Of a stretch of 64,000 bases of DNA, positions 1-64,000 are shown in pieces. The DNA comes from an uncultured Caproiciproducens sp. (lineage in GTDB: Bacteria > Bacillota > Clostridia > Oscillospirales > Acutalibacteraceae), in contig NZ_OY761810.1 of NCBI RefSeq assembly GCF_963664915.1, positions 124,001 through 188,000 on the forward strand. The letters run 5' to 3'. The translations under genes and the position numbers were made by a program. How positions within the stretch are numbered: the first letter of the stretch is position 1; every line of letters starts with the position of its first letter. Under the pieces are notes generated by a model. The model worked only from the letters and a program-made list of their open reading frames with translations. It was not told the DNA's origin and did no database searches.

Positions 1-533
1 ACGATAAAATATAAAATAATGGATAAAGCATAAAATACAAGCCGGCCAACAATTGAATGGGCAAAATAGAATATGCCGCTGCCATAGTAATAAACCATCA
101 TGCAAATAATAAATACGCGCAGAATGTTGGCAGCAAAAATCCATACAACCGCGCCGATGTTGATGCTCAATTTTTCAATCGTGCTATAGACGGGGAAAAA
201 CCAAAGCATAGCGGTAAATGCCATAATTTCAATAATTCCGGAACATTCCAAATCTATGTATAAGGAAATTACGGCCGACCTGGCATTGGGAACAAATAAA
301 ACCCCCAACTGAGTCGAGGCTTCGTATAAATGGGTAGCTTGTCCCAATAGCCCTGAAACATAGGCAACCAATCTCGAAAATGGAATCGTAACAGCAGGGC
401 TAATCCAAATCATCATAAAAATAAAGAACCCTACGCTTCCCCAAACGAAGGTAAAAAAATCCAATCTGGATCGATATCCTACCCTGAGAAAATAGAGCCA
501 TATGACAAAACAAATGATCGATATTGTCATCAT
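1..533 (-). CDS. xrtG: Exosortase family protein XrtG, partial (cut by window edge)
   Basis: Reading the minus strand from the ATG at 531-533 gives 177 open codons running off the left edge. The protein is a multi-pass membrane protein with the exosortase/archaeosortase triad in order: Cys in LECSGIIE, Arg in NILRVF and His in AHSIVGR. These match the family's predicted transpeptidase residues. XrtG is the Gram-positive branch, thought to cut and re-anchor proteins with a Firmicu-CTERM tail. Its start overlaps the stop of the upstream CTERM gene (ATGA), so the two are translationally coupled. Probably only a short C-terminal tail is missing. Direct biochemical proof for this branch is not known to me. 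Confidence 0.9.
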   Translation of the reverse strand, partial: MMTISIICFVIWLYFLRVGYRSRLDFFTFVWGSVGFFIFMMIWISPAVTIPFSRLVAYVSGLLGQATHLYEASTQLGVLFVPNARSAVISLYIDLECSGIIEIMAFTAMLWFFPVYSTIEKLSINIGAVVWIFAANILRVFIICMMVYYYGSGIFYFAHSIVGRLVFYALSIILYFI

Positions 534-1321
534 ACAGTCAGCTTCCCTTTCTTTTTATAAAATAAATATCCAACCCCGGCTATAGCGGCGCAAACGGTAA
601 TCCCGATGTAAGGCGCTGTATCCGTACCGGCACACGCAATGCGCCTGTACATTAAATTGGGTGTAAAAAATTCCAATACCCGGATATTTCCCGGGTCAAT
701 ATTTTGATTTTGTCTTTGAAATTCCGAATAGGGAATTTTCAACTCAAGCTCATCGTTAATGCCGCCCGCATTTCGTTTCAGCATCGCCAGAGAATCTTTT
801 GCAATAGAATTTGAAATGCCCGAGTCACGGTGTCTGACTTCCACCGGATGAAGCCCTGCGCCAAACGAACCGTTCGTTATGGTGCCCCCGCCCGGCAGTA
901 CAACTTGAAATGCGGCCATTTGTCCGTCACACCAAAATTGATAATCATAACCATTCAGGCTGGTGTACCAGTTTTTTGCCATAATAATATGTACATATAC
1001 ATATTTGTCATCTCTGTAAAGTGACATCTTATGACGAATGGTAGTGTTATAGGGTTTTCCGTTTTCATCGGTGATCGTAACTGTTTCATTTTTTTGCGTA
1101 ACCGGATTCCATTGATTTTCGAATATGTAAGGATTGTCCCAATTATATTCATATGAATACGGGACATTTACCCAATCATCAAAAGACCCGTCAATCTGAA
1201 TGACTTGATTACCGGAATCAGCGGGAATACTATGATCGGCAGCCGCAGCGTAAACTGGCGTCAAATTACTCAGAAAAATGAAGGAAATAAAAAACATTAT
1301 CAATACTTTTAATTTTTTCAC
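530..1321 (-). CDS. Secreted protein with Firmicu-CTERM sorting tail
   Basis: The 263-residue protein starts with GTG at 1321, behind a GGAGG site. It has a signal peptide (about residues 1-26, ending near VYAAAA). An extracellular domain opens with IDGSFDDW, a motif common in CBM9/DOMON-like beta-sandwich carbohydrate- or surface-binding domains. The C-terminus has the sorting layout: a short PYIG motif, a hydrophobic segment (ITVCAAIAGVGYLF) and a basic end (YKKKGK). It is the likely substrate of the XrtG exosortase encoded directly downstream with a 4-base overlap. The real ligand of the outer domain is unknown. Confidence 0.85.
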   Translation of the reverse strand: MKKLKVLIMFFISFIFLSNLTPVYAAAADHSIPADSGNQVIQIDGSFDDWVNVPYSYEYNWDNPYIFENQWNPVTQKNETVTITDENGKPYNTTIRHKMSLYRDDKYVYVHIIMAKNWYTSLNGYDYQFWCDGQMAAFQVVLPGGGTITNGSFGAGLHPVEVRHRDSGISNSIAKDSLAMLKRNAGGINDELELKIPYSEFQRQNQNIDPGNIRVLEFFTPNLMYRRIACAGTDTAPYIGITVCAAIAGVGYLFYKKKGKLTV

Positions 1322-1364
1322 TTATAATCCTCCAATTTATTAACACGGATAATCGATCGATTAA

Positions 1365-1742
1365 TTAACATGATAATAATATTTTATCTGAAATCGTAAA
1401 AACTCTGGTTGGAGACTCGCTGATCTCAAGCTTTAGCAAATCGTAATGATTTGTCAAGACGATTGACTGAAGATCGTTATAAAACAAAGTCCCTATATTT
1501 TCTACAGTTGGACTGGAATTTGCGAATGGTACCGTATTGTTTAAATACTTCCCTTTGTATTGTTCCAGATAATCGTCAATAATTTTTTCGATATATTCAT
1601 AACTCGCAAATACATTCCCCTGTTTTTCAAGATAAAGGACTATTTTCAAGGTGTGAAAATGTGCTTGCTGTTCGGATAACGATGTGTTCAAGTTATGAGC
1701 AATGTGGAGCTTAAATGTATATTTATATGCTCTGTAAGCCAT
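1365..1742 (-). CDS. 6-pyruvoyl-tetrahydropterin synthase-related protein of XrtG loci
   Basis: The 125-residue protein starts at an ATG behind GGAGG with short spacing. It keeps the zinc-binding His pattern of PTPS/QueD enzymes: IAHN near residue 15 and HFH near residue 28. It also has a later PTVENIG segment like the PTxEN of PTPS proteins. It lies just upstream of the CTERM gene on the same strand. A PTPS-related protein is a known companion of XrtG (TIGR03112, from memory). No pterin or queuosine pathway genes are nearby, so a role in the sorting system is more likely than cofactor synthesis. Its reaction is unknown. Confidence 0.75.
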   Translation of the reverse strand: MAYRAYKYTFKLHIAHNLNTSLSEQQAHFHTLKIVLYLEKQGNVFASYEYIEKIIDDYLEQYKGKYLNNTVPFANSSPTVENIGTLFYNDLQSIVLTNHYDLLKLEISESPTRVFTISDKILLSC

Positions 1743-1869
1743 ATTACCTCCAGCTTCATTATAAATTCTTTAATATATAAAGATTATATCATTGATTATA
1801 CATGCTTCTATTAAGTTAAACGAATTACCTTAATGTTACAGATTTAATTTCCAAAAGGAGTTGCCAACC

Positions 1870-3498
1870 TTGAACCAACAGCTTGGACCGTCTTTACTCA
1901 AACGAATACAAAGCTATTTATTTGAAAAACCAAATTCTTTGCCGGAATTATTATTTATGATTCTACGGTACTTGTTTCTTTTCACTTTTTTATGGATTTT
2001 CGTAAATATCTGTTTTTTTAACTCCAGCAGTATGTGTTTATTTAACATGCCATTGTCTGTTACAATTGCATGTATTGTTTTAATTATATTGTTCCTGTTA
2101 ATATATCAATTCAAGAAATATGCTCAAACACATTTTGCTTTTTACGGATTTATATCAAAGTTTAATGTATTGATTGCCGTGAGTGGTATATTGATTCTGT
2201 TTATTTTTCAAGTTGTAATGGCACGGGCGATCTACCGCCCAATCGGTTGGGATTGCGGTGCCATTGTTGAATGCGCGGTAAAAGGAGATTTGACATCTCA
2301 GCGTTTCTATTTTTCAACATATCCGAACAATCTGCTGATGTTCTATTTGTTAAAAAATTTGCTGGGTGTTTTTTTCTATTTCGGTGGGACAAATCACTGG
2401 TTGTTTTTATCTATCGTTAATATCTTGTTGGTTGATCTGACAATCTATCTGGTGTTTACTGTCTGTAAAAAACTGTTTGGCCTTGCCTGCGGGTTTACCT
2501 CATATGCATTATTTGTTATGATATTTGGTCTTTCGCCATGGTTGGTTGTACCTTATTCCGATACTTTCGCCATGGTGTTTTCTCCTTTGATTATTTTAAT
2601 GTTTTTAAACTTCCAGAGAACAGGCCGTGTTTTCTGGAAGGGCGTTTACTTGTTTCTGGTTGGATTCTTATCCGTCATCGGCTATTATATCAAACCGTAT
2701 ACTCTGATCGTATTGATTTCGATTTTAATCTATTTATTCGTTCGCAGCATAAACAGCTTAAAAAGATTCGGCTTTTTTGTGTTAGCTTTACTGATCGCTG
2801 TGACAGGCGTATCGGCTTCCTATTTTTTGTACAATGTTACTGTGAAAGATCCCTATTCAAATGTTCTGGATTATTCCCAGTCCCTGCCAATGTCATACTA
2901 TTTTATGATGGGGTTAAATACCGCGGTATCCGGGGGAACCGGTAAAACGCTGTATGGAGCATACAGTGATAAAGACAACTTGTTTGTGTACAGTCTGCCT
3001 ACCCAGCAGACGAAACAGACGGAGACTCTAAAAGAAGCAATGAGGCGAATTCATGCTTACACTCCAACAGGATACGCACGGTTTTTGTCCAACAAAGCCA
3101 ATTGGGTGTTCAGTGACGGAACCTTTTGGGTTGAGGGAGAAGGCTATGATGTAGATGCGCCGAGTGTATCAACTTCGGCCTTCAGTCAATGGGTTCAAAG
3201 TTATTTCCGTTTTTACGGCGCGAATTATTTCAGCTTTGCAACTTTCGCACAGGCGATATGGGTAATCCTGTTGTTCTTACTGATCTGCCCCTTATTTAAT
3301 AACAGCAATGATTTTAAAAAATCATTGGTAAATGTTCTGAGAATAGCAGTTTTAGGGTTCCTGCTTTATCAAATGTTATTTGAAGCTCGTTCCCGCTATA
3401 TTATTGCGGTGCTTCCGGTTATCATCATTTTATCGACAAGTGGATTTTCAAATTTTCATGAAAATTTTTACAGCTATCATGAAAATAACATAAAGTAG
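1870..3498 (+). CDS. Polytopic membrane protein of XrtG loci, possible lipid-linked glycosyltransferase
   Basis: The protein has about 542 residues and many membrane segments. The longest frame begins at a TTG directly touching the AAAAGGAG site, so the TTG at 1870, nine bases away, is the better start. The loop after the third membrane segment holds YRPIGWDCGAIVECA. This has the conserved Tyr/Asp of the integral membrane family that travels with XrtG (TIGR03766, from memory). The fold resembles GT-C glycosyltransferases with an acidic first outer loop. It diverges from the PTPS-CTERM-xrtG operon. A sugar-transfer role on the sorted protein is an inference only. Confidence 0.75.
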   Translation: MNQQLGPSLLKRIQSYLFEKPNSLPELLFMILRYLFLFTFLWIFVNICFFNSSSMCLFNMPLSVTIACIVLIILFLLIYQFKKYAQTHFAFYGFISKFNVLIAVSGILILFIFQVVMARAIYRPIGWDCGAIVECAVKGDLTSQRFYFSTYPNNLLMFYLLKNLLGVFFYFGGTNHWLFLSIVNILLVDLTIYLVFTVCKKLFGLACGFTSYALFVMIFGLSPWLVVPYSDTFAMVFSPLIILMFLNFQRTGRVFWKGVYLFLVGFLSVIGYYIKPYTLIVLISILIYLFVRSINSLKRFGFFVLALLIAVTGVSASYFLYNVTVKDPYSNVLDYSQSLPMSYYFMMGLNTAVSGGTGKTLYGAYSDKDNLFVYSLPTQQTKQTETLKEAMRRIHAYTPTGYARFLSNKANWVFSDGTFWVEGEGYDVDAPSVSTSAFSQWVQSYFRFYGANYFSFATFAQAIWVILLFLLICPLFNNSNDFKKSLVNVLRIAVLGFLLYQMLFEARSRYIIAVLPVIIILSTSGFSNFHENFYSYHENNIK

Positions 3499-3540
3499 TT
3501 TGCACCTTTCTCACTGCTTTCGAATACATCTCTGAGTATA

Positions 3541-3574
3541 AAACAAGGACAAAGCAAATGCTTTGTCCTTGTTT
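3541..3574. terminator. Bidirectional Rho-independent terminator
   Basis: A near-perfect inverted repeat has arms AAACAAGGACAAAGCA and TGCTTTGTCCTTGTTT, with T- and A-rich ends on both sides. It lies between the convergent XrtG-locus membrane protein and the MBL hydrolase. Confidence 0.9.
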
Positions 3575-3646
3575 TGACATAAGGCTGTGAAACGCTCAAA
3601 AAGCTGGGAGAAAATGAAAATGTGAGGGACTGGAGCGTTATTAATC

Positions 3647-4531
3647 TTATTTGTTCACTGTTACCCAGCACAATTTATTATTTATAAACCCGGTATTGAT
3701 CATTCCGTTATCATGGAGATACGCAAGATAAGAGCGAACCGTGCTTCCGACAAGGACATATTGGTTAAAGTCCATATTTAAATTGTATCTTTCAAAAACA
3801 GCTTTTAAAATATCATCAAAACTGATTGCATCGACACAAATTTTTTTCAGGTTATCGATAATATCACTTACCTTTTTCAGGTTAGCTTCCACCAAATGCC
3901 CTATATTTTCTGTGGGTTCTGCGTGAGCGGGTATAAACAATCTGCCTTCAAGTGTTTTTACTTTTTCGAGACTTTGTATGTAACTGGCGACATCATAAAG
4001 AAAAGAAATATGGTATTTCTCGATAATATTTTCGCTGGTTAGGCAATCTGCCAAAAACCAAACATCATCACAAGTTTTCAATGCTGTCATAGAAAGGGAA
4101 TGTCCGTTAATAGCTGTCATTTGTAGCCCTTCCGGTAAAACATCTTCCGTCAGTTCCAGCACATCACTGCTTTGTGCAAATAAAAATTTATTGCGAAGTT
4201 CTTTGCAGGGGAATCCTCCATAAAGAAAAGATGGTTCTAATATAGGGTCGTTTATGAAAGCCCGGTCTATTCCGGCAGCATAAATTGAACAGCCTGTCCG
4301 CTGCTGCAATAAATTATTTCCACCAATATGATCTGCGTGTGAGTGAGTGTTAATAATCATTTTTAACACCCAATGATTTGCTTCGAGGATTTTCTGAACT
4401 TTCTTTCCGGCGTCCTTGTCATTGCCACTGTCAATAAGGCAAATATCCGTGTCATTAATTTTAAAAATACCCATTTTAGCAGGACAATTGATATAATATG
4501 TTTTTTCTCCAACTTGCTGTAATTCGTACAT
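3647..4531 (-). CDS. Metallo-beta-lactamase-fold hydrolase
   Basis: The 294-residue cytoplasmic enzyme has the MBL metal motif HSHADHIGG near residue 63, a later metal Asp in WFLADCL and a His in PAHAEP. The C-terminal 80 residues look like a winged-helix cap (VRSYLAYLHDNGMI), as in several MBL hydrolases of glyoxalase-II type. The ATG is preceded by GGAGT with good spacing. It sits just downstream of the broken beta-CASP gene on the same strand and may share its transcript. The substrate cannot be told from the sequence. Confidence 0.8.
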   Translation of the reverse strand: MYELQQVGEKTYYINCPAKMGIFKINDTDICLIDSGNDKDAGKKVQKILEANHWVLKMIINTHSHADHIGGNNLLQQRTGCSIYAAGIDRAFINDPILEPSFLYGGFPCKELRNKFLFAQSSDVLELTEDVLPEGLQMTAINGHSLSMTALKTCDDVWFLADCLTSENIIEKYHISFLYDVASYIQSLEKVKTLEGRLFIPAHAEPTENIGHLVEANLKKVSDIIDNLKKICVDAISFDDILKAVFERYNLNMDFNQYVLVGSTVRSYLAYLHDNGMINTGFINNKLCWVTVNK

Positions 4532-4553
4532 TTCTTTTACTCCTTCCCTGTAT

Positions 4554-5760
4554 TTAGTCCAATTTTATAACATCCCGAGCCTCTACCTGAATTTTTGCAT
4601 ACTCGTCTGTGAGCCATGGTACGTTTTGTACAGCAACCGGCAATATCTTTGCGGGTTTTACCGTATCCACAAGAGCCTTCAGCGCCATGGCATCAGCATG
4701 CCCGCTATTGCGCAGCGTGACGACCTCAAGCCCCTTATCCGCAGCAAAGGCTAGAAACTCTTGCGTTGCAGCACTGTTCCAACTTTCTTCGGGCAGCGTA
4801 TTGATTATAAGCCCATCACTGAATTTCTTACTTTGAAACAGCGATTTCATGAATTTTTTCATAGTGGTTCGAATACACATCACATATTTTTGCGTTCCAA
4901 TCTCAGACTTACTTAACCGCGGCAATTCCGTAAACATTTTGTAGCGAAAATGATCTTCCTTGTAGCCGGCTGTAAGATAGGCTCTGACACCGACCCAGCC
5001 CGCCGGGTTCGGCATAGCCTTGCCCGCTGCACAGGCAATCTGCGACAGATATAGATCTTCTAAAAAAATACGCTTATTGCGTTTTGCAGCAAGAAACATC
5101 GTCGCGGCACGGTCAAAATCTGTCAGATCCTGTAATATAAAAACGGGTCCTTTTTTGTCGCCAATCAGTTTTGCGGCCTTTTCCTCCATGTCGCGCTCCG
5201 TTACAAGGTTAACGTCTTCTTTTGCAATCACACCGCGCTCGCAAATCAGCACATCCACCTTTTCAGGCAGGTTTTTCAACATTTCTTCAAAGCTTTTGCG
5301 GCCGTTTGCACGATAATCTCCAGTATACAAAACTTTTTTTCCATCCCCTTCAATCAAAAGAAGATATCCGTCAAATAACATATCATCAAACCAGACAGGG
5401 CGTAACTTTAATATCCCCTGCCGTAATGGAAACGCCGCTTTCGTAAAACCCCGCGAAATCACAGGGCCTTATGGCTTTGTATGTTGCCGCGGCCGCAGTG
5501 ATCCTGCCCGCCAGCTTTCCGGTATACACAGGCACACTCTCCAGAAAGCCATGCACCAGGGTAATATGGTCAGCCGCGTAGTGAGAAAGAAACACCGCAT
5601 TAATATTTGAAAAGTTATATTGCGCCTGCAAATCCGGAAGCCGAAACACCTCGTTTTCTTCCAGATTTACGCCCCCATCCAGAAGGATTTTTGCTTTTGA
5701 GGTAACAATTTCTATGATAGCATTTTTCTGTTCCGCAGTCCGGTGTATTTTTATATTCAT
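4554..5760 (-). pseudogene. Beta-CASP/MBL-fold exonuclease-like gene with a +1 frameshift
   Basis: Two overlapping minus-strand frames together make one MBL-fold protein. Frame 1 (5760 down to about 5388) ends GDIKVTPCLV and then stops. Frame 2 carries on with DDMLFDGYLLLIEG and the TGDY motif and runs to 4554. Removing one T from the TTT run (AAA at 5388-5390 on the plus strand) joins them into about 400 residues. The N-terminal motif is SHYAADH rather than the usual HxHxDH. The C-terminus has the SGHAD motif typical of beta-CASP RNA-processing enzymes. It could be a true pseudogene, a sequencing error or, less likely, a recoded gene. The reading frame is otherwise intact. Confidence 0.8.
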
Positions 5761-5914
5761 CTTGTCTTCCTTTTTTCATTTAATATCATTAACAAATGAT
5801 TGTTTGGATGCAGTCTTAGTATATTCTTATATTATATCCTTTTCAACAAATGAAGTTGTATTTTTGGAATATGAATGCTTTTAAACAATTGAGCTTCCGC
5901 TCATAAATAAGGAA

Positions 5915-5940
5915 CAGCGCCGGCCAGAAGGTCGGCGCTG
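5915..5940 (-). terminator. Terminator of the cellobiose phosphorylase gene
   Basis: The hairpin has arms CAGCGCCG and CGGCGCTG. Read on the minus strand it is followed by TTCCTTATTT. It lies 50 bases past the GH94 stop codon. Confidence 0.75.
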
Positions 5941-5989
5941 CTTCTATATACCCATTGAAGGGTGGTGGGAGGAGGAGTATGTTTGTTTA

Positions 5990-8425
5990 TCAGCCCATGC
6001 AGACATGGACGACATGTTTTTGTCCATCGCCGCAAACCGGAAGGATATTCCCAGTCACCGGTTCGCCATCAAGCGTCATGCTTTTGATGCCTTTACTCTT
6101 ACCCGACGTATTGTCAATTTCAATGAAATAAGTTGAACCGCGGAATTTGCGTTCCACTGTAAAACTGCCGAAATCTGCCGGAATACAGGGGTCGATCTCA
6201 AGACCGTCAAATTGCGGACGAATTCCCAGAATGAATTGGGAAACATCGTAAAAACTCCATGCAGCCGTACCGGTCAGCCAAGAGTTTTTTGCCTCACCAT
6301 GTCTTGCCGCGTCACGCCCCGCAATCATCTGTGCATAAGCATAAGGCTCGGTGCGGTGTATTTCACTGATCTGTTCCGTGTAAGCGGGGCAGGTCTTTTT
6401 ATATACAGAGAAAGCCTTGTCACCACGGCCAATGACTGTTTCCGCAATGGAAATCCAAGGATTATTATGGCAGAAAATTCCGCCGTTTTCTTTATATCCG
6501 GGAGGATAGGAGGAAATTTCACCCAAATTGAGGTGATACGAGGTATAGGACGGCCAATTCATCACAATTCCATATTTTGTGTCAAGATGTTTATATACGG
6601 AGTCAAGCGCGCGTTCTGCCAGTCCTCCGCTCACACCGACCCCGGCCATGACGCAGAAGCCCTGTGATTCAATAAACAGCTTGCCTTCATCGCACTCTTG
6701 GCTGCCGATCTTGTCGCCGAACGCGTCATATGCGCGCAAAAACCATTCTCCGTCCCAACCGTCTTTCAGTATGGCATCGGTCATATTCTGCACTTCCCGC
6801 TGTGCGCGTTCCGCCTCTTCCGCAAACCCTGACCTGCGAAAAATTTCAGCGTACGCCGGGCCGATTGAAACGAACAGGCCCGCGATAAACACCGACTCCG
6901 CAATGCCGCTTTCAAAATTTGTGCAGGTTTGAAAGGATTCGCCCGGCGTTTTGGAAAAGCAGTTCAGATTTAAGCAGTCATTCCAGTCGGCGCGGCCGAT
7001 CAGCGGAAGTTTATGCGGGCCAAGGTTGTTCAGCACGTGGTCAAACGAACGCTTTAAATGTTCCATCATCGGTTTCGCTTTTGTTTCCACATTATCAAAA
7101 GGAACCTGTTCCTGTAAAATCGACCAATCTCCGGTTTCTTTAATATAAGCGATAACGCCGAAAATCAGCCACAGCGAGTCATCGTTGAATCCGCTCCCGA
7201 CTTCAAGATTGCCCCGTTTGGTCAGGGGCTGGTATTGATGGTAGGCGCTTCCATCTTCCATCTGCGTTGCGGCGATATCCAGAATGCGAATCCTTGCGCG
7301 GGAAGGAATCAGATGCACAAAGCCGAGTAAATCCTGTGCGGAATCGCGAAAGCCCATTCCTCTACCGATTCCGGATTCGAAGTAGGAAGCGGAGCGGGAC
7401 AAATTAAAGGTCACCATACACTGATACTGGTTCCAGATATTTACCATACGGTTCAGCTTATCATCTTTGCTTTCTATATGATAATTCGAAAGCAAACTAT
7501 CCCAGTATTCTTTGAGCTGATTCAGGGCGGCGCTGACCTGCCCGTCTGTCGAAAAAGCGCTTATCAGCTTTTGAGCGGGTGCTTTATTAATCACGTTGGG
7601 CGATTCCCATTTTTGGTCCTCCGGGTTTTCACAATAACCCAGCACAAAGATAAGACTTTTTTCCTCGCCGGGGGCAAGGGTTACGTTGATGCAATGGGAA
7701 CCAATTGGCGCCCAGCCGCTTGCAACGGAATCGTTGGCTTTTCCGCTATACACCGAGTCCGGTCTGTCAAATCCATTATATAACCCTAAAAAAGATTCGC
7801 GGTCCGTATCAAAGCCGTCAATCGGAGCATTTACGCTGAATACCGCGTAATGATTGCGGCGCTCACGATATTCGGATTTATGATATATTGTACTGCCGAT
7901 GACTTCCACTTCACCGATGTTGAAATTACGCTGAAAATTCGTCATGTCGTCGTATGCATTCCAAAGACAGAACTCAACAAAAGAAAACACCTGAAAGCTT
8001 TTTGGCTCACCGGTGGTGTTCTTCATCGTCAGGCGATTCACCTCGCAGTTTGCGCCAATCGGCACAAACGAGGTCTGTATTGCGTTCAGGCCGTTTTTAC
8101 TGGAGTCAAAAATACTGTAGCCCAGCCCATGACGGCACTCGTAAGAGTCCAACTGCATTTTTACCGGCGCCCAGCCCGGGTTCCAGACCGTCCCTCCGTC
8201 GTTTATATAAAAGTATCGCCCGCCTGCGTCCGTTGGCACATTGTTATAACGATATCGCGTAAGGCGAAGCATACGCGCATCTTTATAGAAGCAATATCCT
8301 CCCGATGTATTTGAAATGAGCGAAAAAAAGTTTTCGTTTCCAAGATAATTAATCCAAGGGTAAGGGGTATCCGGCCGGGTTATCACATATTCCTTCCGGG
8401 CGTCGTCAAAATGTCCGAATTTCAT
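5990..8425 (-). CDS. cbp: Cellobiose phosphorylase (GH94)
   Basis: The enzyme splits cellobiose with phosphate into glucose 1-phosphate and glucose in the cytoplasm, saving one ATP compared with hydrolysis. The 811-residue length fits true cellobiose phosphorylases. The N-terminal beta-sandwich starts KFGHFDD. The (alpha/alpha)6 barrel carries [10 protein letters not shown] near residue 480, whose Asp is the general acid. The longest frame starts at a TTG only three bases from AGGAGG, so the ATG at 8425, nine bases away, is chosen. It diverges from lacI and has a matching operator downstream of its promoter. A cellodextrin preference is possible but less likely. Confidence 0.92.
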
Positions 8426-8461
8426 AGACAAGTTCCTCCTAATGCTTTGTTTAACCGCAAA

Positions 8462-8478
8462 TTACGAAAACGATTTAG
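8462..8478. promoter_or_regulatory. LacI-type operator 1 (cellobiose regulon)
   Basis: The 17-mer TTACGAAAACGATTTAG is identical to the copy in front of lacI. Its core AAAACGATTT has the AAAnCGnTTT layout typical of LacI/GalR operators. It lies about 25 bases into the GH94 transcript, where a bound repressor would block elongation. Confidence 0.75.
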
Positions 8479-8510
8479 TAATCAGACAAAACATTAAACC
8501 TATTTTCTCT

Positions 8511-8539
8511 ATAGTAAAGGTATTCTGAAATAAAATCAA
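8511..8539 (-). promoter_or_regulatory. Promoter of the GH94 gene
   Basis: On the minus strand, TTGATT and TACTAT are separated by 17 bases. The start would fall near 8504, just ahead of operator 1. Confidence 0.6.
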
Positions 8540-8667
8540 GTAGTTTTTCAGATTTAGCAGATTATACGAATAATAGCTATGATATTGCACGATTTTAAAC
8601 TGAAACGGATTGATTAACACTGGTTTTTATCATATATATCAATAGCAGTTAAGACTTTTGCTATCTA

Positions 8668-8684
8668 CTAAACTGTTTTCGTAA
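8668..8684. promoter_or_regulatory. LacI-type operator 2, inverted (cellobiose regulon)
   Basis: The reverse complement reads TTACGAAAACAGTTTAG, which matches operators 1 and 3 at 15 of 17 positions. The site lies midway between the two promoters and could act as an auxiliary looping site. The rest of 8540-8780 is AT-rich with no gene. Confidence 0.6.
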
Positions 8685-8783
8685 ATAATACTTTTACGAG
8701 AAAAATACAAGTTTACATTTTTAGACAAAAAGTGCAAGATAATAATATTTATAAAAAAATACATATTATTATTTAAAATACAC

Positions 8784-8812
8784 TTGAAAAACTATGAATA
8801 TTGGATTATACT
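8784..8812 (+). promoter_or_regulatory. Promoter of lacI
   Basis: TTGAAA and TATACT are separated by 17 bases. The predicted start (about 8819) falls inside operator 3, which implies autorepression. Confidence 0.7.
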
Positions 8813-8814
8813 AA

Positions 8815-8831
8815 TTTACGAAAACGATTTA
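8815..8831. promoter_or_regulatory. LacI-type operator 3 (lacI autoregulation)
   Basis: This is an exact copy of the 17-mer TTACGAAAACGATTTAG. It covers the lacI transcription start and ends 26 bases before the chosen ATG. Its position supports taking 8858, not 8801, as the lacI start. Confidence 0.75.
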
Positions 8832-8857
8832 GAAATTTTAGACAGGGGAAGGGTCCT

Positions 8858-9883
8858 ATGGCGAATATAAAAGATATCGCGTTAAAATGCGGATTGTCAG
8901 TTTCAACCGTAAGCAAGGCATTGAACAGTTACAGTGATATCAGCAAAGAAACACGGCAGCGCGTTCTGGATACAGCGGAACAATTCGGCTATTTCCCAAA
9001 TTCCAATGCAAGGGCGTTAAAAACAAACCGCACCTATAATATTGGAATGCTGTTTGTGGATGAAGCCCAGAGCGGACTAACACATGATTACTTCGCCGCT
9101 GTTTTGGACAGCTTCAAGGTGGAGGCGGAAAAGCATTATTATGATATTACCTTTATTAATCATAATATCAATATCGGAAACCGCCCAATAACTTTTCTGG
9201 AGCATTGTAAATACCGCAATTTTGACGGTGTGTGTATCGCTTGTATCGACTTTCAGCAGCCGGAGGTTGTTGAGCTGGTAAACAGCAGCATCCCTGTTGT
9301 TACAATCGACCATCTGTTTAACAATCATACCAGCATTAACTCGGCGAACGTGCAGGGAATGCACGAGCTTGTCCAATACATATATGACATGGGACACCGG
9401 AAAATCGCATATGTTCACGGCGAAAAATCCGCGGTAACCGAGCAGCGGCTGACCAGCTTCTGTAAATCGTTGATGGATCTGGGGATTGAGACTCCACCGG
9501 AGTATTTGGTGAGATCAGCCTATCACGATCCCGCCATAACCAAGCAGCGCGTAAGGCAGCTTCTAAACCTTTCTGATCGTCCGACCTGCATTATTATGCC
9601 TGACGATTACGCCGCACTCGGGGGCATTGAAGCGATTGAAGCCGCCGGGCTTAGGATACCGCAAGACATCTCAATCGCAGGGTACGATGGAATTGCTCTT
9701 TCCCAAGTGATCAAACCGCGGCTCACAACGCTGAAGCAGGATACAAAAGCCCTTGGCCGCGAAGCTGCGCGAAGGCTAATCGAGCAAATCGAGAATCCCC
9801 TTACGACTATTACAGAGAATGTTACGGTCATGGGTCAACTGATAGAAGGCCAGTCCGTGGGTAAAGCAGGTTCATCATTTTAG
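8858..9883 (+). CDS. LacI-family repressor of the cellobiose genes
   Basis: The 341-residue protein begins with the LacI helix-turn-helix (NIKDIALKCGLSVSTVSKALN, residues 3-23) and the hinge helix (ARALKTNRT). A periplasmic-binding-protein-like sugar domain follows, with the typical PDDYAALG and ISIAGYDGI segments. The start is the ATG after GGGGAAGGG. The 19-residue longer version would swallow the operator. It diverges from cellobiose phosphorylase and precedes the sugar importer, so the inducer is probably cellobiose or a related product (inference). Confidence 0.88.
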   Translation: MANIKDIALKCGLSVSTVSKALNSYSDISKETRQRVLDTAEQFGYFPNSNARALKTNRTYNIGMLFVDEAQSGLTHDYFAAVLDSFKVEAEKHYYDITFINHNINIGNRPITFLEHCKYRNFDGVCIACIDFQQPEVVELVNSSIPVVTIDHLFNNHTSINSANVQGMHELVQYIYDMGHRKIAYVHGEKSAVTEQRLTSFCKSLMDLGIETPPEYLVRSAYHDPAITKQRVRQLLNLSDRPTCIIMPDDYAALGGIEAIEAAGLRIPQDISIAGYDGIALSQVIKPRLTTLKQDTKALGREAARRLIEQIENPLTTITENVTVMGQLIEGQSVGKAGSSF

Positions 9884-9960
9884 TAGGTTGTGGCAAAAAA
9901 ACTGCCATGCTGATACATTTTAGCGGATTGTCCGCCAGATTAAAGGAGGATTTATTAAAC

Positions 9961-11412
9961 ATGAAAAAGGCAAGAAAGATTACCGCGATGGTAATGGCAC
10001 TCGCAATGATGACAGGCGTAATGGCAACTGCCTCAGGCTGTCAGAGTGGAACAGCCGCGTCTACACCAGCCAGTGCGGCAAGCCAGGAAGCAGTAAGCAG
10101 CGAGGCCGCCGCTGCGGCAGAAGGAAAAACGCTCAACATCTGGTGCTGGAACGATGAATACCAAAGCCGTTTCAACGCCTACTACCCTGAAGTGAAGGAA
10201 GTGGCGAAAGACAAATCCACAACTACTTTAAAAGACGGTACCGTTGTAAAATGGACGATTAATCCGAATGACAACAATAACTATCAGAACAAACTGGATC
10301 AGGCACTGCTGACGCAGGATTCCGCCGCTGCCGATGACAAAATCGACATTTTCCTCGTGGAAGCCGATTATGCCTTGAAATATGTCGACAGCGAATACAC
10401 ATTGGATGTTAAAAAAGACATAGGACTGGCAGACAGCGATTTGGCAAATCAATACAAGTACACACAGGACATCGTCACCGACAAGAGCGGCGCTCTGAAA
10501 GGCACTACCTGGCAGGCGACTCCCGGTCTGTTTGCGTACCGTCGCTCCATTGCCAAAGCGGTGCTGGGCACGGATGACCCAACAAAGGTGCAGGAAGCAC
10601 TTTCTGACTGGGATAAGTTTAACAGCGTAGCGGAAAAGGCCAGCGCGAAGGGCTATAAGATGCTTTCCGGCTATGACGACAGCTACCGCACTTTCTCCAA
10701 CAACGTATCCGCTCCCTGGGTGACCGATACCACAGTCACCGTTGATGCTAACCTGATGAACTGGATCAAACAAACGAAAGACTATACCTCAAAAAGTTAC
10801 AATAACAAAACCTCTCTGTGGGACGACAAATGGAAGGCCGATCAGGGTCCGAGCGGAAAAGTGTTAGGATTCTTCTACTCCACATGGGGCATTAACTTTA
10901 CATTGCTTGAGCAATCTTTGAAAACGCCGGTCGCAGAAGGCGGCAAAGAAGAAGTGGGCAACGGCGTCTACGGTGACTACGCCGTCTGTCAGGGTCCGCA
11001 AAGCTACTACTGGGGCGGCACCTGGATCTGCGCCGCAAAAGGGACCGACAATATCGGCACAGTTAAAAATGTTATGAAAACCCTTACCTGCGACAGCACC
11101 ATTATGAAAAAAATTACAACCGACACGCAGGACTATACTAACAATAAATCCGCTATGGAAGAGCTTGCAAACAGCGACTTTAAGTCTGCATTCCTCGGCG
11201 GCCAGAACCATATTAAGCTTTTTGCCGAAGTAGCCCCGAAAATTGATATGAGCAACGCCGGCCCTTATGATCAGGGTATGAATGAGAGCCTGCAAAAATC
11301 GTTTAAGGATTATTTTGACGGCAGTGTAGACATGGAAAAAGCAAAAGCGAACTTTGAGAAGACTGTCAAGGAGAAATATCCCGAAATTACAGAAATAAAA
11401 TGGCCATCATAA
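9961..11412 (+). CDS. Sugar ABC transporter substrate-binding lipoprotein
   Basis: The 483-residue type-1 extracellular solute-binding protein is lipid-anchored. Its signal peptide ends in the lipobox TASGC, with Cys27 as the modified residue. A Ser/Ala-rich linker follows. The mature domain begins LNIWCWNDEYQSRF, typical of cluster B sugar binders. The start is the ATG after AAAGGAGG. Two CUT1 permeases and GH1 follow, and lacI and GH94 lie upstream, so cellobiose or short cellodextrins are the likely ligand. The small hairpin TGGCA/TGCCA before it (about 9891-9907) may partly insulate it from lacI. Confidence 0.88.
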   Translation: MKKARKITAMVMALAMMTGVMATASGCQSGTAASTPASAASQEAVSSEAAAAAEGKTLNIWCWNDEYQSRFNAYYPEVKEVAKDKSTTTLKDGTVVKWTINPNDNNNYQNKLDQALLTQDSAAADDKIDIFLVEADYALKYVDSEYTLDVKKDIGLADSDLANQYKYTQDIVTDKSGALKGTTWQATPGLFAYRRSIAKAVLGTDDPTKVQEALSDWDKFNSVAEKASAKGYKMLSGYDDSYRTFSNNVSAPWVTDTTVTVDANLMNWIKQTKDYTSKSYNNKTSLWDDKWKADQGPSGKVLGFFYSTWGINFTLLEQSLKTPVAEGGKEEVGNGVYGDYAVCQGPQSYYWGGTWICAAKGTDNIGTVKNVMKTLTCDSTIMKKITTDTQDYTNNKSAMEELANSDFKSAFLGGQNHIKLFAEVAPKIDMSNAGPYDQGMNESLQKSFKDYFDGSVDMEKAKANFEKTVKEKYPEITEIKWPS

Positions 11413-11433
11413 AAACCGAGTTCTAAGCAAACC

Positions 11434-11477
11434 GCACGGCCGCGGGTCGGGATATTTTTCCCGGGCTGTGGCCGTGC
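11434..11477 (+). terminator. Intercistronic stem-loop after the binding-protein gene
   Basis: The long stem has arms GCACGGCC and GGCCGTGC with further GC pairs inside, followed by AGTTTTA. Such partial terminators or RNA-stabilising hairpins usually let the binding protein be made in excess over the permeases. Confidence 0.7.
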
Positions 11478-11506
11478 AGTTTTATGGGGAGAGGAGTACA
11501 ATCAAT

Positions 11507-12460
11507 ATGAACGCTGAGAATTCGCCGAAAAGAAAAAAAAGTATTAGTTATGCCAGATGGGGATATTTATTTATCGCGCCGTTTTTTATCATCTTTATTA
11601 TTTTTTCACTCTTTCCAATGTTATCCACCGTTTACTACAGTTTCTTCAAATACTATCGGCAGGGGCTTAAAGTAATAGGGCCAACCTTTATCGGCTTTGA
11701 AAATTTTTCAAGTTTAATGAAAGCCGATTTGCCAAGCTATCTGGGGAACACGCTGATCCTGTGGATTATTGGTTTCATCCCGCAGATTGTCATTGCCCTG
11801 CTGCTGGCGGCCTGGTTTACCAATCAGCGCCTGCACCTTCGCGCACAGGGCTTTTTTAAGACGGTTATCTACATGCCAAACCTGATCATGGCATCCGCTT
11901 TTGCCATGCTGTTTTTTGCGCTGTTTTCCGACAACGGCCCTGTCAACGGCACTTTACAGTCCGCCGGCCTTCTCAGTGAGCCGTTTCGCTTCCTGTCCAG
12001 CATAATAGGAACCCGCGGACTGATTGGCTTTATGAACTTCCTCATGTGGTTCGGGAACACCACCATCCTGCTTATGGCAGCGATTATGGGCGTTGATCCC
12101 GGCCTTTATGAGGCGGCTGAAATTGACGGTGCCTCATCTAATCAGATGTTCTGGCGTATTACCATCCCGCTGATTCGTCCGATTATGGCGTATGTTTTAA
12201 TTACATCGCTGATTGGCGGTCTGCAGATGTTTGATGTGCCGCAGATTCTGACCAACGGCTCCGGCAATCCTGACCGCAGCGCGACAACCATGATCATGTA
12301 CTTAAACAACCATATGTACAGTAAAAATTACGGGATGGCCGGCGCTGTTTCCACTGTGCTTTTCCTGATTTGCGCAGTACTCTGCTTCCTTGTTTATTCC
12401 ATGATGTCCGGAAATCATGATTCTGCAAAAAAGGACCGGAAAGGGGGCGTACATAAATGA
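11507..12460 (+). CDS. Sugar ABC transporter permease, MalF/UgpA type
   Basis: The membrane permease has 317 residues with about six transmembrane segments. It holds the EAA loop EAAEIDGASSNQMFWRITIP near residues 203-222, which docks to the ATPase. The start is the ATG at 11507 after GGAGAGGAG. The longer frame's extra 13 residues come from the hairpin region. It overlaps the next permease by four bases. No ATPase gene is present, so a shared MsiK/UgpC-type ATPase elsewhere must power it, as in many CUT1 systems. Confidence 0.88.
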   Translation: MNAENSPKRKKSISYARWGYLFIAPFFIIFIIFSLFPMLSTVYYSFFKYYRQGLKVIGPTFIGFENFSSLMKADLPSYLGNTLILWIIGFIPQIVIALLLAAWFTNQRLHLRAQGFFKTVIYMPNLIMASAFAMLFFALFSDNGPVNGTLQSAGLLSEPFRFLSSIIGTRGLIGFMNFLMWFGNTTILLMAAIMGVDPGLYEAAEIDGASSNQMFWRITIPLIRPIMAYVLITSLIGGLQMFDVPQILTNGSGNPDRSATTMIMYLNNHMYSKNYGMAGAVSTVLFLICAVLCFLVYSMMSGNHDSAKKDRKGGVHK

Positions 12461-13317
12461 CAAACAAGTTAAAGTCGAGCAGACGGAAGCTTACCGCCGC
12501 CCGGGTATGCAGTTATATCGTTTTGGCCATTCTTTGTTTTTTGTGCCTGTTTTTCTTTTATATGCTCCTTATCAATTGTACACGAAACAATTTTCAGATT
12601 CAGCAGGGCTTTTCCTTCCTTCCCGGCAAATCGTTCATCGTCAACTTGAATAATTTGCTGAAAGATGCGAATATACCCGTTCTGAGCGGCATTAAAAACA
12701 GTTTTATTGTCTCGGCGCTCAGCGCGCTTCTGAGCATCTATTTCTCCGCAATGACCGCTTATGGAATTTTTGCCTATAACTTTAAATTTAAGAAAGCCGC
12801 CTTTACCATTATTTTGCTGATCATGACGATGCCGACACAGATTTCAGCGGTTGGCTTTGTAAACCAGATGCAGGCAATGGGGCTGAGAAATTCACTGATT
12901 CCGCTGTTCCTCCCCTCCATTGCAGCCCCCATCGTATTCTTTTTTATGAAACAATATTTGGACAGCAATATGCCCATGGAAATTGTGGAAGCCGCGCGTA
13001 TTGACGGCAGCGGTGAATTTCACACCTTCAATTTCATCGTACTGCCGATTATGAAGCCGGCAATCGCCGTACAGGCTATTTTTACGTTTGTAACCGCGTG
13101 GAATACCTACTTTATCCCCGCGCTGCTGCTTGACAAAGCGAATAAAAAAACACTGCCCATCCTGATTGCACAGCTGCGCAGTGCGGATTTTCTGAAGTTT
13201 GATATGGCGCAGATTTATATGCTGATCACTATCGCGATTATTCCCATTATTATTATTTACCTCGTCCTTTCCAAGTATATCGTGCGCGGAGTCGCGCTGG
13301 GCGGCGTAAAGGGATAA
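12457..13317 (+). CDS. Sugar ABC transporter permease, MalG/UgpE type
   Basis: The 286-residue permease has about six membrane segments and the EAA loop VEAARIDGSGEFHTFNFIVL near residues 175-194. It ends with the GVALGGVKG tail typical of MalG-type proteins. The ATG overlaps the stop of the upstream permease. It is the second half of the predicted cellobiose importer channel. Confidence 0.88.
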   Translation: MTNKLKSSRRKLTAARVCSYIVLAILCFLCLFFFYMLLINCTRNNFQIQQGFSFLPGKSFIVNLNNLLKDANIPVLSGIKNSFIVSALSALLSIYFSAMTAYGIFAYNFKFKKAAFTIILLIMTMPTQISAVGFVNQMQAMGLRNSLIPLFLPSIAAPIVFFFMKQYLDSNMPMEIVEAARIDGSGEFHTFNFIVLPIMKPAIAVQAIFTFVTAWNTYFIPALLLDKANKKTLPILIAQLRSADFLKFDMAQIYMLITIAIIPIIIIYLVLSKYIVRGVALGGVKG

Positions 13318-13359
13318 CCTGACTGCCTGAAATTGAGATTATCATAAAGGATGAATGAC

Positions 13360-14718
13360 ATGGGCTTTCAAAAAGATTTTATCTGGGGCGCGGCGACTGC
13401 ATCTTTTCAAGTTGAAGGTGCTTCTCATGCAGACGGGAAGGACGATTCCGTTTGGGATGAGTTTTGCCGTGTGCCGGGGGCGACTTTTGAAGGGCAGACC
13501 GGTGATATCGCCTGCGATCACTACCACCGGTTCAAAGAAGATGTGGCTCTTATGAAGCAGTTTGGCATCCGGGCCTATCGCTTTTCCTTTTCCTGGCCGC
13601 GTATCCTGCCGCAGGGAACCGGTGAAGTAAATGAAGCGGGAATCCGCTTCTATGAAGCTCTTGTCGAGGAGCTCCTGCGTAATCAGATTACACCATTTGC
13701 CACTCTTTTTCATTGGGACTATCCGGCCGCTTTACAAAAGCAGGGCGGCTGGCTTAATCCCCAAAGTCCGGTTTGGTTTGAAGATTATGCGGAACTGATT
13801 GCGAAGAGATTCGCAGGTAAGATTAAATATTATTTTACAATCAACGAGCCTCAATGCTTTATTGGTCTGGGCTGCAAAAGCGGAGTTCACGCTCCGGGCC
13901 TGAAGCTTTCGGACAAGGATGTTTTTTCTGCGGCACACAATGTACTTTTGGCACACGGCCGTGCGGTCAAAGCATTGAGAAAATACGGCGGAAGCGGCTT
14001 ACACATCGGACTTGCACAGTGCGGAAGAATCAAGATTCCTCAAACGGCTTCCGAGGCCGATATTGACGCTGCCCGGCATGCAACCTTCGAAGTCCCCGCC
14101 AATTGTTATGATGCGATTTTCAGTGTGGCTTTTTGGAGCGATCCTGTTTTCAATGGGGCGTATTCAAAAACCTACCGTGAAAAATTTGCGGATGTCATGC
14201 CGCAGATCGGCACTGATGATATGGAGATCATCAGCCAGCCGCTTGATTTCTTTGCGCAAAATATCTACAATTCCTCTCCTGTTCAGGCGGACGGCAGCGG
14301 ATGGACGGAAGTTGATCTACCGGTCGGAACCGCAAAAACTGCTATTGGGTGGCCGGTAACGCCGGAGTGCATGTATTGGGGTGCAAAATTCTTATATGAG
14401 AATTATAAAAAGCCGATCATGATCACCGAAAACGGAATGTCAGCCCATGACACGGTTTCCTTGGACGGCGGTGTGCATGACCCGAACCGAATCGACTTTT
14501 TGCACCGTTATCTGCTTGCGCTGAAAAAAGCTGCCGACGAGGGCATCGATATCGCTGGCTACTTTGAATGGTCGCTGATGGATAACTTTGAGTGGACTGC
14601 GGGCTATAACGACCGGTTCGGCATTATCTATGTTGACTACCAGACACAGCAACGAATTCCGAAAGACAGTGCATATTGGTATCAACAGATCCTAGAGCAA
14701 AACGGAGATAATCTTTAA
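13360..14718 (+). CDS. Beta-glucosidase (GH1)
   Basis: The intracellular enzyme has 452 residues with no signal peptide, so it hydrolyses imported beta-glucosides. It shows the GH1 acid/base motif TINEP (YFTINEP, near residue 163) and the nucleophile motif ITENG (near residue 355). The N-terminus FIWGAATASFQVEGA is the family signature. The ATG at 13351 directly abuts AAAGG, so 13360 is the better start. It is the last gene of the importer operon and gives a hydrolytic route beside GH94. A 6-phospho-beta-glucosidase is less likely, since no PTS genes are near. Confidence 0.9.
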   Translation: MGFQKDFIWGAATASFQVEGASHADGKDDSVWDEFCRVPGATFEGQTGDIACDHYHRFKEDVALMKQFGIRAYRFSFSWPRILPQGTGEVNEAGIRFYEALVEELLRNQITPFATLFHWDYPAALQKQGGWLNPQSPVWFEDYAELIAKRFAGKIKYYFTINEPQCFIGLGCKSGVHAPGLKLSDKDVFSAAHNVLLAHGRAVKALRKYGGSGLHIGLAQCGRIKIPQTASEADIDAARHATFEVPANCYDAIFSVAFWSDPVFNGAYSKTYREKFADVMPQIGTDDMEIISQPLDFFAQNIYNSSPVQADGSGWTEVDLPVGTAKTAIGWPVTPECMYWGAKFLYENYKKPIMITENGMSAHDTVSLDGGVHDPNRIDFLHRYLLALKKAADEGIDIAGYFEWSLMDNFEWTAGYNDRFGIIYVDYQTQQRIPKDSAYWYQQILEQNGDNL

Positions 14719-14726
14719 AGAAAAAT

Positions 14727-14774
14727 AGTGGCTGCCGCAAGACGATTGAGAGAAATCATTAAGCGACAGCCACT
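14727..14774. terminator. Terminator between convergent GH1 and thiamine operons
   Basis: The arms AGTGGCTG and CAGCCACT enclose a partly paired loop. A T-rich stretch follows the hairpin on the minus strand (ATTTTTCTTT). Confidence 0.7.
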
Positions 14775-14817
14775 TCCATATATTATAGCGCCCCATCCGT
14801 GTGACGGCGGCAGCATT

Positions 14818-15465
14818 CTAGGATTCAAGCAATTCCCCGAATGAAAGAATATATTCATCCGCTTCCCGGACAATAACATCCTTCTCGTAATTTGAATAGG
14901 GATCATCAACTCCGCAGGTCTGGAACCCGCCCGCTTTCGCCCCACGGATACCGGCGGAAATATCTTCAAACACAACGCAGTCCTGTGCAGGAAATCCAAG
15001 CCGTTGTGCCGCTAAAAGATAAATATCGGGGAAGCCCTTTCCCCTCTCCACTTCACCCAGATTGACAAAAGCATCAAACAAATTATAAATGCCATTGTTT
15101 TTCAGTGCCGGTTCATACAGTTCCGGTGTCTGCGCAGTAGCAATGGCCAGCTTTACTCCCTGCCGTTTTAATTGGTTGAGATATTCCCCGGCATGGGGCT
15201 TCAGCGAAACTTCAAATTGGTAAGTCTGTACGGACATTTCCACCCATTCACGGATGATTTCATCGGCTGTTTCCGGCAGCGCAAAGCGCGCGATGGTGTA
15301 TGCCGCGGCATCCTTGTAATTCATTGGAGTAACCTTTTCCACATAGTCAACCGGCAGAGAGATCCCTCTTTTTGCAAGGAATTGTCTGTCGATTTGTGCC
15401 CAGATTCCCATGGAGTCCAGCAATGTTCCATCAAGATCAAAAATTGCACCTTTCACCCCGTTCAT
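14818..15465 (-). CDS. HAD-superfamily phosphatase, last gene of thiamine operon
   Basis: The 215-residue protein has all HAD motifs: DLDGT (nucleophile Asp), TAQTP (motif II), Lys in RGKGFPD and VFEDISAG (motif IV). A helical cap lies between residues 18 and 85, as in beta-phosphoglucomutase-like phosphatases. It overlaps thiE by four bases (ATGA), so it is the distal gene of the thiamine operon. The tight linkage suggests a thiamine-related phosphate ester, for example thiamine phosphate or a damaged pyrimidine phosphate. This is inference, since HAD substrate range is broad. Confidence 0.82.
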
Positions 15466-16097
15466 TCCCGTCCTCCCCGATAAAGATTCAAAAGCTTGCG
15501 TGCAGATTCGCTGATATCGGGCTGCGCAATTACTGCGGAGACAACTGCCAGACCGTCTATTCCAATGTTGGAAAACATAGGTGCGGTTTTCAGGTTAATT
15601 CCCCCGATTACAACGATGGGAATTTTAACGATTCGCCGGATTGCACGCAGTTCATCCATGGAAACAATCTGCGCGTCTGTTTTTGTTCCGGTAGCAAACA
15701 TAGCGCCTACGCCAAGATAATCCGCGCCGTCCCTTTCGGCTTGAACTGCTTCTTCCAAAGTAGATGCGGACACGCCGATTATTTTATCTTCTCCCAAAAT
15801 ACGGCACAGTATTTTGCAGGACAGGTCGCTTTGTCCTACATGAACACCGTCTGCATTGACCGCAAGTGCGATATCAAGCCGGTCATTAATCATCAATGGG
15901 GTGTGATATCGGTCTGTTACCGCTTTTACCGCAAGTGCTGTTTCGTAAAACTCACGGGAGGAACAGCTCTTTTCCCGCAGCTGAATCAGTGTACAGCCGC
16001 CAAGAATAGCCTGTTCCACTGCTTCTTCCACAGTCGCGGTGCTCATCAGTTCCCTGTCGGTACAAAGGTACAGGGAATAATCCACTTTACGCTTCAT
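15462..16097 (-). CDS. thiE: Thiamine-phosphate synthase ThiE
   Basis: The enzyme joins hydroxymethylpyrimidine pyrophosphate (HMP-PP) and the thiazole phosphate to form thiamine phosphate. The 211-residue TIM barrel shows QLREK near residue 40, [18 protein letters not shown] and the C-terminal VVIGGI phosphate loop. It overlaps thiM upstream by eleven bases and the HAD gene downstream by four. It is cytoplasmic and controlled through the tandem TPP riboswitches. Confidence 0.95.
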
Positions 16098-16905
16098 GCA
16101 GCTTCGCCCTCTCTTCCATCACGGTGGAATCCAGTTGGCTCAGTGCGTCGATAACGGCAATGTGAAAACTTCCGGTTCCGATTTGCCCGGCTTTTTCAAA
16201 CGCGATTTCACCCGCAATGCCCATGGAGGCCACTCCGGCAACCGCTGCCGTAAATCCGTCCCTGAGTGCGCCCGCATAAGCCCCCACCAATGCCGATGTC
16301 ATACAGCCCGTACCGGTCACTTTACTGAGCATTGGGTGCCCGTTACTTATTTTCACCACCCTGTTTCCGTCGGAAATTACGTCAACCGCCCCGGTAACGG
16401 CAGCCGTGCAGCCCAGACTCTGCGCTACCGATTTCGCCACATTTACCGCATCACGGCTTGCGTCGGCGGCGGAAGCATCCACGCCTTTTGTTGAGACATC
16501 GAGTCCCGCAACATAAGCGACTTCAGAAATATTCCCGCGCAGCACAGTGATTTTTACTTGCTTTAGAATTTCACGCGTTACATCGTTGCGCAGGTTTGAC
16601 GCGCCCGCGCCAACCGGGTCAAATACAACGGGGATTCCGATTTCATTTGCCTTTTTTCCTGCCGCAATCATAGAAGCAATGGTACGCTGATTGAGCGTGC
16701 CGATATTTATCACCAGCGCGGAAGAAATGGCGGCGATATCGGCAGCTTCCGCAATGTCATCCGCCATAATTGGGGACGCACCAACGGCGAGCAGTGCGTT
16801 TGCACAATCATTTACCGTAACGTAGTTTGTAATGTTATGTACCAGCGGAACAGCTTTTCTAAGTACATCAATGGCATTTGATACTTCGTTTGTCAGTTGA
16901 TTCAT
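16087..16905 (-). CDS. thiM: Hydroxyethylthiazole kinase ThiM
   Basis: This salvage kinase phosphorylates the thiazole moiety to feed ThiE. The 272-residue protein has the HNITNYVT N-terminal motif, FDPVGAGAS and the GTGCM loop ([11 protein letters not shown]) with the catalytic Cys. The start is the ATG at 16905 after GGAGG. The longer frame adds 31 residues read from the end of thiC and is rejected. Its presence means thiazole salvage is possible. Genes for making thiazole (thiG, thiH, thiS) are not in the window. Confidence 0.95.
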
Positions 16906-16919
16906 TGTTTTATCCTCCA

Positions 16920-18233
16920 TTACTTTTCTGAGCAGAACTCTACTTTTTTTCCTTCCAAAATCAGGTTGGTTGTACGAACGGCACACATTTTTCCGCACAT
17001 GGAACAGGTGTGGCGGTCAGCCGGGGGCGTACTTTCAAAATAAGCCTTTGCTTTTTCGCCGTCAATTGCAACTTGGAACATTTCGTCCCAGTCCATTTTA
17101 TGGCGTGCGTGCGCCATCTGATTGTCCAAATCGCGTGCGTGGGGGATTCCTTTGGCAATGTCCGCCGCATGTGCCGCAATTTTGCTGGCAACGATTCCTT
17201 CCTTCACATCGCTTAAATCCGGCAGACGCAGATGCTCCGCCGGCGTGACATAGCAGAGAAAATCCGCGCCGCTGGCCGCCGCGATTGCGCCGCCGATTGC
17301 GGAAGTAATGTGGTCGTAACCCGGCGCAATGTCGGTAACCAAAGGCCCCAGCACATAAAACGGTGCGTTATGACAGAGGCGTTTCTGCAGTGCCACGTTT
17401 GCCGCAATTTCATTCATTGCCATATGCCCCGGACCTTCCACCATGACCTGAACATCCTTTCCCCATGCGCGTTTTGTCAGATTCCCCAGCTCAATCAGCT
17501 CGCCGATCTGGCCTGCGTCGGTGCTGTCATCAAGGCATCCGGGGCGAAGCGCGTCCCCGAGGCTGATGGTCACATCGTATTCACGCAAAATATCCAGTAC
17601 TTCATCGTAATATTCATAAAACGGATTTTCATTGCCCGTCATTTCCATCCACGCAAAAAGCAGGGAGCCGCCGCGGGATACAATATTCATTACACGTCCT
17701 TCTCTGCGGAAAGCTTCGACCGCGCGGCGATTGATGCCGGCATGGATTGTCATAAAATCCACGCCTTCTTTCGCGTGCGCTTCCACCACCTTCAGAAAAT
17801 CCTTAGCGGAGATTTCCAGCAAATCTTTCCCCAGATATCCGATGGCGTCATACATGGGCACAGTGCCGATCATGGCGGGAGATTTTGCGATAAGCTTCTG
17901 ACGGAACGTATTTGTTTTTCCGTAGTTGCTTAAATCCATAATTGCTTGAGCGCCAAAACGGATTGCCATTTCTACCTTCTGCATTTCTACATCGTAATTT
18001 TTACAGTCGCCGGAAATTCCGAGGTTCACATTGATTTTTGTTTTAAGGCCGGTACCGATCCCTTCCGGAGATAATGCGGTGTGGTAAATATTTGCAGGAA
18101 TTGCAACCTGACCGCACGCAACCAGTTCGCGCAGTTTTTCCGGCTCCATATATTCTTTTTTTGCAACCGTCTCCATTTCTTTCGTAATCATGCCTTTTTT
18201 AGCTGCTTCCATCTGTGTTTTATAATTGCTCAT
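16920..18233 (-). CDS. thiC: Phosphomethylpyrimidine synthase ThiC
   Basis: This radical-SAM enzyme makes HMP phosphate from aminoimidazole ribotide. The protein has 437 residues, the shorter clostridial type without the long N-terminal domain. Typical segments are [18 protein letters not shown] and ITSAIGGA. The iron-sulfur Cys cluster CSMCGKMC lies near the C-terminus. Its spacing is C-x2-C-x3-C, one residue shorter than the form most often quoted. The start overlaps the thiD stop (ATGA). Confidence 0.95.
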
Positions 18234-19033
18234 TCCATCAATCCTCCGTTTTTATATAGGGAATAAAAATGATTTGTCGGGCCGTGTCCGTTACCGATTG
18301 GCAATGCGTGCCGAATGGCTGTGGTGACATATTCTTTCGCGGCACCAACCGCGTCGGGTGCATTCATTCCGTTTGCAAGGTTTACCGCTATTGCGGAAGA
18401 AAGCGTGCAGCCAGTGCCGTGGGTGTTTTTTGTTGCTATCCGCTCTGTTCGGAACGAGTAAAATTCTTTGCCGTCAAAAAGAATATCCACTGCATCACCC
18501 ACCAAGTGCCCGCCTTTTATGAGTACATTTTGAGGGCCAAGCTGCTTCAAGCAAACGGCGGCCCGCTTCATTTCCTCAACTGTGTGAATCGTCATTCCGA
18601 TTATTGCCTCCGCTTCAGGAATATTGGGCGTAAGCATAAAAGCCTGCGGCAGCATCTCTTTTTTAAGCGTTTCCAACGCATCCGGATGCATGAGGGCACA
18701 GCCGCCCTTGGCAACCATAACGGGATCAAGCACTATGCCGCCGGGGCGGTAGTAACGCAGTTTTTCAGCAACAATTCTCATTTGCTCTGTGCCGGAAAGC
18801 ATTCCGATTTTTACCCCGTCAACCGTAATATCCTCAAATACAGCATCAATCTGGTCGGCGATCATCTTTGGCGTGATGTCCTGAATAGAAAGAACCCGGC
18901 CGGTGTTTTCCGCAACAACCGAAACAATCACACTCATTCCAAAAGCTCCGTGTGCGGCAAAAGTCTTCAGATCGGCCTGAATTCCGGCGCCGCCGCTGCA
19001 GTCGGAACCTGCGATGGTCAATAAATTTTTTAT
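18230..19033 (-). CDS. thiD: Hydroxymethylpyrimidine (phosphate) kinase ThiD, apparent AUA start
   Basis: The enzyme phosphorylates HMP and HMP-P to HMP-PP. The ribokinase-fold protein has [19 protein letters not shown] at the N-terminus and the anion-hole Cys in [11 protein letters not shown]. The first usual start codon, TTG at 19021, lies 17 bases from the GAGGAG site and would cut the conserved beginning to TIAGSD. An in-frame ATA at 19033, five bases from the site, gives the family-typical [11 protein letters not shown]. The start is therefore probably AUA or a mutated ATG. It is the first gene after the tandem TPP riboswitches. Confidence 0.93.
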
Positions 19034-19059
19034 AAAAACTCCTCCTCAAAATAAAAAAT

Positions 19060-19172
19060 GCCCACCGTCACGGTGAGCACAAAGTCTTCTATGTGATGCT
19101 CCCTACAACAGCGTTAACTGACAGGTTCAAAGGGTCAGGTTTTACCTTCTCAACTCGAATGAGTCCCCCCGC
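19060..19172 (-). ncRNA. TPP riboswitch, proximal copy, with its own terminator
   Basis: On the minus strand the aptamer (about 19172 to 19095) contains GTTGAGA, ACCCTTTGAACCTG and the closing GTAGGGA, the thi-box core. The expression platform is a hairpin at 19078-19060 (arms GCTCACCG and CGGTGGGC) followed by ATTTTTTATTTT. It ends just before the thiD ribosome site. Bound thiamine pyrophosphate should stop transcription. 45 bases (19120-19164) are identical to the distal copy. Confidence 0.95.
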
Positions 19173-19195
19173 GCTTATTCAATTAAAATAAAAAA

Positions 19196-19312
19196 GCGTC
19201 CACCAAAACAGGCGAACGCAAATTATCATTTGATAACGTTCCCTACTTCGGTATTAGCCGACAGGTTCAAAGGGTCAGGTTTTACCTTCTCAACTCGAAT
19301 GAGTTCCCCTAG
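19196..19312 (-). ncRNA. TPP riboswitch, distal copy, with its own terminator
   Basis: The aptamer (about 19312 to 19236) has the same GTTGAGA and ACCCTTTGAACCTG core. A nine-pair hairpin follows at 19219-19196 (GCGTTCGCC / GGTGGACGC), then TTTTTTATTTT. It starts about ten bases after the operon promoter, so RNA polymerase must pass two independent TPP-controlled terminators to reach thiD. Confidence 0.95.
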
Positions 19313-19321
19313 TTTTTCTTT

Positions 19322-19350
19322 ATTATATACTGTATGAAGCAGACTGTCAA
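19322..19350 (-). promoter_or_regulatory. Sigma-A promoter of the thiamine operon
   Basis: Consensus TTGACA and TATAAT are separated by exactly 17 bases on the minus strand. Transcription would begin near 19315, at the edge of the distal TPP aptamer. Confidence 0.85.
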
Positions 19351-19450
19351 TTCTTATCCTGATTCTTAATCCAATTACAATACCAATTTCTATATCTTCG
19401 ATAGCGTGCCCCCTTGTCATACTTAGGTGCAAGTATAGGAAGAACTATAT

Positions 19451-19487
19451 AATAGCCCTCTCAGCTACTGCAGATGGGAGGGCTATT
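19451..19487 (-). terminator. Terminator of the small lipoprotein gene
   Basis: The arms AATAGCCCTC and GAGGGCTATT lie about 15 bases beyond the lipoprotein stop. Confidence 0.75.
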
Positions 19488-19501
19488 TAGAAAATATAAT
19501 T

Positions 19502-19783
19502 TTATTTACTGGATGTTATTGCTGAAACAGTGCCGGAAGCCTGACTGACAAGCTGTTGACTGCCGGATTCTACCTGAGATACAACTCCGGATACTTGACT
19601 TCCAAGTCCTTTAGCATCGGATTCCACTTTTGAAACGACGCCCGAAACTGCACTGTTCAGATTCATCCCGCTTGAGGCTGATCCGCTGGCTGTGCTTGAT
19701 GCTCCCGGCAAATACCGGCATCCGACAAATGTGAAAATAATAAAAATAGTTATAGCTAACAATAAGATTGTCTTTTTTTTCAA
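19502..19783 (-). CDS. Small Ser/Val-rich repeat lipoprotein
   Basis: The 93-residue predicted lipoprotein has a hydrophobic N-terminus ending in FVGC (lipid-modified Cys near residue 22). The mature part repeats SGVVSKVES and SGVVSQVES and is rich in Ser, Gly and Val with a few Lys and Glu, suggesting an extended amphipathic chain. A GGAGGGG-type site precedes the ATG. It is probably monocistronic, with its own terminator. No function is recognised. Confidence 0.7.
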   Translation of the reverse strand: MKKKTILLLAITIFIIFTFVGCRYLPGASSTASGSASSGMNLNSAVSGVVSKVESDAKGLGSQVSGVVSQVESGSQQLVSQASGTVSAITSSK

Positions 19784-19964
19784 TTTGGCCCCTCCTTTCT
19801 AAATATTATCTTTTCCATTTTAAATATAAAATGCAGAAAACAATCAAAGTAAGCACAAATTTTCCCGTTTCCATATTGGCTGATAAGAATATTTGACACA
19901 TTTTGTTACTTATCGTAAAAAATTTTAAATTTGAGTCGAATATAACAATAAGGAGGTATTGCCG

Positions 19965-20141
19965 ATGACACAAGAAGAAATGAAAAAGATTGATAAAAAG
20001 ATCAACGTTATTCAAGAGCCGTTTGGAAAAGGATTTCCTTCCCTTCAGAGAGTTTTTTTGGAAACGGCCATGAAAAAAGATTCAACCGAAGAAATCATAT
20101 TACATGAATACTTAGTTTGGAAGAAAAGTAAAAAAACATAA
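19965..20141 (+). CDS. Small charged protein of unknown function
   Basis: The 58-residue Lys/Glu-rich protein begins MTQEEMKKIDKKINV. A strong AAGGAGG site lies eight bases before the ATG, and a clean terminator follows four bases after the stop. These signals support a real gene. No domain is recognised, and no membrane segment or Cys is present. Confidence 0.65.
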   Translation: MTQEEMKKIDKKINVIQEPFGKGFPSLQRVFLETAMKKDSTEEIILHEYLVWKKSKKT

Positions 20142-20144
20142 AGA

Positions 20145-20176
20145 CATGCCCACCGATCATGAAATCGACGGGCATG
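20145..20176. terminator. Terminator between two convergent small genes
   Basis: The arms CATGCCC and GGGCATG, with extra inner pairs, are followed by ATTTTTATAAT on the plus strand. Confidence 0.85.
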
Positions 20177-20180
20177 ATTT

Positions 20181-20366
20181 TTATAATATCCGGCCCTTTT
20201 TACTTGAATTTTCAGTATCCTCTGAATTTTTGCCTTCATTCAGGCTATGAGCATGTTCCATGGCTTCCGCAGCGCTGTTCCATTTGCTTTCCTGCTCCCA
20301 CGTTCCAGAAGATGCATAATATCCTACCGCCCAAGTCCCCGGTTCGGATTTTCGGTAAACATACAT
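20181..20366 (-). CDS. Small aromatic-rich conserved-type protein
   Basis: The 61-residue protein has a compact Trp/Tyr/Gly-rich part (MYVYRKSEPGTWAVGYY) and a charged, likely disordered tail. The ATG at 20366 follows GGAGAGG. The longer frame to 20402 starts upstream of that site and is rejected. The N-terminal half looks like a small WGR-like or DUF-type beta fold, but I do not recognise the family. Confidence 0.55.
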   Translation of the reverse strand: MYVYRKSEPGTWAVGYYASSGTWEQESKWNSAAEAMEHAHSLNEGKNSEDTENSSKKGRIL

Positions 20367-20695
20367 AGTGCCTGTCCTCTCCTTTGTTTCGATATTGATC
20401 ATGCCCTATAAGTGTGCCCATTAAATGATTGAATATTGGCAAACCGCTTTCCGACCATCTTTCATTGAAAATACATGCGATATTCATTTTCGGTTCTTGA
20501 TAATTTCCGCAAAACGGTCAAAAATTATATTTCTATATTGACTTTATATTTAATACATGATAATGTGATTTTAATTACTATATCACAAATAGGAAAATAT
20601 GAATTTTTAAAACCTTATTCAAAATTTTGAGCATCAAAGGTTCCATAGATATAAATATTATGAAATATTACAAAATATAAGGAGAATTGAATCTC
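20367..20695. other. AT-rich intergenic region
   Basis: About 330 bases hold no supported gene. The right part is very AT-rich and must contain the degV promoter, but no clear sigma-A pair stands out. The only clear signal is AAGGAG at about 20679 for degV. Confidence 0.5.
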
Positions 20696-21544
20696 ATGGA
20701 AAAAATAGCATTATTAACGGACTCTGCTTGTGACATCGACGATGAAACAATCAGTAAATACGACATCAATATTCTGCCCTTTAAAATTATATATGAAAAC
20801 AGAGAATATACAGATAAAGTGGATATTGCTCCAAAGGAAATTTACGAGCATATGAAATGTGAAATTCCCAAGTCTTCTCAGCCAACTATGGCGGATATTG
20901 AGAACATCTATAAAATGTTGGATAAAGAACATTATACGCATGTGATTGCCATTGTTATTTCAAGTGGACTGTCGGGTACTTATAATGCATTTAAAATTAT
21001 AAGTGCAAAATTTTCGGGTATTAGAACTTATATATATGACACCAAATCAACCTCTGTATGTGAAGGAATTATTTTGAAAAAATGCGGAGCATTAATCAAA
21101 GCCGGAGAAAAATATGAAAAAATTGTTCAGAGCATCCCTGATATGAAACGGAAACTCCATTTCTTTTTTGTTTTCGGTTCCTTAGAATATGCCAGAAAGG
21201 GCGGGCGCATAGGCAAAATCTCGGGCACCATCGGAGAACTTCTGGATGTAAAACCGATCGTTAGCTTTGACGAAGAGCATGGGCAATGCTTTACATTTGG
21301 AAAGGTTAGAGGAAGAATGAAGTCGCTGAACAGATTGGCAGAATTAGGAACCGAAATACTGAAGGGAAAAAAATGTGATGCCTATATAGTGCATGGCAAT
21401 GTGGAAGAAGATGCGAAAAAAGTAATTGACATGTTACGGAAAAAGGCCAACATAGCGAACGTATATCTGATTGGACAAATCAGCGCGGTAGTCGGAGTGT
21501 ATTCAGGGCCGGGAACCATCGGCGTATGTTATTCAGAATGTTAA
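20696..21544 (+). CDS. DegV family fatty-acid-binding protein (FakB-like)
   Basis: The 282-residue cytoplasmic protein has the DegV signatures TDSACDI at the start, SSGLSGTYNA near residue 93 and the FGSLEYARKGGRIGK segment. DegV/FakB proteins hold a fatty acid for phosphorylation by the kinase FakA. No fakA gene is nearby, as is common for extra DegV paralogues. The start is the ATG at 20696, eleven bases after AAGGAG. Confidence 0.9.
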   Translation: MEKIALLTDSACDIDDETISKYDINILPFKIIYENREYTDKVDIAPKEIYEHMKCEIPKSSQPTMADIENIYKMLDKEHYTHVIAIVISSGLSGTYNAFKIISAKFSGIRTYIYDTKSTSVCEGIILKKCGALIKAGEKYEKIVQSIPDMKRKLHFFFVFGSLEYARKGGRIGKISGTIGELLDVKPIVSFDEEHGQCFTFGKVRGRMKSLNRLAELGTEILKGKKCDAYIVHGNVEEDAKKVIDMLRKKANIANVYLIGQISAVVGVYSGPGTIGVCYSEC

Positions 21545-21703
21545 GTTAAAGGATAGTATAAAATTGTATCCTATTCGAAGGTTTTCGTGTGGGACTATGT
21601 CCATTTTTGGGAATTGCTTCAAAGTCCTAAAATACCGGCATAAAATCCGGAATTTAGCTTTGGAAGACAATGCATTTGCAGCGATAATAACTGCTGAAAA
21701 TTT

Positions 21704-21727
21704 GACACCATTCAGTGTCTTTTTTTT
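21704..21727 (+). terminator. Short terminator downstream of degV
   Basis: GACAC/GTGTC form a five-pair stem followed by eight T residues. It lies 160 bases after the degV stop. The stretch 21545-21949 otherwise shows no supported gene. Confidence 0.6.
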
Positions 21728-21949
21728 ATTTTCAATGTATCCTTTTGAAAAAAGTAATTAATAAAAGAAAGTTATACCGCTCAAAAAATGGTCAATACTA
21801 ATGATGCAAACAATGCGTTTTCAGCACATAAATACGGTTGCATTATTTATTCAAAAAATTGAGGAAATCGACGAAAACAAGAGTTTTTTTACATATGTTG
21901 GCAGCCATTTGATTTAACACAATAATTACAGGAATTTTCAAAGAATACA

Positions 21950-21978
21950 TTGACATTTCAAAGAATTTATCGTATTAT
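21950..21978 (+). promoter_or_regulatory. Promoter of the polyamine operon
   Basis: TTGACA and TATTAT are separated by 17 bases, about 30 bases before the speD start. Confidence 0.75.
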
Positions 21979-22009
21979 TTATGTCGTTATTTAAAAACGA
22001 AAGGTCGTG

Positions 22010-22825
22010 ATGGTAAGGTTGGAAAATAAGCTGAAATTATACGGCTTTAACAACCTCACAAAAACACTTAGCTTCAACATCTATGATGTTTGCTATGCAA
22101 AAAGTGAGCGAGAGCAAAAGAATTATATTGCATATATTGATGAACAATATAATTCAGAGCGATTGACTAATATTCTTTGTGACGTTACAGAGATTATTGG
22201 AGCGCATGTACTGAATGTCAGCAAACAGGATTATGAACCGCAGGGCGCCAGCGTGACGATTCTGATTACAGAAGAAGCAATGCCTCGGAACCTTGTCGAT
22301 CTTTCCTGCAACAGCGGCGAAATTGACATTCTGAAAACACGGGAAAGCGTGGTCGGTCATTTAGACAAGAGCCATGTGACCGTACATACCTATCCGGAGT
22401 ATCATCCGGACAATTCCATTGCCACTTTTCGGGTTGACATTGATGTTTCGACCTGTGGTAAGATATCTCCGCTGAACGCACTGAAATATCTGGTCAGCAG
22501 TTTCGACTCAGATATTATCACCGCCGATTACCGTGTACGGGGATTTACCAGAGATGTTGACGGCACAAAGCTGTTTCTGGACCACAAAATCACTTCCATT
22601 CAGGACTACATGGATGAGGAAACGTTAAAAAAATATGACGCCATCGATGTAAATGTATATCAATCAAATATTTTTCACACCAAGCTGCTGATTAAAGAAA
22701 TTGAGCTGCAGAATTATCTGTTCAACACGGATGTCTATGAAATTCCTCCAAAAGAAAGGCTGAGGATTACCAACAGCCTGCGCCGTGAGATGATCGAGAT
22801 TTTTAGCGGTACCAATATTTATTAA
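22010..22825 (+). CDS. speD: S-adenosylmethionine decarboxylase SpeD, E. coli (class 1A) type
   Basis: The enzyme makes decarboxylated S-adenosylmethionine, the aminopropyl donor for spermidine. The 271-residue proenzyme resembles the long E. coli type ([16 protein letters not shown] at the start). The self-cleavage site is [13 protein letters not shown] near residue 116, whose Ser becomes the pyruvoyl group. The ATG at 22010 is preferred; a GTG one codon upstream is possible. It is first in the operon, 20 bases before the decarboxylase gene. Confidence 0.95.
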
Positions 22826-22845
22826 AGGCAGAAGGGAAAAATACA

Positions 22846-24297
22846 ATGGATCAACTTTCGCAGGATAGTGCGCCTATTTATGAGGCGCTTGAACGATTCA
22901 AGGCGATGCGTGTGCTCCCTTTTGATGTTCCGGGGCATAAACGCGGCAAGGGAAATCCGGAATTGACCGCATTTTTAGGGCAGCAATGTCTGTCTGTAGA
23001 CGTCAACTCAATGAAACCGCTGGACAACCTGTGCCATCCGGTTTCGGTCATTCGGGATGCGGAGCAGCTTGCCGCTGAAGCTTTTGGTGCGAAGGATGCT
23101 TTCTTTATGGTGAACGGCACCACCTCGGCCGTACAAAGTATGATTATGAGCGTCTGCAAAGCGGGTGACAAAATCATTATGCCCCGCAATGTACACCGCA
23201 GTGCGATTAACGCGCTTGTTATCAGCGGTGCTATTCCGGTTTATGTAAACCCCGGCATCAACAGGCAGCTGGGAATTCCACTTGGCATGTCCATTTCGGA
23301 CGTTGAACAGGCCATTTTGGAAAATCCGGATGCAAAAGCGGTACTGGTGAACAATCCCACCTATTACGGCATTTGCTCCGATCTGCGCAGGATTACCGAA
23401 CTTGCACACCGGAACGATATCGCCGTGCTGGTGGATGAAGCGCACGGCACACATTTTTATTTTAACGAGCATTCCCCCGTTTCCGCCATGGCGGCGGGCG
23501 CCGATATGGCAGCCGTCAGCATGCACAAAACCGGCGGGTCGCTGACCCAAAGCTCGCTTTTGCTCTCTAACGGCAGAATCAGTAAGGGACGAGTCCGGCA
23601 GATTATCAATCTGGCGCAGACGACCAGCGGTTCCTATCTGCTGATGTCGTCGCTCGATATTTCGCGCCGCAATTTGGCCCTGAGGGGAAAACAGATGTTT
23701 CAGGAAGTCTGCTCCCTTGCCGAGTACGCACGCGCGGAAATCAATAAAATCGGTGGTTTCTACGCATTTTCAAAGGAACTGATCAACGGCGACACAGTCT
23801 ATGATTTTGACATTACCAAACTTTCGGTGCATACCCGAAATATCGGGCGCGCCGGGATCGAAGTCTATGATATTCTTCGTGACGACTATAACATTCAAAT
23901 TGAATTCGGCGACATCGGAAATATCCTCGCCATCATCTCGGTCGGCGACAACATGATTGCGATTGAGCGGCTGGTTTCGTCGCTTTCTGAAATCAAAAGA
24001 CTCTATTCCAAAGACCAGACAGGCATGTTTGACCACGAATATATCAATCCTGAAGTGATCATGACGCCGCAGCAGGCATTTTTCGCCGATAAGCGCACGG
24101 TGCCCATTGGGGAAAGCGCGGGGCTGGTTTGCAGTGAATTTGTAATGTGCTACCCGCCGGGCATTCCCATTCTTGCCCCCGGTGAACAAATCACTCCCGA
24201 AATACTCGATTACATTGCCTATACAAAAGAAAAAGGGTGCATTTTAACCGGTACGGAAGATTTACACATTGAAACAATTCGGGTTGTGAAGGAGTAA
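22846..24297 (+). CDS. speA: Orn/Lys/Arg decarboxylase, aspartate aminotransferase fold (SpeA-like)
   Basis: The PLP enzyme of 483 residues has FDVPGHKRG at the start, VDEAHGTH (PLP-ring Asp) and the PLP Lys in SMHKTGGSLTQSS near residue 228. It matches Bacillus SpeA/YaaO-type decarboxylases. Between speD and speE the likely product is agmatine from arginine, with cadaverine or putrescine as alternatives. Arg and Lys specificity cannot be separated by eye. It is tightly linked to speE1 (five-base gap). Confidence 0.88.
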   Translation: MDQLSQDSAPIYEALERFKAMRVLPFDVPGHKRGKGNPELTAFLGQQCLSVDVNSMKPLDNLCHPVSVIRDAEQLAAEAFGAKDAFFMVNGTTSAVQSMIMSVCKAGDKIIMPRNVHRSAINALVISGAIPVYVNPGINRQLGIPLGMSISDVEQAILENPDAKAVLVNNPTYYGICSDLRRITELAHRNDIAVLVDEAHGTHFYFNEHSPVSAMAAGADMAAVSMHKTGGSLTQSSLLLSNGRISKGRVRQIINLAQTTSGSYLLMSSLDISRRNLALRGKQMFQEVCSLAEYARAEINKIGGFYAFSKELINGDTVYDFDITKLSVHTRNIGRAGIEVYDILRDDYNIQIEFGDIGNILAIISVGDNMIAIERLVSSLSEIKRLYSKDQTGMFDHEYINPEVIMTPQQAFFADKRTVPIGESAGLVCSEFVMCYPPGIPILAPGEQITPEILDYIAYTKEKGCILTGTEDLHIETIRVVKE

Positions 24298-24302
24298 ATC
24301 GT

Positions 24303-25166
24303 ATGGAATTATGGTATACGGAAGAACATTCCGAAAATGTGCGCTTTTCAATCAAGGTGGACAAACAGCTTTATTCGGCACAGTCTCCGTTCCAAAGAAT
24401 CGATATTCTGGAATCGGAAGAAGTCGGACGTTTCTTGACACTGGACGGACAGATTATGCTCACCGAGAAAGACGAATTCATCTACCATGAAATGCTGATC
24501 CATGTGCCGATGGCAACCAACCCGAACATCAAAAATGTGTTGGTGATTGGCGCGGGCGACGGCGGCTCCGTTCGTGAGCTGACCCGTTACAGCAGCATTG
24601 AGCATATTGACATGGTCGAAATTGATAAAATGGTTGTGGACGTCTGCCGCAGGTATCTTCCTCAGACCGCCTGCAAAATGGACGATTCCAGAGTGACGCT
24701 TCACTTTGAAGAGGGCCTGCGGTTTGTACGGACAAAAGAAAACGCCTATGACCTGATCATTGTCGATTCCACCGACTCATTTGGCCCGGGCGAGGGCCTT
24801 TTCACCAAAGAATTTTACGGAAACTGTTACAAGGCGCTGACCGAAAACGGAATTCTTGTCAATCAGCATGAAGACCCTTATTATGATAAATACATAAATT
24901 CCATGAGAAGCGCAAACCAGCACATTGCTGACTTCTTTCCCGTTTGCAGGGTGTATCAGGCTCATATTCCGACTTATCCGTGCGAGCATTTGCTGTTTGG
25001 GTTCGCCTCAAAAAGATATGACCCGCTGACTGATTTTAACGCGGCATCATGGAACAGCCTTGGACTTCAAACACGATATTACAACACCGATATTCATACA
25101 GCCAGTTTCGCATTGCCGAACTATGTCAGGGAGCTTCTGACGGGCGATACGAACGAGAAGCTTTGA
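24303..25166 (+). CDS. speE: Spermidine synthase-like aminopropyltransferase, divergent copy
   Basis: The 287-residue protein has the SAM-like nucleotide motif GAGDGGSVRE near residue 82 and the catalytic-loop VDSTDSFGPGEGLF. It departs from the usual family at several active-site positions: TDS for TDP, HEDPYY for the usual ESP, and TYPCEHL for TYPSGHW. All three segments line the amine pocket in this family. Its amine substrate may therefore differ from putrescine, for example agmatine. Another, more canonical speE follows. Confidence 0.88.
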   Translation: MELWYTEEHSENVRFSIKVDKQLYSAQSPFQRIDILESEEVGRFLTLDGQIMLTEKDEFIYHEMLIHVPMATNPNIKNVLVIGAGDGGSVRELTRYSSIEHIDMVEIDKMVVDVCRRYLPQTACKMDDSRVTLHFEEGLRFVRTKENAYDLIIVDSTDSFGPGEGLFTKEFYGNCYKALTENGILVNQHEDPYYDKYINSMRSANQHIADFFPVCRVYQAHIPTYPCEHLLFGFASKRYDPLTDFNAASWNSLGLQTRYYNTDIHTASFALPNYVRELLTGDTNEKL

Positions 25167-25178
25167 ATCTTAAATCAC

Positions 25179-25203
25179 ACAGCGGCGGGACGACTGCCGC
25201 TGT
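25179..25203 (+). other. Intercistronic hairpin between the two speE genes
   Basis: ACAGCGGC/GCCGCTGT form an eight-pair stem without a T-run. It is more likely an RNA-stability or processing element than a terminator. Confidence 0.6.
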
Positions 25204-25242
25204 ATAATAAATCAAAAAATATAATTTGAAGGAGTAAGGAAA

Positions 25243-26157
25243 ATGGATCAACCTTTTGTCGACATTCTATATACCCAAAACTGGGACAGCAGTACAAAAT
25301 TTTCAATCAAGGTAACAAAGCCGCTTCACTCGGAAGTGACCCCGTATCAAAGAATCGATTTTTTTGAGTCCGATACCTATGGCACATTTTTTACGCTTGA
25401 CGGTCTGATGATGGTAACGCAGAAAGATGAATTTGCCTATCACGACATGATTACCCATGTTCCGATGGCAACCAATCCGGATATTAAACGCGTCCTGATT
25501 ATCGGCGGCGGCGACGGCGGAACCTCCCGCGAAATCTGCCGTTACAAGCATATTGAAAAAATCGACCTCGTGGAAATAGACGAAAGAGTCATGCGGCTCT
25601 GCCAGCAGTATCTGCCGCAAACAGCGGGCCATATTGCAAACGAACCCCGTTTGCATACGCATTTTGAAGACGGTCTGAATTTTGTGAAAAACACCCCGGA
25701 TGCATCCTATGATTTGATTCTTGTGGATTCAACCGACCCGATCGGCTCCGGCGAGGGTTTATTTACAACGGACTTTTACAGAGAGTGCTTCCGTGTTCTT
25801 TCGGACGACGGAATCCTCATTAACCAGCATGAGTCCCCCTACTACAATTTCCATGTGAGAGAAATGCGGAAAGCGCACCGCAAAATCAAGGAAGTGTTCC
25901 CAATTGTAAAGGTCTATCAGTATAATATCGCCACCTACCCGTCCGGCCACTGGTTGTTTGGCTTTGCGTCAAAGCGGTACGACCCGATTCGTGACCATCA
26001 GGCAAAACGCTGGGAAGAATTCGGACTGAAAACAATGTATTACAACTCACAGATCCACGAAGGCGCCTTCGCGCTGCCGACTTTTGTGAATGAAATGCTG
26101 GCGGGCACGGATCCGAATACCCTGCCTATTTTCCCGCATGGAGATTATGTCGGATAA
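25243..26157 (+). CDS. speE: Spermidine synthase SpeE, canonical copy
   Basis: The 304-residue protein has GGGDGGTSRE, VEIDERV, the VDSTDPIGSGEGLF gate loop with catalytic Asp, HESPYY and TYPSGHWLFGFASK. These all match the family consensus. The AAGGAG site precedes the ATG by nine bases. It is roughly half identical to the upstream copy by eye, so the two arose by an old duplication and kept apart. It probably carries the standard putrescine-to-spermidine step. Confidence 0.93.
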   Translation: MDQPFVDILYTQNWDSSTKFSIKVTKPLHSEVTPYQRIDFFESDTYGTFFTLDGLMMVTQKDEFAYHDMITHVPMATNPDIKRVLIIGGGDGGTSREICRYKHIEKIDLVEIDERVMRLCQQYLPQTAGHIANEPRLHTHFEDGLNFVKNTPDASYDLILVDSTDPIGSGEGLFTTDFYRECFRVLSDDGILINQHESPYYNFHVREMRKAHRKIKEVFPIVKVYQYNIATYPSGHWLFGFASKRYDPIRDHQAKRWEEFGLKTMYYNSQIHEGAFALPTFVNEMLAGTDPNTLPIFPHGDYVG

Positions 26158-26168
26158 GATTGATTGTT

Positions 26169-26199
26169 GGGCCGGTAGCAATACCGGCCCCTGCTTTTT
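26169..26199 (+). terminator. Strong hairpin between speE2 and the RocB-like gene
   Basis: A perfect nine-pair stem, GGGCCGGTA/TACCGGCCC, has a GCAA tetraloop and is followed by CTGCTTTTTA. It would end or weaken transcription before the RocB-like gene. Confidence 0.8.
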
Positions 26200-26222
26200 A
26201 ATAGACTGGGGGAATGATTTAA

Positions 26223-27821
26223 TTGCATCAGCATGAGATAGATACCGATGAAATGGTCCGGTTCCTGCTTGATTTTTGCGCTGTGAATACCGTGAACGGC
26301 AGCGAACACGGAGAAAACAACGGCGCGCAGTTCCTGTACGACAGCCTTAAAAATGTGGATTATTTCAAGAATCATCCGGACTGCCTCTGTTTACAGACGG
26401 TTGAAGACGACCCGCTGGGAAGATGCAATCTGGTTGCGTTTCTGAAAGCCCCTCATCCCACTAAAAAAACAATTATTTTAAGCGGTCATATCGACACCGT
26501 GGACACCGAAGTTTGCGGTGCCCTGAAAAATCTTGCGTTTCATCCAGCTGAATACACGGCTGCGCTGCTCCGAACTGATTTAAAGGAAGAGGTTCGCCGG
26601 GAACTGCAAAGCGGCGGGTATCTTGCCGGACGCGGCATAGCGGATATGAAATCAGGACTTGCGGCACAGTGGGCCGTCATGAAATACTATGCCGGGAACA
26701 TGGAAAACCTTAACGTCAACCTGCTTTGGATTCCGGTGATCGATGAAGAAAACAATGCCAACGGAATTCATCAGGCGATACGGTATTTCAGTTCTTTGCA
26801 GCAGCAGGGGTATGAGCTGCTCTGCTGCGTTGACAGCGAGCCGACCATCACGCCGGACAGCAAAGAGTGCGGCCGTATTTACCTCGGCACCATCGGCATG
26901 GTAACGCCGTTCGTGCTGTCTGTCGGCAAAGAAAGCCATGTGGGCGAATACTACGAGGGAATCAGCGCGGCTTTAATGGCTTTTCATTTGGGAATTGCGG
27001 TAGAAAACAATCCCGCATTCACCGAAACATACAAGGGTAAGGAATATCCTCCTATCTGCTGTCTGCGGACGATGGACTTCAGGAAAAGCTATTCCGTTAC
27101 AGTGCCAAGCAGATTTGCAATGTATTTTAATTATCTGTTTGTGAATAAAAGGCCGGGAGAGATTTTAGATCTTATCACTTCCCTATCCTTATCCTCTTCA
27201 CAAAAAGCGTTTGCACAAATCGGAAAACCCGGCATGGCGGCAAGGGTCATGACTTTTGAAGAGCTGTGCATGGAGTATGAAAAGAAAACAGGGAATAATA
27301 CGGAGGAATCCCTCAATGAATTTATCCGCCAATGCCCGCGAGAAATGGACATTCAAGACTGCTGTCTGAATTTTGTAAATGATCTGTGCGGAATTGTCAA
27401 TGTAGAAAGCCCGGCTTTTGTTGTCGGCTTTTTACCGCCGTATTGCCCGTCCCGCGTTAATCAGCGTGAAAATGCGGCTGAATTGAAAATTGAAGCAATC
27501 GTTCAAAAACTGATCGAGAGCCGTAAAAAAGACAACGTGGTGATTGAACTGTCAGAGGTTTACGAGGGAATCTCCGATTTAAGCGAACTGGGCTTTCAGG
27601 GAGACAGCCGGGATATCAGCCTGCTCAAAAAAAATTTAGTCGGACTGAACGCCGGCACACCGTACAATTTTGAAGAAATGCAGAAACTCGATATTCCGGT
27701 GGTAAATATCGGCGCTATCGGAAAGGACGCGCACAAATTGGGTGAGCGCCTTTTCCTTCCTTATTTTAAAGAAGTGCTGCCGAAACTCCTGATGGATTTT
27801 ATTAATGAAATGCAGAAATAA
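26223..27821 (+). CDS. M20-family metallohydrolase related to RocB
   Basis: The 532-residue zinc-dependent amidohydrolase has the M20 metal motifs SGHIDTVD near residue 84, GRGIADMKSG near 138 and a later DEEN (catalytic and metal Glu). The long form with the insertion around 280-400 fits the RocB group, first linked to arginine use. The start is a TTG 11 bases after GGGGG. Position at the end of the polyamine operon suggests it acts on an arginine- or polyamine-derived amide. No agmatinase or agmatine deiminase is present in the window. Confidence 0.82.
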   Translation: MHQHEIDTDEMVRFLLDFCAVNTVNGSEHGENNGAQFLYDSLKNVDYFKNHPDCLCLQTVEDDPLGRCNLVAFLKAPHPTKKTIILSGHIDTVDTEVCGALKNLAFHPAEYTAALLRTDLKEEVRRELQSGGYLAGRGIADMKSGLAAQWAVMKYYAGNMENLNVNLLWIPVIDEENNANGIHQAIRYFSSLQQQGYELLCCVDSEPTITPDSKECGRIYLGTIGMVTPFVLSVGKESHVGEYYEGISAALMAFHLGIAVENNPAFTETYKGKEYPPICCLRTMDFRKSYSVTVPSRFAMYFNYLFVNKRPGEILDLITSLSLSSSQKAFAQIGKPGMAARVMTFEELCMEYEKKTGNNTEESLNEFIRQCPREMDIQDCCLNFVNDLCGIVNVESPAFVVGFLPPYCPSRVNQRENAAELKIEAIVQKLIESRKKDNVVIELSEVYEGISDLSELGFQGDSRDISLLKKNLVGLNAGTPYNFEEMQKLDIPVVNIGAIGKDAHKLGERLFLPYFKEVLPKLLMDFINEMQK

Positions 27822-28017
27822 TTGGCACTGTCATATTTGCATGTACAGCGTATTGAAAAGTAGATGGATATAGGATAGAATGATTTTAATCGTATTTTAA
27901 TTTTTGACAAATTTCTTTTAAAGTTTTATTTGTTACAATTCAAACATGCTCAATTGAAACGATTGAATCGATGATTGTGCAAGAGGGATTATAACAAAAA
28001 ACGAAGGAGAAAATTTT

Positions 28018-28569
28018 ATGACGACATTGGAACAAGTGGAAAAACTGCGTGAAAAGGCAAATGTAAGCTATGACGAGGCAAAGGCGGCTTTGGACGCGGC
28101 GAACGGCGACTTGCTGGAAGCGCTTATCTTTCTTGAAAAGCAGGGAAAGACAACCGCACCGGCCGGCGGCGGCTACTACAGCAGTGCGGAATCTGAAACC
28201 AAAAATGCAGAATCGCAAAATCAAGCGTACCGCGCGTACCCGAATAAAAATTACCATGACGGCGAAACTTTTTCCTCCCTTATGAAAAAGTTCGGAAGAT
28301 TTCTCGTGAAAATCGTCCACATGGGCAATGTGAATTACTTTGAAGTCCTCAAGGGTCAGGAAAACAAAGCTTCCATTCCTGTTACGGTTCTCGCACTGCT
28401 TCTGATCTTCGCGTTCTGGGTAACTATTCCGCTCATGATTGTCGGACTGTTCTTTGGATTGCGCTACCGTTTCAGCGGCCCAAATTTTAACGGAGATACG
28501 GTAAATCATGCCATGGACAGCGCGGCGGACGCAGCGGAAAACCTCAAAAAATCAATCAATCAAAAATAA
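28018..28569 (+). CDS. DUF4342 membrane protein with UBA-like N-terminus
   Basis: The 183-residue protein begins with a UBA/TS-N-like three-helix domain (residues 5-45: KLREKANVSYDEAKAALDAA). A linker follows, then a DUF4342 region with one hydrophobic hairpin (about 121-150) and a soluble tail. The ATG follows GAAGGAG. It is 21 bases upstream of the response regulator and probably shares its transcript, so it may be an effector or sensor accessory of the two-component system (inference). Confidence 0.75.
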   Translation: MTTLEQVEKLREKANVSYDEAKAALDAANGDLLEALIFLEKQGKTTAPAGGGYYSSAESETKNAESQNQAYRAYPNKNYHDGETFSSLMKKFGRFLVKIVHMGNVNYFEVLKGQENKASIPVTVLALLLIFAFWVTIPLMIVGLFFGLRYRFSGPNFNGDTVNHAMDSAADAAENLKKSINQK

Positions 28570-28590
28570 CGGGAAACGGCAGGGTTAACA

Positions 28591-29265
28591 ATGGGTGCGA
28601 ATATACTGATTGTTGAGGATGAAGAGAAAATCGTACGGTTTGTGGAACTGGAACTCGGTTATGAGGGCTACACCACAGCGAAAGCGTTTGACGGCAGAAC
28701 AGGGTTGGAACTCGCCGAAACCGGCAGGTTCGACCTTGTTCTGCTGGATATCATGCTGCCGAAACTAAGCGGAATGGAAGTGCTGCGCAGAATTCGCCGT
28801 ACTTCCTCCGTCCCGGTAATTATGCTGACAGCGCGGGACAGCGTGGTGGATAAAGTTTCCGGCCTCGACAGTGGGGCGAGTGATTATATTACCAAGCCTT
28901 TCGCGATTGAGGAACTCCTCGCAAGAATCCGCACCGCTCTGAGAAAGACCCTGCCGCAGGACGACACGGCGCTGTCCTGTTCCGGTGTGATGCTGGACAC
29001 AGGCCGCCGTACGGTGGCGGTGCAGGGCACGCCTGTTGAACTGACGAAGAGGGAATTTGATCTTCTCCACTACCTGATGAAAAACAAAGGACTGGTCATT
29101 TCCCGCGAAACACTTCTTGAACATGTATGGGGATTTGATTTTACGGGAGAGACCAACGCCGTCGACGTGTATGTGCGCTTCCTTCGCGGTAAAATCGATG
29201 AGGTATTTGGACTGAAACTGATTCAGACCGTAAGAGGAGTGGGATATGTGATTAAAGATGAATAA
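28591..29265 (+). CDS. OmpR/PhoB-family response regulator
   Basis: The 224-residue protein has a receiver domain with acidic pair EDEE, phospho-acceptor Asp in LVLLDIMLPK near residue 53, the conserved Thr in MLTARDS and Lys in TKPF. The C-terminal winged helix (residues 130-222) includes LTKREFDLLHYL. It overlaps the kinase gene by eight bases, the usual layout for a cognate pair. Confidence 0.95.
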   Translation: MGANILIVEDEEKIVRFVELELGYEGYTTAKAFDGRTGLELAETGRFDLVLLDIMLPKLSGMEVLRRIRRTSSVPVIMLTARDSVVDKVSGLDSGASDYITKPFAIEELLARIRTALRKTLPQDDTALSCSGVMLDTGRRTVAVQGTPVELTKREFDLLHYLMKNKGLVISRETLLEHVWGFDFTGETNAVDVYVRFLRGKIDEVFGLKLIQTVRGVGYVIKDE

Positions 29266-30733
29266 CGAGCAGCTAAACAGTCCCGCAAATCGTCTGGGCA
29301 ATAAATTCAAGTTCTCTATTGTTCTGAAACTCAACGCAAAGCTGTTTTTACGCATATTCAGCCTGTTTCTGGCTCTCGATATTATCCTATGTTTGTTGTG
29401 TACGGCAGGTTTCGCTTTGCGCTCCGAACAGATTGCGGCGAACGCTGCCGCATTGCTGAATAAAACGGGGCTGCCCACTCAATCAGATAAAGATTTGCTT
29501 GCCCTCACAGGAATCAGTGTTTCGGAAAACAACGGAGAGCCAAAAGGGCTTCGGTTTCAAATCCCCGGCATTGTACAGTCCCGATTTTCCAAACTGACCG
29601 CGACCGGCGTGCGCAGCATCGAGTTTCCTGATTCCAAGGGTTTGTCATTTGGAAAATATTTGGAGAATGCTGTTTACCATGTACCGGCGGACGTCAATGG
29701 GCGTTCCTACCTGATTACGGTTTCAAACAATGCATCGATACGGATATTTGAATATATCGCTGTGATCCTGCTGATTCTGGAATTGCTGCTGCTGCTTGGC
29801 GGCATTTCATCCGGTGCCAGAACCATACGCAGGACGCTGCAGCCGATTGAAGAACTGGCTGAAACCGCCAGAAGCCTTAACGACGGCGGCGCCCTAACAC
29901 CCGAAAAACTGGAAGCGCTGGCGGGCAAGCTCGACGGAATCAATGCCGCCAAACTGGATACCCGGATATCGGTGGGTGAAACGCAGAACGAACTGAAAAC
30001 GCTTGCTTCCGCCATTAACGGGATGCTGGACCGGATCAATGAATCCTACCGTTCCCAGGTACGGTTTGTGTCCGATGCATCCCATGAGTTAAGAACCCCG
30101 ATTTCCGTCATTCAAGGATATGCCAACCTACTAGACCGCTGGGGAAAGAACGATCCGAAAACTTTACAGGAATCCATTGATGCCATCAAGGACGAAACCT
30201 CAAATATGAAGGGATTGGTGGAACAGCTTTTATTCCTTGCCCGCGGTGACAACAATACCATGACCCTTCAGATAGAGCGTTTTGAGCTGTCGGCCCTCGC
30301 CTGCGAGGTATTGCGGGAAACGCAGATGATCGACGCAGGGCATGAATACGAGTCCCATGTTACGCCCGTTTTTATCAATGCGGATGAAGGGCTTGTCAAA
30401 CAAGCGATGCGGATTTTGATTGACAATGCCATGAAATACTCCCCCGCAGGAAAGCGGATTACCATTTCCGTTTCCGGTGAAGACAGCCACGCCAGACTGA
30501 CCGTACAGGATGAAGGCATTGGAATCCCGTCCGAAGCAGTGCCGCGCATTTTTGACCGGTTCTACCGTGCCGACGAATCACGCGCAAGGGCCACGGGCGG
30601 AACCGGCCTGGGACTGTCCATTGCGCAATGGATTGCGGAACGTCATGGCGGACACATGGAAGTTTTGAGCAGAGAGGATATCGGTACCAGAGTTACGATC
30701 GTGCTTCCTGCGGCGGCAGAGAATCAACTGTAA
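29258..30733 (+). CDS. Membrane sensor histidine kinase
   Basis: The 491-residue kinase has two membrane segments (about 32-55 and 163-185) around a roughly 105-residue outer sensor. A HAMP region follows, then the dimerisation domain with phospho-His in SDASHELRTPISVIQGY near residue 280. The ATP domain has N box NAMKYSP, G1 DEGIGIP and G2 GGTGLGLSI. It resembles the ArlS/CssS type. The signal is unknown; the outer domain has no recognised fold. Confidence 0.93.
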   Translation: MNNEQLNSPANRLGNKFKFSIVLKLNAKLFLRIFSLFLALDIILCLLCTAGFALRSEQIAANAAALLNKTGLPTQSDKDLLALTGISVSENNGEPKGLRFQIPGIVQSRFSKLTATGVRSIEFPDSKGLSFGKYLENAVYHVPADVNGRSYLITVSNNASIRIFEYIAVILLILELLLLLGGISSGARTIRRTLQPIEELAETARSLNDGGALTPEKLEALAGKLDGINAAKLDTRISVGETQNELKTLASAINGMLDRINESYRSQVRFVSDASHELRTPISVIQGYANLLDRWGKNDPKTLQESIDAIKDETSNMKGLVEQLLFLARGDNNTMTLQIERFELSALACEVLRETQMIDAGHEYESHVTPVFINADEGLVKQAMRILIDNAMKYSPAGKRITISVSGEDSHARLTVQDEGIGIPSEAVPRIFDRFYRADESRARATGGTGLGLSIAQWIAERHGGHMEVLSREDIGTRVTIVLPAAAENQL

Positions 30734-30751
30734 TATGTGCCCCTTAACGAT

Positions 30752-30793
30752 AAGACCGAAGTCACCAATTTGGGAGGCTTCGGTCTTCTTTTC
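30752..30793 (+). terminator. Terminator of the two-component operon
   Basis: The arms AAGACCGAAG and CTTCGGTCTT are followed by CTTTTC. Confidence 0.85.
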
Positions 30794-30971
30794 ATAATTT
30801 TCAGCTTTGCAGCTCCGCAGAAAAATATCAATATTAGTAATTATTATCATTTTATACAAAAGAAAGTGAATTTAGCCGCCTAAAATATACCTTTTTAGGG
30901 TAGATTAAATATAATAAAAAGGATATACTATAGTCACAGAAAAGAAATAAAAAAACAGGAGGTTCTTACTC

Positions 30972-31118
30972 ATGAAAGAAAGAGAGTTCAATAAAAAGAT
31001 TCAATTTACAGACGAAAACGGCGTTAGCGCGCCAGCATATCAGGAGAGCGAGTACGAAATCCCAGACGAGGCAAGCTGCTCAGCAGAATTTATAAGCGGC
31101 TGCATCTTCAGCGAATAG
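30972..31118 (+). CDS. 48-residue peptide with precursor-like layout
   Basis: A perfect AGGAGG site lies nine bases before an ATG that opens 48 codons. The first two thirds are charged (MKEREFNKKIQF and an EYEIPDE stretch). The last 16 residues are uncharged and hold two Cys (ASCSAEFISGCIFSE). This resembles a leader-core peptide or a short secreted signal, but has no signal peptide. The nitroreductase 66 bases downstream is the only nearby enzyme. I do not recognise the family. A short real protein is likely; a modified peptide is only a guess. Confidence 0.55.
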   Translation: MKEREFNKKIQFTDENGVSAPAYQESEYEIPDEASCSAEFISGCIFSE

Positions 31119-31184
31119 GCAGCGGATATGCCCTATTCCCGAATAAACAATTTTACGATAATGATCAGAAAGGAACGACAATGT

Positions 31185-31784
31185 ATGGAAAAGAATTTTA
31201 ACGAGGCAGTCCAGAACCGCAGATCGTATTATGCAATCAGCAAAGAAAAAGTGCTTCCTGACAAAGAAATCATCAGCCTTATTGAAGACGCGGTAAAATA
31301 TGCCCCCACCGCATTCAACTCCCAAAGTGCGCGGGCGGTTGTACTGTTGGGAACTGAACACGAAAAGCTGTGGGATGAGACAATGGAAATTCTAAGGGCA
31401 ATCGTCCCCGCAAAAAATTTCGCTGCGACTGAAGAGAAAATCAATTCCTTCCGCAACGGATACGGCTCCATCCTCTATTTTGAGGATCAGAGTATCGTCA
31501 CCGGCCTGCAGGAAAACTTTCCGCTTTACAAGGACAATTTTCCGGTCTGGTCGCTGGAATCTTCCGGCATGCTACAGTTCATTGTTTGGACAGCGCTCGA
31601 ATCCAAAGGGTACGGCGCAAGCCTTCAGCATTACAATCCGCTGATTGATGAAAAGGTTGCCGCAAACTGGAACATCCCGAAGAACTGGAAACTTCTCGCT
31701 CAAATGCCGTTCGGCAAGCCCACGGCCACTTCAGATGAAAAAACATTCCTTCCGCTCGATGAGAGAGTCAAAGTATTTAAATAA
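31185..31784 (+). CDS. Nitroreductase family protein
   Basis: The 199-residue FMN-dependent oxidoreductase has the family's NRRSYYAI start, APTAFNSQSAR FMN-contact segment and a C-terminal LPFGKP-like end (QMPFGKPTA). The longer frame adds 19 residues upstream of the AAAGGA site, so the ATG at 31185 is used. The type fits the small HBN1/YdgI-like group. Its natural substrate is unknown. Confidence 0.88.
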   Translation: MEKNFNEAVQNRRSYYAISKEKVLPDKEIISLIEDAVKYAPTAFNSQSARAVVLLGTEHEKLWDETMEILRAIVPAKNFAATEEKINSFRNGYGSILYFEDQSIVTGLQENFPLYKDNFPVWSLESSGMLQFIVWTALESKGYGASLQHYNPLIDEKVAANWNIPKNWKLLAQMPFGKPTATSDEKTFLPLDERVKVFK

Positions 31785-31795
31785 GCGTATAAAAG

Positions 31796-31828
31796 TAACG
31801 CCAACCGTACGTTGGTGTTATTTTTTTA
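31796..31828 (+). terminator. Terminator of the nitroreductase gene
   Basis: TAACGCCAAC and GTTGGTGTTA form a ten-pair stem with G-T pairing, followed by seven T residues. Confidence 0.88.
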
Positions 31829-32064
31829 TCTTTATCATGTTAGTTTCGTGAATCCCTTGATTAATGAATTTTTCCGCTTTCAATGGCGGCATCTTTCGGA
31901 GTTAATGAAATTCTTTATTTCTTCCAACATTATCAACTGTTAATGAAATATTAACAGAATGAAAAGTATAATGGGATATAATACTGTTTAGCTACAAAAT
32001 TACAGCCAGCAGCATACTGAAAACAAATATGTTGCATCATCATCGCATGGAAGGGGATAAATTT

Positions 32065-33360
32065 ATGAATATCAGAACGAAATTGAAAGCAAAGAAGACA
32101 ATTTTTTCCGCGGCGGTTCTTTGTCTGGCCGCTCTGCAGATTACAGCGGCGAATCCGGCGCAGGCCCTCGGTGTTCCGGATATTTCCACCAGCATGGCGT
32201 CATCCATGGTGGATGAAATCAGAACCACGATCGCACCCGGGCTTACTCAAAAGGAATTTGTATATATTGATCAGGCCGGCAAGAGGCTGACCTGTTTTAC
32301 CATGGAGTACAATCCGGCGCAGGCAAGCGTGACCCTTGCGGCCGGCACCCCGCACGACGGAACAAAAATCGGTATGGCTACCGTACGGAATCAAGCGGGC
32401 GCTGCGATCAGCAAAGGGAAGCAGGTGGTCGCCGCCATCAACGCGGATATGTATAATATGAAAACGGGAGATCCATGGGGCGTGGTGGTCAAGGACGGAG
32501 CCGAGATACACAGCTACGCACCCATACGTACATGGTGGAAGTTCTTCGGCGTGAAAACAGACGGTACACCGATTTATGGCGACCGTCAGGTATATGAAGC
32601 GAACAAAGGCAGCATCCAGCAGGCGCTGGGAATCCACAGCATTCTGGTCGACAACAGCGCCGTCGTGAATACGGACCTGACCTCTACGCTTGCCCCCCGC
32701 AACGCCGTGGGTGTCCGCAGTGACCACTCGGTATTCTTTCTGCTGGTGGACGGCAGAAAGGACCCGTATTCCCATGGTTTGACATTGGAGCAGACCGCGC
32801 AGCTCATGAAGGACTTAGGTGCCGTATGGGCGGGCAATCTGGACGGCGGCGGTTCCTCCACCCTGCTGACCAGAACACCCGGAGATACCGCTTTAACCGT
32901 TAAAAACCATCCCTCCGACGGATGGGAACGCGCCGTCGACAATTCATGGCTCTTTATAGCGAACCCGAAGAAGGACGGCATATTTGCTTCGGCTGCCCTG
33001 ACGCCTTATGACAAGACGTATTCCCCAAAATCCATCGTCCAGATAAGCACGAAAGGGCTGGACTTCTCGGGCGCCCCGGCTTCGCTTCCCGCGAGCGGGC
33101 TGAGCTGGGAATTATCCGACGCAAGTTTTGGCACCATGGACCAAAACGGTCTGTTTTCTTCAAACGGAAAGGAAGGGCAAGTGCAGGTGCAGCTTTGGTA
33201 CAACGGCCAGACTGTCGGCTCCACCTATATTGAAATCGCTACGCCGGACAACTATGTTTCCGTTAGCACCATGTTGCCGACTGCCGGACAAAATGCCGGT
33301 ATAACTGCGACCTATCAGGGACGCGAAGTCATCCTTACTATGAAAAAAACAGACTGGTAA
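32065..33360 (+). CDS. Secreted phosphodiester glycosidase (NAGPA domain) protein
   Basis: The 431-residue exported protein has a signal peptide (about 1-35, AQA-L cut). Residues 95-310 are the NAGPA/DUF2233 domain with AINADMYN, GVRSDHSVFFLLVDGR and the signature NLDGGGSSTL. This domain removes sugars held by a phosphodiester bond. The last 100 residues form an Ig-like beta domain. The ATG at 32065 follows GGAAGGGG. A role in cell-wall or exopolysaccharide turnover is likely. It has no surface anchor, so it is secreted or loosely held. Confidence 0.85.
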   Translation: MNIRTKLKAKKTIFSAAVLCLAALQITAANPAQALGVPDISTSMASSMVDEIRTTIAPGLTQKEFVYIDQAGKRLTCFTMEYNPAQASVTLAAGTPHDGTKIGMATVRNQAGAAISKGKQVVAAINADMYNMKTGDPWGVVVKDGAEIHSYAPIRTWWKFFGVKTDGTPIYGDRQVYEANKGSIQQALGIHSILVDNSAVVNTDLTSTLAPRNAVGVRSDHSVFFLLVDGRKDPYSHGLTLEQTAQLMKDLGAVWAGNLDGGGSSTLLTRTPGDTALTVKNHPSDGWERAVDNSWLFIANPKKDGIFASAALTPYDKTYSPKSIVQISTKGLDFSGAPASLPASGLSWELSDASFGTMDQNGLFSSNGKEGQVQVQLWYNGQTVGSTYIEIATPDNYVSVSTMLPTAGQNAGITATYQGREVILTMKKTDW

Positions 33361-33416
33361 ATTTTCTGTTGTTGAAAATATATTCTATGACGGACAGTTG
33401 AAAAATTATGTACGGC

Positions 33417-33455
33417 AAAACGATGCTCCGGCTTTTAGTCGGAGCATCGTTTTTC
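33417..33455. terminator. Strong bidirectional terminator
   Basis: AAAACGATGCTCCG and CGGAGCATCGTTTT form a 14-pair stem ending in T on one strand and A on the other. It lies between the NAGPA gene and the opposing small genes. Confidence 0.9.
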
Positions 33456-33473
33456 AATTCCGGAGAAATAAAA

Positions 33474-33617
33474 TCAGTTCCCGTTTTCCCCCTGCCTGTC
33501 TTTGCCGAATTTTGCTCTGGCGCTTTCAGCCTGAGGGTCATGCTTGATTTGTTTTTTGTCCGTTTTTATTTGCTTCTTATCATTGCCGTTCTTTTTATTT
33601 TTTTGAGAATCGTTCAT
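33474..33617 (-). CDS. 47-residue Lys-rich peptide
   Basis: An ATG preceded by GGGAAAGGTGA opens 47 codons ending in TGA. The product is extremely hydrophilic (MNDSQKNKKNGNDKKQ, later KFGKDRQ), lacks Cys and aromatic residues except one Phe, and is predicted to be disordered. It is followed by a strong terminator. It resembles the small basic stress- or spore-associated proteins of Firmicutes only in composition, and no family is recognised. Confidence 0.5.
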   Translation of the reverse strand: MNDSQKNKKNGNDKKQIKTDKKQIKHDPQAESARAKFGKDRQGENGN

Positions 33618-33651
33618 AAAAAATCACCTTTCCCACGTCTCAGCCTTGCTG

Positions 33652-33861
33652 TTATTCGTATTCAATTTTAAATCCGGTGTGCTCAATACAATCTTTGATT
33701 TCTATTTCCGTCGCGGGTTCATTGTATTCCACCTTAACTGTGCCGGTTGTCAGATTCACGCCGACTTCCTGAACTCCTTTTAGCTTATCCAGCGCATTTT
33801 TTATCTGGGTTTTACACTCTTTATTCTGGATTCCCGAAACACTGCAAAGTACCGTATTCAT
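33652..33861 (-). CDS. HMA-fold small protein lacking the metal CxxC
   Basis: The 69-residue protein follows the ferredoxin-like heavy-metal-associated pattern: beta strand TVLCSVSGI, helix CKTQIKNALDKL, then GVQEVGVNLTTGTVKVEYNE and a closing helix. The metal loop has NKEC where copper chaperones have CxxC, so only one Cys of the pair is left. Other Cys residues (positions 6 and 58) could take over. The ATG follows GGAGG. It is either a variant chaperone or a non-metal HMA-fold protein. Confidence 0.75.
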   Translation of the reverse strand: MNTVLCSVSGIQNKECKTQIKNALDKLKGVQEVGVNLTTGTVKVEYNEPATEIEIKDCIEHTGFKIEYE

Positions 33862-33879
33862 TGTTTTTCCTCCAATGAT

Positions 33880-34029
33880 TCAGCTGTTATTTTTTTCGTG
33901 CTTGCCATCATGCATATTCAATTTATGGCCTTCTATAATCCCCGCATCCGCATTTTCCTTTGGCTTCATTTTTCTCAGCTCAGGATTGCTTTTTTCTCTG
34001 TCCTTCATCCTATTTTTGTTATTATCCAT
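33880..34029 (-). CDS. 49-residue charged peptide
   Basis: An ATG after AGGGAT opens 49 codons. The peptide is very rich in Lys, Asn, Glu and His (MDNNKNRMKDREKSN, later GHKLNMHDGKHEK). It is predicted disordered and has no Cys. It is the first of three small same-strand genes with the HMA-like and Lys-rich proteins. The His-rich end might bind metal (guess). Confidence 0.5.
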   Translation of the reverse strand: MDNNKNRMKDREKSNPELRKMKPKENADAGIIEGHKLNMHDGKHEKNNS

Positions 34030-34150
34030 GTTATTATCCCTTCAGTCATGTAATTGAACTGCCTAATTAGTATCTATTGAAAGAAAAGTTTTATACCGTC
34101 ACCGGCATTTTATGACTTTCATACGAATAGAAATCTTTCTTACGACAGCA

Positions 34151-34184
34151 AAACGCCGCATTGGTTTAAACCAATGCAGCGTTT
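34151..34184. terminator. Terminator after the DUF362 gene
   Basis: AAACGCCGCATTGGTTT and its complement form a nearly perfect stem with one mismatch. T-rich sequence lies on the plus side, and GTTTTGC follows on the minus side. Confidence 0.8.
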
Positions 34185-34208
34185 ATTTTTTTAAAAAGCA
34201 AATAGATC

Positions 34209-35318
34209 CTATTTAACTGTTATTAGCTTATATTCCTTGCTGCCCAACCCCATTTTCACCGCATGATCAATGCAGCTTTTCCAGTTGGTTTCAGGATGGG
34301 TATCGGTAAAATGGTCATGATGGTCTTGCACCTTTTTTGAAAGGATGCTTCCGCTGAGAACGGGCTGGCGGTTTACCGCGTCGGCACAGGCGACATCAAT
34401 AGCAACCGGGTCGAAGGAAGCAAACATGCCGACATCCGGAACAATCGGAATATCATTTTCGGCATGGCAGTCGCAGTAGGGAGATACATCCACTACAAGG
34501 CTGATGTGAAACTGGGGACGATCCTTTAATACTGCGTAAGAATACTCCGCGATTTTACAATTCAGAATATCGTTTGTCTCGTCGCCCATGGGGTTTACCG
34601 CATCGAAATTGCACGCACCAATACAGCGGCCGCATCCGACGCATTGATTATGATCAATTTCCGCTTTATGATTTTCGTCAAAGGAAATCGCGCCATGCGC
34701 GCAGTTCTTTTGGCACATGCCGCAGCTTCTGCAAAGCTCCTGATCCACGACCGGCTTACCTGCACTGTGCATTTCCATTTTTCCTGCACGGGAACCGCAG
34801 CCCATTCCAACATTTTTCAGCGTACCGCCAAAGCCGGTCGACTCGTGCCCTTTAAAATGAGTTAAAGTAAGAAAAATATCGGCGTCCATCACCGCGCGGC
34901 CGATTTTGGCTTCTTTCACATAGTCGCCGTCAATCGGAACCAGAACATCATCGGTCCCTTTCAGACCGTCTGCTATGATAACGTGGCAGCCGGTTGCAAA
35001 CGGGTTGAATCCGTTTTCGTAAGCCGCGTCAAGATGGTCAAGTGCGTTTTTTCTTCTTCCCACATAGAGGGTATTGCAGTCGGTGAGGTATACCTTTCCG
35101 CCCTGTTTTTGAATCAGGTCTACAATGACCTTTGCATAATTGGGGCGCAGGTAGGAAATATTGCCGGGTTCACCAAAATGAATTTTTATGGCAGTAAATT
35201 TGTCTTTAAAATCAATTGTTTCAATACCGGCTTTCTTCACCAGTTTTTCCAGTTTTTGCAGTAAATTACAGCTCGGTGTTGCGCTGAAATCCGTAAAATA
35301 TACCTTTGAAGCTTCCAT
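34209..35318 (-). CDS. DUF362 protein with two 4Fe-4S clusters
   Basis: The 369-residue cytoplasmic protein has an N-terminal and central DUF362 region (KIHFGEPGN, THFKGHESTGFGGTLKNVGMGC). A bacterial ferredoxin insert follows at about 190-250 with CRSCGMCQKNCAHG and CVGCGRCIGAC. Such proteins are common in anaerobes, and their exact reaction is not settled. It is monocistronic. Confidence 0.9.
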   Translation of the reverse strand: MEASKVYFTDFSATPSCNLLQKLEKLVKKAGIETIDFKDKFTAIKIHFGEPGNISYLRPNYAKVIVDLIQKQGGKVYLTDCNTLYVGRRKNALDHLDAAYENGFNPFATGCHVIIADGLKGTDDVLVPIDGDYVKEAKIGRAVMDADIFLTLTHFKGHESTGFGGTLKNVGMGCGSRAGKMEMHSAGKPVVDQELCRSCGMCQKNCAHGAISFDENHKAEIDHNQCVGCGRCIGACNFDAVNPMGDETNDILNCKIAEYSYAVLKDRPQFHISLVVDVSPYCDCHAENDIPIVPDVGMFASFDPVAIDVACADAVNRQPVLSGSILSKKVQDHHDHFTDTHPETNWKSCIDHAVKMGLGSKEYKLITVK

Positions 35319-35434
35319 TCATTCTTCTCCTTTTCAGCCTAACATAACTTTAAAAAGCATTACGTCAATTACAATGAAATCGACTTATAAAATATGATAG
35401 CATACATTTTTAGAAACAAAAATACGACTAAATG

Positions 35435-36817
35435 CTAATTCAGCGCAGAGGTCCACTTTACCCGCAAAATTAAAATGATTGAGATCACGGCGGCAACATA
35501 ATTTGAGAACAGGTTTCCCCAGAAAACAGAATAGAACTGAAGGACATGTTCAGTGGCAAGAATAAAAATATATCGCAGGAACCAAATACGAAGGATGCCG
35601 ATCACCATCGGTACGCCGGTTCGGCCAAGCCCGATAAAGGCCCCCTGCACCGCCATGCAGATGCCAAAGCCCACCACAGAATAGGTGTAGATGTGCAACG
35701 CCCTGTTGGCCACATCCAGCACATCCGCCCGCTGTGTAAACAAAACCGTAAGGTAGGGCGACAACGGCACAATGAGGCCGATAATGGCGACAGCCGTAAT
35801 CGCACTGGCCACACAACCGATCAGGCAGGACCGCTTTGCTTTGTCCGGCTGCCCCGCTCCTATATTCAAGCTGACCATTGTCGTTACCGCCGACCCAAAG
35901 GCAGCCGGCAGGTTGAAACAGACCGCCGTAATATTATTTGCAATGCCTTGTCCATTTAACACCACCGCGCCATATTTCTGGGTTTCATTGTTAATGAGAA
36001 AGAACCCCAAATTCAGCATCAGGCTGGTAAGCATGGCGGGAACACCCACCCGAAACAACTGCCTGATGAGCTGTTTGTCAAACCGGAACCCTTTCAGGAT
36101 GAGCTGATCTTCCCCCTTCTTTACAAACAACTCGTAGAACATCCATCCGCAAATGAGGACGTTGGCACAAAAAGAAGAAAGCACGCAGCCGATTACTTCC
36201 AGCCGGAGCCAGACAACAAACACAACGTTAAAAATGATCTTCAGTACAAGCATGAGCACCATTCTGATAAAAGTAGCCTCAGGCTTTCCGGTCGCATTCT
36301 TAATGGCATTATAAATGCTCTCCAAAAAGGAAAACGGCAGAACAAAAGCGTAAAGGCTGATGTACAACATAACATTGTGAGATATTTCCGCATCCACATT
36401 GGCCGAAATCGGAAACGCCACCAATGCGGACATGGGTGCGATGCAAAAGCCCATGGTAAAGGCAAACACAACAATCTGTGCCGAGATTTTCCGCACTTTG
36501 TCAAAATCCCCATGTCCGTTTGCCTGCCCGATAATTGCCATAGCCGCCACGCTCAGACCCTGAGCCAGCGCCGTCATCATGTTGATAACAGGCTCACTGT
36601 AGGTCACCGCGCTGGCCACCAGTGTTCCTGCCGCGTTATTAATAAAAAGCCCGTCCGTCAACGGCATGAGGGATTGTATGACACTCATCATCAGCGTTGG
36701 CAATGACAGCATCATCAGTGTTTTTAGGATACTGCCATGCAAAATCAGATCCCGTCGCTGTCCGGTACTCTGATGTAAAAACTCAATTTTCAATATTAAC
36801 CCACTTTCTGTTCGCAA
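35435..36817 (-). CDS. MATE-family efflux protein
   Basis: The membrane exporter has about 450-460 residues with twelve predicted segments. Two halves each begin with the MATE-type LSLPTLMMSVIQSLMPLTDGLFI and GVPAML patterns. It probably uses Na+ or H+ to export drugs or metabolites. The start is uncertain: the TTG at 36817 opens the longest frame, but a TTG at 36793 also fits. Neither has a strong ribosome site. Confidence 0.88.
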   Translation of the reverse strand: MRTESGLILKIEFLHQSTGQRRDLILHGSILKTLMMLSLPTLMMSVIQSLMPLTDGLFINNAAGTLVASAVTYSEPVINMMTALAQGLSVAAMAIIGQANGHGDFDKVRKISAQIVVFAFTMGFCIAPMSALVAFPISANVDAEISHNVMLYISLYAFVLPFSFLESIYNAIKNATGKPEATFIRMVLMLVLKIIFNVVFVVWLRLEVIGCVLSSFCANVLICGWMFYELFVKKGEDQLILKGFRFDKQLIRQLFRVGVPAMLTSLMLNLGFFLINNETQKYGAVVLNGQGIANNITAVCFNLPAAFGSAVTTMVSLNIGAGQPDKAKRSCLIGCVASAITAVAIIGLIVPLSPYLTVLFTQRADVLDVANRALHIYTYSVVGFGICMAVQGAFIGLGRTGVPMVIGILRIWFLRYIFILATEHVLQFYSVFWGNLFSNYVAAVISIILILRVKWTSALN

Positions 36818-36919
36818 GTTTTCATTTTATCATCATAAACGATGAATTTCAAGATTCATTTTATCTATTTGTATTCGTTAACGAAAAAACAGTCCGTTTC
36901 AACAGCAGGTTAAGTTCCA

Positions 36920-37102
36920 TTATTTTTTACTGTGTTTATCCTGTTTAATAAAAGCAGTAATACTGATACTCCAGTCATTGCAGGTGTTTGCAGTCTCTCT
37001 GGATTTATAGCCTTCTCCATGTATGATGCACATTTCTTTAGAATTAAATTCACACGTTTGACAGGTCCGCGGTGCCGGTTTTTGTTCTTTTTTCTTTGGC
37101 AT
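36920..37102 (-). CDS. Small four-Cys protein, possible zinc ribbon
   Basis: The 60-residue protein has a Lys-rich start and a Cys set of CQTC, CIIHGEGY and CNDW, which could bind one zinc or iron ion. A GGTGAAAAG site precedes the ATG. The overlapping longer frame has biased content and is rejected. Function unknown. Confidence 0.6.
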   Translation of the reverse strand: MPKKKEQKPAPRTCQTCEFNSKEMCIIHGEGYKSRETANTCNDWSISITAFIKQDKHSKK

Positions 37103-37268
37103 AATCTTTTCACCGTCATTTCCGTTCAGTTTTCATATTTATTATATCATAAATTTTTCAAAGCAATGCAATTTCCCATAATGCTCGATTGGTACACACC
37201 GGCAAAGAAACAGCCGCATCAGGCATTTCTTCCGCAGAATCGGAATTCATGCCATGGTACGGCTGCTT

Positions 37269-38465
37269 TTAATTGGATTTTACCTTCATAATCTTTCTGA
37301 CAATTGTAACAAGCGGTTTATAAAAAACGCCTTCCATCTCGTGGCTGACCGTTTTCAGTTCTTCCCGAATGGCAATCTTCTGCGGGCAATGACTTTCGCA
37401 CTTTCCACACTGTTTGCATTGGGAAGCGACGGCCGGTTTGGCCGACAGAGCGCCCAGTGACTGAAAATATCGGAACCGCGTCGATTTATCCTCCATCAGG
37501 TACTTGTCGTTATAACAGGAAAAACACCCGGGAATATTCACTCCGGCCGGGCATGGCATACAATATCCGCACCCTGTGCAGGGAATTTTTGTTTTTTCAC
37601 TGATTTCCTTTTTGACTGTTTGAAATACGTTTAATTCTTCTTCGGTGAGCGTATTCGGCTCCGCTTCGCTCGCAATACGGATATTTTCCTCCATCTGCGC
37701 TTCGTCGCTCATGCCGGAAAGTACGACATTCACTTCCGGATGGTTCCACACCCAGCGCAGAGCCCATTCTGCCGGGGATCGGTCCGCATCATAGCTTTTA
37801 AATGCTTTTGTTACAATTTCAGGCAGATGTGTCACCAGTTTTCCGCCGCGCAAAGGTTCCATGACAATGACGGGAATCCCCAAACCGGCAGCGGTTTGCA
37901 GTCCTGCTTTCGTCGCCTGATTGTTTTCATCCATATAATTATATTGTATTTGGCAGAAGTCCCATGGATATGCTTTTACGATTAATTCAAAGTCCGTCCG
38001 GCTCCCGTGAAAGGAAAACCCGATATTTCTGACTTTTCCTTCTGCTTTCAGCCCTTCCAGCCATTCCATTACACCCAGCGAGAAAAGCCGGTCATACATT
38101 GATTTATCGGTCAGCATATGCAGCAAATAATAATCGATATGATCCGTTTGCAGCCGCTGAAGTTCCGTCGCAAAGATTTTCTTCGCGTTTTCCAGTTTAC
38201 CCACTAAAAAGGGCGGCAGCTTTGTGGCAATCTTCACCCGTTCACGGTAACCGCCGGACAAAGCCTTGCCAAGAAGCAGTTCGCTCTTGCCATTTTGATA
38301 AATATAAGCCGTATCAAAATAGTTTACGCCCTTTTCAATCGCATCATGAATCATTTGAATAGATCTTGATTCATCAATCGATCCGTTTTTTGTCGGCAGG
38401 CGCATACAGCCAAATCCTAAAATAGAAAGCTCGTCGCCATTTTTACCGTTGATTTTTTTCTTCAA
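37269..38465 (-). CDS. Aldo/keto reductase with C-terminal 4Fe-4S domain
   Basis: The 398-residue protein has an AKR barrel over residues 1-290 with GFGCMRLPT, catalytic Asp and Tyr in FDTAYIYQNGKSE and the WALRWVWNHPEV segment. The C-terminal ferredoxin-like part has CTGCGYCMPCPAGV and CKQCGKCESHCPQ clusters. This fused type is common in clostridia and may use reduced ferredoxin as well as NAD(P)H (inference). Confidence 0.92.
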   Translation of the reverse strand: MKKKINGKNGDELSILGFGCMRLPTKNGSIDESRSIQMIHDAIEKGVNYFDTAYIYQNGKSELLLGKALSGGYRERVKIATKLPPFLVGKLENAKKIFATELQRLQTDHIDYYLLHMLTDKSMYDRLFSLGVMEWLEGLKAEGKVRNIGFSFHGSRTDFELIVKAYPWDFCQIQYNYMDENNQATKAGLQTAAGLGIPVIVMEPLRGGKLVTHLPEIVTKAFKSYDADRSPAEWALRWVWNHPEVNVVLSGMSDEAQMEENIRIASEAEPNTLTEEELNVFQTVKKEISEKTKIPCTGCGYCMPCPAGVNIPGCFSCYNDKYLMEDKSTRFRYFQSLGALSAKPAVASQCKQCGKCESHCPQKIAIREELKTVSHEMEGVFYKPLVTIVRKIMKVKSN

Positions 38466-38506
38466 ATTCTAATACCTCCGGATTTTTGGGGTAGGTTTCG
38501 CCGCTC

Positions 38507-39028
38507 TTATTGCTTTTCCATCAGCTCAATGAAAGCTTTCATGTACTCCGGCAAATCCGGCGGGCGGCGGCTTGAAACAATGTTGCCGTCCACGATGACC
38601 GGCACGTCATACCAAGTCGCGCCGGCATGAATTAAATCGTCCTTAATGCCTGGGGTACTTGTGACCTTTTTGCCCTGTAATATATCCGCCGATGCTAACA
38701 CCCAGCCCGCATGGCAAATGTGCCCGATCGGCTTTTTTTGCTGATCTATATAACGGACCATCTCAATTACTTCTGGAAAACGTCTTAATTGATCCGGAGC
38801 CCATCCGCCGGGAACTAGAAGCGCGTCATAATCCGCAATGTTAATATCACCGAAAGCATAATCGGAAACCGCAGGAACACCGTACTTGCCGACATATTTT
38901 TGCTTTGCTTTTTCACCAACAAAATGTACGGTGACTCCTTCTTCTCTCAGCCTTAAAACCGGATACCACAATTCCAAGTCCTCGAAATCGTCCGAAATCA
39001 GGCAGACAGCTTTTAACCCTTTTTTCAT
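38507..39028 (-). CDS. DJ-1/PfpI family protein
   Basis: The 173-residue protein has the nucleophile elbow GHICHAGWVLASA with Cys near residue 105, and the family segments DFEDLELWYP and LLVPGGWAP. Related proteins act as glyoxalase-type stress enzymes, deglycases or amidases. The downstream AKR on the same strand (41-base gap) suggests a shared carbonyl-stress transcript (inference). Confidence 0.88.
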   Translation of the reverse strand: MKKGLKAVCLISDDFEDLELWYPVLRLREEGVTVHFVGEKAKQKYVGKYGVPAVSDYAFGDINIADYDALLVPGGWAPDQLRRFPEVIEMVRYIDQQKKPIGHICHAGWVLASADILQGKKVTSTPGIKDDLIHAGATWYDVPVIVDGNIVSSRRPPDLPEYMKAFIELMEKQ

Positions 39029-39174
39029 GAATACGCCTCCTAGTATAATAATGCATAATCAGGCTGCTGAATAATCTGATTATAATCTTACGTGCAGGAA
39101 TTATCAACAAAAAAGCACAGAATGCAAAAAAATAATATATTACCCGCATAACAATTCCAAGAACAGCGCTGTTT

Positions 39175-40092
39175 CTATTTCGTAAACAGAGCCGTAAAAC
39201 TCTTTGGCGGCTTCGCTTCAAAACACATTGTTTCAAGTGTAAAGGGATTTTGCAGCTCTAATTTATAAGCGTGCAGCCCCATCCGCTTTAAAGGGTTGGT
39301 GCGCGCCCCGTATTTTTTATCCCCAGCGACGGGATGGCCCATGTCTTTCATGTGCACCCGAATCTGATTTTTACGGCCGGTTTCCAAATTTATTTCAAGC
39401 AGAGAATATTCCGTATTTTCTTTCACAACCCGATAGTTTGTAATGGCTTCCTTCCCGTCACCGGCTTTTGCGCTTGAATACACCAGCTGTGTTTTTGTCT
39501 GCTTGAGCCATGACCGGATTTTTCCGCTTTTCTCCGTAAGCTGTCCCTCCACTACCGCCATATATCCGCGCTGTGACACCAGCTCCGCCCAATGATCCTG
39601 CAAAGCGAGTTTCATTTCTTCATTTTTTGCGACCATCAGTACACCGGAGGTATCGCGGTCCAGACGGTGTACCGCAAAAATGCGGTTTGAAGAATTATGC
39701 AGCCGCACATAGTCCGTCAGCAAATGGTAAGCCGTCAGTTCCTTTTCTTTGTCGGTGGCAATGGACAGCAGACCCGCCGGTTTATTGATGACAATCAGAT
39801 TATCGTCTTCATACAGAATATCCAATATGTTTTTTGGCGCCTTGTCCTGTTTAACCGACCGGCTGATCCGTACTTTTTGTCCGGGTTTCAATACATAATT
39901 ATGCTGGGTAACCACCGTCCCGTCCACGGAAACTTCTCTGTATTTCAACAAAGATTTCACATGGTTTCTGGATTTTCCGGGCAGGCTGAACAATAAAAAA
40001 TCCAGCAACCCGGCTGATTCCGCCGCCCTAAATTCCTTATTGCTTTTTTGGATGCTCTCTGGCTGCACTGATTCCTGTTTTGTTTTACGCAC
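39175..40092 (-). CDS. RluA-family pseudouridine synthase
   Basis: The 305-residue enzyme changes uridine to pseudouridine in ribosomal or transfer RNA. It has an S4-like RNA-binding start (LLFSLPGKSRNHVKSLLKYR), the catalytic Asp motif HRLDRDTSG near residue 140 and the RKNQIRVHM segment. The GTG at 40092 follows CGAGGAGA with ideal spacing and replaces the longer ATG frame at 40125. Target uridines cannot be told. Confidence 0.92.
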   Translation of the reverse strand: MRKTKQESVQPESIQKSNKEFRAAESAGLLDFLLFSLPGKSRNHVKSLLKYREVSVDGTVVTQHNYVLKPGQKVRISRSVKQDKAPKNILDILYEDDNLIVINKPAGLLSIATDKEKELTAYHLLTDYVRLHNSSNRIFAVHRLDRDTSGVLMVAKNEEMKLALQDHWAELVSQRGYMAVVEGQLTEKSGKIRSWLKQTKTQLVYSSAKAGDGKEAITNYRVVKENTEYSLLEINLETGRKNQIRVHMKDMGHPVAGDKKYGARTNPLKRMGLHAYKLELQNPFTLETMCFEAKPPKSFTALFTK

Positions 40093-40138
40093 GATTTCTC
40101 CTCGAAACCTGTAAGAATTACTCATACAGATTTATATT

Positions 40139-40388
40139 TATTTTTCCAGACCCAGTCCGGCGACGGATCAGCCTTTGTCCGAAGTATAAAATGGATTTTC
40201 AACACCTGCCCCATTATCCTGCACCGACCAGACAACCGTATTTCCCTTCTTGCTGCAAGCAACCGCAATGAACGGGTTATCGGTGTTAAAATGTTTTAAA
40301 CTGTTTCCGATGATATTTCCAAACGCCCTGCGTATTCATAGATAGCCGCGATTTTCTTATCGTCATCCGCAATTAAAATTTTTGACAT
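40139..40388 (-). pseudogene. Two-component remnant: response-regulator start joined to a kinase end
   Basis: On the minus strand an ATG at 40388 opens MSKILIADDDKKIAAIYEYA, a typical receiver-domain beginning. After about 20 codons it changes into a different frame reading GNIIGNSLKHFN and VVWSVQDNGAGVEN. These are the N box and G1 box of a histidine kinase ATP domain. A further frameshift gives AGLGLEK, like the G2 box. The phospho-acceptor and all middle parts are missing. This is best explained by a large internal deletion followed by decay. Confidence 0.75.
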
Positions 40389-40806
40389 TCTTCCGCCTTC
40401 TTTTCATGCCGTTTCTTTATTTATTATATCATTCTTTTTGCAAATCTGGTAATTTAAAAAAATTTGCTGAACTACGTGGCAGGCTAAAAATCCGGCAATC
40501 AATTTTCATGTTGTTACCTACGTGATTATTCCCTTTCAATATTAATAACTGTAATAAAGCTCATGGTCCGTCTCCTTTTGTATGAATTATTAAGTTTCCC
40601 TCGGCATTACCAGCCCTCTCAAGCCATCCGCAATACCTTCTCAGTATAAAGGAAAGAAATGATGTGGTAAGTGGAAACTTATTAAGAACTGTTAAGGACA
40701 ACGTGACGGTTTGTTGGAACAACGCTTTATGATCGTTCATATTTATGATATAATCAAAAAAATAAACCGCCCTTTGGGGCGGTATTCAGTAACGGAGCGT
40801 ACTATA
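40389..40806. other. Intergenic region before yccF
   Basis: No gene is supported. It holds a hairpin ACCGCC/GGCGGT (40766-40783) and a TATAAT box at 40749-40754 that may serve yccF, although the -35 region is weak. Confidence 0.45.
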
Positions 40807-41166
40807 ATGGGATGTTTTGGAAATGTGATTTGGTTTATTTTCGGCGGTCTGGTTATGGGACTCAGCTGGCTTTTGGTCGGCATTTTATGGTGCGTCACCA
40901 TCGTGGGCATTCCTGTCGGAATTCAGTGTTTTAAATTTGCGGAGCTGGCTTTTTTTCCGTTTGGAAAAGACGTTTGCTTTGGCGGCGGGGTTGGGTCGTT
41001 TTTACTGAATATTCTGTGGCTGATCTTCGGCGGTTTTGCATTGGCCGTGGAGGCAGCCGTGATCGGCGGACTGTTCTGCATCACCATCATTGGAATTCCT
41101 TTCGGACTGCAGTGCTTTAAGATTGCAAAACTTGCCCTGATGCCGTTCGGTTCCTCCATTCATTAA
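40807..41166 (+). CDS. yccF: YccF-domain inner membrane protein
   Basis: The 120-residue protein consists of two copies of a membrane unit, each with a long hydrophobic segment followed by GIPVGIQCFKFAELAFFPFG or GIPFGLQCFKIAKLALMPFG. This internal repeat defines the YccF family. The ATG at 40807 follows GGAG at moderate spacing. The longer frame to 40711 lacks a ribosome site. Function unknown. A GAACCGGA/TCCGGTTC hairpin (41174-41193) follows. Confidence 0.88.
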   Translation: MGCFGNVIWFIFGGLVMGLSWLLVGILWCVTIVGIPVGIQCFKFAELAFFPFGKDVCFGGGVGSFLLNILWLIFGGFALAVEAAVIGGLFCITIIGIPFGLQCFKIAKLALMPFGSSIH

Positions 41167-41218
41167 CAAAAGCGAACCGGAAAATTCCGGTTCTACCAAC
41201 GACCCCGATTGAGCAAGC

Positions 41219-42970
41219 TTACACCAGGCAGCAAAAGCTTCCGCTTTGCTGCTTGGTTTTTTTCTTAATCTTTGCTAATTCTTCCGTAAGATCCAACATG
41301 TTGGCAAAACTGCGGGTCCTGTTGCTTACCCCCGCGATGGAAAGGGAAATCAGCGGAAATTTTTCGATCTCCCCCCGCCTGTTCTCCGCAATGATATATC
41401 CGTTCTGTATGTCCCTCGGGTTATAATACTGCAGTACGTTCCTGTCAAAGTCATGAATAATATCGATGCACAAATCAACGCCGCTGAAATTGTCCAGCAC
41501 GGCCACAAAATCGTCTCCTCCCACATGGCCGGCAAATTGTTTTTCCGGCACATGGGTTACAATGGTTCTTGCGAGCAATTTAATAATGGAATCCCCGTTT
41601 TCAAAGCCGTAAACATCGTTGTACGCTTTAAAATTATCAATGTCAAAATAGATTACACTGTATGGGGTGTCCTTTTCGATACAGGCTTTAATCTTCTGCT
41701 CAATCACCAGATTCCCCGGAAGGCCGGTAAGGGGATTCTGATATTTCGCGTTCGTCACTTCAATTTCCGTTGTTTTTTCCAGAAGATCTTTGATCGTAAC
41801 GGTACCCACATATTTTTCATCCCTGGTCACGACAATAAAGTCATACAGCTTTTCCGGCGGACGGGACATTGCAATATGCGAAACGGCGTTGATCGGGGTT
41901 TGATAATTGACCGCAAGAAACTGCCTGTCCATCAGAAAGGAAATCGGCTTGTTCTGATTCAGGCTGAATCCGTACCGGCCGCTGAGCTTTAAAACCAAAT
42001 TTGCTTTTGTTACCACGCCCAGCACCATACCGTTTTCCACAACACACATGCCAAAGGCGGAAGGGTCATTTTTCAGCTTGTCGAAAACATCCTCCACCTT
42101 TGCCGTGGACGAAATCGTTTCTGTCGGCGTGCAGATATTTTCTATGTAGATATTGCTGACCTGGCTGCCAAGTACATGATTTTTTTTACGGTTCACCTCA
42201 TCCATGATTTCAAGCACATCGGGCTCAACCTCTTTCATTTGCTCGGCTGGCCTTTGGAGGAAATAACCCTGCGCATACTGCACACCCAGTTCAATCAGGG
42301 TAACCAATTCCTCCTTTGTCTCCACTCCTTCGGCAATCAGGCCGATGTTGGCCACATGGGAAAGTTCAATCATGCTTTTTACAAGGGCAAACTTAATGCT
42401 GTCCTTGTCGATATTGCGGATTAACTTCATATCAAGTTTAATATAATGCGGGTTAATATCGCTGATGAGGTTAAGTCCCGAGTATCCCGCGCCTGCGTCG
42501 TCAATAGCAATTTTATAATTCTGACCTTTATAATGCGCAACCGCGCCCTGAAAACCAGCCATATCAGAAGCCGCGTTTCGCTCTGTGATTTCGAAAATAA
42601 TATTTTCCGGCACGGCACCGTAATTTTTCAAATATTCCTTTGTAAATCCCTGCCTGAATTTTAAGTCGTGCATCACATCCGGATTCACATTAAGAAATAG
42701 CTTCTTGTCCAATAAACATCCTGTTTTCAGGTAAGCGGACTGCAGCGCCGTCGTTCGGCAAAGCAGTTCCAAATCCCACAGCCGGCTGCTTTCACCGGCA
42801 ATTTGGAATAACTCCTCCGGATTTGCAATGGCGCTTTCACAGGTAATTCGGCTTAACGCCTCATAGCCTATCACCGAGCCGTCGCGCAGCGACACAATCG
42901 GCTGAAATACGGTTTTAATATATTTTCCATCGATAATTTTATCCAGTTCACATTTCATTTTCTCATCCAT
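41219..42970 (-). CDS. EAL-CBS-GGDEF protein of cyclic di-GMP turnover
   Basis: The 583-residue cytoplasmic protein has an EAL phosphodiesterase domain (1-245) with the metal and catalytic motifs intact: YEALSR, NVNPD, EITER, IDDAGAGYSG, KLDMKLI and AEGVET. A pair of CBS domains (about 270-390) may sense adenine nucleotides. A GGDEF domain (405-570) has GGDDF instead of GGDEF, so cyclase activity is doubtful, and it may bind GTP as a regulator. The protein most likely degrades cyclic di-GMP. Confidence 0.93.
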   Translation of the reverse strand: MDEKMKCELDKIIDGKYIKTVFQPIVSLRDGSVIGYEALSRITCESAIANPEELFQIAGESSRLWDLELLCRTTALQSAYLKTGCLLDKKLFLNVNPDVMHDLKFRQGFTKEYLKNYGAVPENIIFEITERNAASDMAGFQGAVAHYKGQNYKIAIDDAGAGYSGLNLISDINPHYIKLDMKLIRNIDKDSIKFALVKSMIELSHVANIGLIAEGVETKEELVTLIELGVQYAQGYFLQRPAEQMKEVEPDVLEIMDEVNRKKNHVLGSQVSNIYIENICTPTETISSTAKVEDVFDKLKNDPSAFGMCVVENGMVLGVVTKANLVLKLSGRYGFSLNQNKPISFLMDRQFLAVNYQTPINAVSHIAMSRPPEKLYDFIVVTRDEKYVGTVTIKDLLEKTTEIEVTNAKYQNPLTGLPGNLVIEQKIKACIEKDTPYSVIYFDIDNFKAYNDVYGFENGDSIIKLLARTIVTHVPEKQFAGHVGGDDFVAVLDNFSGVDLCIDIIHDFDRNVLQYYNPRDIQNGYIIAENRRGEIEKFPLISLSIAGVSNRTRSFANMLDLTEELAKIKKKTKQQSGSFCCLV

Positions 42971-43265
42971 ATGTTTCTGACCCTCCGAAATAGAATGTCC
43001 ATTCGTTTTTGCAAATCCTAAACAAATGGTTTTAAAAATTTGTTAACTCACTATCATTATCGCTAAAAACGGTGCCGTTTTGTTAGAATCGCGTTAAAAC
43101 CCGTTTAACTTTCACAATAAAACATTTAACATAATTTTAACAGGTACCTAATTCAAAATCAAAGAATTGATACTATAATAAAAGCAATCTTTTCATAAAT
43201 ATCTTCCTCCTTCACACCGCGCCTTGATGCTTTTGCGTTGAGGCGCACTTTTCATGCGTATTCGG
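42971..43265. other. Intergenic region with a 12-pair hairpin and mini-frame
   Basis: A hairpin at 43219-43246 (GCGCCT/AGGCGC plus six inner pairs, TTTT loop) sits here. On the minus strand it is followed by GAAGGAGG and a seven-codon frame MKRLLLL with a stop (43200 downward). It could be a leader for the EAL gene, but there are over 200 bases between. The rest shows nothing. Confidence 0.4.
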
Positions 43266-43273
43266 CAGTTTAT

Positions 43274-43302
43274 TTGACTTTTCCTTATTCATGTGATATT
43301 AT
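43274..43302 (+). promoter_or_regulatory. Promoter of ileS
   Basis: TTGACT and TATTAT are separated by 17 bases, just upstream of the T-box leader. Confidence 0.75.
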
Positions 43303-43309
43303 TAGTTCC

Positions 43310-43560
43310 TGAAAATATGATAAAAACGTTGAAAGAGACAGTAGGATTTAAACAAAAAATAAAGCGAACCGGTGACAGTGAGAGTCCGGTATGAGTAGTT
43401 TATTTTCGAAAATCACTCTTGAGTTTCGGGCTGAAAGAATCAATCGATTAAGCTTTGACGGATTTCCTCCGTTATTGGGAACACATATGTCAGTATGCAG
43501 TAATAGGTGGTATAACGAAGCGAAGTCTTCGTCCTGTTCTCAGGGCGGAGGCTTTTTTAT
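43310..43560 (+). ncRNA. T-box riboswitch (isoleucine) before ileS
   Basis: The leader has an AGCGAACCGGTGACAGTGAG stem-I beginning and the specifier-loop candidate AATCA (codon ATC, isoleucine). The T-box segment AATAGGTGGTATAACG follows, then a 14-pair terminator (43523-43554) with a TTTTTT end. Uncharged tRNA-Ile should favour the antiterminator. The T-box differs slightly from the common GGGTGGTACCGCG. Confidence 0.88.
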
Positions 43561-43577
43561 TTTGGGAGGTTTCAAGA

Positions 43578-46500
43578 ATGTATAACAAAGTTCCTGCAAA
43601 TTTAAACTTTGTAGAACGAGAGAAAAAGGTTGAAAAGTTTTGGGAAGAGAACAAGATTTTTGAGAAAAGTATCGACAGCCGTAAAAATGGAAAAACGTAT
43701 ACTTTTTACGACGGCCCGCCCACCGCAAACGGTAAACCTCATATCGGCCATGTTCTTACCCGAGTCATCAAAGATATGATTCCCCGCTACAGAACGATGA
43801 AGGGCTATCAGGTCCCCAGAAAAGCCGGATGGGACACGCACGGACTGCCCGTGGAACTGGAAGTGGAAAAGTTCCTTCATCTTGACGGCAAGGAGCAGAT
43901 CGAGCAATACGGGCTTGAGCCGTTTGTGAAGCAGTGCAAGGAAAGCGTTTGGAAATACAAGGGCATGTGGGAAGATTTTTCCCGCACCGTCGGCTACTGG
44001 GCGGATATGGAGCATCCCTACGTCACGTACGAAAACGACTTCATCGAGTCCGAATGGTGGGCATTAAAGCAAATCTGGGAAAAGGGCCTTCTGTACAAGG
44101 GCTTTAAGATTGTTCCCTACTGCCCAAGGTGCGGGACTCCCCTGTCCAGCCACGAAGTGGCACAGGGCTACAAGGATGTAAAAGAAAAATCCGCAATTGC
44201 AAAATTCAAGGTAAAGGGTGAAGATGCGTACATTCTCGCCTGGACGACCACCCCATGGACACTGCCGTCCAACGTTGCCCTTTGTGTAAACCCGGACGAA
44301 AACTATGTAAAAGTGCAGACCGAAGGAACCGTCTACTATTTAGCCGAAGCCCTTGCCCCCAAGGTTTTGGAGGGTGAATACACTGTTCTTGAAACGTTTA
44401 CAGGCAAAGACCTGGAATACAAGGAATACGAGCCTTTATTTGATTTTGTAACTCCTGACAAAAAATGCTGGTACGTGACCTGTGACCTTTACGTCACGCT
44501 GACGGACGGCACCGGCGTGGTTCATATTGCGCCCGCCTTTGGTGAAGACGACGCCAATGTCGGTCGGAAATACGATCTGCCCTTTGTTCAGCTGGTCGAC
44601 GGAAAAGGCGAAATGACAAAGGAAACCCTTTGGCCGGGCATGTTCTGCAAAGACGCCGACAAAGAGGTTCTGAAAAATCTGAAGCAGCGCGGGCTCCTGT
44701 TCTCTGCACCCAGCTTTGAACATAGCTATCCGTTCTGCTGGAGATGCGACACCCCTCTGATTTATTACGCCAGAGATTCCTGGTTTATTAAGATGACTGC
44801 GGTAAAAGACGATTTAATCCGCAACAACAACACCGTCCACTGGATTCCCGAAAGCATCGGAAAAGGCCGTTTCGGAGACTGGATTGAAAATGTTCAGGAC
44901 TGGGGAATCAGCCGCAACCGTTACTGGGGAACCCCGCTGAATATCTGGGAATGCGAATGCGGACACAAACATTCCGTCGGCAGTATTGAAGAATTGAAGT
45001 CCATGTCCCCCAACTGCCCGGACGATATTGAACTTCACAGACCGTATATCGACGCGGTCACCATCACCTGCCCTAAATGCGGAAAGCAGATGAAGCGCGT
45101 ACCGGAGGTCATCGACTGCTGGTTCGATTCCGGCGCCATGCCGTTTGCACAGCATCATTATCCGTTTGAAAATCAGGAGCTTTTCAAAGAGCAGTTCCCC
45201 GCCGACTTTATTTCTGAGGCGGTTGACCAGACAAGAGGATGGTTCTATTCGCTTTTGGCGATTTCGACTTTGATTTTCAATCAGGCGCCATATAAAAACG
45301 TTATCGTACTCGGTCATGTTCAGGATGAAAACGGGCAAAAAATGTCCAAATCCAAGGGCAACGCGGTTGACCCGTTTGATGCGCTTGAAACCTATGGCGC
45401 GGATGCAATCCGGTGGTATTTTTACAGCAATTCGGCCCCTTGGCTTCCGAACCGTTTTCACGGCAAAGCCGTGATGGAGGGACAGCGCAAGTTCATGGGT
45501 ACTCTATGGAATACCTATGCGTTCTTCGTGCTGTACGCGAATATCGACGAGTTTGACGCCACGAAATACACTCTGGATTTCGACAAGCTGCCCGTAATGG
45601 ACCGGTGGCTGCTGTCCCGGCTGAATACTTTCGTCAGGACAATCGACAGTCATCTGGAAAACTATAAAATCCCGGAAGCGGCAAGAGCGCTGCAGGATTT
45701 TGTTGATGAAATGAGCAACTGGTATGTGAGAAGAAGCCGTGAACGTTTTTGGGTAAAAGGGATGCCCCAGGATAAAATCAACGCATATATGACCCTGTAC
45801 ACTGCCCTTGTCACCGTGGCAAAAGCGGCTTCCCCAATGATTCCGTTCATGGCGGAGGACATCTACCGCAATCTGGTCTGCAAAATTGACCCCGCCGCGC
45901 CTGAAAGCGTACATCTTTGTGATTTTCCGACTGCCGATGAAACCCTCATTGACGCGGATTTAGAAAAAAACATGGAATTGGTTCTTGATATTGTTGTTCT
46001 GGGTCGCGCGGCAAGAAATACTGCAAATATTAAAAACAGGCAGCCGATTGCAAAAATGTATGTGGGTGCAAAAGAATCGCTGAGCGAGTTCTATCAGGAA
46101 ATCATCCGCGAGGAGCTGAATATGAAAGAAATCCTTTTCACAGAGGATGTCTCCGACTTCACTTCCTATCGCTTTAAACCACAGTTAAAGGTGCTCGGAC
46201 AGAAATACGGCCGGAAAATTGGTGAAATCAAAACCGTTCTTGCCGCACTGGATGGCAATGCGGCTAAAAAGACGTTGGATGCAGCTGGTTCCCTGACAAT
46301 CTCTCTGGAAGACGGCGATATTTCTTTGACAGCCGATGATTTATTGATTGAGACGGCACAGGCTGAAAATTATGTTTCCATGGCTGACGGCGGGCTGACG
46401 GTCGTAATCGACACGAATCTGACGGAAACGCTGATCGAAGAGGGTTTTGTGAGAGAAATCACCAGCAAAATCCAGACGATGCGTAAGGATGCCGGCTTTG

Positions 46501-46688
46501 ACGTTATGGATCATATCATTGTTTATGCAAAAGGGAACGAAAGAATCGCAAAGATTATTTCGGACAATCTGGCTCCCATTCAAAACGACGTTTTGGCCAA
46601 CGAGGTAAGATTAGGCGAAATCGATGGTTTTACCAAAGAGTGGGACCTGAACGGTGAAACGGTTGAACTGGGCGTTCAAAAAGCATAG
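43578..46688 (+). CDS. ileS: Isoleucyl-tRNA synthetase, long (type 2) form
   Basis: The 1036-residue enzyme has HIGH (PHIGHV, near residue 57), KMSKS (KMSKSKGN, near 590) and an editing domain with TTTPWTLPSN. The length and the extended C-terminus fit the eukaryote-like type 2 IleRS rather than the roughly 930-residue common bacterial form. Type 2 enzymes often tolerate mupirocin. The ATG follows GGGAGG; the longer frame runs through the T-box. No second ileS is in the window. Confidence 0.93.
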   Translation: MYNKVPANLNFVEREKKVEKFWEENKIFEKSIDSRKNGKTYTFYDGPPTANGKPHIGHVLTRVIKDMIPRYRTMKGYQVPRKAGWDTHGLPVELEVEKFLHLDGKEQIEQYGLEPFVKQCKESVWKYKGMWEDFSRTVGYWADMEHPYVTYENDFIESEWWALKQIWEKGLLYKGFKIVPYCPRCGTPLSSHEVAQGYKDVKEKSAIAKFKVKGEDAYILAWTTTPWTLPSNVALCVNPDENYVKVQTEGTVYYLAEALAPKVLEGEYTVLETFTGKDLEYKEYEPLFDFVTPDKKCWYVTCDLYVTLTDGTGVVHIAPAFGEDDANVGRKYDLPFVQLVDGKGEMTKETLWPGMFCKDADKEVLKNLKQRGLLFSAPSFEHSYPFCWRCDTPLIYYARDSWFIKMTAVKDDLIRNNNTVHWIPESIGKGRFGDWIENVQDWGISRNRYWGTPLNIWECECGHKHSVGSIEELKSMSPNCPDDIELHRPYIDAVTITCPKCGKQMKRVPEVIDCWFDSGAMPFAQHHYPFENQELFKEQFPADFISEAVDQTRGWFYSLLAISTLIFNQAPYKNVIVLGHVQDENGQKMSKSKGNAVDPFDALETYGADAIRWYFYSNSAPWLPNRFHGKAVMEGQRKFMGTLWNTYAFFVLYANIDEFDATKYTLDFDKLPVMDRWLLSRLNTFVRTIDSHLENYKIPEAARALQDFVDEMSNWYVRRSRERFWVKGMPQDKINAYMTLYTALVTVAKAASPMIPFMAEDIYRNLVCKIDPAAPESVHLCDFPTADETLIDADLEKNMELVLDIVVLGRAARNTANIKNRQPIAKMYVGAKESLSEFYQEIIREELNMKEILFTEDVSDFTSYRFKPQLKVLGQKYGRKIGEIKTVLAALDGNAAKKTLDAAGSLTISLEDGDISLTADDLLIETAQAENYVSMADGGLTVVIDTNLTETLIEEGFVREITSKIQTMRKDAGFDVMDHIIVYAKGNERIAKIISDNLAPIQNDVLANEVRLGEIDGFTKEWDLNGETVELGVQKA

Positions 46689-46714
46689 CGCATAAAAAAC
46701 ACGGAACAGGTATA

Positions 46715-46757
46715 AAAAATCCCCGTCTGCTGAACGGCAGACGGGGATTTTTTTATT
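46715..46757 (+). terminator. Terminator of ileS
   Basis: A 15-16-pair stem, AATCCCCGTCTGC with its complement, is followed by TTTTTTT. Confidence 0.92.
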
Positions 46758-46791
46758 TTAAAAGGGAATACAGAGCCGCACTTTTAAACCT

Positions 46792-47475
46792 TCAATCCTG
46801 CCGGTATGGCTTTCTGTATAGGTCTTCTTTTTTTAAACCGTTCTTACGCGCACTGGAAGTCCATCCCCTGTTGCCCATAAAAAAGTACAGCTTTCTTGGA
46901 AATTTCATCGAAACAACAACATTTTCTATTGGGGATAAATCTTCGCTCTGTATATCCTGTGCCGTCGCATGGAAACCCTCCGTTATGGCAGCCATCGGTT
47001 TCTTCATAAAAGGCGCGTCTTTCGCACCGAGCAGCATCCCGCCGCCACCCAATAAAACAGCGAAACGAAACGTGTTCCCTGTTTGACGGCTGAAGCTTTC
47101 AATGACACGGGCTGCTTCCGTGTTAATACCGGGTTCCGGAAAACCGCAGTTGATGACCGCATATACTTTCGCTTTAGCGGCAGAATCTTGGTGCAGCTTG
47201 TAAAATTGATCGTAGTCCTGTAAAAATCGAATCAAAATTCCGGGCAGACAAAAGAAGTAAAGGGGAAATGCAATTACCAGCGCGTCGGCCTTTAACATAG
47301 CTTCAAAATCACTTCCCGTATGTTTTTGCGTTATGCTCTTTCGGACATTTACATGCGTAATATGAAAATTATCCGCACCCATTTGTCCTTCCGCCATTGC
47401 TGTCAGCATATCCGACACGGATTTCTCATTTACTTTGGGACTTGCACTGATCAACACAACGTTTTTCGCACTCAT
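46792..47475 (-). CDS. Flavodoxin-fold NAD(P)H:FMN/quinone oxidoreductase
   Basis: The 227-residue protein starts KNVVLISASPKVNEKSVS, the FMN phosphate loop of the flavodoxin-like family, and contains AFPLYFFCLPGIL and FGFP-like FMN contacts (INCGFPEP). It is second of a two-gene operon with another flavoprotein, overlapping it by four bases, under TetR control. It probably reduces quinones or other electrophiles (inference from context). Confidence 0.85.
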   Translation of the reverse strand: MSAKNVVLISASPKVNEKSVSDMLTAMAEGQMGADNFHITHVNVRKSITQKHTGSDFEAMLKADALVIAFPLYFFCLPGILIRFLQDYDQFYKLHQDSAAKAKVYAVINCGFPEPGINTEAARVIESFSRQTGNTFRFAVLLGGGGMLLGAKDAPFMKKPMAAITEGFHATAQDIQSEDLSPIENVVVSMKFPRKLYFFMGNRGWTSSARKNGLKKEDLYRKPYRQD

Positions 47476-48032
47476 AGTTGTCCGTCCTCCCTTTTCAGAT
47501 CCATCTTTCCAAAAGCCGCGGATATCTCATGTTCTTCTCCGTGATAAACCAGTACTTCCACATTTCTCCGATGTTTCCTCGTAATATCGATAAACAGCTG
47601 CCCATCGTCCGCTGTCAGTTCATTCGCATAACCGATGATAATTTGTTTGGGGTATGTATTGTAACGGGGAGGATGCATGGTTGAACCGTCGGGCCTTGTC
47701 ACAAAGAAAGGAAGCATATTGGGCAGCCACCGGTCAATCACATTTTTTATATTTGCACTGAACTGGCCGAATACTACGGGGCTGAGATAGACAACAACAT
47801 CGCTGTTCATGACTGCACGGTTAATTTGCGAAATACTGTCATTGATAACGCATTCCCCGGGTTTTTTGACCCAACAGCCAAAACAGCCCCTGCAAAATGT
47901 TAGATCATCCCTTCCGACCTGCGTTTCCTGCACTTCAAAATCCTTTGCTTTCAAACAGGATTCAACTTCTTGATGCAGCCGCTGAAATTGATCTGTCAGA
48001 TACTCCTCATCCGAAATAATAGTTGCTTTCAC
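47472..48032 (-). CDS. Flavodoxin-family oxidoreductase with CxxC-type motif
   Basis: The 186-residue protein of the NADPH-dependent FMN reductase type has FCRGCFGCWVKKPGECV, a Cys-rich loop common in iron-sulfur flavoprotein-like enzymes, and FMN-pocket YLSPVVFGQFSANIKN. The GTG at 48032 after AAGGAGG is chosen over the longest frame, whose first 17 residues come from the operator region. It diverges from tetR. Confidence 0.85.
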   Translation of the reverse strand: MKATIISDEEYLTDQFQRLHQEVESCLKAKDFEVQETQVGRDDLTFCRGCFGCWVKKPGECVINDSISQINRAVMNSDVVVYLSPVVFGQFSANIKNVIDRWLPNMLPFFVTRPDGSTMHPPRYNTYPKQIIIGYANELTADDGQLFIDITRKHRRNVEVLVYHGEEHEISAAFGKMDLKREDGQL

Positions 48033-48048
48033 AGTGTATTTCCTCCTT

Positions 48049-48067
48049 ATGTTTACAACGTTAACAT
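48049..48067. promoter_or_regulatory. TetR operator 1
   Basis: The 19-base palindrome ATGTTTACAACGTTAACAT has arms ATGTTTAC and GTTAACAT. It lies just downstream of the flavoprotein -10 box. Confidence 0.8.
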
Positions 48068-48068
48068 G

Positions 48069-48113
48069 ATTATAGCGCAACATGTTTACTCTGTCAACAT
48101 AATGTGATATAAT
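48069..48113. promoter_or_regulatory. Divergent promoters with TetR operator 2
   Basis: The minus-strand promoter has TTGACA (48097-48092) and TATAAT (48074-48069) with 17-base spacing. The plus-strand tetR promoter has TTTACT (48085-48090) and TATAAT (48108-48113), also 17. Operator 2, ATGTTTACTCTGTCAACAT (48082-48100), overlaps both -35 boxes. The repressor can shut both directions at once. Confidence 0.85.
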
Positions 48114-48150
48114 GAAATCAAAATAAAAAATGAAAAGGAGGCTCCATCGC

Positions 48151-48774
48151 TTGCCGAAACAAAGCTATCATCACAATGATTTAAAAGCAGAACTGATTGA
48201 AAAGGGTTTGAAAATTCTTGATGAAGAAGGGTACGACGGGTTTTCTCTCCGCAAGGTGGCGAAAGCCTGTAATGTGAGCCAAACCGCACCCTACCGCCAT
48301 TTCAAAAACAAAGATGAACTGATTGTTGCCATTTCATTAAAGGCCTTACAGTCGTTTAATAGAAGTCTTGAACACGCTGTGGAGAAACACCCTGCCGACC
48401 CCAAAAGTCAGCTTCGGGAAATGGGATTTGCCTATATTCAGTTTTTTGTAGAAAACCCGGAATATATGAGACTGATTTTTTTAAGTGATACCATACAGAA
48501 AGTAAACTCTGCCGGCTTCATAGAAAACAGCGGCACAGACAATCCGTTAAAGCACTTAGGTGACGGCCACCCGTTTGCAACTTTTCAAAAAACAATTGAG
48601 CGGTATAAAACCGAATGCACCGGTGAAGCCGTGAATCAGGACGAACTGCTGCTGTACTGCTGGGGACTGGTTCACGGCATTGCTGTTTTAATCAATACCA
48701 GAGGAATTCCCAATAGGACTGATAGCCTTCAACTTGCCAAAAACATTCTTTGGAACGATAAGTTTCTGACATAA
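48151..48774 (+). CDS. TetR-family repressor
   Basis: The 207-residue protein starts at TTG 48151, nine bases after AAAGGAGG. The longer ATG frame contains that site inside itself. The N-terminal helix-turn-helix is GFSLRKVAKACNVSQTAPYRHFKNKDEL. The C-terminal ligand domain has the TetR_C_33-like WGLVHGIAVL segment. It should control itself and the divergent flavoprotein pair through the two 19-base palindromes. The inducer is probably a quinone or electrophile (inference). Confidence 0.9.
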   Translation: MPKQSYHHNDLKAELIEKGLKILDEEGYDGFSLRKVAKACNVSQTAPYRHFKNKDELIVAISLKALQSFNRSLEHAVEKHPADPKSQLREMGFAYIQFFVENPEYMRLIFLSDTIQKVNSAGFIENSGTDNPLKHLGDGHPFATFQKTIERYKTECTGEAVNQDELLLYCWGLVHGIAVLINTRGIPNRTDSLQLAKNILWNDKFLT

Positions 48775-48782
48775 ACGAACAA

Positions 48783-48815
48783 AGGACCTGCCGCATCTTT
48801 CATGCGGCAGGTCCT
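48783..48815. terminator. Terminator between tetR and ade
   Basis: A perfect 14-pair stem, AGGACCTGCCGCAT/ATGCGGCAGGTCCT, is shared by convergent genes. Confidence 0.88.
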
Positions 48816-48818
48816 CTG

Positions 48819-50615
48819 TTATTCCCCGATGAACAGCGGTGTGAACTGAAAAGTCGTGCAGTCGACAAGTCCGCGGTCAGTCAATCGGAGTTCCGGCAGA
48901 CAGGCGAGCGAAATTAAGGCCATTGTCATAAAGGGCGAAACCATGCTGCAACCGATTTTTTCCCACGCTTCACTGAGACCGCCCACTATTTTACTCATTT
49001 CTTCCACCGGTTTATCGTTCATCAGGCCCGCTATGGGAAGCTCAACCGTGCCGAGCACTTCACCGTTCTGCACAGCCGTCATACCCCCGCCGCAAGCAAT
49101 CAGCGTATTTGCGGCCAGTGCCATGTCTTCGTCGTTCGTGCCGATCACCAACAGATTGTGCGCATCATGCGCTACAGTCGACGCCATTGCGCCGCACTGG
49201 ATTCCAAAGCCTTTGACGAAGCCGAAACCGATATGTCCGGTTTCATGATGGCGCTCAAAAACAGCGGTTTTCAGGACATCCTGCTTAATGTCGGAACCGA
49301 CCAAGCCATTTTTGACCTTCAGCGTACTTTGCCGTTCAAACGAGCCGACGCGCGCGGGGATAACTTCAATGACACGGACTGTCACTTCGTCGCCCTGCGC
49401 GTGAATCGCGAAGGACTCCGGAATAATCGCTTCTTTAATATGCATGGAATTTGTCGCCCATTTCGGATAATGATAGGGCGGAAAGTCAGCCTTCATCCTG
49501 CCGTTTTCAGCGACAACAGTGCCATTAATTAATACCTTTGCAATATCAAGTTTTTCCAGACTGCGGATAAATACAATATCCGCGCATTTGCCCGGCGCAA
49601 TGGAACCAAGTTCATGATCCATCTGGAAGCACTGCGCGCAGTTGATGGTGACCATCTGAATCGCGGTCATCACGTCAATGCCCTCTTCCACCGCACGGCG
49701 GACAATATGATCGAGATGGCCCTGATTCAGCAGCGTGTGCGGATGTGTATCATCGGAGATCAATACACCAAAACGCGTATCGATCTTATTCTGCGTAATG
49801 CTTTTTGCAACCTCATGCAGATCGCGCCACGCCGAACCCTCACGGAACATCGCATACATGCCCAGGCGCATTTTTGCGAGCGCGTCCTGTGCACGCGTAG
49901 ATTCGTGGCAGCAGCGGACACCGGAAGCGATGTATGCGTTTAAGCCTTTCCCTGTCTCCGGCATGGAATAATGGCCGGTAATAATTTTATCCGCTTTCAG
50001 CGTTTCGGCAATTTCGCCGTGTGTGTGATCGTTTGAGCTGAGCACTCCCGGGAAATTCATCAGCTCGCCAAGACCCACCACACTGTCCCATTCCATTGTT
50101 TTAGCAATATCCGCGGGACCTATGAACGAGCCGGTGTCTTCAAAGCCGGGGACAGCGGGAACACAGGACGGCGTGGTCACCATCGTTTTCAGCGGAGTGC
50201 GTTTGGAATCCTCAATCATACAGGAAACACCGTCAAGTCCAAGGACATTGCAGATTTCGTGCGGGTCCATATAAATTCCCACCGTACCGTGGGGAATCAC
50301 CGCCCTCGCATATTCGCCGACACTCATCATGGAGGATTCGACATGCATATGTCCGTCCAGAAATCCCGGGGCGATATACTGGCCGCCGGCATCCAGTACG
50401 GTTGTGTTTTCTCCTATACAGTGCTTTGCATCACCGACAAGAGCAATTCTTCCGCAGGAGATTGCTACATCGATATCCGGCAGTATTTCGCCGGTACAAA
50501 CATTGATCAGTCTGGCATTTATAATCACAGTTTCTGCCGGCATTACCCCCTGTGCCACCGCAGCAAGGGTTTTACTGGATTCCCACAGCGGAGCAGTACA
50601 AAACTTATTAATCAT
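48819..50615 (-). CDS. ade: Adenine deaminase
   Basis: The 598-residue enzyme converts adenine to hypoxanthine and ammonia for purine salvage. It shows the amidohydrolase metal motif DGHMHVESS, the DPHEICNVLG segment, ISDDTHPHT and the C-terminal HD-type LPIAGLMND and long ade-specific domain. The ATG follows TAGGAGG. No purine riboswitch is visible; a plain promoter lies upstream. Confidence 0.94.
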   Translation of the reverse strand: MINKFCTAPLWESSKTLAAVAQGVMPAETVIINARLINVCTGEILPDIDVAISCGRIALVGDAKHCIGENTTVLDAGGQYIAPGFLDGHMHVESSMMSVGEYARAVIPHGTVGIYMDPHEICNVLGLDGVSCMIEDSKRTPLKTMVTTPSCVPAVPGFEDTGSFIGPADIAKTMEWDSVVGLGELMNFPGVLSSNDHTHGEIAETLKADKIITGHYSMPETGKGLNAYIASGVRCCHESTRAQDALAKMRLGMYAMFREGSAWRDLHEVAKSITQNKIDTRFGVLISDDTHPHTLLNQGHLDHIVRRAVEEGIDVMTAIQMVTINCAQCFQMDHELGSIAPGKCADIVFIRSLEKLDIAKVLINGTVVAENGRMKADFPPYHYPKWATNSMHIKEAIIPESFAIHAQGDEVTVRVIEVIPARVGSFERQSTLKVKNGLVGSDIKQDVLKTAVFERHHETGHIGFGFVKGFGIQCGAMASTVAHDAHNLLVIGTNDEDMALAANTLIACGGGMTAVQNGEVLGTVELPIAGLMNDKPVEEMSKIVGGLSEAWEKIGCSMVSPFMTMALISLACLPELRLTDRGLVDCTTFQFTPLFIGE

Positions 50616-50644
50616 AATAAACCTCCTATTATTGTTTCTATTAT

Positions 50645-50673
50645 ATACTAATCAGCATCAAAATTCCTGTCAA
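50645..50673 (-). promoter_or_regulatory. Promoter of ade
   Basis: On the minus strand TTGACA and TAGTAT are separated by 17 bases. The leader would be only about 20 bases, too short for a riboswitch. Confidence 0.65.
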
Positions 50674-50713
50674 AGCTGCAAAATATTTTACAATCACAAA
50701 TTACAGCGAAAGC

Positions 50714-50762
50714 AAAAACTGATCCTCCAACAGCCGATCAGGCCGCCGGAACATCAGTTTTT
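50714..50762 (-). terminator. Terminator of the pyrophosphatase gene
   Basis: ACTGAT/ATCAGT arms with an inner TCC/GGA pair are followed by TTTTTGC on the minus strand. Confidence 0.7.
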
Positions 50763-50801
50763 TGAGATCAAAACCGTATGATACAAATCAACCAATCACA
50801 G

Positions 50802-51341
50802 TTAAGAATCAAGATTTCCAAAATTCTTTAAATATTCATTGATGCTTTTCCTGACAATTCGTTTCGCTTCCTCAGCATTCCTGATATAATCAACGGCTGT
50901 GGCTTTTCCTTCGAGTTCCTTGTAAATCGTGAAAAAGTGTGTCATTTCATCAAAAATATGCCCGGGCAATTCGTTAATATCCTGATATTCATTGAATGTT
51001 GGATCGCCAAAAGCGATGGCAATGATCTTGTCGTCAATAAAACCGCCGTCTTCCATGGAAATTACGCCAATTGGATAGCAGCGCACAAGGGACAGCGGCT
51101 GTATGTCTTCGGAACAGAGCACAAGTACATCCAGCGGATCACGGTCCGCTGCGTAAGTACGCGGAATAAAACCGTAGTTTGCCGGATAATGTGCGGAAGT
51201 ATACAGGATACGATCCATAGACAGCAAGCCGGTTTCCTTATCCAGCTCATACTTTGTCTTACAGCCCTTAGGAATTTCGATCACTGCGAAAAAATCATCC
51301 TCGTGGATTCTTTCCTGAGAAATATCGTGCCAAATATTCAA
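50802..51341 (-). CDS. ppa: Inorganic pyrophosphatase (family I)
   Basis: The 179-residue soluble enzyme hydrolyses pyrophosphate. It has the family I signature DRDPLDVLVL with metal Asp residues, the EIPKGCKTKYELDK start and YPANYGFIPRTYA. The TTG at 51341, seven bases after CAGGAGG, is taken; the longer ATG frame crosses a leader hairpin. It is monocistronic behind its own promoter. Confidence 0.92.
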   Translation of the reverse strand: MNIWHDISQERIHEDDFFAVIEIPKGCKTKYELDKETGLLSMDRILYTSAHYPANYGFIPRTYAADRDPLDVLVLCSEDIQPLSLVRCYPIGVISMEDGGFIDDKIIAIAFGDPTFNEYQDINELPGHIFDEMTHFFTIYKELEGKATAVDYIRNAEEAKRIVRKSINEYLKNFGNLDS

Positions 51342-51385
51342 AAGAGTACCTCCTGTTAAAATATATTTTGATTTTGCGAATAGAA

Positions 51386-51506
51386 AAGCTGACAACCCGC
51401 TGTGCATTTCACAGAAGTCATCAGCTTAAAAAGCAATTTTAGCATTCGCTATGGGAGAACTTCATTCCCATTTTATATTATAACACGATATGTAATATTC
51501 TGTCAA
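51386..51506 (-). promoter_or_regulatory. Promoter and leader hairpin of the pyrophosphatase gene
   Basis: The promoter is TTGACA (51506-51501) and TATAAT (51482-51477) with 18-base spacing. In the leader, a hairpin at 51427-51386 (AAGCTGA/TCAGCTT outside, CTGTG/CACAG inside) is followed by TTTTCTATT on the minus strand, like a leaky terminator or attenuator. No known riboswitch class is recognised. Confidence 0.6.
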
Positions 51507-51525
51507 TAAAACAGAGAGGCTGAAT

Positions 51526-51630
51526 TTATTCCTGCAAAAGCCACCTGAGGCAGTTCAAGATTCCGCATTTTGAAGGGCAAATATTGATTATTCCGTGATA
51601 GATATCAATTAATTCAATATCGTAATTCAT
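51526..51630 (-). CDS. Possible 34-residue Cys-containing peptide
   Basis: An ATG ten bases after CAGGAGC opens 34 codons (MNYDIELIDIYHGI, then CPSKCGILNCLRW). Three Cys lie in nine residues. It sits between the ATPase terminator-like hairpin and the pyrophosphatase promoter, on the same strand. No separate promoter is clear, so it may be chance. No homologue is recognised. Confidence 0.3.
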   Translation of the reverse strand: MNYDIELIDIYHGIINICPSKCGILNCLRWLLQE

Positions 51631-51662
51631 ACTTTCTGTGCTCCTGCTTACGTGAAGAAAGA

Positions 51663-51684
51663 CAGGAATTCATTAAGAATTCCT
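51663..51684. terminator. Hairpin downstream of the P-type ATPase gene
   Basis: CAGGAATTC/GAATTCCTG form a perfect stem; TCTTTCTTC follows on the minus strand. It is the likely end of the ATPase transcript. The 51685-51950 stretch shows no gene. Confidence 0.6.
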
Positions 51685-51950
51685 GCCTCTCCAAGCTCGT
51701 ATTTAATTATAGTGATATGAGAAAATTATCAGTTTAGCTAAACTGTCTTCCGGTTTTCATAAAGGCATTACTGCACGAATCATTATGGGTTCCCAGACGG
51801 ATCTGTTCAACTTAACCATCTCCCAATCTTCATGATTAAATCTTTGCTTTCCAATGTGATTCCGGGTACTGATTCACCAGAAATCATTCACTGTACCCAG
51901 TCATTATTATGTGCGACCGATAAATTTTTATTCTGCCGATCTTAAAAAAT

Positions 51951-54602
51951 TTAATCTTCATAGGCGATCGGTTTTGAAGATTTTCTTTGGAACAGCTTAA
52001 CGATTTCAACAATTGGAATAACGGAAAACGCAAGCAACAGAGCAACCGAATACTCAAACAGCGAAATATCCTCAAAAGCGAAGGCGAAGGCCAGAGTCGG
52101 AATATAGATGACGGCCGTTGTCAGGATCAGAGAAACCAGCATCGCCGCGATCAGATATCCGTTCTGATGTTTCATGGTAAAAATAGAATTCCGCTGGGAA
52201 CGCATATTAAAGGAGTGAAAAATCTCAGCCATCGACATGGTCAAAAACGCCATGGTCATTCCATCCGAGCTGTTGGTAATCTCCCAGACGCCGGATTCCA
52301 TAAAGTGGCCGATAAAATAAGCAGACAGGGTTACGAGGGTAACCAGAATTCCCTGATAGGCCACATCCGTACCCAGTCCGCCCGCAAAAATGCCGTCACG
52401 GGAATTTCGCGGTCTGCGCTGCATCAAATCTTTTTCGCCTTTTTCCATTCCGAGCGCAAGGGCCGGAAAACAGTCGGTGATCAAATTGATCCACAATAGA
52501 TGAACCGGCTTTAAAATGACAAATCCCAAAAGAGTTGCGGCAAAGATAGACAGAACTTCACTCAAATTGGAGGCAAGCAGAAACTGAATCGCTTTTCGGA
52601 TATTGTCGTAAATTTTTCTGCCCTCTTCCACTGCGGAAACGATGGTTGCAAAGTTATCATCCGCAAGTACCATGTCGGCAACATTTTTGGTGACATCCGT
52701 TCCCGTAATGCCCATGCCGATTCCAATATCGGCACTTTTTATGGATGGAGCGTCGTTCACGCCGTCTCCGGTCATAGCGGTAATCATCCCGTTTGTTTTC
52801 CAAGCATTTACAATGCGAACTTTATGTTCCGGCTGCACTCTGGCATAGACGGAATAAAGCCCGATTGTATCCTTCAATTCTTCGTCGCTGATTTCATCCA
52901 GCCGTGCGCCGGTGATTGCCTGTGATTCATCCGTAATAATTCCTAGCTGCATGGCAATGGCCACCGCAGTATCCCGATGATCTCCCGTAATCATAATCGC
53001 GCGTATTCCCGCCGCCTTGCATTCTTTAATAGCGTCAACGACCTCGGGACGAATCGGGTCAATCATCCCGGTCAGGCCGATCAGGGTCAATTCGTTTTCC
53101 AGTTCGGCCGGTTCAAACGAGCCGGGCACGCGGTCATATTTTTTAAAGGCCGCACAAAGTACGCGCAGGGCCTTGCCTGCCATCCGTTTATTTTCCGCAC
53201 GAAGTTCTGCGTGCAAGGAATCCGTCAATGGCACAATTTTTCCGTTTTTCAGAGTATGCGTGCATTTTTTAATGACTTCATCCGGTGCGCCCTTGGTATA
53301 CTGAATATAGCTGCCGTCCGCGCAGGAATGGACGGTAGACATCATTTTACGCATGGAGTCGAACGGCGCTTCACCGATTCTTGGATTCACTTTTTTCAAG
53401 TCGTTTTTATCGAGCTTCAGGCTTGCGGCATAGCTGACGAGGGCGGCCTCTGTCGGCTCGCCGGTCACTTCACCGTCTTTTCCCAGTTCGGCGTCACTGC
53501 ACAGCGCCATCGCGGTTGCTAAAAGCGGTTCATCTTCGGCATAATGTTCGACCACGGTCATTTTGTTCTGCGTCAGCGTTCCGGTTTTATCGGAACAGAT
53601 GATTTGCGCACAGCCAAGAGTCTCAACCGCAGTCAGCTTGCGAATGACCGCGTTGCGCTTCGACATGTTGGTGACGCCGATAGAAAGTACAATTGTAACG
53701 ACCGTGGCTAGGCCTTCGGGAATTGCAGCCACAGCAAGACTGACCGCAACCATGAATGTGTTCAATATGACCTGCCCGCTGAAATCGCCCGACTTAATCA
53801 GACTGAAAGCAAAGATAAATACGCAAATGCCAATGACCAGATTGCTCAAAATTTTGCTCAGCTGGTTTAATTTTATTTGCAGCGGAGTAACATTGTCCTT
53901 CGCTTTTGCGAGCGCGTCGGCAATTTTTCCCATTTCCGTGTCCATGCCCGTTGCCACAACCACCGCTTTTCCACGGCCGTAAACAACGGTACTGCCCATG
54001 TACGCCATGTTTTTGCGGTCGCCGAGGGACACTTCTTTTTCTTTATGCAGCGTAAGAGTATGAATGATTTTATTGACAGGAACCGATTCCCCCGTCAGCG
54101 CCGCTTCTTCTATTTTCACACTCGCGCTTTCAATCATACGGCAGTCGGCAGGAACAGAGTCGCCCGCTTCCAGCAAAACGACATCGCCCACCACCAACTC
54201 TTCACTTTTCATGATCATGATACCGCCGTCGCGCAGAACCTTTGATGTTGCCGCGGACATTTGCTGAAGCGCTTCAATCGCTTGTTCCGCTTTGCTTTCC
54301 TGATAAACACCAAGCACCGCATTAATCGTAACAACAATCATAATGATGAATACATCCGCATAGGATTCATGTGCATAAGATGCAGTGATCCCTGAAATCA
54401 CTGCGGCAACAATCAGAATGATGGTCATCGGATCACCAAGCTGCTGTACAAACCGTTTGAGAAGGGAATCCTTTTTGCCTTCGGCGAGTTTATTTTTTCC
54501 GTTGCGCTGTAAGCGGGAATCCACTTCGGCCTGTGTCAAGCCCTGCTGACTGCTTTCCACCTGCTGAAAAACCTGATCTAAATCTGCTAAATAATACTTC
54601 AT
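51951..54602 (-). CDS. P2-type cation-transporting ATPase, likely Mn2+/Ca2+ exporter
   Basis: The 883-residue membrane pump has an N-terminal cation-ATPase domain, TGES actuator loop, phospho-Asp motif CSDKTGTLTQNKM near residue 340, KGAPDE nucleotide domain, TGDGVNDAP hinge and about ten membrane segments. Ion-site residues fit Ca2+/Mn2+ pumps: PEGL in M4, NLSE in M5 and NLITD in M6. The yybP-ykoY riboswitch directly upstream responds to Mn2+, so manganese export is the best call. The usual annotation would be calcium ATPase. Confidence 0.92.
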   Translation of the reverse strand: MKYYLADLDQVFQQVESSQQGLTQAEVDSRLQRNGKNKLAEGKKDSLLKRFVQQLGDPMTIILIVAAVISGITASYAHESYADVFIIMIVVTINAVLGVYQESKAEQAIEALQQMSAATSKVLRDGGIMIMKSEELVVGDVVLLEAGDSVPADCRMIESASVKIEEAALTGESVPVNKIIHTLTLHKEKEVSLGDRKNMAYMGSTVVYGRGKAVVVATGMDTEMGKIADALAKAKDNVTPLQIKLNQLSKILSNLVIGICVFIFAFSLIKSGDFSGQVILNTFMVAVSLAVAAIPEGLATVVTIVLSIGVTNMSKRNAVIRKLTAVETLGCAQIICSDKTGTLTQNKMTVVEHYAEDEPLLATAMALCSDAELGKDGEVTGEPTEAALVSYAASLKLDKNDLKKVNPRIGEAPFDSMRKMMSTVHSCADGSYIQYTKGAPDEVIKKCTHTLKNGKIVPLTDSLHAELRAENKRMAGKALRVLCAAFKKYDRVPGSFEPAELENELTLIGLTGMIDPIRPEVVDAIKECKAAGIRAIMITGDHRDTAVAIAMQLGIITDESQAITGARLDEISDEELKDTIGLYSVYARVQPEHKVRIVNAWKTNGMITAMTGDGVNDAPSIKSADIGIGMGITGTDVTKNVADMVLADDNFATIVSAVEEGRKIYDNIRKAIQFLLASNLSEVLSIFAATLLGFVILKPVHLLWINLITDCFPALALGMEKGEKDLMQRRPRNSRDGIFAGGLGTDVAYQGILVTLVTLSAYFIGHFMESGVWEITNSSDGMTMAFLTMSMAEIFHSFNMRSQRNSIFTMKHQNGYLIAAMLVSLILTTAVIYIPTLAFAFAFEDISLFEYSVALLLAFSVIPIVEIVKLFQRKSSKPIAYED

Positions 54603-54654
54603 TACGTAACTTTTCTTCCTCTCATTCGTTTGCTAATGATTATAATATGTATAA

Positions 54655-54790
54655 TAAAAAAACTCATGCACAGCTTTAAAAAAAGCTACACATGAGTCTT
54701 GTTCTTTAAGGCAAGCCAGACCGAAAACGGCCATGCTGTTGACTTGACACGTACGGTAAACCGCACGCAAACTACTCCCTCAAGAGATGT
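54655..54790 (-). ncRNA. yybP-ykoY (manganese) riboswitch
   Basis: The minus strand reads CTCTTGAGGGAGTAG at the 5' end, then a GTGCGG/CCGTAC hairpin, GTCAAGTCAACAG, GGCC with GGTCTGGC, and closes with ACAAGACT. These are the class's conserved pieces in order. A 16-pair terminator (54697-54662, ACTCATGTGTAGCTTT arm) with seven T residues follows. Mn2+ binding should prevent the terminator and switch on the ATPase. Confidence 0.92.
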
Positions 54791-54980
54791 TTCTATGTTT
54801 AGATATCATATCACCGAAAGGCACCGTTGTCAACAGAATTTTCGCAAGCTCTGAATCGGTATTGCGGTTTTGCTGTATTTATTTTATCCGCTGTTTATTT
54901 CGGAAACCACTGAATAAATTCAGCTGGTATTTTACCGTTCGTTTTTTCGTTTGGCGGAATCTTCGGCGATCTGTGCCCTT

Positions 54981-56048
54981 TTATTTAAACGGTAAATCCT
55001 CAGCAGATAATAATGGATGAGTTTGGATGTTCTGTTTGATTTTAATTACGTTGTTTGTATAAACGAATCCATTTTCGGGGACGACACCCTCTATAAAATA
55101 GTTAAACATTAATTTGATTGCTTGATATCCCTGCTCAAAAGGTTCCTGACAAATTGTTGCGTCAATAGTTCCATTTAAAACAGCCTTCCGTATTACCGGA
55201 ATATCATCGAAAGAAACAATATGCAGCTTTTTTGAAAGCTGAAGTTCCTCTACTGCCCTGCAAACTCCCGCCACACCGCCGGCTGTGATGTAAATGCTGT
55301 TGATGCTGTGGTACTGATTTAATGATTCCTTTGTCAGCAGGTATGCCGTTTCATCATCGTCTTGACTTTCCACTACGTCGACAATGGAAATTTCATATTT
55401 ATTATCTTTGACTTCTTTACAAAAACCCTGAATGCGTTTGTTATGGCCCTGCATTTTTACCGAACCGGTTACAATCAGTATCTTCCCTTTTTCTTTCAGC
55501 ATAAGGGAAAGTATGCCGGCTGCGGTTTTACCGCCTTTTATGTAATTGCTCCCTACATAAAATAATCGTGAGGTTCCCCGGACGTCGGAATTAATTGTTG
55601 CAATCGGAAGACCTGAACGGATTAACTCGTTAATTTTATCAATAATCAGCGGTACATCCACAGTTGTCAGGCAGAGAGCATCTGCCCCGTTGTCTACCAA
55701 ACTTTGGATTGCATCAAGATGCACATTCACATCATATCCTTTTTGCTGGACCAAATCGAGAGAAAACCCATAGTCGGATAATTCTCTCTCGGCAGCCCGC
55801 AGCCCGAGCATGACATCATTAAAAAAGGGATTATCTACACTCGGCAGCAAACATCCAATTTTAATCGGCTTTTTCCGTGCCGCCAAAGCTTTGCCTGCAC
55901 GGTTAGGTTTATATCCCAGATCCAAAGCGATTTTTCTGATACGTAATTCCACTTCGTGGTTTACGCTGCCACGGTTGTTTAATACCCTATCCACCGTTCC
56001 CCTGGAAACATTTGCCATTTTAGCAATGTCTTTTATTGTAGCCGACAT
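54981..56048 (-). CDS. LacI-family regulator, probably of the GH9 gene
   Basis: The 355-residue protein has the LacI helix-turn-helix TIKDIAKMANVSRGTVDRVLN and hinge AGKALAARKK. The RbsB-like ligand domain has NPFFNDVMLGLRAAE, which fits sugar binding. It diverges from the GH9 gene across a 950-base gap. Its own promoter is followed by TGTGCTCGGGCACG, suggesting autorepression. Confidence 0.9.
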   Translation of the reverse strand: MSATIKDIAKMANVSRGTVDRVLNNRGSVNHEVELRIRKIALDLGYKPNRAGKALAARKKPIKIGCLLPSVDNPFFNDVMLGLRAAERELSDYGFSLDLVQQKGYDVNVHLDAIQSLVDNGADALCLTTVDVPLIIDKINELIRSGLPIATINSDVRGTSRLFYVGSNYIKGGKTAAGILSLMLKEKGKILIVTGSVKMQGHNKRIQGFCKEVKDNKYEISIVDVVESQDDDETAYLLTKESLNQYHSINSIYITAGGVAGVCRAVEELQLSKKLHIVSFDDIPVIRKAVLNGTIDATICQEPFEQGYQAIKLMFNYFIEGVVPENGFVYTNNVIKIKQNIQTHPLLSAEDLPFK

Positions 56049-56222
56049 ATGTACCTCCTAAATATGCCCCGTCACAAAACACTTCACATATCGAACAATC
56101 TTTGAACCAAAAAGGCTTGCCAAAAATATGCGAACATTTGCTGAACAGACATTATGCCTGACGCAGTCTTGGCCATAACGAATAAAAATATTATGTTTTC
56201 ATTTTTTATTTTATTTATATAT

Positions 56223-56280
56223 TGTGCTCGGGCACGTTTTAATTTTGGCTTAAGTATATCTCTAGCAAAAAATAAGTCAA
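56223..56280 (-). promoter_or_regulatory. Promoter and operator of the second lacI-type gene
   Basis: On the minus strand TTGACT (56280-56275) and TATACT (56258-56253) are separated by 16 bases. The imperfect palindrome TGTGCTCGGGCACG (56223-56236) falls about 10-25 bases into the transcript. Confidence 0.7.
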
Positions 56281-56705
56281 GATGGCATTAACATTTTTGC
56301 TGTTTTATCTATATAAACGAATTATTATATAGACATATTGTATAAAAATATATCGATATATTTACGTGCTATGTGTCTACATGCTTTATTGAATGATATT
56401 GACTGTGTAATTGATAGACAATATCTTAATAAACTTTGACAGCAGAACTGAAAAAAAGCCGTGAGTAAAGTGGCTGATCATGACATTGCCTTTTTCATGC
56501 CGCTGCAATTAATCGTTTGAAAGTGAACTAATGAACAAAGCACGAAAATTTCGATAAAATATTTTGTGCATTTCATCTAATTTCAACTGCTTTAAAACGT
56601 AAAAATAACTCAAAAAACAATATTGTAGACTAATTTATTTATCGAAATTAATATACTTAATATACATAATTTACTTTAATTTTTTTGTTTTTTTATATTA
56701 TTTAA

Positions 56706-56719
56706 TGTGCTCGAGCACA
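56706..56719. promoter_or_regulatory. Perfect palindromic operator before the GH9 gene
   Basis: TGTGCTCGAGCACA is a perfect 14-base palindrome, matching the site at 56223 in 12 of 14 positions. It lies directly after a possible TTTACT/TATATT promoter. The two sites are 483 bases apart, suited to looping. The remaining AT-rich stretch 56281-56700 shows no gene. Confidence 0.75.
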
Positions 56720-56825
56720 CTAAAAAACTGATAGGACACTAAACGCTCAGAGGGAAAACGGCCTCAAATCAGTATGAAACAAACAAAGGAAAGCTTTGTT
56801 TGAAATAAAAAATGGAGGAATCGTT

Positions 56826-56969
56826 ATGGAAAAAGTAATGAAGAGGATTTTTCATGCAACGTCTTACCTTATAGCACTGCTGTTTTCACATTTGGAGGGC
56901 TTGCTCAAACATCGTTATACCGATTTGTGTTGTTTTTTTGTGTTGGATGGCTTTCAAAATCGACTATAG
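56826..56969 (+). CDS. 47-residue peptide upstream of the GH9 gene
   Basis: GGAGGA lies five bases before an ATG opening 47 codons (MEKVMKRIFHATSYLIALLFSH, then a Cys-Cys and charged end). The start is like a signal peptide with basic n-region and hydrophobic core, but no cut site or mature domain follows. It may be the decayed beginning of a former exported protein, or a leader peptide for the GH9 operon. It lies between operator and GH9 start. Confidence 0.45.
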   Translation: MEKVMKRIFHATSYLIALLFSHLEGLLKHRYTDLCCFFVLDGFQNRL

Positions 56970-57001
56970 CATAAAAAATTTTCGAAAGGGTGTATTGAAT
57001 T

Positions 57002-60000
57002 ATGTTAACAAGTAAAGCGTTAGCAGGCAGAAAATTTATTTCTTTACTTTTAGTTCTATGCATGTTGGTAAGTCTGGTTCCGACGGGCGCTTTTGCGTTG
57101 GAAAATAAAGGCTTCACAGACAGCAACGTTAAGGTTAGCAACGCTAAGGATAGCGGCGTTTATGACAGCGGCTTCATGATGACGTTCAAAGGCAGCGGCA
57201 GTACCACCTACCTGGATACTGCAGGCTTAAGTGTGTTTCTTTGCAACACCGCTTTTGACCGTACCTTCGGCGACCAGAAGTGCTCAAGCATGGAGATGAT
57301 TCTCAATGGACAACGCGTCGCCACAGACGGCGACATTCGTTTGTCAGCTACGCCGGAGCAGTGGGATCCGGTTCCGAATATGAAAGACCATTCGGCAGAT
57401 AAGACAAATGGTTGGCTCATTGCTAATGAATCCTACACTGACTATAATATGACCTACAATCTGAAAGTTACCCCCGAACCGGGCGGCTTCAAGGTCAGCG
57501 TGAATCTCGACAATCCGTTACCGAATAGTCTAGCCGGTCGCGCGGGCTTCAATCTTGAGTTCTTACCGTCCATCTACAAAGGTAAGACCTATATAACGGA
57601 CGATGACACAAAAGACAGCGGTATGACCACCGGCGTATTTCCAGTCGCTCCTAGTTCCCAAATGGAGGAAACGACAATACCTGCCGGAGACCCGATAACG
57701 CGGAATACCTGGCAGGAGGAATGGGACGCAGAAAGGGGCAACTATCAGGCGACTCCTCTGGCTACTGCCAAAAGCGATATTACGCTTGCCCCTGAAGACA
57801 ATACTAGCCGCGTCAAAGTTGTGTCGGAAAATGGTCTGGCATTGTACGACGGACGCAACAAGGCGCAAAACGGCTGGTTTGTGCTGCGCTCCCTGATCCC
57901 TTCCGGCAAGACCACAGAAGCGGTGGTATGGCACGTCCGCCCAAATGTAATTCAAGATTTTACGCAGGAACCAGTGGTGACATACAGTCAGGTTGGATAT
58001 GTCCCCAACAGTTCTAAGGTTGCCGTAATTCAACTTGATCCGAAATACACCGCTCCTCAGGTGGCCGCGGTGGACCGTCTGAACGCGGATGGTACCTATA
58101 CAAAAGTATTCGAGGGAGCAATTGCCGAACCGATACCATATACGCGATACAACTACTCGAAGTTCGACTTTTCGACCGTCACAACCCCCGGCACATACGC
58201 AATTGAATATGCCGGAAAACGAACGGACTTGTTCCCAATCACCGAGAATGCGTATAGCAATACTTGGCAGCAGAGCTTGGACACTTTTATTGCCGAACAA
58301 ATGGACCATATGGAGGTGCGTGACGGCTACCGCACATGGCATGGTGCCGCGCACTTGGACGATGCCCGCCAGGCGCCTGCCAACATATCGTGGTTCGACG
58401 GATGGTCGATGGGGTCAGACCTTAACTCCCCCTACAAGGCCGGCGAGCACATCAACGGATTGAATGTCGGCGGATGGTTTGACGCTGGAGACTTCGATAT
58501 CCAGACCGGAAGTCATATATCGATCATTCAGGACCTGGCCGTTGCCTACAAGGGATTCAATCTGAGTTATGACAATCTCACGGTTGACGAGGATGCCCAC
58601 TTGACCCAAATGCATAAGCCGGATGGTGTTCCGGATGCTGTGCAGCAGGTGAAACACGGAGCCCTGCAACTCCTCGCGCAGATCAATTCCGTCGGGCATA
58701 CTTTTTCTGTCCTTGAGGTGCCCACCTTGCGGCAATATACGCATCTGGGTGACGGCTCAACCGAAACGGACGGTCTTATCTATTCGGCGAACCTCGGCAC
58801 AAATGACAAGCAAAACGGCTACTCCGGCCTTCCTGACGACCGGTGGGCTTTTACATCGTCGAGCTTGGATTCTACCGCATACGTTTCTCTGGCTGCGGCG
58901 GCCTGGGCACTGAAGGGCTGGGACAATGACATGTACCAGAAGTGCCTGAGTGCAGCTGTAAAGATCTGGAATACACAATCCCACACCTCCCTCACAAGCA
59001 CGAGCGATTACAGTGCGGCTGTTTTTCTGATGCTTGCGACTTATGATCCTAAAAATCCAGATGCCTGTGCAACATACAAAAATCGCATCAAAGATTTGAC
59101 GCCACGGTTGAACTTGTCCAATGTCAGCTCACTCGGTTGGATTTCCACGTTCATCATGCCTTACATGGATGATTCGTTCAAATCGAAGCTCCAATCTGCC
59201 GTGAAGGATTATATATCCACGTTTGACCGTCAAATGGCCGCCACTCCGTACGGCGTACCGACCTCTACCGGCATGTGGGGCGGTTCCGGAAGCGTGTGTA
59301 ATATGGGCGAGTATATGTATTTTCTTCACAAGGCGTTTCCGAATGTCGTGAGCGGTGAATACACACTTCGCGCGGCAAACTACATACTGGGTACGCATCC
59401 ATGTTCAAGTCTTTCGTATGTATGTGGCGTGGGCAAGAACTCAAAGGTGCAAGCATACAGCAACAACCGCGCCGACGGTGGTTATATACCGGGCGGCGTG
59501 ATCCCAGGCTATGTTGTAATCAGCCCGGATTTCCCGGAGTGCATTGACGACTTCGGTATGCTGTGGTTCGAGGATGAAACATGCACTTCTGTCGTCTCCA
59601 ATTGGGTTGTCGCAGCCCTTGGCGCCAGCGCAGTTGCAGCTGAACAAAATAATAAGCAGACCTACGTTGTGAACTTTAAAGTAACTGATGGAACAGATGC
59701 AGCTACGGGCGCTAAAGTAACCGTTGATGGATCTACATATCAGACAAACTCGGCTGGAGAAGCAGTGTTTAACCTTGCTTCGGATAGTTACGATTATACC
59801 GTAACGAAGGAAGACTGTAATATCGTTTCCGGTACCTTTGATGTATCGGATAAAGATACTACTGTACCAGTAACGCTTACATATAATTTGTCACCCACTT
59901 CTGTGAAAATCAATGGAACGGATTTGAAAAACTTCAATGCATCCGTTCACGATTACTATCTGGCTGCGAACTTGAATCCAGTCGTAACCGCGCAGTCCTA

Positions 60001-61963
60001 CGAAGGTGTCAGTGTATCTGTTACTCAAGCCACTTCGTTACCGGGTACAGCAGTCATTACGCTGCAAAGAGGCGGTAAAACTGAAGTATACACAATTTAT
60101 TTCAGGGAACCACCAGAACTGGAATCCATTTTGGTGGACGGAACGCCAATAGCAGGATTTACTTCCGGTAACAATGAGTATTTCGTACAACTACCTAAGA
60201 GATATTCCGAATTCCCCACTGTCACCGCAAAGGCTGACGCGAAATATTCACTTGACATTACGCAGGCCACAGCCGCTACCATGAAGGCAACCGTAACGGT
60301 TAAAGATGATCACAACATCGAATCGAGTTACAGTGTCTCCTTCGGGACTATTACATCCATTGACTTTTCAAAGATCAAGAGCGTGGATCAGTTAAAAGAA
60401 AATGGCTGGTCGATCTACAACCCGAATTTGGACAATATCAAATTTGTCAACAGCGGAATCACCGTTATCAGTGAGGCAGGTGACTGGTATTCAACTACCA
60501 ATACCGCTAAGAATATTGTTACCTGTGATGACGCGTCCGGCGACTGGCAGGCCGATTTGGAAGTTGCTGTCAACAAACCGTTCTATGATAATTTTCAGCA
60601 ATGTGCGATTGAGGCTTACAAAGATTATGACAACTATACCAAGTTGGATATAGAATATAACAGCTACAGCGGTGGAATCAGGTGTCAGTTAGGCTCCGAA
60701 GCCTCATCTAGTTTTACTGCCGCTTCTAATGCCGGCTTTACACTGAAACAAGGTGCCGACGGCAGTTATCCATTATTCTACAAATTTGTAAAGAAAGGCA
60801 ATACTTATTCCGGGTATGTTTCCACAGACGGTATCAACTTTACAAGCTGTGGAACTGCGACCAATAGCATGACCAATCTCAAACTTGGTTTGGCCGCGAC
60901 AAATAATACCTCTACTCAGCCGGTAGAAGCAACTTTTAAAAAGCTTACGATAACTCATCCGACATCATCGGATAAGGAGACCTTGCAAAATCTGTATGAT
61001 ACTTGCAAAGCAATAACGCAAGGGAATTACACGGATTCAAGCTGGGCAGCATTTACCACAGCACTTAAAAAGGCAAAAGCTGTTTTGGACAGCAGCAGCG
61101 CAACTCCATATGAAATTAGTGAATCCGTTGCAGCACTTACAGATGCTGAAAACGGGTTAACAGAAAAAGCCAACCCAACAACAGATAAGTCAGCCTTGCA
61201 AAAACTGTATGATACCTGCAAAGTAATCACGCAGGGTAATTACACAGATGCGAGTTGGGCTGCGTTCACAACGGCGCTTGCAAAAGCAAAGCTTGTTTTG
61301 GATAACAGCAGTGCAACACTGGATGACGTAAATAAAGCATCAACAGCACTTACAGATGCCAAAAATGGATTAACGGGAAAATCCAGCAATAACAATTCCA
61401 ACCATCATAGCAGTACAGGAGGAAATTCAACCATTAGCACAGAACCTTCTCAACCTTCACAGACAGCTACATTTACCAGCGATACGACAGTAGATGTACA
61501 TGTTAAAGAATCGTATATTGTTAAATTAACTAGCAAAAATGGTCAAATACCCACAGTGGTTCTTGGTACCCCCGGAGTCTTTGAAGTTCAGCTCGTTTCA
61601 GTTAATGGGTCCGACTATTACGTAAAGCTGATTCCTGTCGGAAAACCAGGCGAGCAGACGGGCGTTTATGTAAATGGCGTAAAGATTTTTGTTGCAAACG
61701 TAGAAACTCCGGTTTCTTCGATAAAATGTGACACGACAAAACCATTTAGTTTAAAATCCCACTCATCTTATATTTTCAAACTGACTTCGGACACAAAGCC
61801 AACATTCGTAGCTGGCAACGGATCTGTCTTCAAAGTTGAATTTATAAAGGCCGTCGGCAAAGATTATTTCTTTAAAGTGACGGCAATTGGCAAAGTTGGA
61901 GCAACTTCCGGATTCTACATTAACTCCGAAAAGGCGCCTATAACCGTTGCAACCATTGCATAA
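57002..61963 (+). CDS. Large secreted GH9 glycoside hydrolase with C-terminal adhesion-like modules
   Basis: The 1653-residue exported protein has a signal peptide (about 1-33). Residues 34-324 form an unassigned beta-rich domain. An Ig-like CelD_N module (about 325-415, SQVGYVPNSSKVAV) follows. The GH9 barrel (about 425-875) has the catalytic GGWFDAGDFD near residue 490; the proton-donor Glu is probably in WFEDETC. Then come a CNA-B/carboxypeptidase-like domain (887-965), two cadherin-like beta domains (966-1117), a concanavalin-like domain (1118-1316), two FIVAR repeats (1323-1460), a Ser/Asn linker and a twin C-terminal repeat (1495-1653). It has no dockerin, CBM3, SLH or LPxTG, so it is not a cellulosome part. 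Its start is unambiguous (GAAAGGGTG). Substrate may be cellulose or mixed-linkage glucan. Confidence 0.9.
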   Translation: MLTSKALAGRKFISLLLVLCMLVSLVPTGAFALENKGFTDSNVKVSNAKDSGVYDSGFMMTFKGSGSTTYLDTAGLSVFLCNTAFDRTFGDQKCSSMEMILNGQRVATDGDIRLSATPEQWDPVPNMKDHSADKTNGWLIANESYTDYNMTYNLKVTPEPGGFKVSVNLDNPLPNSLAGRAGFNLEFLPSIYKGKTYITDDDTKDSGMTTGVFPVAPSSQMEETTIPAGDPITRNTWQEEWDAERGNYQATPLATAKSDITLAPEDNTSRVKVVSENGLALYDGRNKAQNGWFVLRSLIPSGKTTEAVVWHVRPNVIQDFTQEPVVTYSQVGYVPNSSKVAVIQLDPKYTAPQVAAVDRLNADGTYTKVFEGAIAEPIPYTRYNYSKFDFSTVTTPGTYAIEYAGKRTDLFPITENAYSNTWQQSLDTFIAEQMDHMEVRDGYRTWHGAAHLDDARQAPANISWFDGWSMGSDLNSPYKAGEHINGLNVGGWFDAGDFDIQTGSHISIIQDLAVAYKGFNLSYDNLTVDEDAHLTQMHKPDGVPDAVQQVKHGALQLLAQINSVGHTFSVLEVPTLRQYTHLGDGSTETDGLIYSANLGTNDKQNGYSGLPDDRWAFTSSSLDSTAYVSLAAAAWALKGWDNDMYQKCLSAAVKIWNTQSHTSLTSTSDYSAAVFLMLATYDPKNPDACATYKNRIKDLTPRLNLSNVSSLGWISTFIMPYMDDSFKSKLQSAVKDYISTFDRQMAATPYGVPTSTGMWGGSGSVCNMGEYMYFLHKAFPNVVSGEYTLRAANYILGTHPCSSLSYVCGVGKNSKVQAYSNNRADGGYIPGGVIPGYVVISPDFPECIDDFGMLWFEDETCTSVVSNWVVAALGASAVAAEQNNKQTYVVNFKVTDGTDAATGAKVTVDGSTYQTNSAGEAVFNLASDSYDYTVTKEDCNIVSGTFDVSDKDTTVPVTLTYNLSPTSVKINGTDLKNFNASVHDYYLAANLNPVVTAQSYEGVSVSVTQATSLPGTAVITLQRGGKTEVYTIYFREPPELESILVDGTPIAGFTSGNNEYFVQLPKRYSEFPTVTAKADAKYSLDITQATAATMKATVTVKDDHNIESSYSVSFGTITSIDFSKIKSVDQLKENGWSIYNPNLDNIKFVNSGITVISEAGDWYSTTNTAKNIVTCDDASGDWQADLEVAVNKPFYDNFQQCAIEAYKDYDNYTKLDIEYNSYSGGIRCQLGSEASSSFTAASNAGFTLKQGADGSYPLFYKFVKKGNTYSGYVSTDGINFTSCGTATNSMTNLKLGLAATNNTSTQPVEATFKKLTITHPTSSDKETLQNLYDTCKAITQGNYTDSSWAAFTTALKKAKAVLDSSSATPYEISESVAALTDAENGLTEKANPTTDKSALQKLYDTCKVITQGNYTDASWAAFTTALAKAKLVLDNSSATLDDVNKASTALTDAKNGLTGKSSNNNSNHHSSTGGNSTISTEPSQPSQTATFTSDTTVDVHVKESYIVKLTSKNGQIPTVVLGTPGVFEVQLVSVNGSDYYVKLIPVGKPGEQTGVYVNGVKIFVANVETPVSSIKCDTTKPFSLKSHSSYIFKLTSDTKPTFVAGNGSVFKVEFIKAVGKDYFFKVTAIGKVGATSGFYINSEKAPITVATIA

Positions 61964-62008
61964 CTCTCTTATCAACACAGTGAACTGCTTTTAAATCCAA
62001 GCCTTTAA

Positions 62009-62158
62009 GGGGCTGTTGCAAAACAGCTCCGAAAAATAGAAATGCACAAAGAATCAGCCCGAAAGAACGTTTTACAACGCTTTTTCGGGCTTCTTTCTTG
62101 GCCAATTAAGAAAATATTTGTGCAAATTGCTATCGCAAATTCGTTTTGCAACAGCCCC
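62009..62158. mobile_element. 150-bp MITE with 16-bp perfect inverted ends
   Basis: GGGGCTGTTGCAAAAC at 62009-62024 is mirrored exactly at 62143-62158. These are IS1182-type ends. The inside has no gene but holds a long hairpin (GCCCGAAA/TTTCGGGC), which may also end GH9 transcription. No clear target duplication is seen. Confidence 0.85.
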
Positions 62159-62332
62159 TTCTTTATCCGCTTTAGCAGGATCGCCAAACACCTTGCCGCT
62201 TGGAGACCGAAAATCTACCAGGTCTTTCACTGCCTCTTTAGTGCGACCCGAACGAAATCGGGCGAAAGTGCTGTAATCCGGTACCGGCTCATCCTGCGGT
62301 ATTATAATTTCCATATTCATTGGTAACTTCAA
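62072..62332 (-). pseudogene. IS1182-like transposase remnant interrupted by the MITE
   Basis: The minus-strand frame begins NMEIIIPQDEPV, the usual start of IS1182 transposases. It jumps directly to PDYSTFARFRSG, a segment normally much later, and soon runs into the MITE end. The DDE core is gone. A deletion followed by MITE insertion explains it. Confidence 0.75.
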
Positions 62333-62359
62333 CTGTTGAATTCACCATTTTGCATCTGT

Positions 62360-62818
62360 TTAGTCAGTGTCATTCTTGACTGTTCGTATTTTTCCGAGCA
62401 GCCCGGAGAGCGTTGCTTTGAGCTGCAGAGCCTCTTCTGGGTTCAATCCTGTACAGCAAAACATTTTTTGCGGCAGTCCAAGAAAATTTTCTTTCAGCTG
62501 TTTGCCCTTTTCTGTTAAACGAACCAGCACGCTGCGCTCGTCATGCGCGCTTCGCACACGTTCAACAAGCTCCAGCTTTTCGAGCTTTTTTAATAGTGGC
62601 GTCAGTGTTCCTGAATCAAGCAGCAGCTTGCTTCCCAGTTCTGAAACACTGAGATTATCCTGCTCCCACAGCACCAACAGCGTAATATACTGCGTATAAG
62701 TCAGTCCGTATGGATCAAGATACGGCTTGTACAAACGAATGACTTCCTTGGAACAGGCATAAAGTGCAAAGCACAGCTGGCTGTCTAGCTTTAACATATC
62801 GTCGGGCTGCGAGTCCAA
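62360..62818 (-). CDS. ohrR: OhrR/MarR-family peroxide-sensing repressor
   Basis: The 152-residue protein has the OhrR beginning LKLDSQLCFALYACSKEV, where the first Cys is the peroxide sensor. The winged helix is in the YTQYITLLVLWEQDNLSVSELG to LLKKLEKLELVERVRS region. The TTG at 62818, ten bases after AAGGAG, fits best; the frame extended to 62905 reads through the end of gpx. It is directly downstream of gpx. Confidence 0.88.
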   Translation of the reverse strand: MDSQPDDMLKLDSQLCFALYACSKEVIRLYKPYLDPYGLTYTQYITLLVLWEQDNLSVSELGSKLLLDSGTLTPLLKKLEKLELVERVRSAHDERSVLVRLTEKGKQLKENFLGLPQKMFCCTGLNPEEALQLKATLSGLLGKIRTVKNDTD

Positions 62819-62819
62819 A

Positions 62820-63362
62820 TTACAAACACTCCTTAATGACGGATTCCATTTCTTCGGGCGTGGTAGTCGGTTCAAAACGTCCGGCGATTTTTCCCTCTCT
62901 GTCAATCAGAAATTTTGTAAAATTCCATTTGATAGAGCTGTCACCGAACTCTTTGCCGTATTTCTGTTTCAGCATCAGCTCCAGCGTCTTGTTTTTAACG
63001 CCCTTTCCGAACCCTTGAAATGTTGTGTGATCGGTAAGGTAACGGAAGATCGGATCAGCATTTTCGCCGCGAACGTCAATTTTAACTGAAAGTGGAAAAG
63101 TTACTCCGAATCTTAATTTGCAGAACTCCTGTACTTCGCTGTTCGTACCCGGCTCCTGTTCAGCAAACTGATTACAGGGAAACCCGATCACTGTCAGCCC
63201 TTGATCGCGATAGGTTTTATAGAGTTTTTCAAGTCCTTCATACTGCGGAGTAAACCCGCACTTGCTTGCCGTATTAACCAGAAGCATAACATTGCCCTTA
63301 AATTCCGAGAGCGGAACATTCTTTCCCTCGATTGTCTGAATTGCATAATCATAAATTGTCAT
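62820..63362 (-). CDS. Glutathione peroxidase-family (thiol) peroxidase
   Basis: The 180-residue enzyme has NTASKCGFTPQY with peroxidatic Cys, GFPCNQF with the resolving-type Cys and WNFTKFL. It uses Cys instead of selenocysteine. It is probably thioredoxin-dependent. The start is the ATG at 63362 after GAAAGGTGA. It sits between flavodoxin and ohrR with an OhrR box 28 bases upstream. Confidence 0.93.
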   Translation of the reverse strand: MTIYDYAIQTIEGKNVPLSEFKGNVMLLVNTASKCGFTPQYEGLEKLYKTYRDQGLTVIGFPCNQFAEQEPGTNSEVQEFCKLRFGVTFPLSVKIDVRGENADPIFRYLTDHTTFQGFGKGVKNKTLELMLKQKYGKEFGDSSIKWNFTKFLIDREGKIAGRFEPTTTPEEMESVIKECL

Positions 63363-63389
63363 ATAAATCACCTTTCAAATTATATTGTT

Positions 63390-63404
63390 TACAATTTGAT
63401 TGTA
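63390..63404. promoter_or_regulatory. OhrR box before the gpx-ohrR unit
   Basis: The palindrome TACAATTTGATTGTA fits the TACAATT-AATTGTA operator known for OhrR. A TATAAT box (63384-63379, minus strand) lies just downstream, so bound OhrR would cover the promoter. Confidence 0.75.
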
Positions 63405-63410
63405 TGATAT

Positions 63411-63911
63411 TTATTTTTTTTTGTCAAGTATAATATTATTTTTATCAGCCCACTCTGTGATGGACTTTCTTGCGATATCAGGAGCAATGACGCTTTTCAT
63501 GACAGTTTGAATGAAAAAACTTCCAGCCACTTTCCCGCCGCTTTTCTCCACTCTTTGCGTAATTGTCTGGAAAACAGCCTGTGGTTCATGATCGTCCGCC
63601 TGCGTAATAAATAGATACACGTTCTTTCCCGAAAAATCAGCTTTCTCCAAAAAAGCGTTGATGGCGGGTGTGCTTTTACTTGCCCAAACGGGCCCGCCGA
63701 GAAAAACGGAATCATAGCCGTTCATGGAAAAATCCATCGGCCTGATTTTGCTCTTGCGCCCAAACACCGCCGAGCATGCTGCCATTGGGAAAGACTTTCG
63801 CGGCTTCGTCTCTTCAATTCTTTTTAAATCTCCGCCGATGAATGCCGCCAGCTCTTTGGCAGCAACCTCCGTGTTTCCGTTCCAGGAATAATAGACAACC
63901 AAATTTTTCAT
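63411..63911 (-). CDS. Flavodoxin
   Basis: The 166-residue FMN protein starts NLVVYYSWNGNTEVAAKEL, the flavodoxin phosphate loop, and has the ring-binding GGPVWASKSTPA segment. It probably passes electrons in redox reactions. It lies upstream of gpx on the same strand with the OhrR box between, so it may be transcribed separately. Nothing is seen from 63912 to the window end. Confidence 0.9.
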   Translation of the reverse strand: MKNLVVYYSWNGNTEVAAKELAAFIGGDLKRIEETKPRKSFPMAACSAVFGRKSKIRPMDFSMNGYDSVFLGGPVWASKSTPAINAFLEKADFSGKNVYLFITQADDHEPQAVFQTITQRVEKSGGKVAGSFFIQTVMKSVIAPDIARKSITEWADKNNIILDKKK

Positions 63912-64000
63912 TTTTCAGTATCCTCCTCACATCTTCATCTTATTTCTCTACCATCAATTGTATAAAAAGAGCAAGAAAAAAATCCGTCTACAACATTAAA

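Follow-up and report, generated by a model that had tools for sequence, protein, structure and literature searches.

Does the XrtG/Firmicu-CTERM locus at the left edge of this stretch of uncultured Caproiciproducens DNA sort a protein to the cell surface, or does it make a sugar polymer? We analyzed the window, by which we mean the whole stretch of 64,000 nucleotides, together with the sequence to its left and the loci of relatives. The compact gene cluster is real, and a membrane sorting enzyme, a single partner protein and sugar-polymer enzymes lie side by side. We propose, at roughly an even chance, that the cluster codes for a glycan-synthase complex of the membrane and an exosortase dedicated to it; an extracellular subunit would be processed by XrtG, and non-catalytic PTPS proteins would sense a ligand.

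The xrtG exosortase gene (window 1..533, minus strand, open frame 3-533) is truncated by the window edge alone. The window holds 177 of its 198 residues, and the reading frame continues leftward past base 1, as the sequence-only reading had supposed; the full gene is contig C1:123937-124533, its end lying 64 bases beyond the left edge. Against the family model TIGR03110 (cut-off 102.75 bits) the protein scored 168 bits as cut and 190 bits when completed. Cys97 (window 243-245), Arg139 (117-119) and His159 (57-59), which we take to be the exosortase catalytic sites, were invariant in a nine-sequence alignment. Neither a missing XrtG match nor a loss of these residues in alignment, which had been named beforehand as findings that would speak against this assignment, was observed. 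A PDB search with the XrtG profile gave 0 matches at E 10. Among the best 80 of 220, the closest named XrtG comes from two genomes of Caproiciproducens galactitolivorans (78-80% identity), and the host earlier described as a cellulolytic-type clostridium was not established as such.

Left of base 1 we found a GT2 synthase gene (TIGR03111), followed by a second PTPS-like gene, PTPS1 (TIGR03112). The complete order is PTPS2-CTERM-XrtG-GT2-PTPS1, all in one direction, with intergenic distances of 43, -4, -17 and -4 bp, respectively, the CTERM and xrtG genes overlapping by 4 bp. This co-direction and tight spacing would fit one transcription unit. The gene content as first described, with XrtG, a CTERM protein and a PTPS-related protein, stands and is enlarged by GT2 and the second PTPS gene, which lay outside that reader's view. 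A glycosyltransferase had been guessed at this position, and the GT2 protein indeed scored 645 bits against TIGR03111 (cut-off 364), with PgaC/IcaA as the next family at 120 bits. Its QxxRW site, the motif of processive GT2 enzymes, reads QRQRW; the motif is present in 85/85 GT2 proteins that scored above 500 bits, this one among them. Eight GT2 proteins are longer than 940 aa, and both of the two scanned carry a Sulfatase-family C-domain.

Divergent to the operon lies a GT-C-like polytopic membrane protein of 545 aa (1861..3498, plus strand) with 11 hydrophobic segments according to a hydropathy script. Judged by eye, its start is probably the TTG at 1870, behind AAAAGGAG. The membrane protein of the sequence-only reading is thus present with TIGR03766 as its best model, but at 186 bits (E 1e-54) it falls far under the cut-off of 500 and is a distant relative only, not a member. 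It is the sole TIGR03766 match in its own genome, and its orthologues in C. galactitolivorans (L018 and L019) are 62-64% identical.

The partner protein is a Firmicu-CTERM protein of 263 aa (530..1321, minus strand), and its score of 85 bits against TIGR04145 (cut-off 50) bears out the CTERM assignment made earlier, with the protein as a putative substrate. It is built of a signal/TM segment, a mostly-beta domain with IDGSFDDW, a C-terminal TM and a basic tail (AlphaFold model, pLDDT 80). The tail has the order of motif, TM and basic cluster, namely GTDTAP, a helix at residues 236-258 and KKKGK. The GTDTAP signature (residues 232-237; 611..628, minus strand) stands just ahead of the last TM and is likely the region of XrtG processing, the site itself being predicted from the sequence. 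The pattern G-x-[SPD]-[TS]-x-[PAT], derived from the same tails on which it was counted, fits 77/77 of them (75 by script, 2 by eye). A Foldseek search with the CTERM model gave no match at E 0.001; 5 of the 12 top entries were of CBM9/DOMON type (E 0.03-0.19, low TM), which weakly suggests that the modelled beta domain resembles this fold. Among 59 CTERM proteins, Pfam detected no CBM family and no family in more than 5/59.

These observations bear on conventional sorting, in which XrtG would strip the tail and hand the CTERM protein to the surface or wall in a sortase/LPXTG-like manner, the glycosyltransferases only building the anchor or decorating the protein. The tripartite tail with the N-terminal signal/TM segment and the Cys/Arg/His triad of XrtG argue for it, as do matches of the LPXTG anchor model to 5/59 CTERM proteins, although these are weak (best E 0.0094). 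A sorting model of this kind is described for EpsH/PEP-CTERM in passages of PMC1569441, and transcripts of the XrtG system rose along with those of cell-wall genes in certain L. plantarum strains, according to passages of PMC12854382. However, one exosortase, this XrtG, and one CTERM protein were found in the genome of the window. Searched with a profile built from 26 CTERM tails, the genome showed six matches, of which the known CTERM protein had E 1.5e-17 and the next 0.41; none of the six was a convincing second CTERM protein, and the search for further proteins with the same tail, suggested earlier, thus ended with one tail.

Further evidence against conventional sorting comes from gene fusions in relatives. 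A CTERM-like domain ends the PTPS-PF10131 proteins of L021, L025 and L026, where XrtG adjoins (the PTPS-PF10131 frame of L024 comes in two pieces and was kept that way), and in 10 of the 25 loci found by HMM such a domain precedes XrtG in one fused protein. The catalytic Cys is lost in 10/10 of these CTERM-XrtG fusions (9 Asn, 1 Ser) and kept in 15/15 others, a count drawn solely from the 25 loci (24 genomes) of the TIGR03110 searches; the 80 named loci (best 80 of 220) were retrieved by the Cys-containing pattern [IV][DG]xECSG[LI][LI]E, so that Cys conservation among them is by construction. Within the 25 loci, L017 carries XrtG and GT2 as a single 482-aa frame from which parts are missing, and L141 is cut by the contig end with its His outside the sequence. 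The motif patterns were derived from the same sequences as were counted; L138 and L142 escaped them and were recognised by BLAST, and the motif pattern found no CTERM-like domain in L027 or L028, both of them long loci. Since the Cys-less fusions form one clade, they probably reflect one event rather than ten.

Profile comparison of the CTERM-like fusion domains with Firmicu-CTERM gave a probability of 97.7 (E 1.7e-12), compared to 0.8 and 0.1 for two unrelated control profiles, which indicates remote homology. None of the 10 CTERM-like domains scanned, of which 7 come from fusions and 3 stand alone in the same clades, reached the TIGR04145 cut-off of 50 bits, the best scoring 21.8; nine matched at E 0.00014-0.16 and one gave no match, and BLAST of the fusion domains against the window CTERM protein was not significant. 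Either kind of fusion, to a polytopic protein or to a Cys-less XrtG, would hold the homologous domain in the membrane, and these arrangements suggest that the partner protein remains at the membrane within a sugar-polymer machine. Conventional sorting cannot carry away a domain fused in this way, and it leaves the PTPS genes and the sensor of related loci unexplained. With one substrate found per enzyme and such fusions in relatives, we consider conventional sorting somewhat unlikely; wall-type surface anchoring, as the sequence-only reading had it, is the conventional but not the best-supported role.

Next to the CTERM gene lies PTPS2, a T-fold protein of 125 aa (1365..1742, minus strand). 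It is the upstream paralogue and scored 94 bits against TIGR03112 (cut-off 69), in keeping with the PTPS-related protein first noted there, and PTPS1 scored 154 bits. The two separate as paralogues in a tree and are the only PF01242 matches in their own genome. A further alternative is that they are working pterin/queuosine enzymes and mere neighbours of the sorting genes, and both the RefSeq name of such genes, '6-carboxytetrahydropterin synthase', and the Pfam PTPS match (E 1e-17) are consistent with this. Like QueD/6-pyruvoyltetrahydropterin synthase, in which these residues have established roles, the locus proteins combine a T-fold with a zinc His triad (120/122 PTPS domains) and an anchor Glu (116/122), and PTPS2 keeps both. 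In contrast, the catalytic Cys before HxH and the Asp-His pair were each found in 0/122 domains, both window-locus copies included, and the control, E. coli QueD, has both. Against the QueD model (cut-off 89 bits) the two locus proteins scored far lower, at 34 and 24 bits. QueC is marginal in the genome (24.8 vs 22 bits, over profile 2-65), QueD was found in 0/59 genomes sampled from the order (E 1e-20), and PTPS domains are fused to PF10131 and to the sensor in relatives. Taken together, these data make working enzymes highly improbable.

The typical clostridial locus reads [PTPS2]-CTERM-XrtG-GT2-sensor-PTPS1, plus a PF10131 membrane protein. Of the 51 named loci flanked by 6 kb or more on each side, 48 have a sensor and 48 a PF10131 gene (G000 lies outside this tally, and 'sensor' counts those fused to PTPS1), and both are absent from L029 and L030 of Caproiciproducens, which are the same as L018 and L019, and from L049. 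Since L020 duplicates L082, it was excluded from the PTPS, CTERM-tail, 51-locus, QxxRW, GT2-length and sensor-type counts. As a separate observation, L049 looks frameshifted. The window locus has neither gene, and the best match to the PF10131 PTPS_related membrane protein in its own genome reached 15.6 bits, below the cut-off of 26.4. It could therefore be a decaying remnant that lost two usual parts and whose other genes are functionless, and the scattered occurrence of XrtG, in 3/11 same-genus genomes (own included) and in 0/87 further relatives by TIGR03110 search, points the same way. However, the five operon frames and the GT-C gene are intact and 57-81% identical, in the same order, in two other genomes, with catalytic motifs kept, and the reduced set is common to three genomes, as expected of a stable variant. 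We consider decay improbable.

Since sensor and PF10131 are absent from the window locus, the regulatory part of our proposal draws on relatives. The sensor adjoins PTPS1, and that of L036 has a GGDEF fold at its end but lacks the motif (model and Foldseek); L036 was picked by eye as the closest to GGDEF and most aligned sensors are 11-19% identical to it, so the fold is seen in one sensor and presumed for the others. PTPS1 takes the place of the GGDEF-fold part in 7/67 sensor-type proteins. By sequence, Pfam GGDEF was detected in 2/30 sensors and not in the Lachnospira eligens sensor, and there was no GGDEF among 19 PDB sequence matches of the sensor. The XrtG operon of Lactococcus plasmid pBV60, one of three plasmid loci read, opens with GGDEF and EAL genes. 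No c-di-GMP riboswitch reached the Rfam gathering score in 15 loci, and the window locus has no GGDEF/EAL gene.

Under the glycan-synthase proposal, the PgaC/BcsA-like GT2 would make a polysaccharide, to which the GT-C-like membrane protein would add. The CTERM protein would be the subunit outside the cytoplasm and might bind glycan through a beta-sandwich. XrtG, using Cys97, His159 and Arg139, would cut it at or near GTDTAP, before the last TM, and move it to a membrane acceptor, which would be the growing glycan or else a lipid carrier, and this linkage would hold it to the synthase. Both PTPS proteins would be ligand-binding rather than QueD-like catalytic T-folds, regulating the synthase from the cytosol. 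In active-Cys loci, the CTERM protein may instead be released after cleavage. A bolder form, which we regard as doubtful and offer as speculation, is that the XrtG system is a nucleotide-gated glycan synthase and not protein sorting: the exosortase would covalently install an extracellular subunit that belongs to the machine itself, the T-folds of the PTPS proteins would now be receptors for guanine nucleotides (e.g. c-di-GMP), and fusion of the subunit to the exosortase would make the catalytic Cys dispensable, hence its loss.

The window locus shares XrtG, CTERM, GT2 and PTPS proteins over cut-off, and the CTERM-XrtG-GT2 order, with the NCBIfam XrtG/Firmicu-CTERM/TIGR03111/TIGR03112/TIGR03766 system (Lachnospira eligens, Lactococcus pBV60). 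It differs from typical clostridial loci in lacking sensor and PF10131, and from pBV60, shown with one PTPS gene, in having two; its TIGR03766-like protein is divergently placed and far under the cut-off. In passages of PMC1569441, the EpsH/PEP-CTERM system of Gram-negatives likewise has a C-terminal motif-TM signal, a membrane enzyme with a sortase-like triad and linkage to exopolysaccharide genes; the XrtG system is unlike it in the single substrate found versus many, the single-membrane cell, the PTPS partners and the fusion of the substrate domain to the enzyme in relatives. The c-di-GMP-controlled gtsA-gtsB-pdeB genes of Lactobacillus acidophilus, as described in passages of PMC6123363, place a BcsA/PgaC-like GT2 beside a degenerate c-di-GMP-domain protein, comparable to GT2 and the putative GGDEF-fold sensor of typical clostridial XrtG loci, and GtsA and GtsB boosted EPS and biofilm in E. 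coli. Those passages mention no exosortase and the main text does not contain 'tetrahydropterin'. The literature searched held no report of an exosortase fused with a catalytic-cysteine change, or of a Firmicutes exosortase paired with 6-pyruvoyl tetrahydropterin synthase, and passages of PMC13297897 (L. plantarum, GMP) do not mention an exosortase.

In the literature searched, the mechanism and products of Gram-positive exosortases look little studied: one paper mentions exosortase and XrtG together, and another tabulates an 'exosortase G system-associated' glycosyltransferase. If our proposal is true, an exosortase that lacks the Cys and is fused to its substrate should not need transpeptidation, the non-catalytic PTPS proteins should take up a ligand and regulate GT2, and the mature CTERM protein should remain with the membrane or glycan. 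The name '6-carboxytetrahydropterin synthase' would then be a wrong annotation for these PTPS genes, and the locus would explain how a surface polymer is made and controlled in many anaerobes, with the PTPS fold put to a new use.

The family labels that the sequence-only reading gave to the left edge of the window, those of an XrtG/Firmicu-CTERM locus, were upheld. In this genome, a single contig of 3.13 Mb (NZ_OY761810.1, here C1) of which the window covers C1:124001-188000, base 1 of the window cuts the exosortase gene xrtG (C1:123937-124533, minus strand, 198 aa), whose 3' end lies 64 bases further left and whose product scores 190 bits for TIGR03110, over that model's cut-off of 103. Transcription order on this strand begins with the upstream PTPS-like gene PTPS2 (window 1365-1742; TIGR03112, 94 bits, cut-off 69), followed by the CTERM gene (window 530-1321; 85 bits, NCBIfam cut-off 50), xrtG and, outside the window, the GT2 synthase gene (C1:122559-123953; 645 bits, NCBIfam cut-off 364) and PTPS1 (C1:122089-122562; TIGR03112, 154 bits, cut-off 69), with neighbours spaced by 43, -4, -17 and -4 bp. 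The divergent plus-strand gene (window 1861-3498) encodes a 545-aa membrane protein that, at 186 bits against a cut-off of 500, is by its score only a relative of TIGR03766. Next left of PTPS1 is an rsmH-like gene (9895-10959 of fetched locus L002, plus strand; TIGR00006, 219 bits), and a metallo-beta-lactamase-fold hydrolase gene (window 3647-4531, minus strand; PF00753, 53 bits) adjoins the locus, its product reaching no cut-off among the 25 NCBIfam families listed.

We compared this layout with named loci (the top 80 out of 220 were fetched, and genes were called with our own iterated HMMs), restricting the gene-content tally to the 51 with at least 6 kb on each side. A downstream PTPS was present in 51, CTERM and GT2 in 50 each, and an upstream PTPS in 35. 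A transmembrane sensor protein (fused forms included) and a PF10131-type membrane protein were each present in 48, being absent only from two Caproiciproducens loci and from locus L049, whose frame appears frameshifted. Since the window locus shows the same gene set as the Caproiciproducens loci, these sequences indicate that the genus has a reduced variant of the locus, with a TIGR03766-like protein; no protein of the window's genome reached the PF10131 cut-off. RefSeq labels a Lachnospira eligens plasmid locus CTERM, xrtG, TIGR03111, hypothetical, 6-carboxytetrahydropterin synthase and PTPS-related protein. The window's XrtG is 80 and 78% identical to those of two Caproiciproducens galactitolivorans genomes. 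TIGR03110 was found in 3/98 genomes searched as relatives (own included), all within the genus, which contributes 11 genomes to that list; in 12/398 phylum-drawn genomes (own included), 9 over the cut-off; and in 14/63 genomes of the class of genome G112, 13 over the cut-off. Two XrtG loci lie on contigs binned to other phyla (L105, an Alistipes MAG; L042, an Anaerolineaceae MAG), which may reflect transfer or mis-binning.

TIGR04145, the Firmicu-CTERM model, matched one protein in the window's genome, a second match being the N-part of that protein; in the tail search, a single hit was convincing as a CTERM tail, at E 1.5e-17 against 0.41 for the runner-up. All 77 tails compared conform to G-x-[SPD]-[TS]-x-[PAT], 75 as scored by script and 2 by eye. 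The CTERM model (pLDDT 80) is a mostly-beta domain flanked by two TM helices, for which Foldseek returned nothing at E 0.001. Its top 12 included 4jpq (two chains; a putative carbohydrate-binding protein), the ethylbenzene dehydrogenase C chain 2ivf, which we take to be DOMON-type, and the CBM9 entries 7nwo, 7nwn and 1i82, all at E 0.03-0.19 with low TM scores and interspersed with unrelated proteins; a possible carbohydrate-binding, CBM9 or DOMON likeness is a lead only.

The CTERM domain was seen in three arrangements, the first being stand-alone, as in the window. In the second (L021 and L025, called by Pfam; L026, by our own HMM), a 1287-1300-aa protein runs from an N-end PTPS through a PF10131 membrane domain to a DGEFxDW domain, TM and basic tail, with an active-Cys XrtG immediately after. 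In the third, a single ~400-aa protein starts with a CTERM-like domain and continues into the membrane part of XrtG, with hosts mostly in the class of G112 and one genome, G173, outside it; by eye, the fusion point is a PxP motif ahead of the CTERM TM. The N-terminal 200 aa of the third arrangement matched C-ends of the second at 74-91 bits in 4/4 tested (six-sequence set). When 10 fusion-type domains (7 from fusions, 3 stand-alone of the same clades) were scanned, TIGR04145 gave 12-22 bits in nine (cut-off 50) and no match in the tenth, and BLAST found no significant match to the window's CTERM. Profile-profile comparison aligned 13 fusion-type domains with 59 Firmicu-CTERM domains along their length (probability 97.7, E 1.7e-12; controls: sensor 0.8, PTPS 0.1), which suggests that they are remote homologues.

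Among 25 loci (24 genomes) from the TIGR03110 searches, the catalytic Cys was replaced in 10/10 proteins of the third arrangement (Asn in 9, Ser in 1; L009, L010/L022, L012, L013/L024, L134 and L138-L142) and present in the remaining 15/15. Because the fused rows form a single clade (support 93/91), fusion and Cys loss were probably one event, retained in three families (f47, f91, f99). For Cys-bearing XrtG in the class of G112, a separate CTERM-like frame adjoins in 3/6 loci (L023, L132, L137), and at the other three we recognised no such frame within the short sequence covered.

Most clostridial loci carry, between GT2 and PTPS1, a sensor of ~360 aa composed of TM, outside domain, TM, coil and C-domain. 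The sole member modelled (from locus L036, pLDDT 85) gave 94 Foldseek matches at E <= 0.001, including 3hva (TMt 0.70, E 7e-8); the 50 listed were all diguanylate-cyclase or GGDEF-type, although for some, such as DosP, PA3702 and ImcA, the entry title does not state it. The [GS]G[DE]EF motif was kept in 0/59 sensors, and Pfam found GGDEF by sequence in 2/30 and not in that of L. eligens. In 7/67 sensor-type proteins (L033, L048, L050, L056, L057, L082, L107), the TM part carries PTPS1 in place of the GGDEF part, which puts PTPS1 in a signalling-output position. On the Lactococcus plasmid pBV60, GGDEF (130 bits) and EAL (61 bits) genes precede CTERM-XrtG-GT2-PTPS-TIGR03766; this operon (L118 4413-10691, Lactococcus lactis) lies on a plasmid typed as conjugative. 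No annotated GGDEF/EAL gene was found near XrtG in the L. eligens or Aneurinibacillus plasmid loci, and none of the 10 GGDEF matches in the window's genome lies in the XrtG locus. One 607-aa open frame has, at window 41483-41734 (C1:165483-165734, minus strand), a GGDEF match of 60 bits that covers only part of the profile (5-92). In Lactobacillus acidophilus, passages of PMC6123363 link EPS to an operon that pairs a BcsA-like GT2 with a degenerate EAL receptor; no exosortase is named in them.

In a tree built on only 118 columns, a single branch (support 91/42, recovered in 92% of 200 bootstrap trees) separates the 50 upstream from the 72 downstream PTPS domains, and the window's genome has one copy of each and no other PF01242 match. 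We observed the zinc His triad in 120/122 domains and the anchor Glu in 116/122; neither a Cys in the 8 residues preceding HxH nor an Asp-His pair occurred in any of the 122. These positions could be checked because E. coli QueD shows both Cys and Asp-His in the same kind of alignment; the roles of these landmark residues are assumed. A PF10131-type domain is fused to 8/122 PTPS proteins. At E 1e-20, QueD was absent from all 59 genomes sampled in the order, and QueC gave a single marginal, partial match in the window's genome.

The next-best family for GT2 was PgaC/IcaA (120 bits, cut-off 422), and QxxRW is present in 85/85 GT2 proteins. GT2 exceeds 940 aa in eight loci (L047, L055, L084, L094, L098, L100, L101, L106), and both long proteins scanned (L047, L055) carry a Sulfatase (PF00884) C-domain. 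The Sulfatase superfamily takes in phosphoglycerol and phosphoethanolamine transferases, and such a domain on GT2 would fit a modified glycan at these loci.

Within the open-access literature searched, one paper names both an exosortase and XrtG, and another, PMC8951740, lists an 'exosortase G system-associated' GT2. Sorting was the weaker part of the initial reading, since each enzyme was found with one substrate and both types of fusion hold the CTERM domain at the membrane; a synthase subunit would fit better than a sorting substrate. In the window's own locus, which has an intact Cys and a separate CTERM gene, CTERM is probably processed by XrtG and then stays with the complex.
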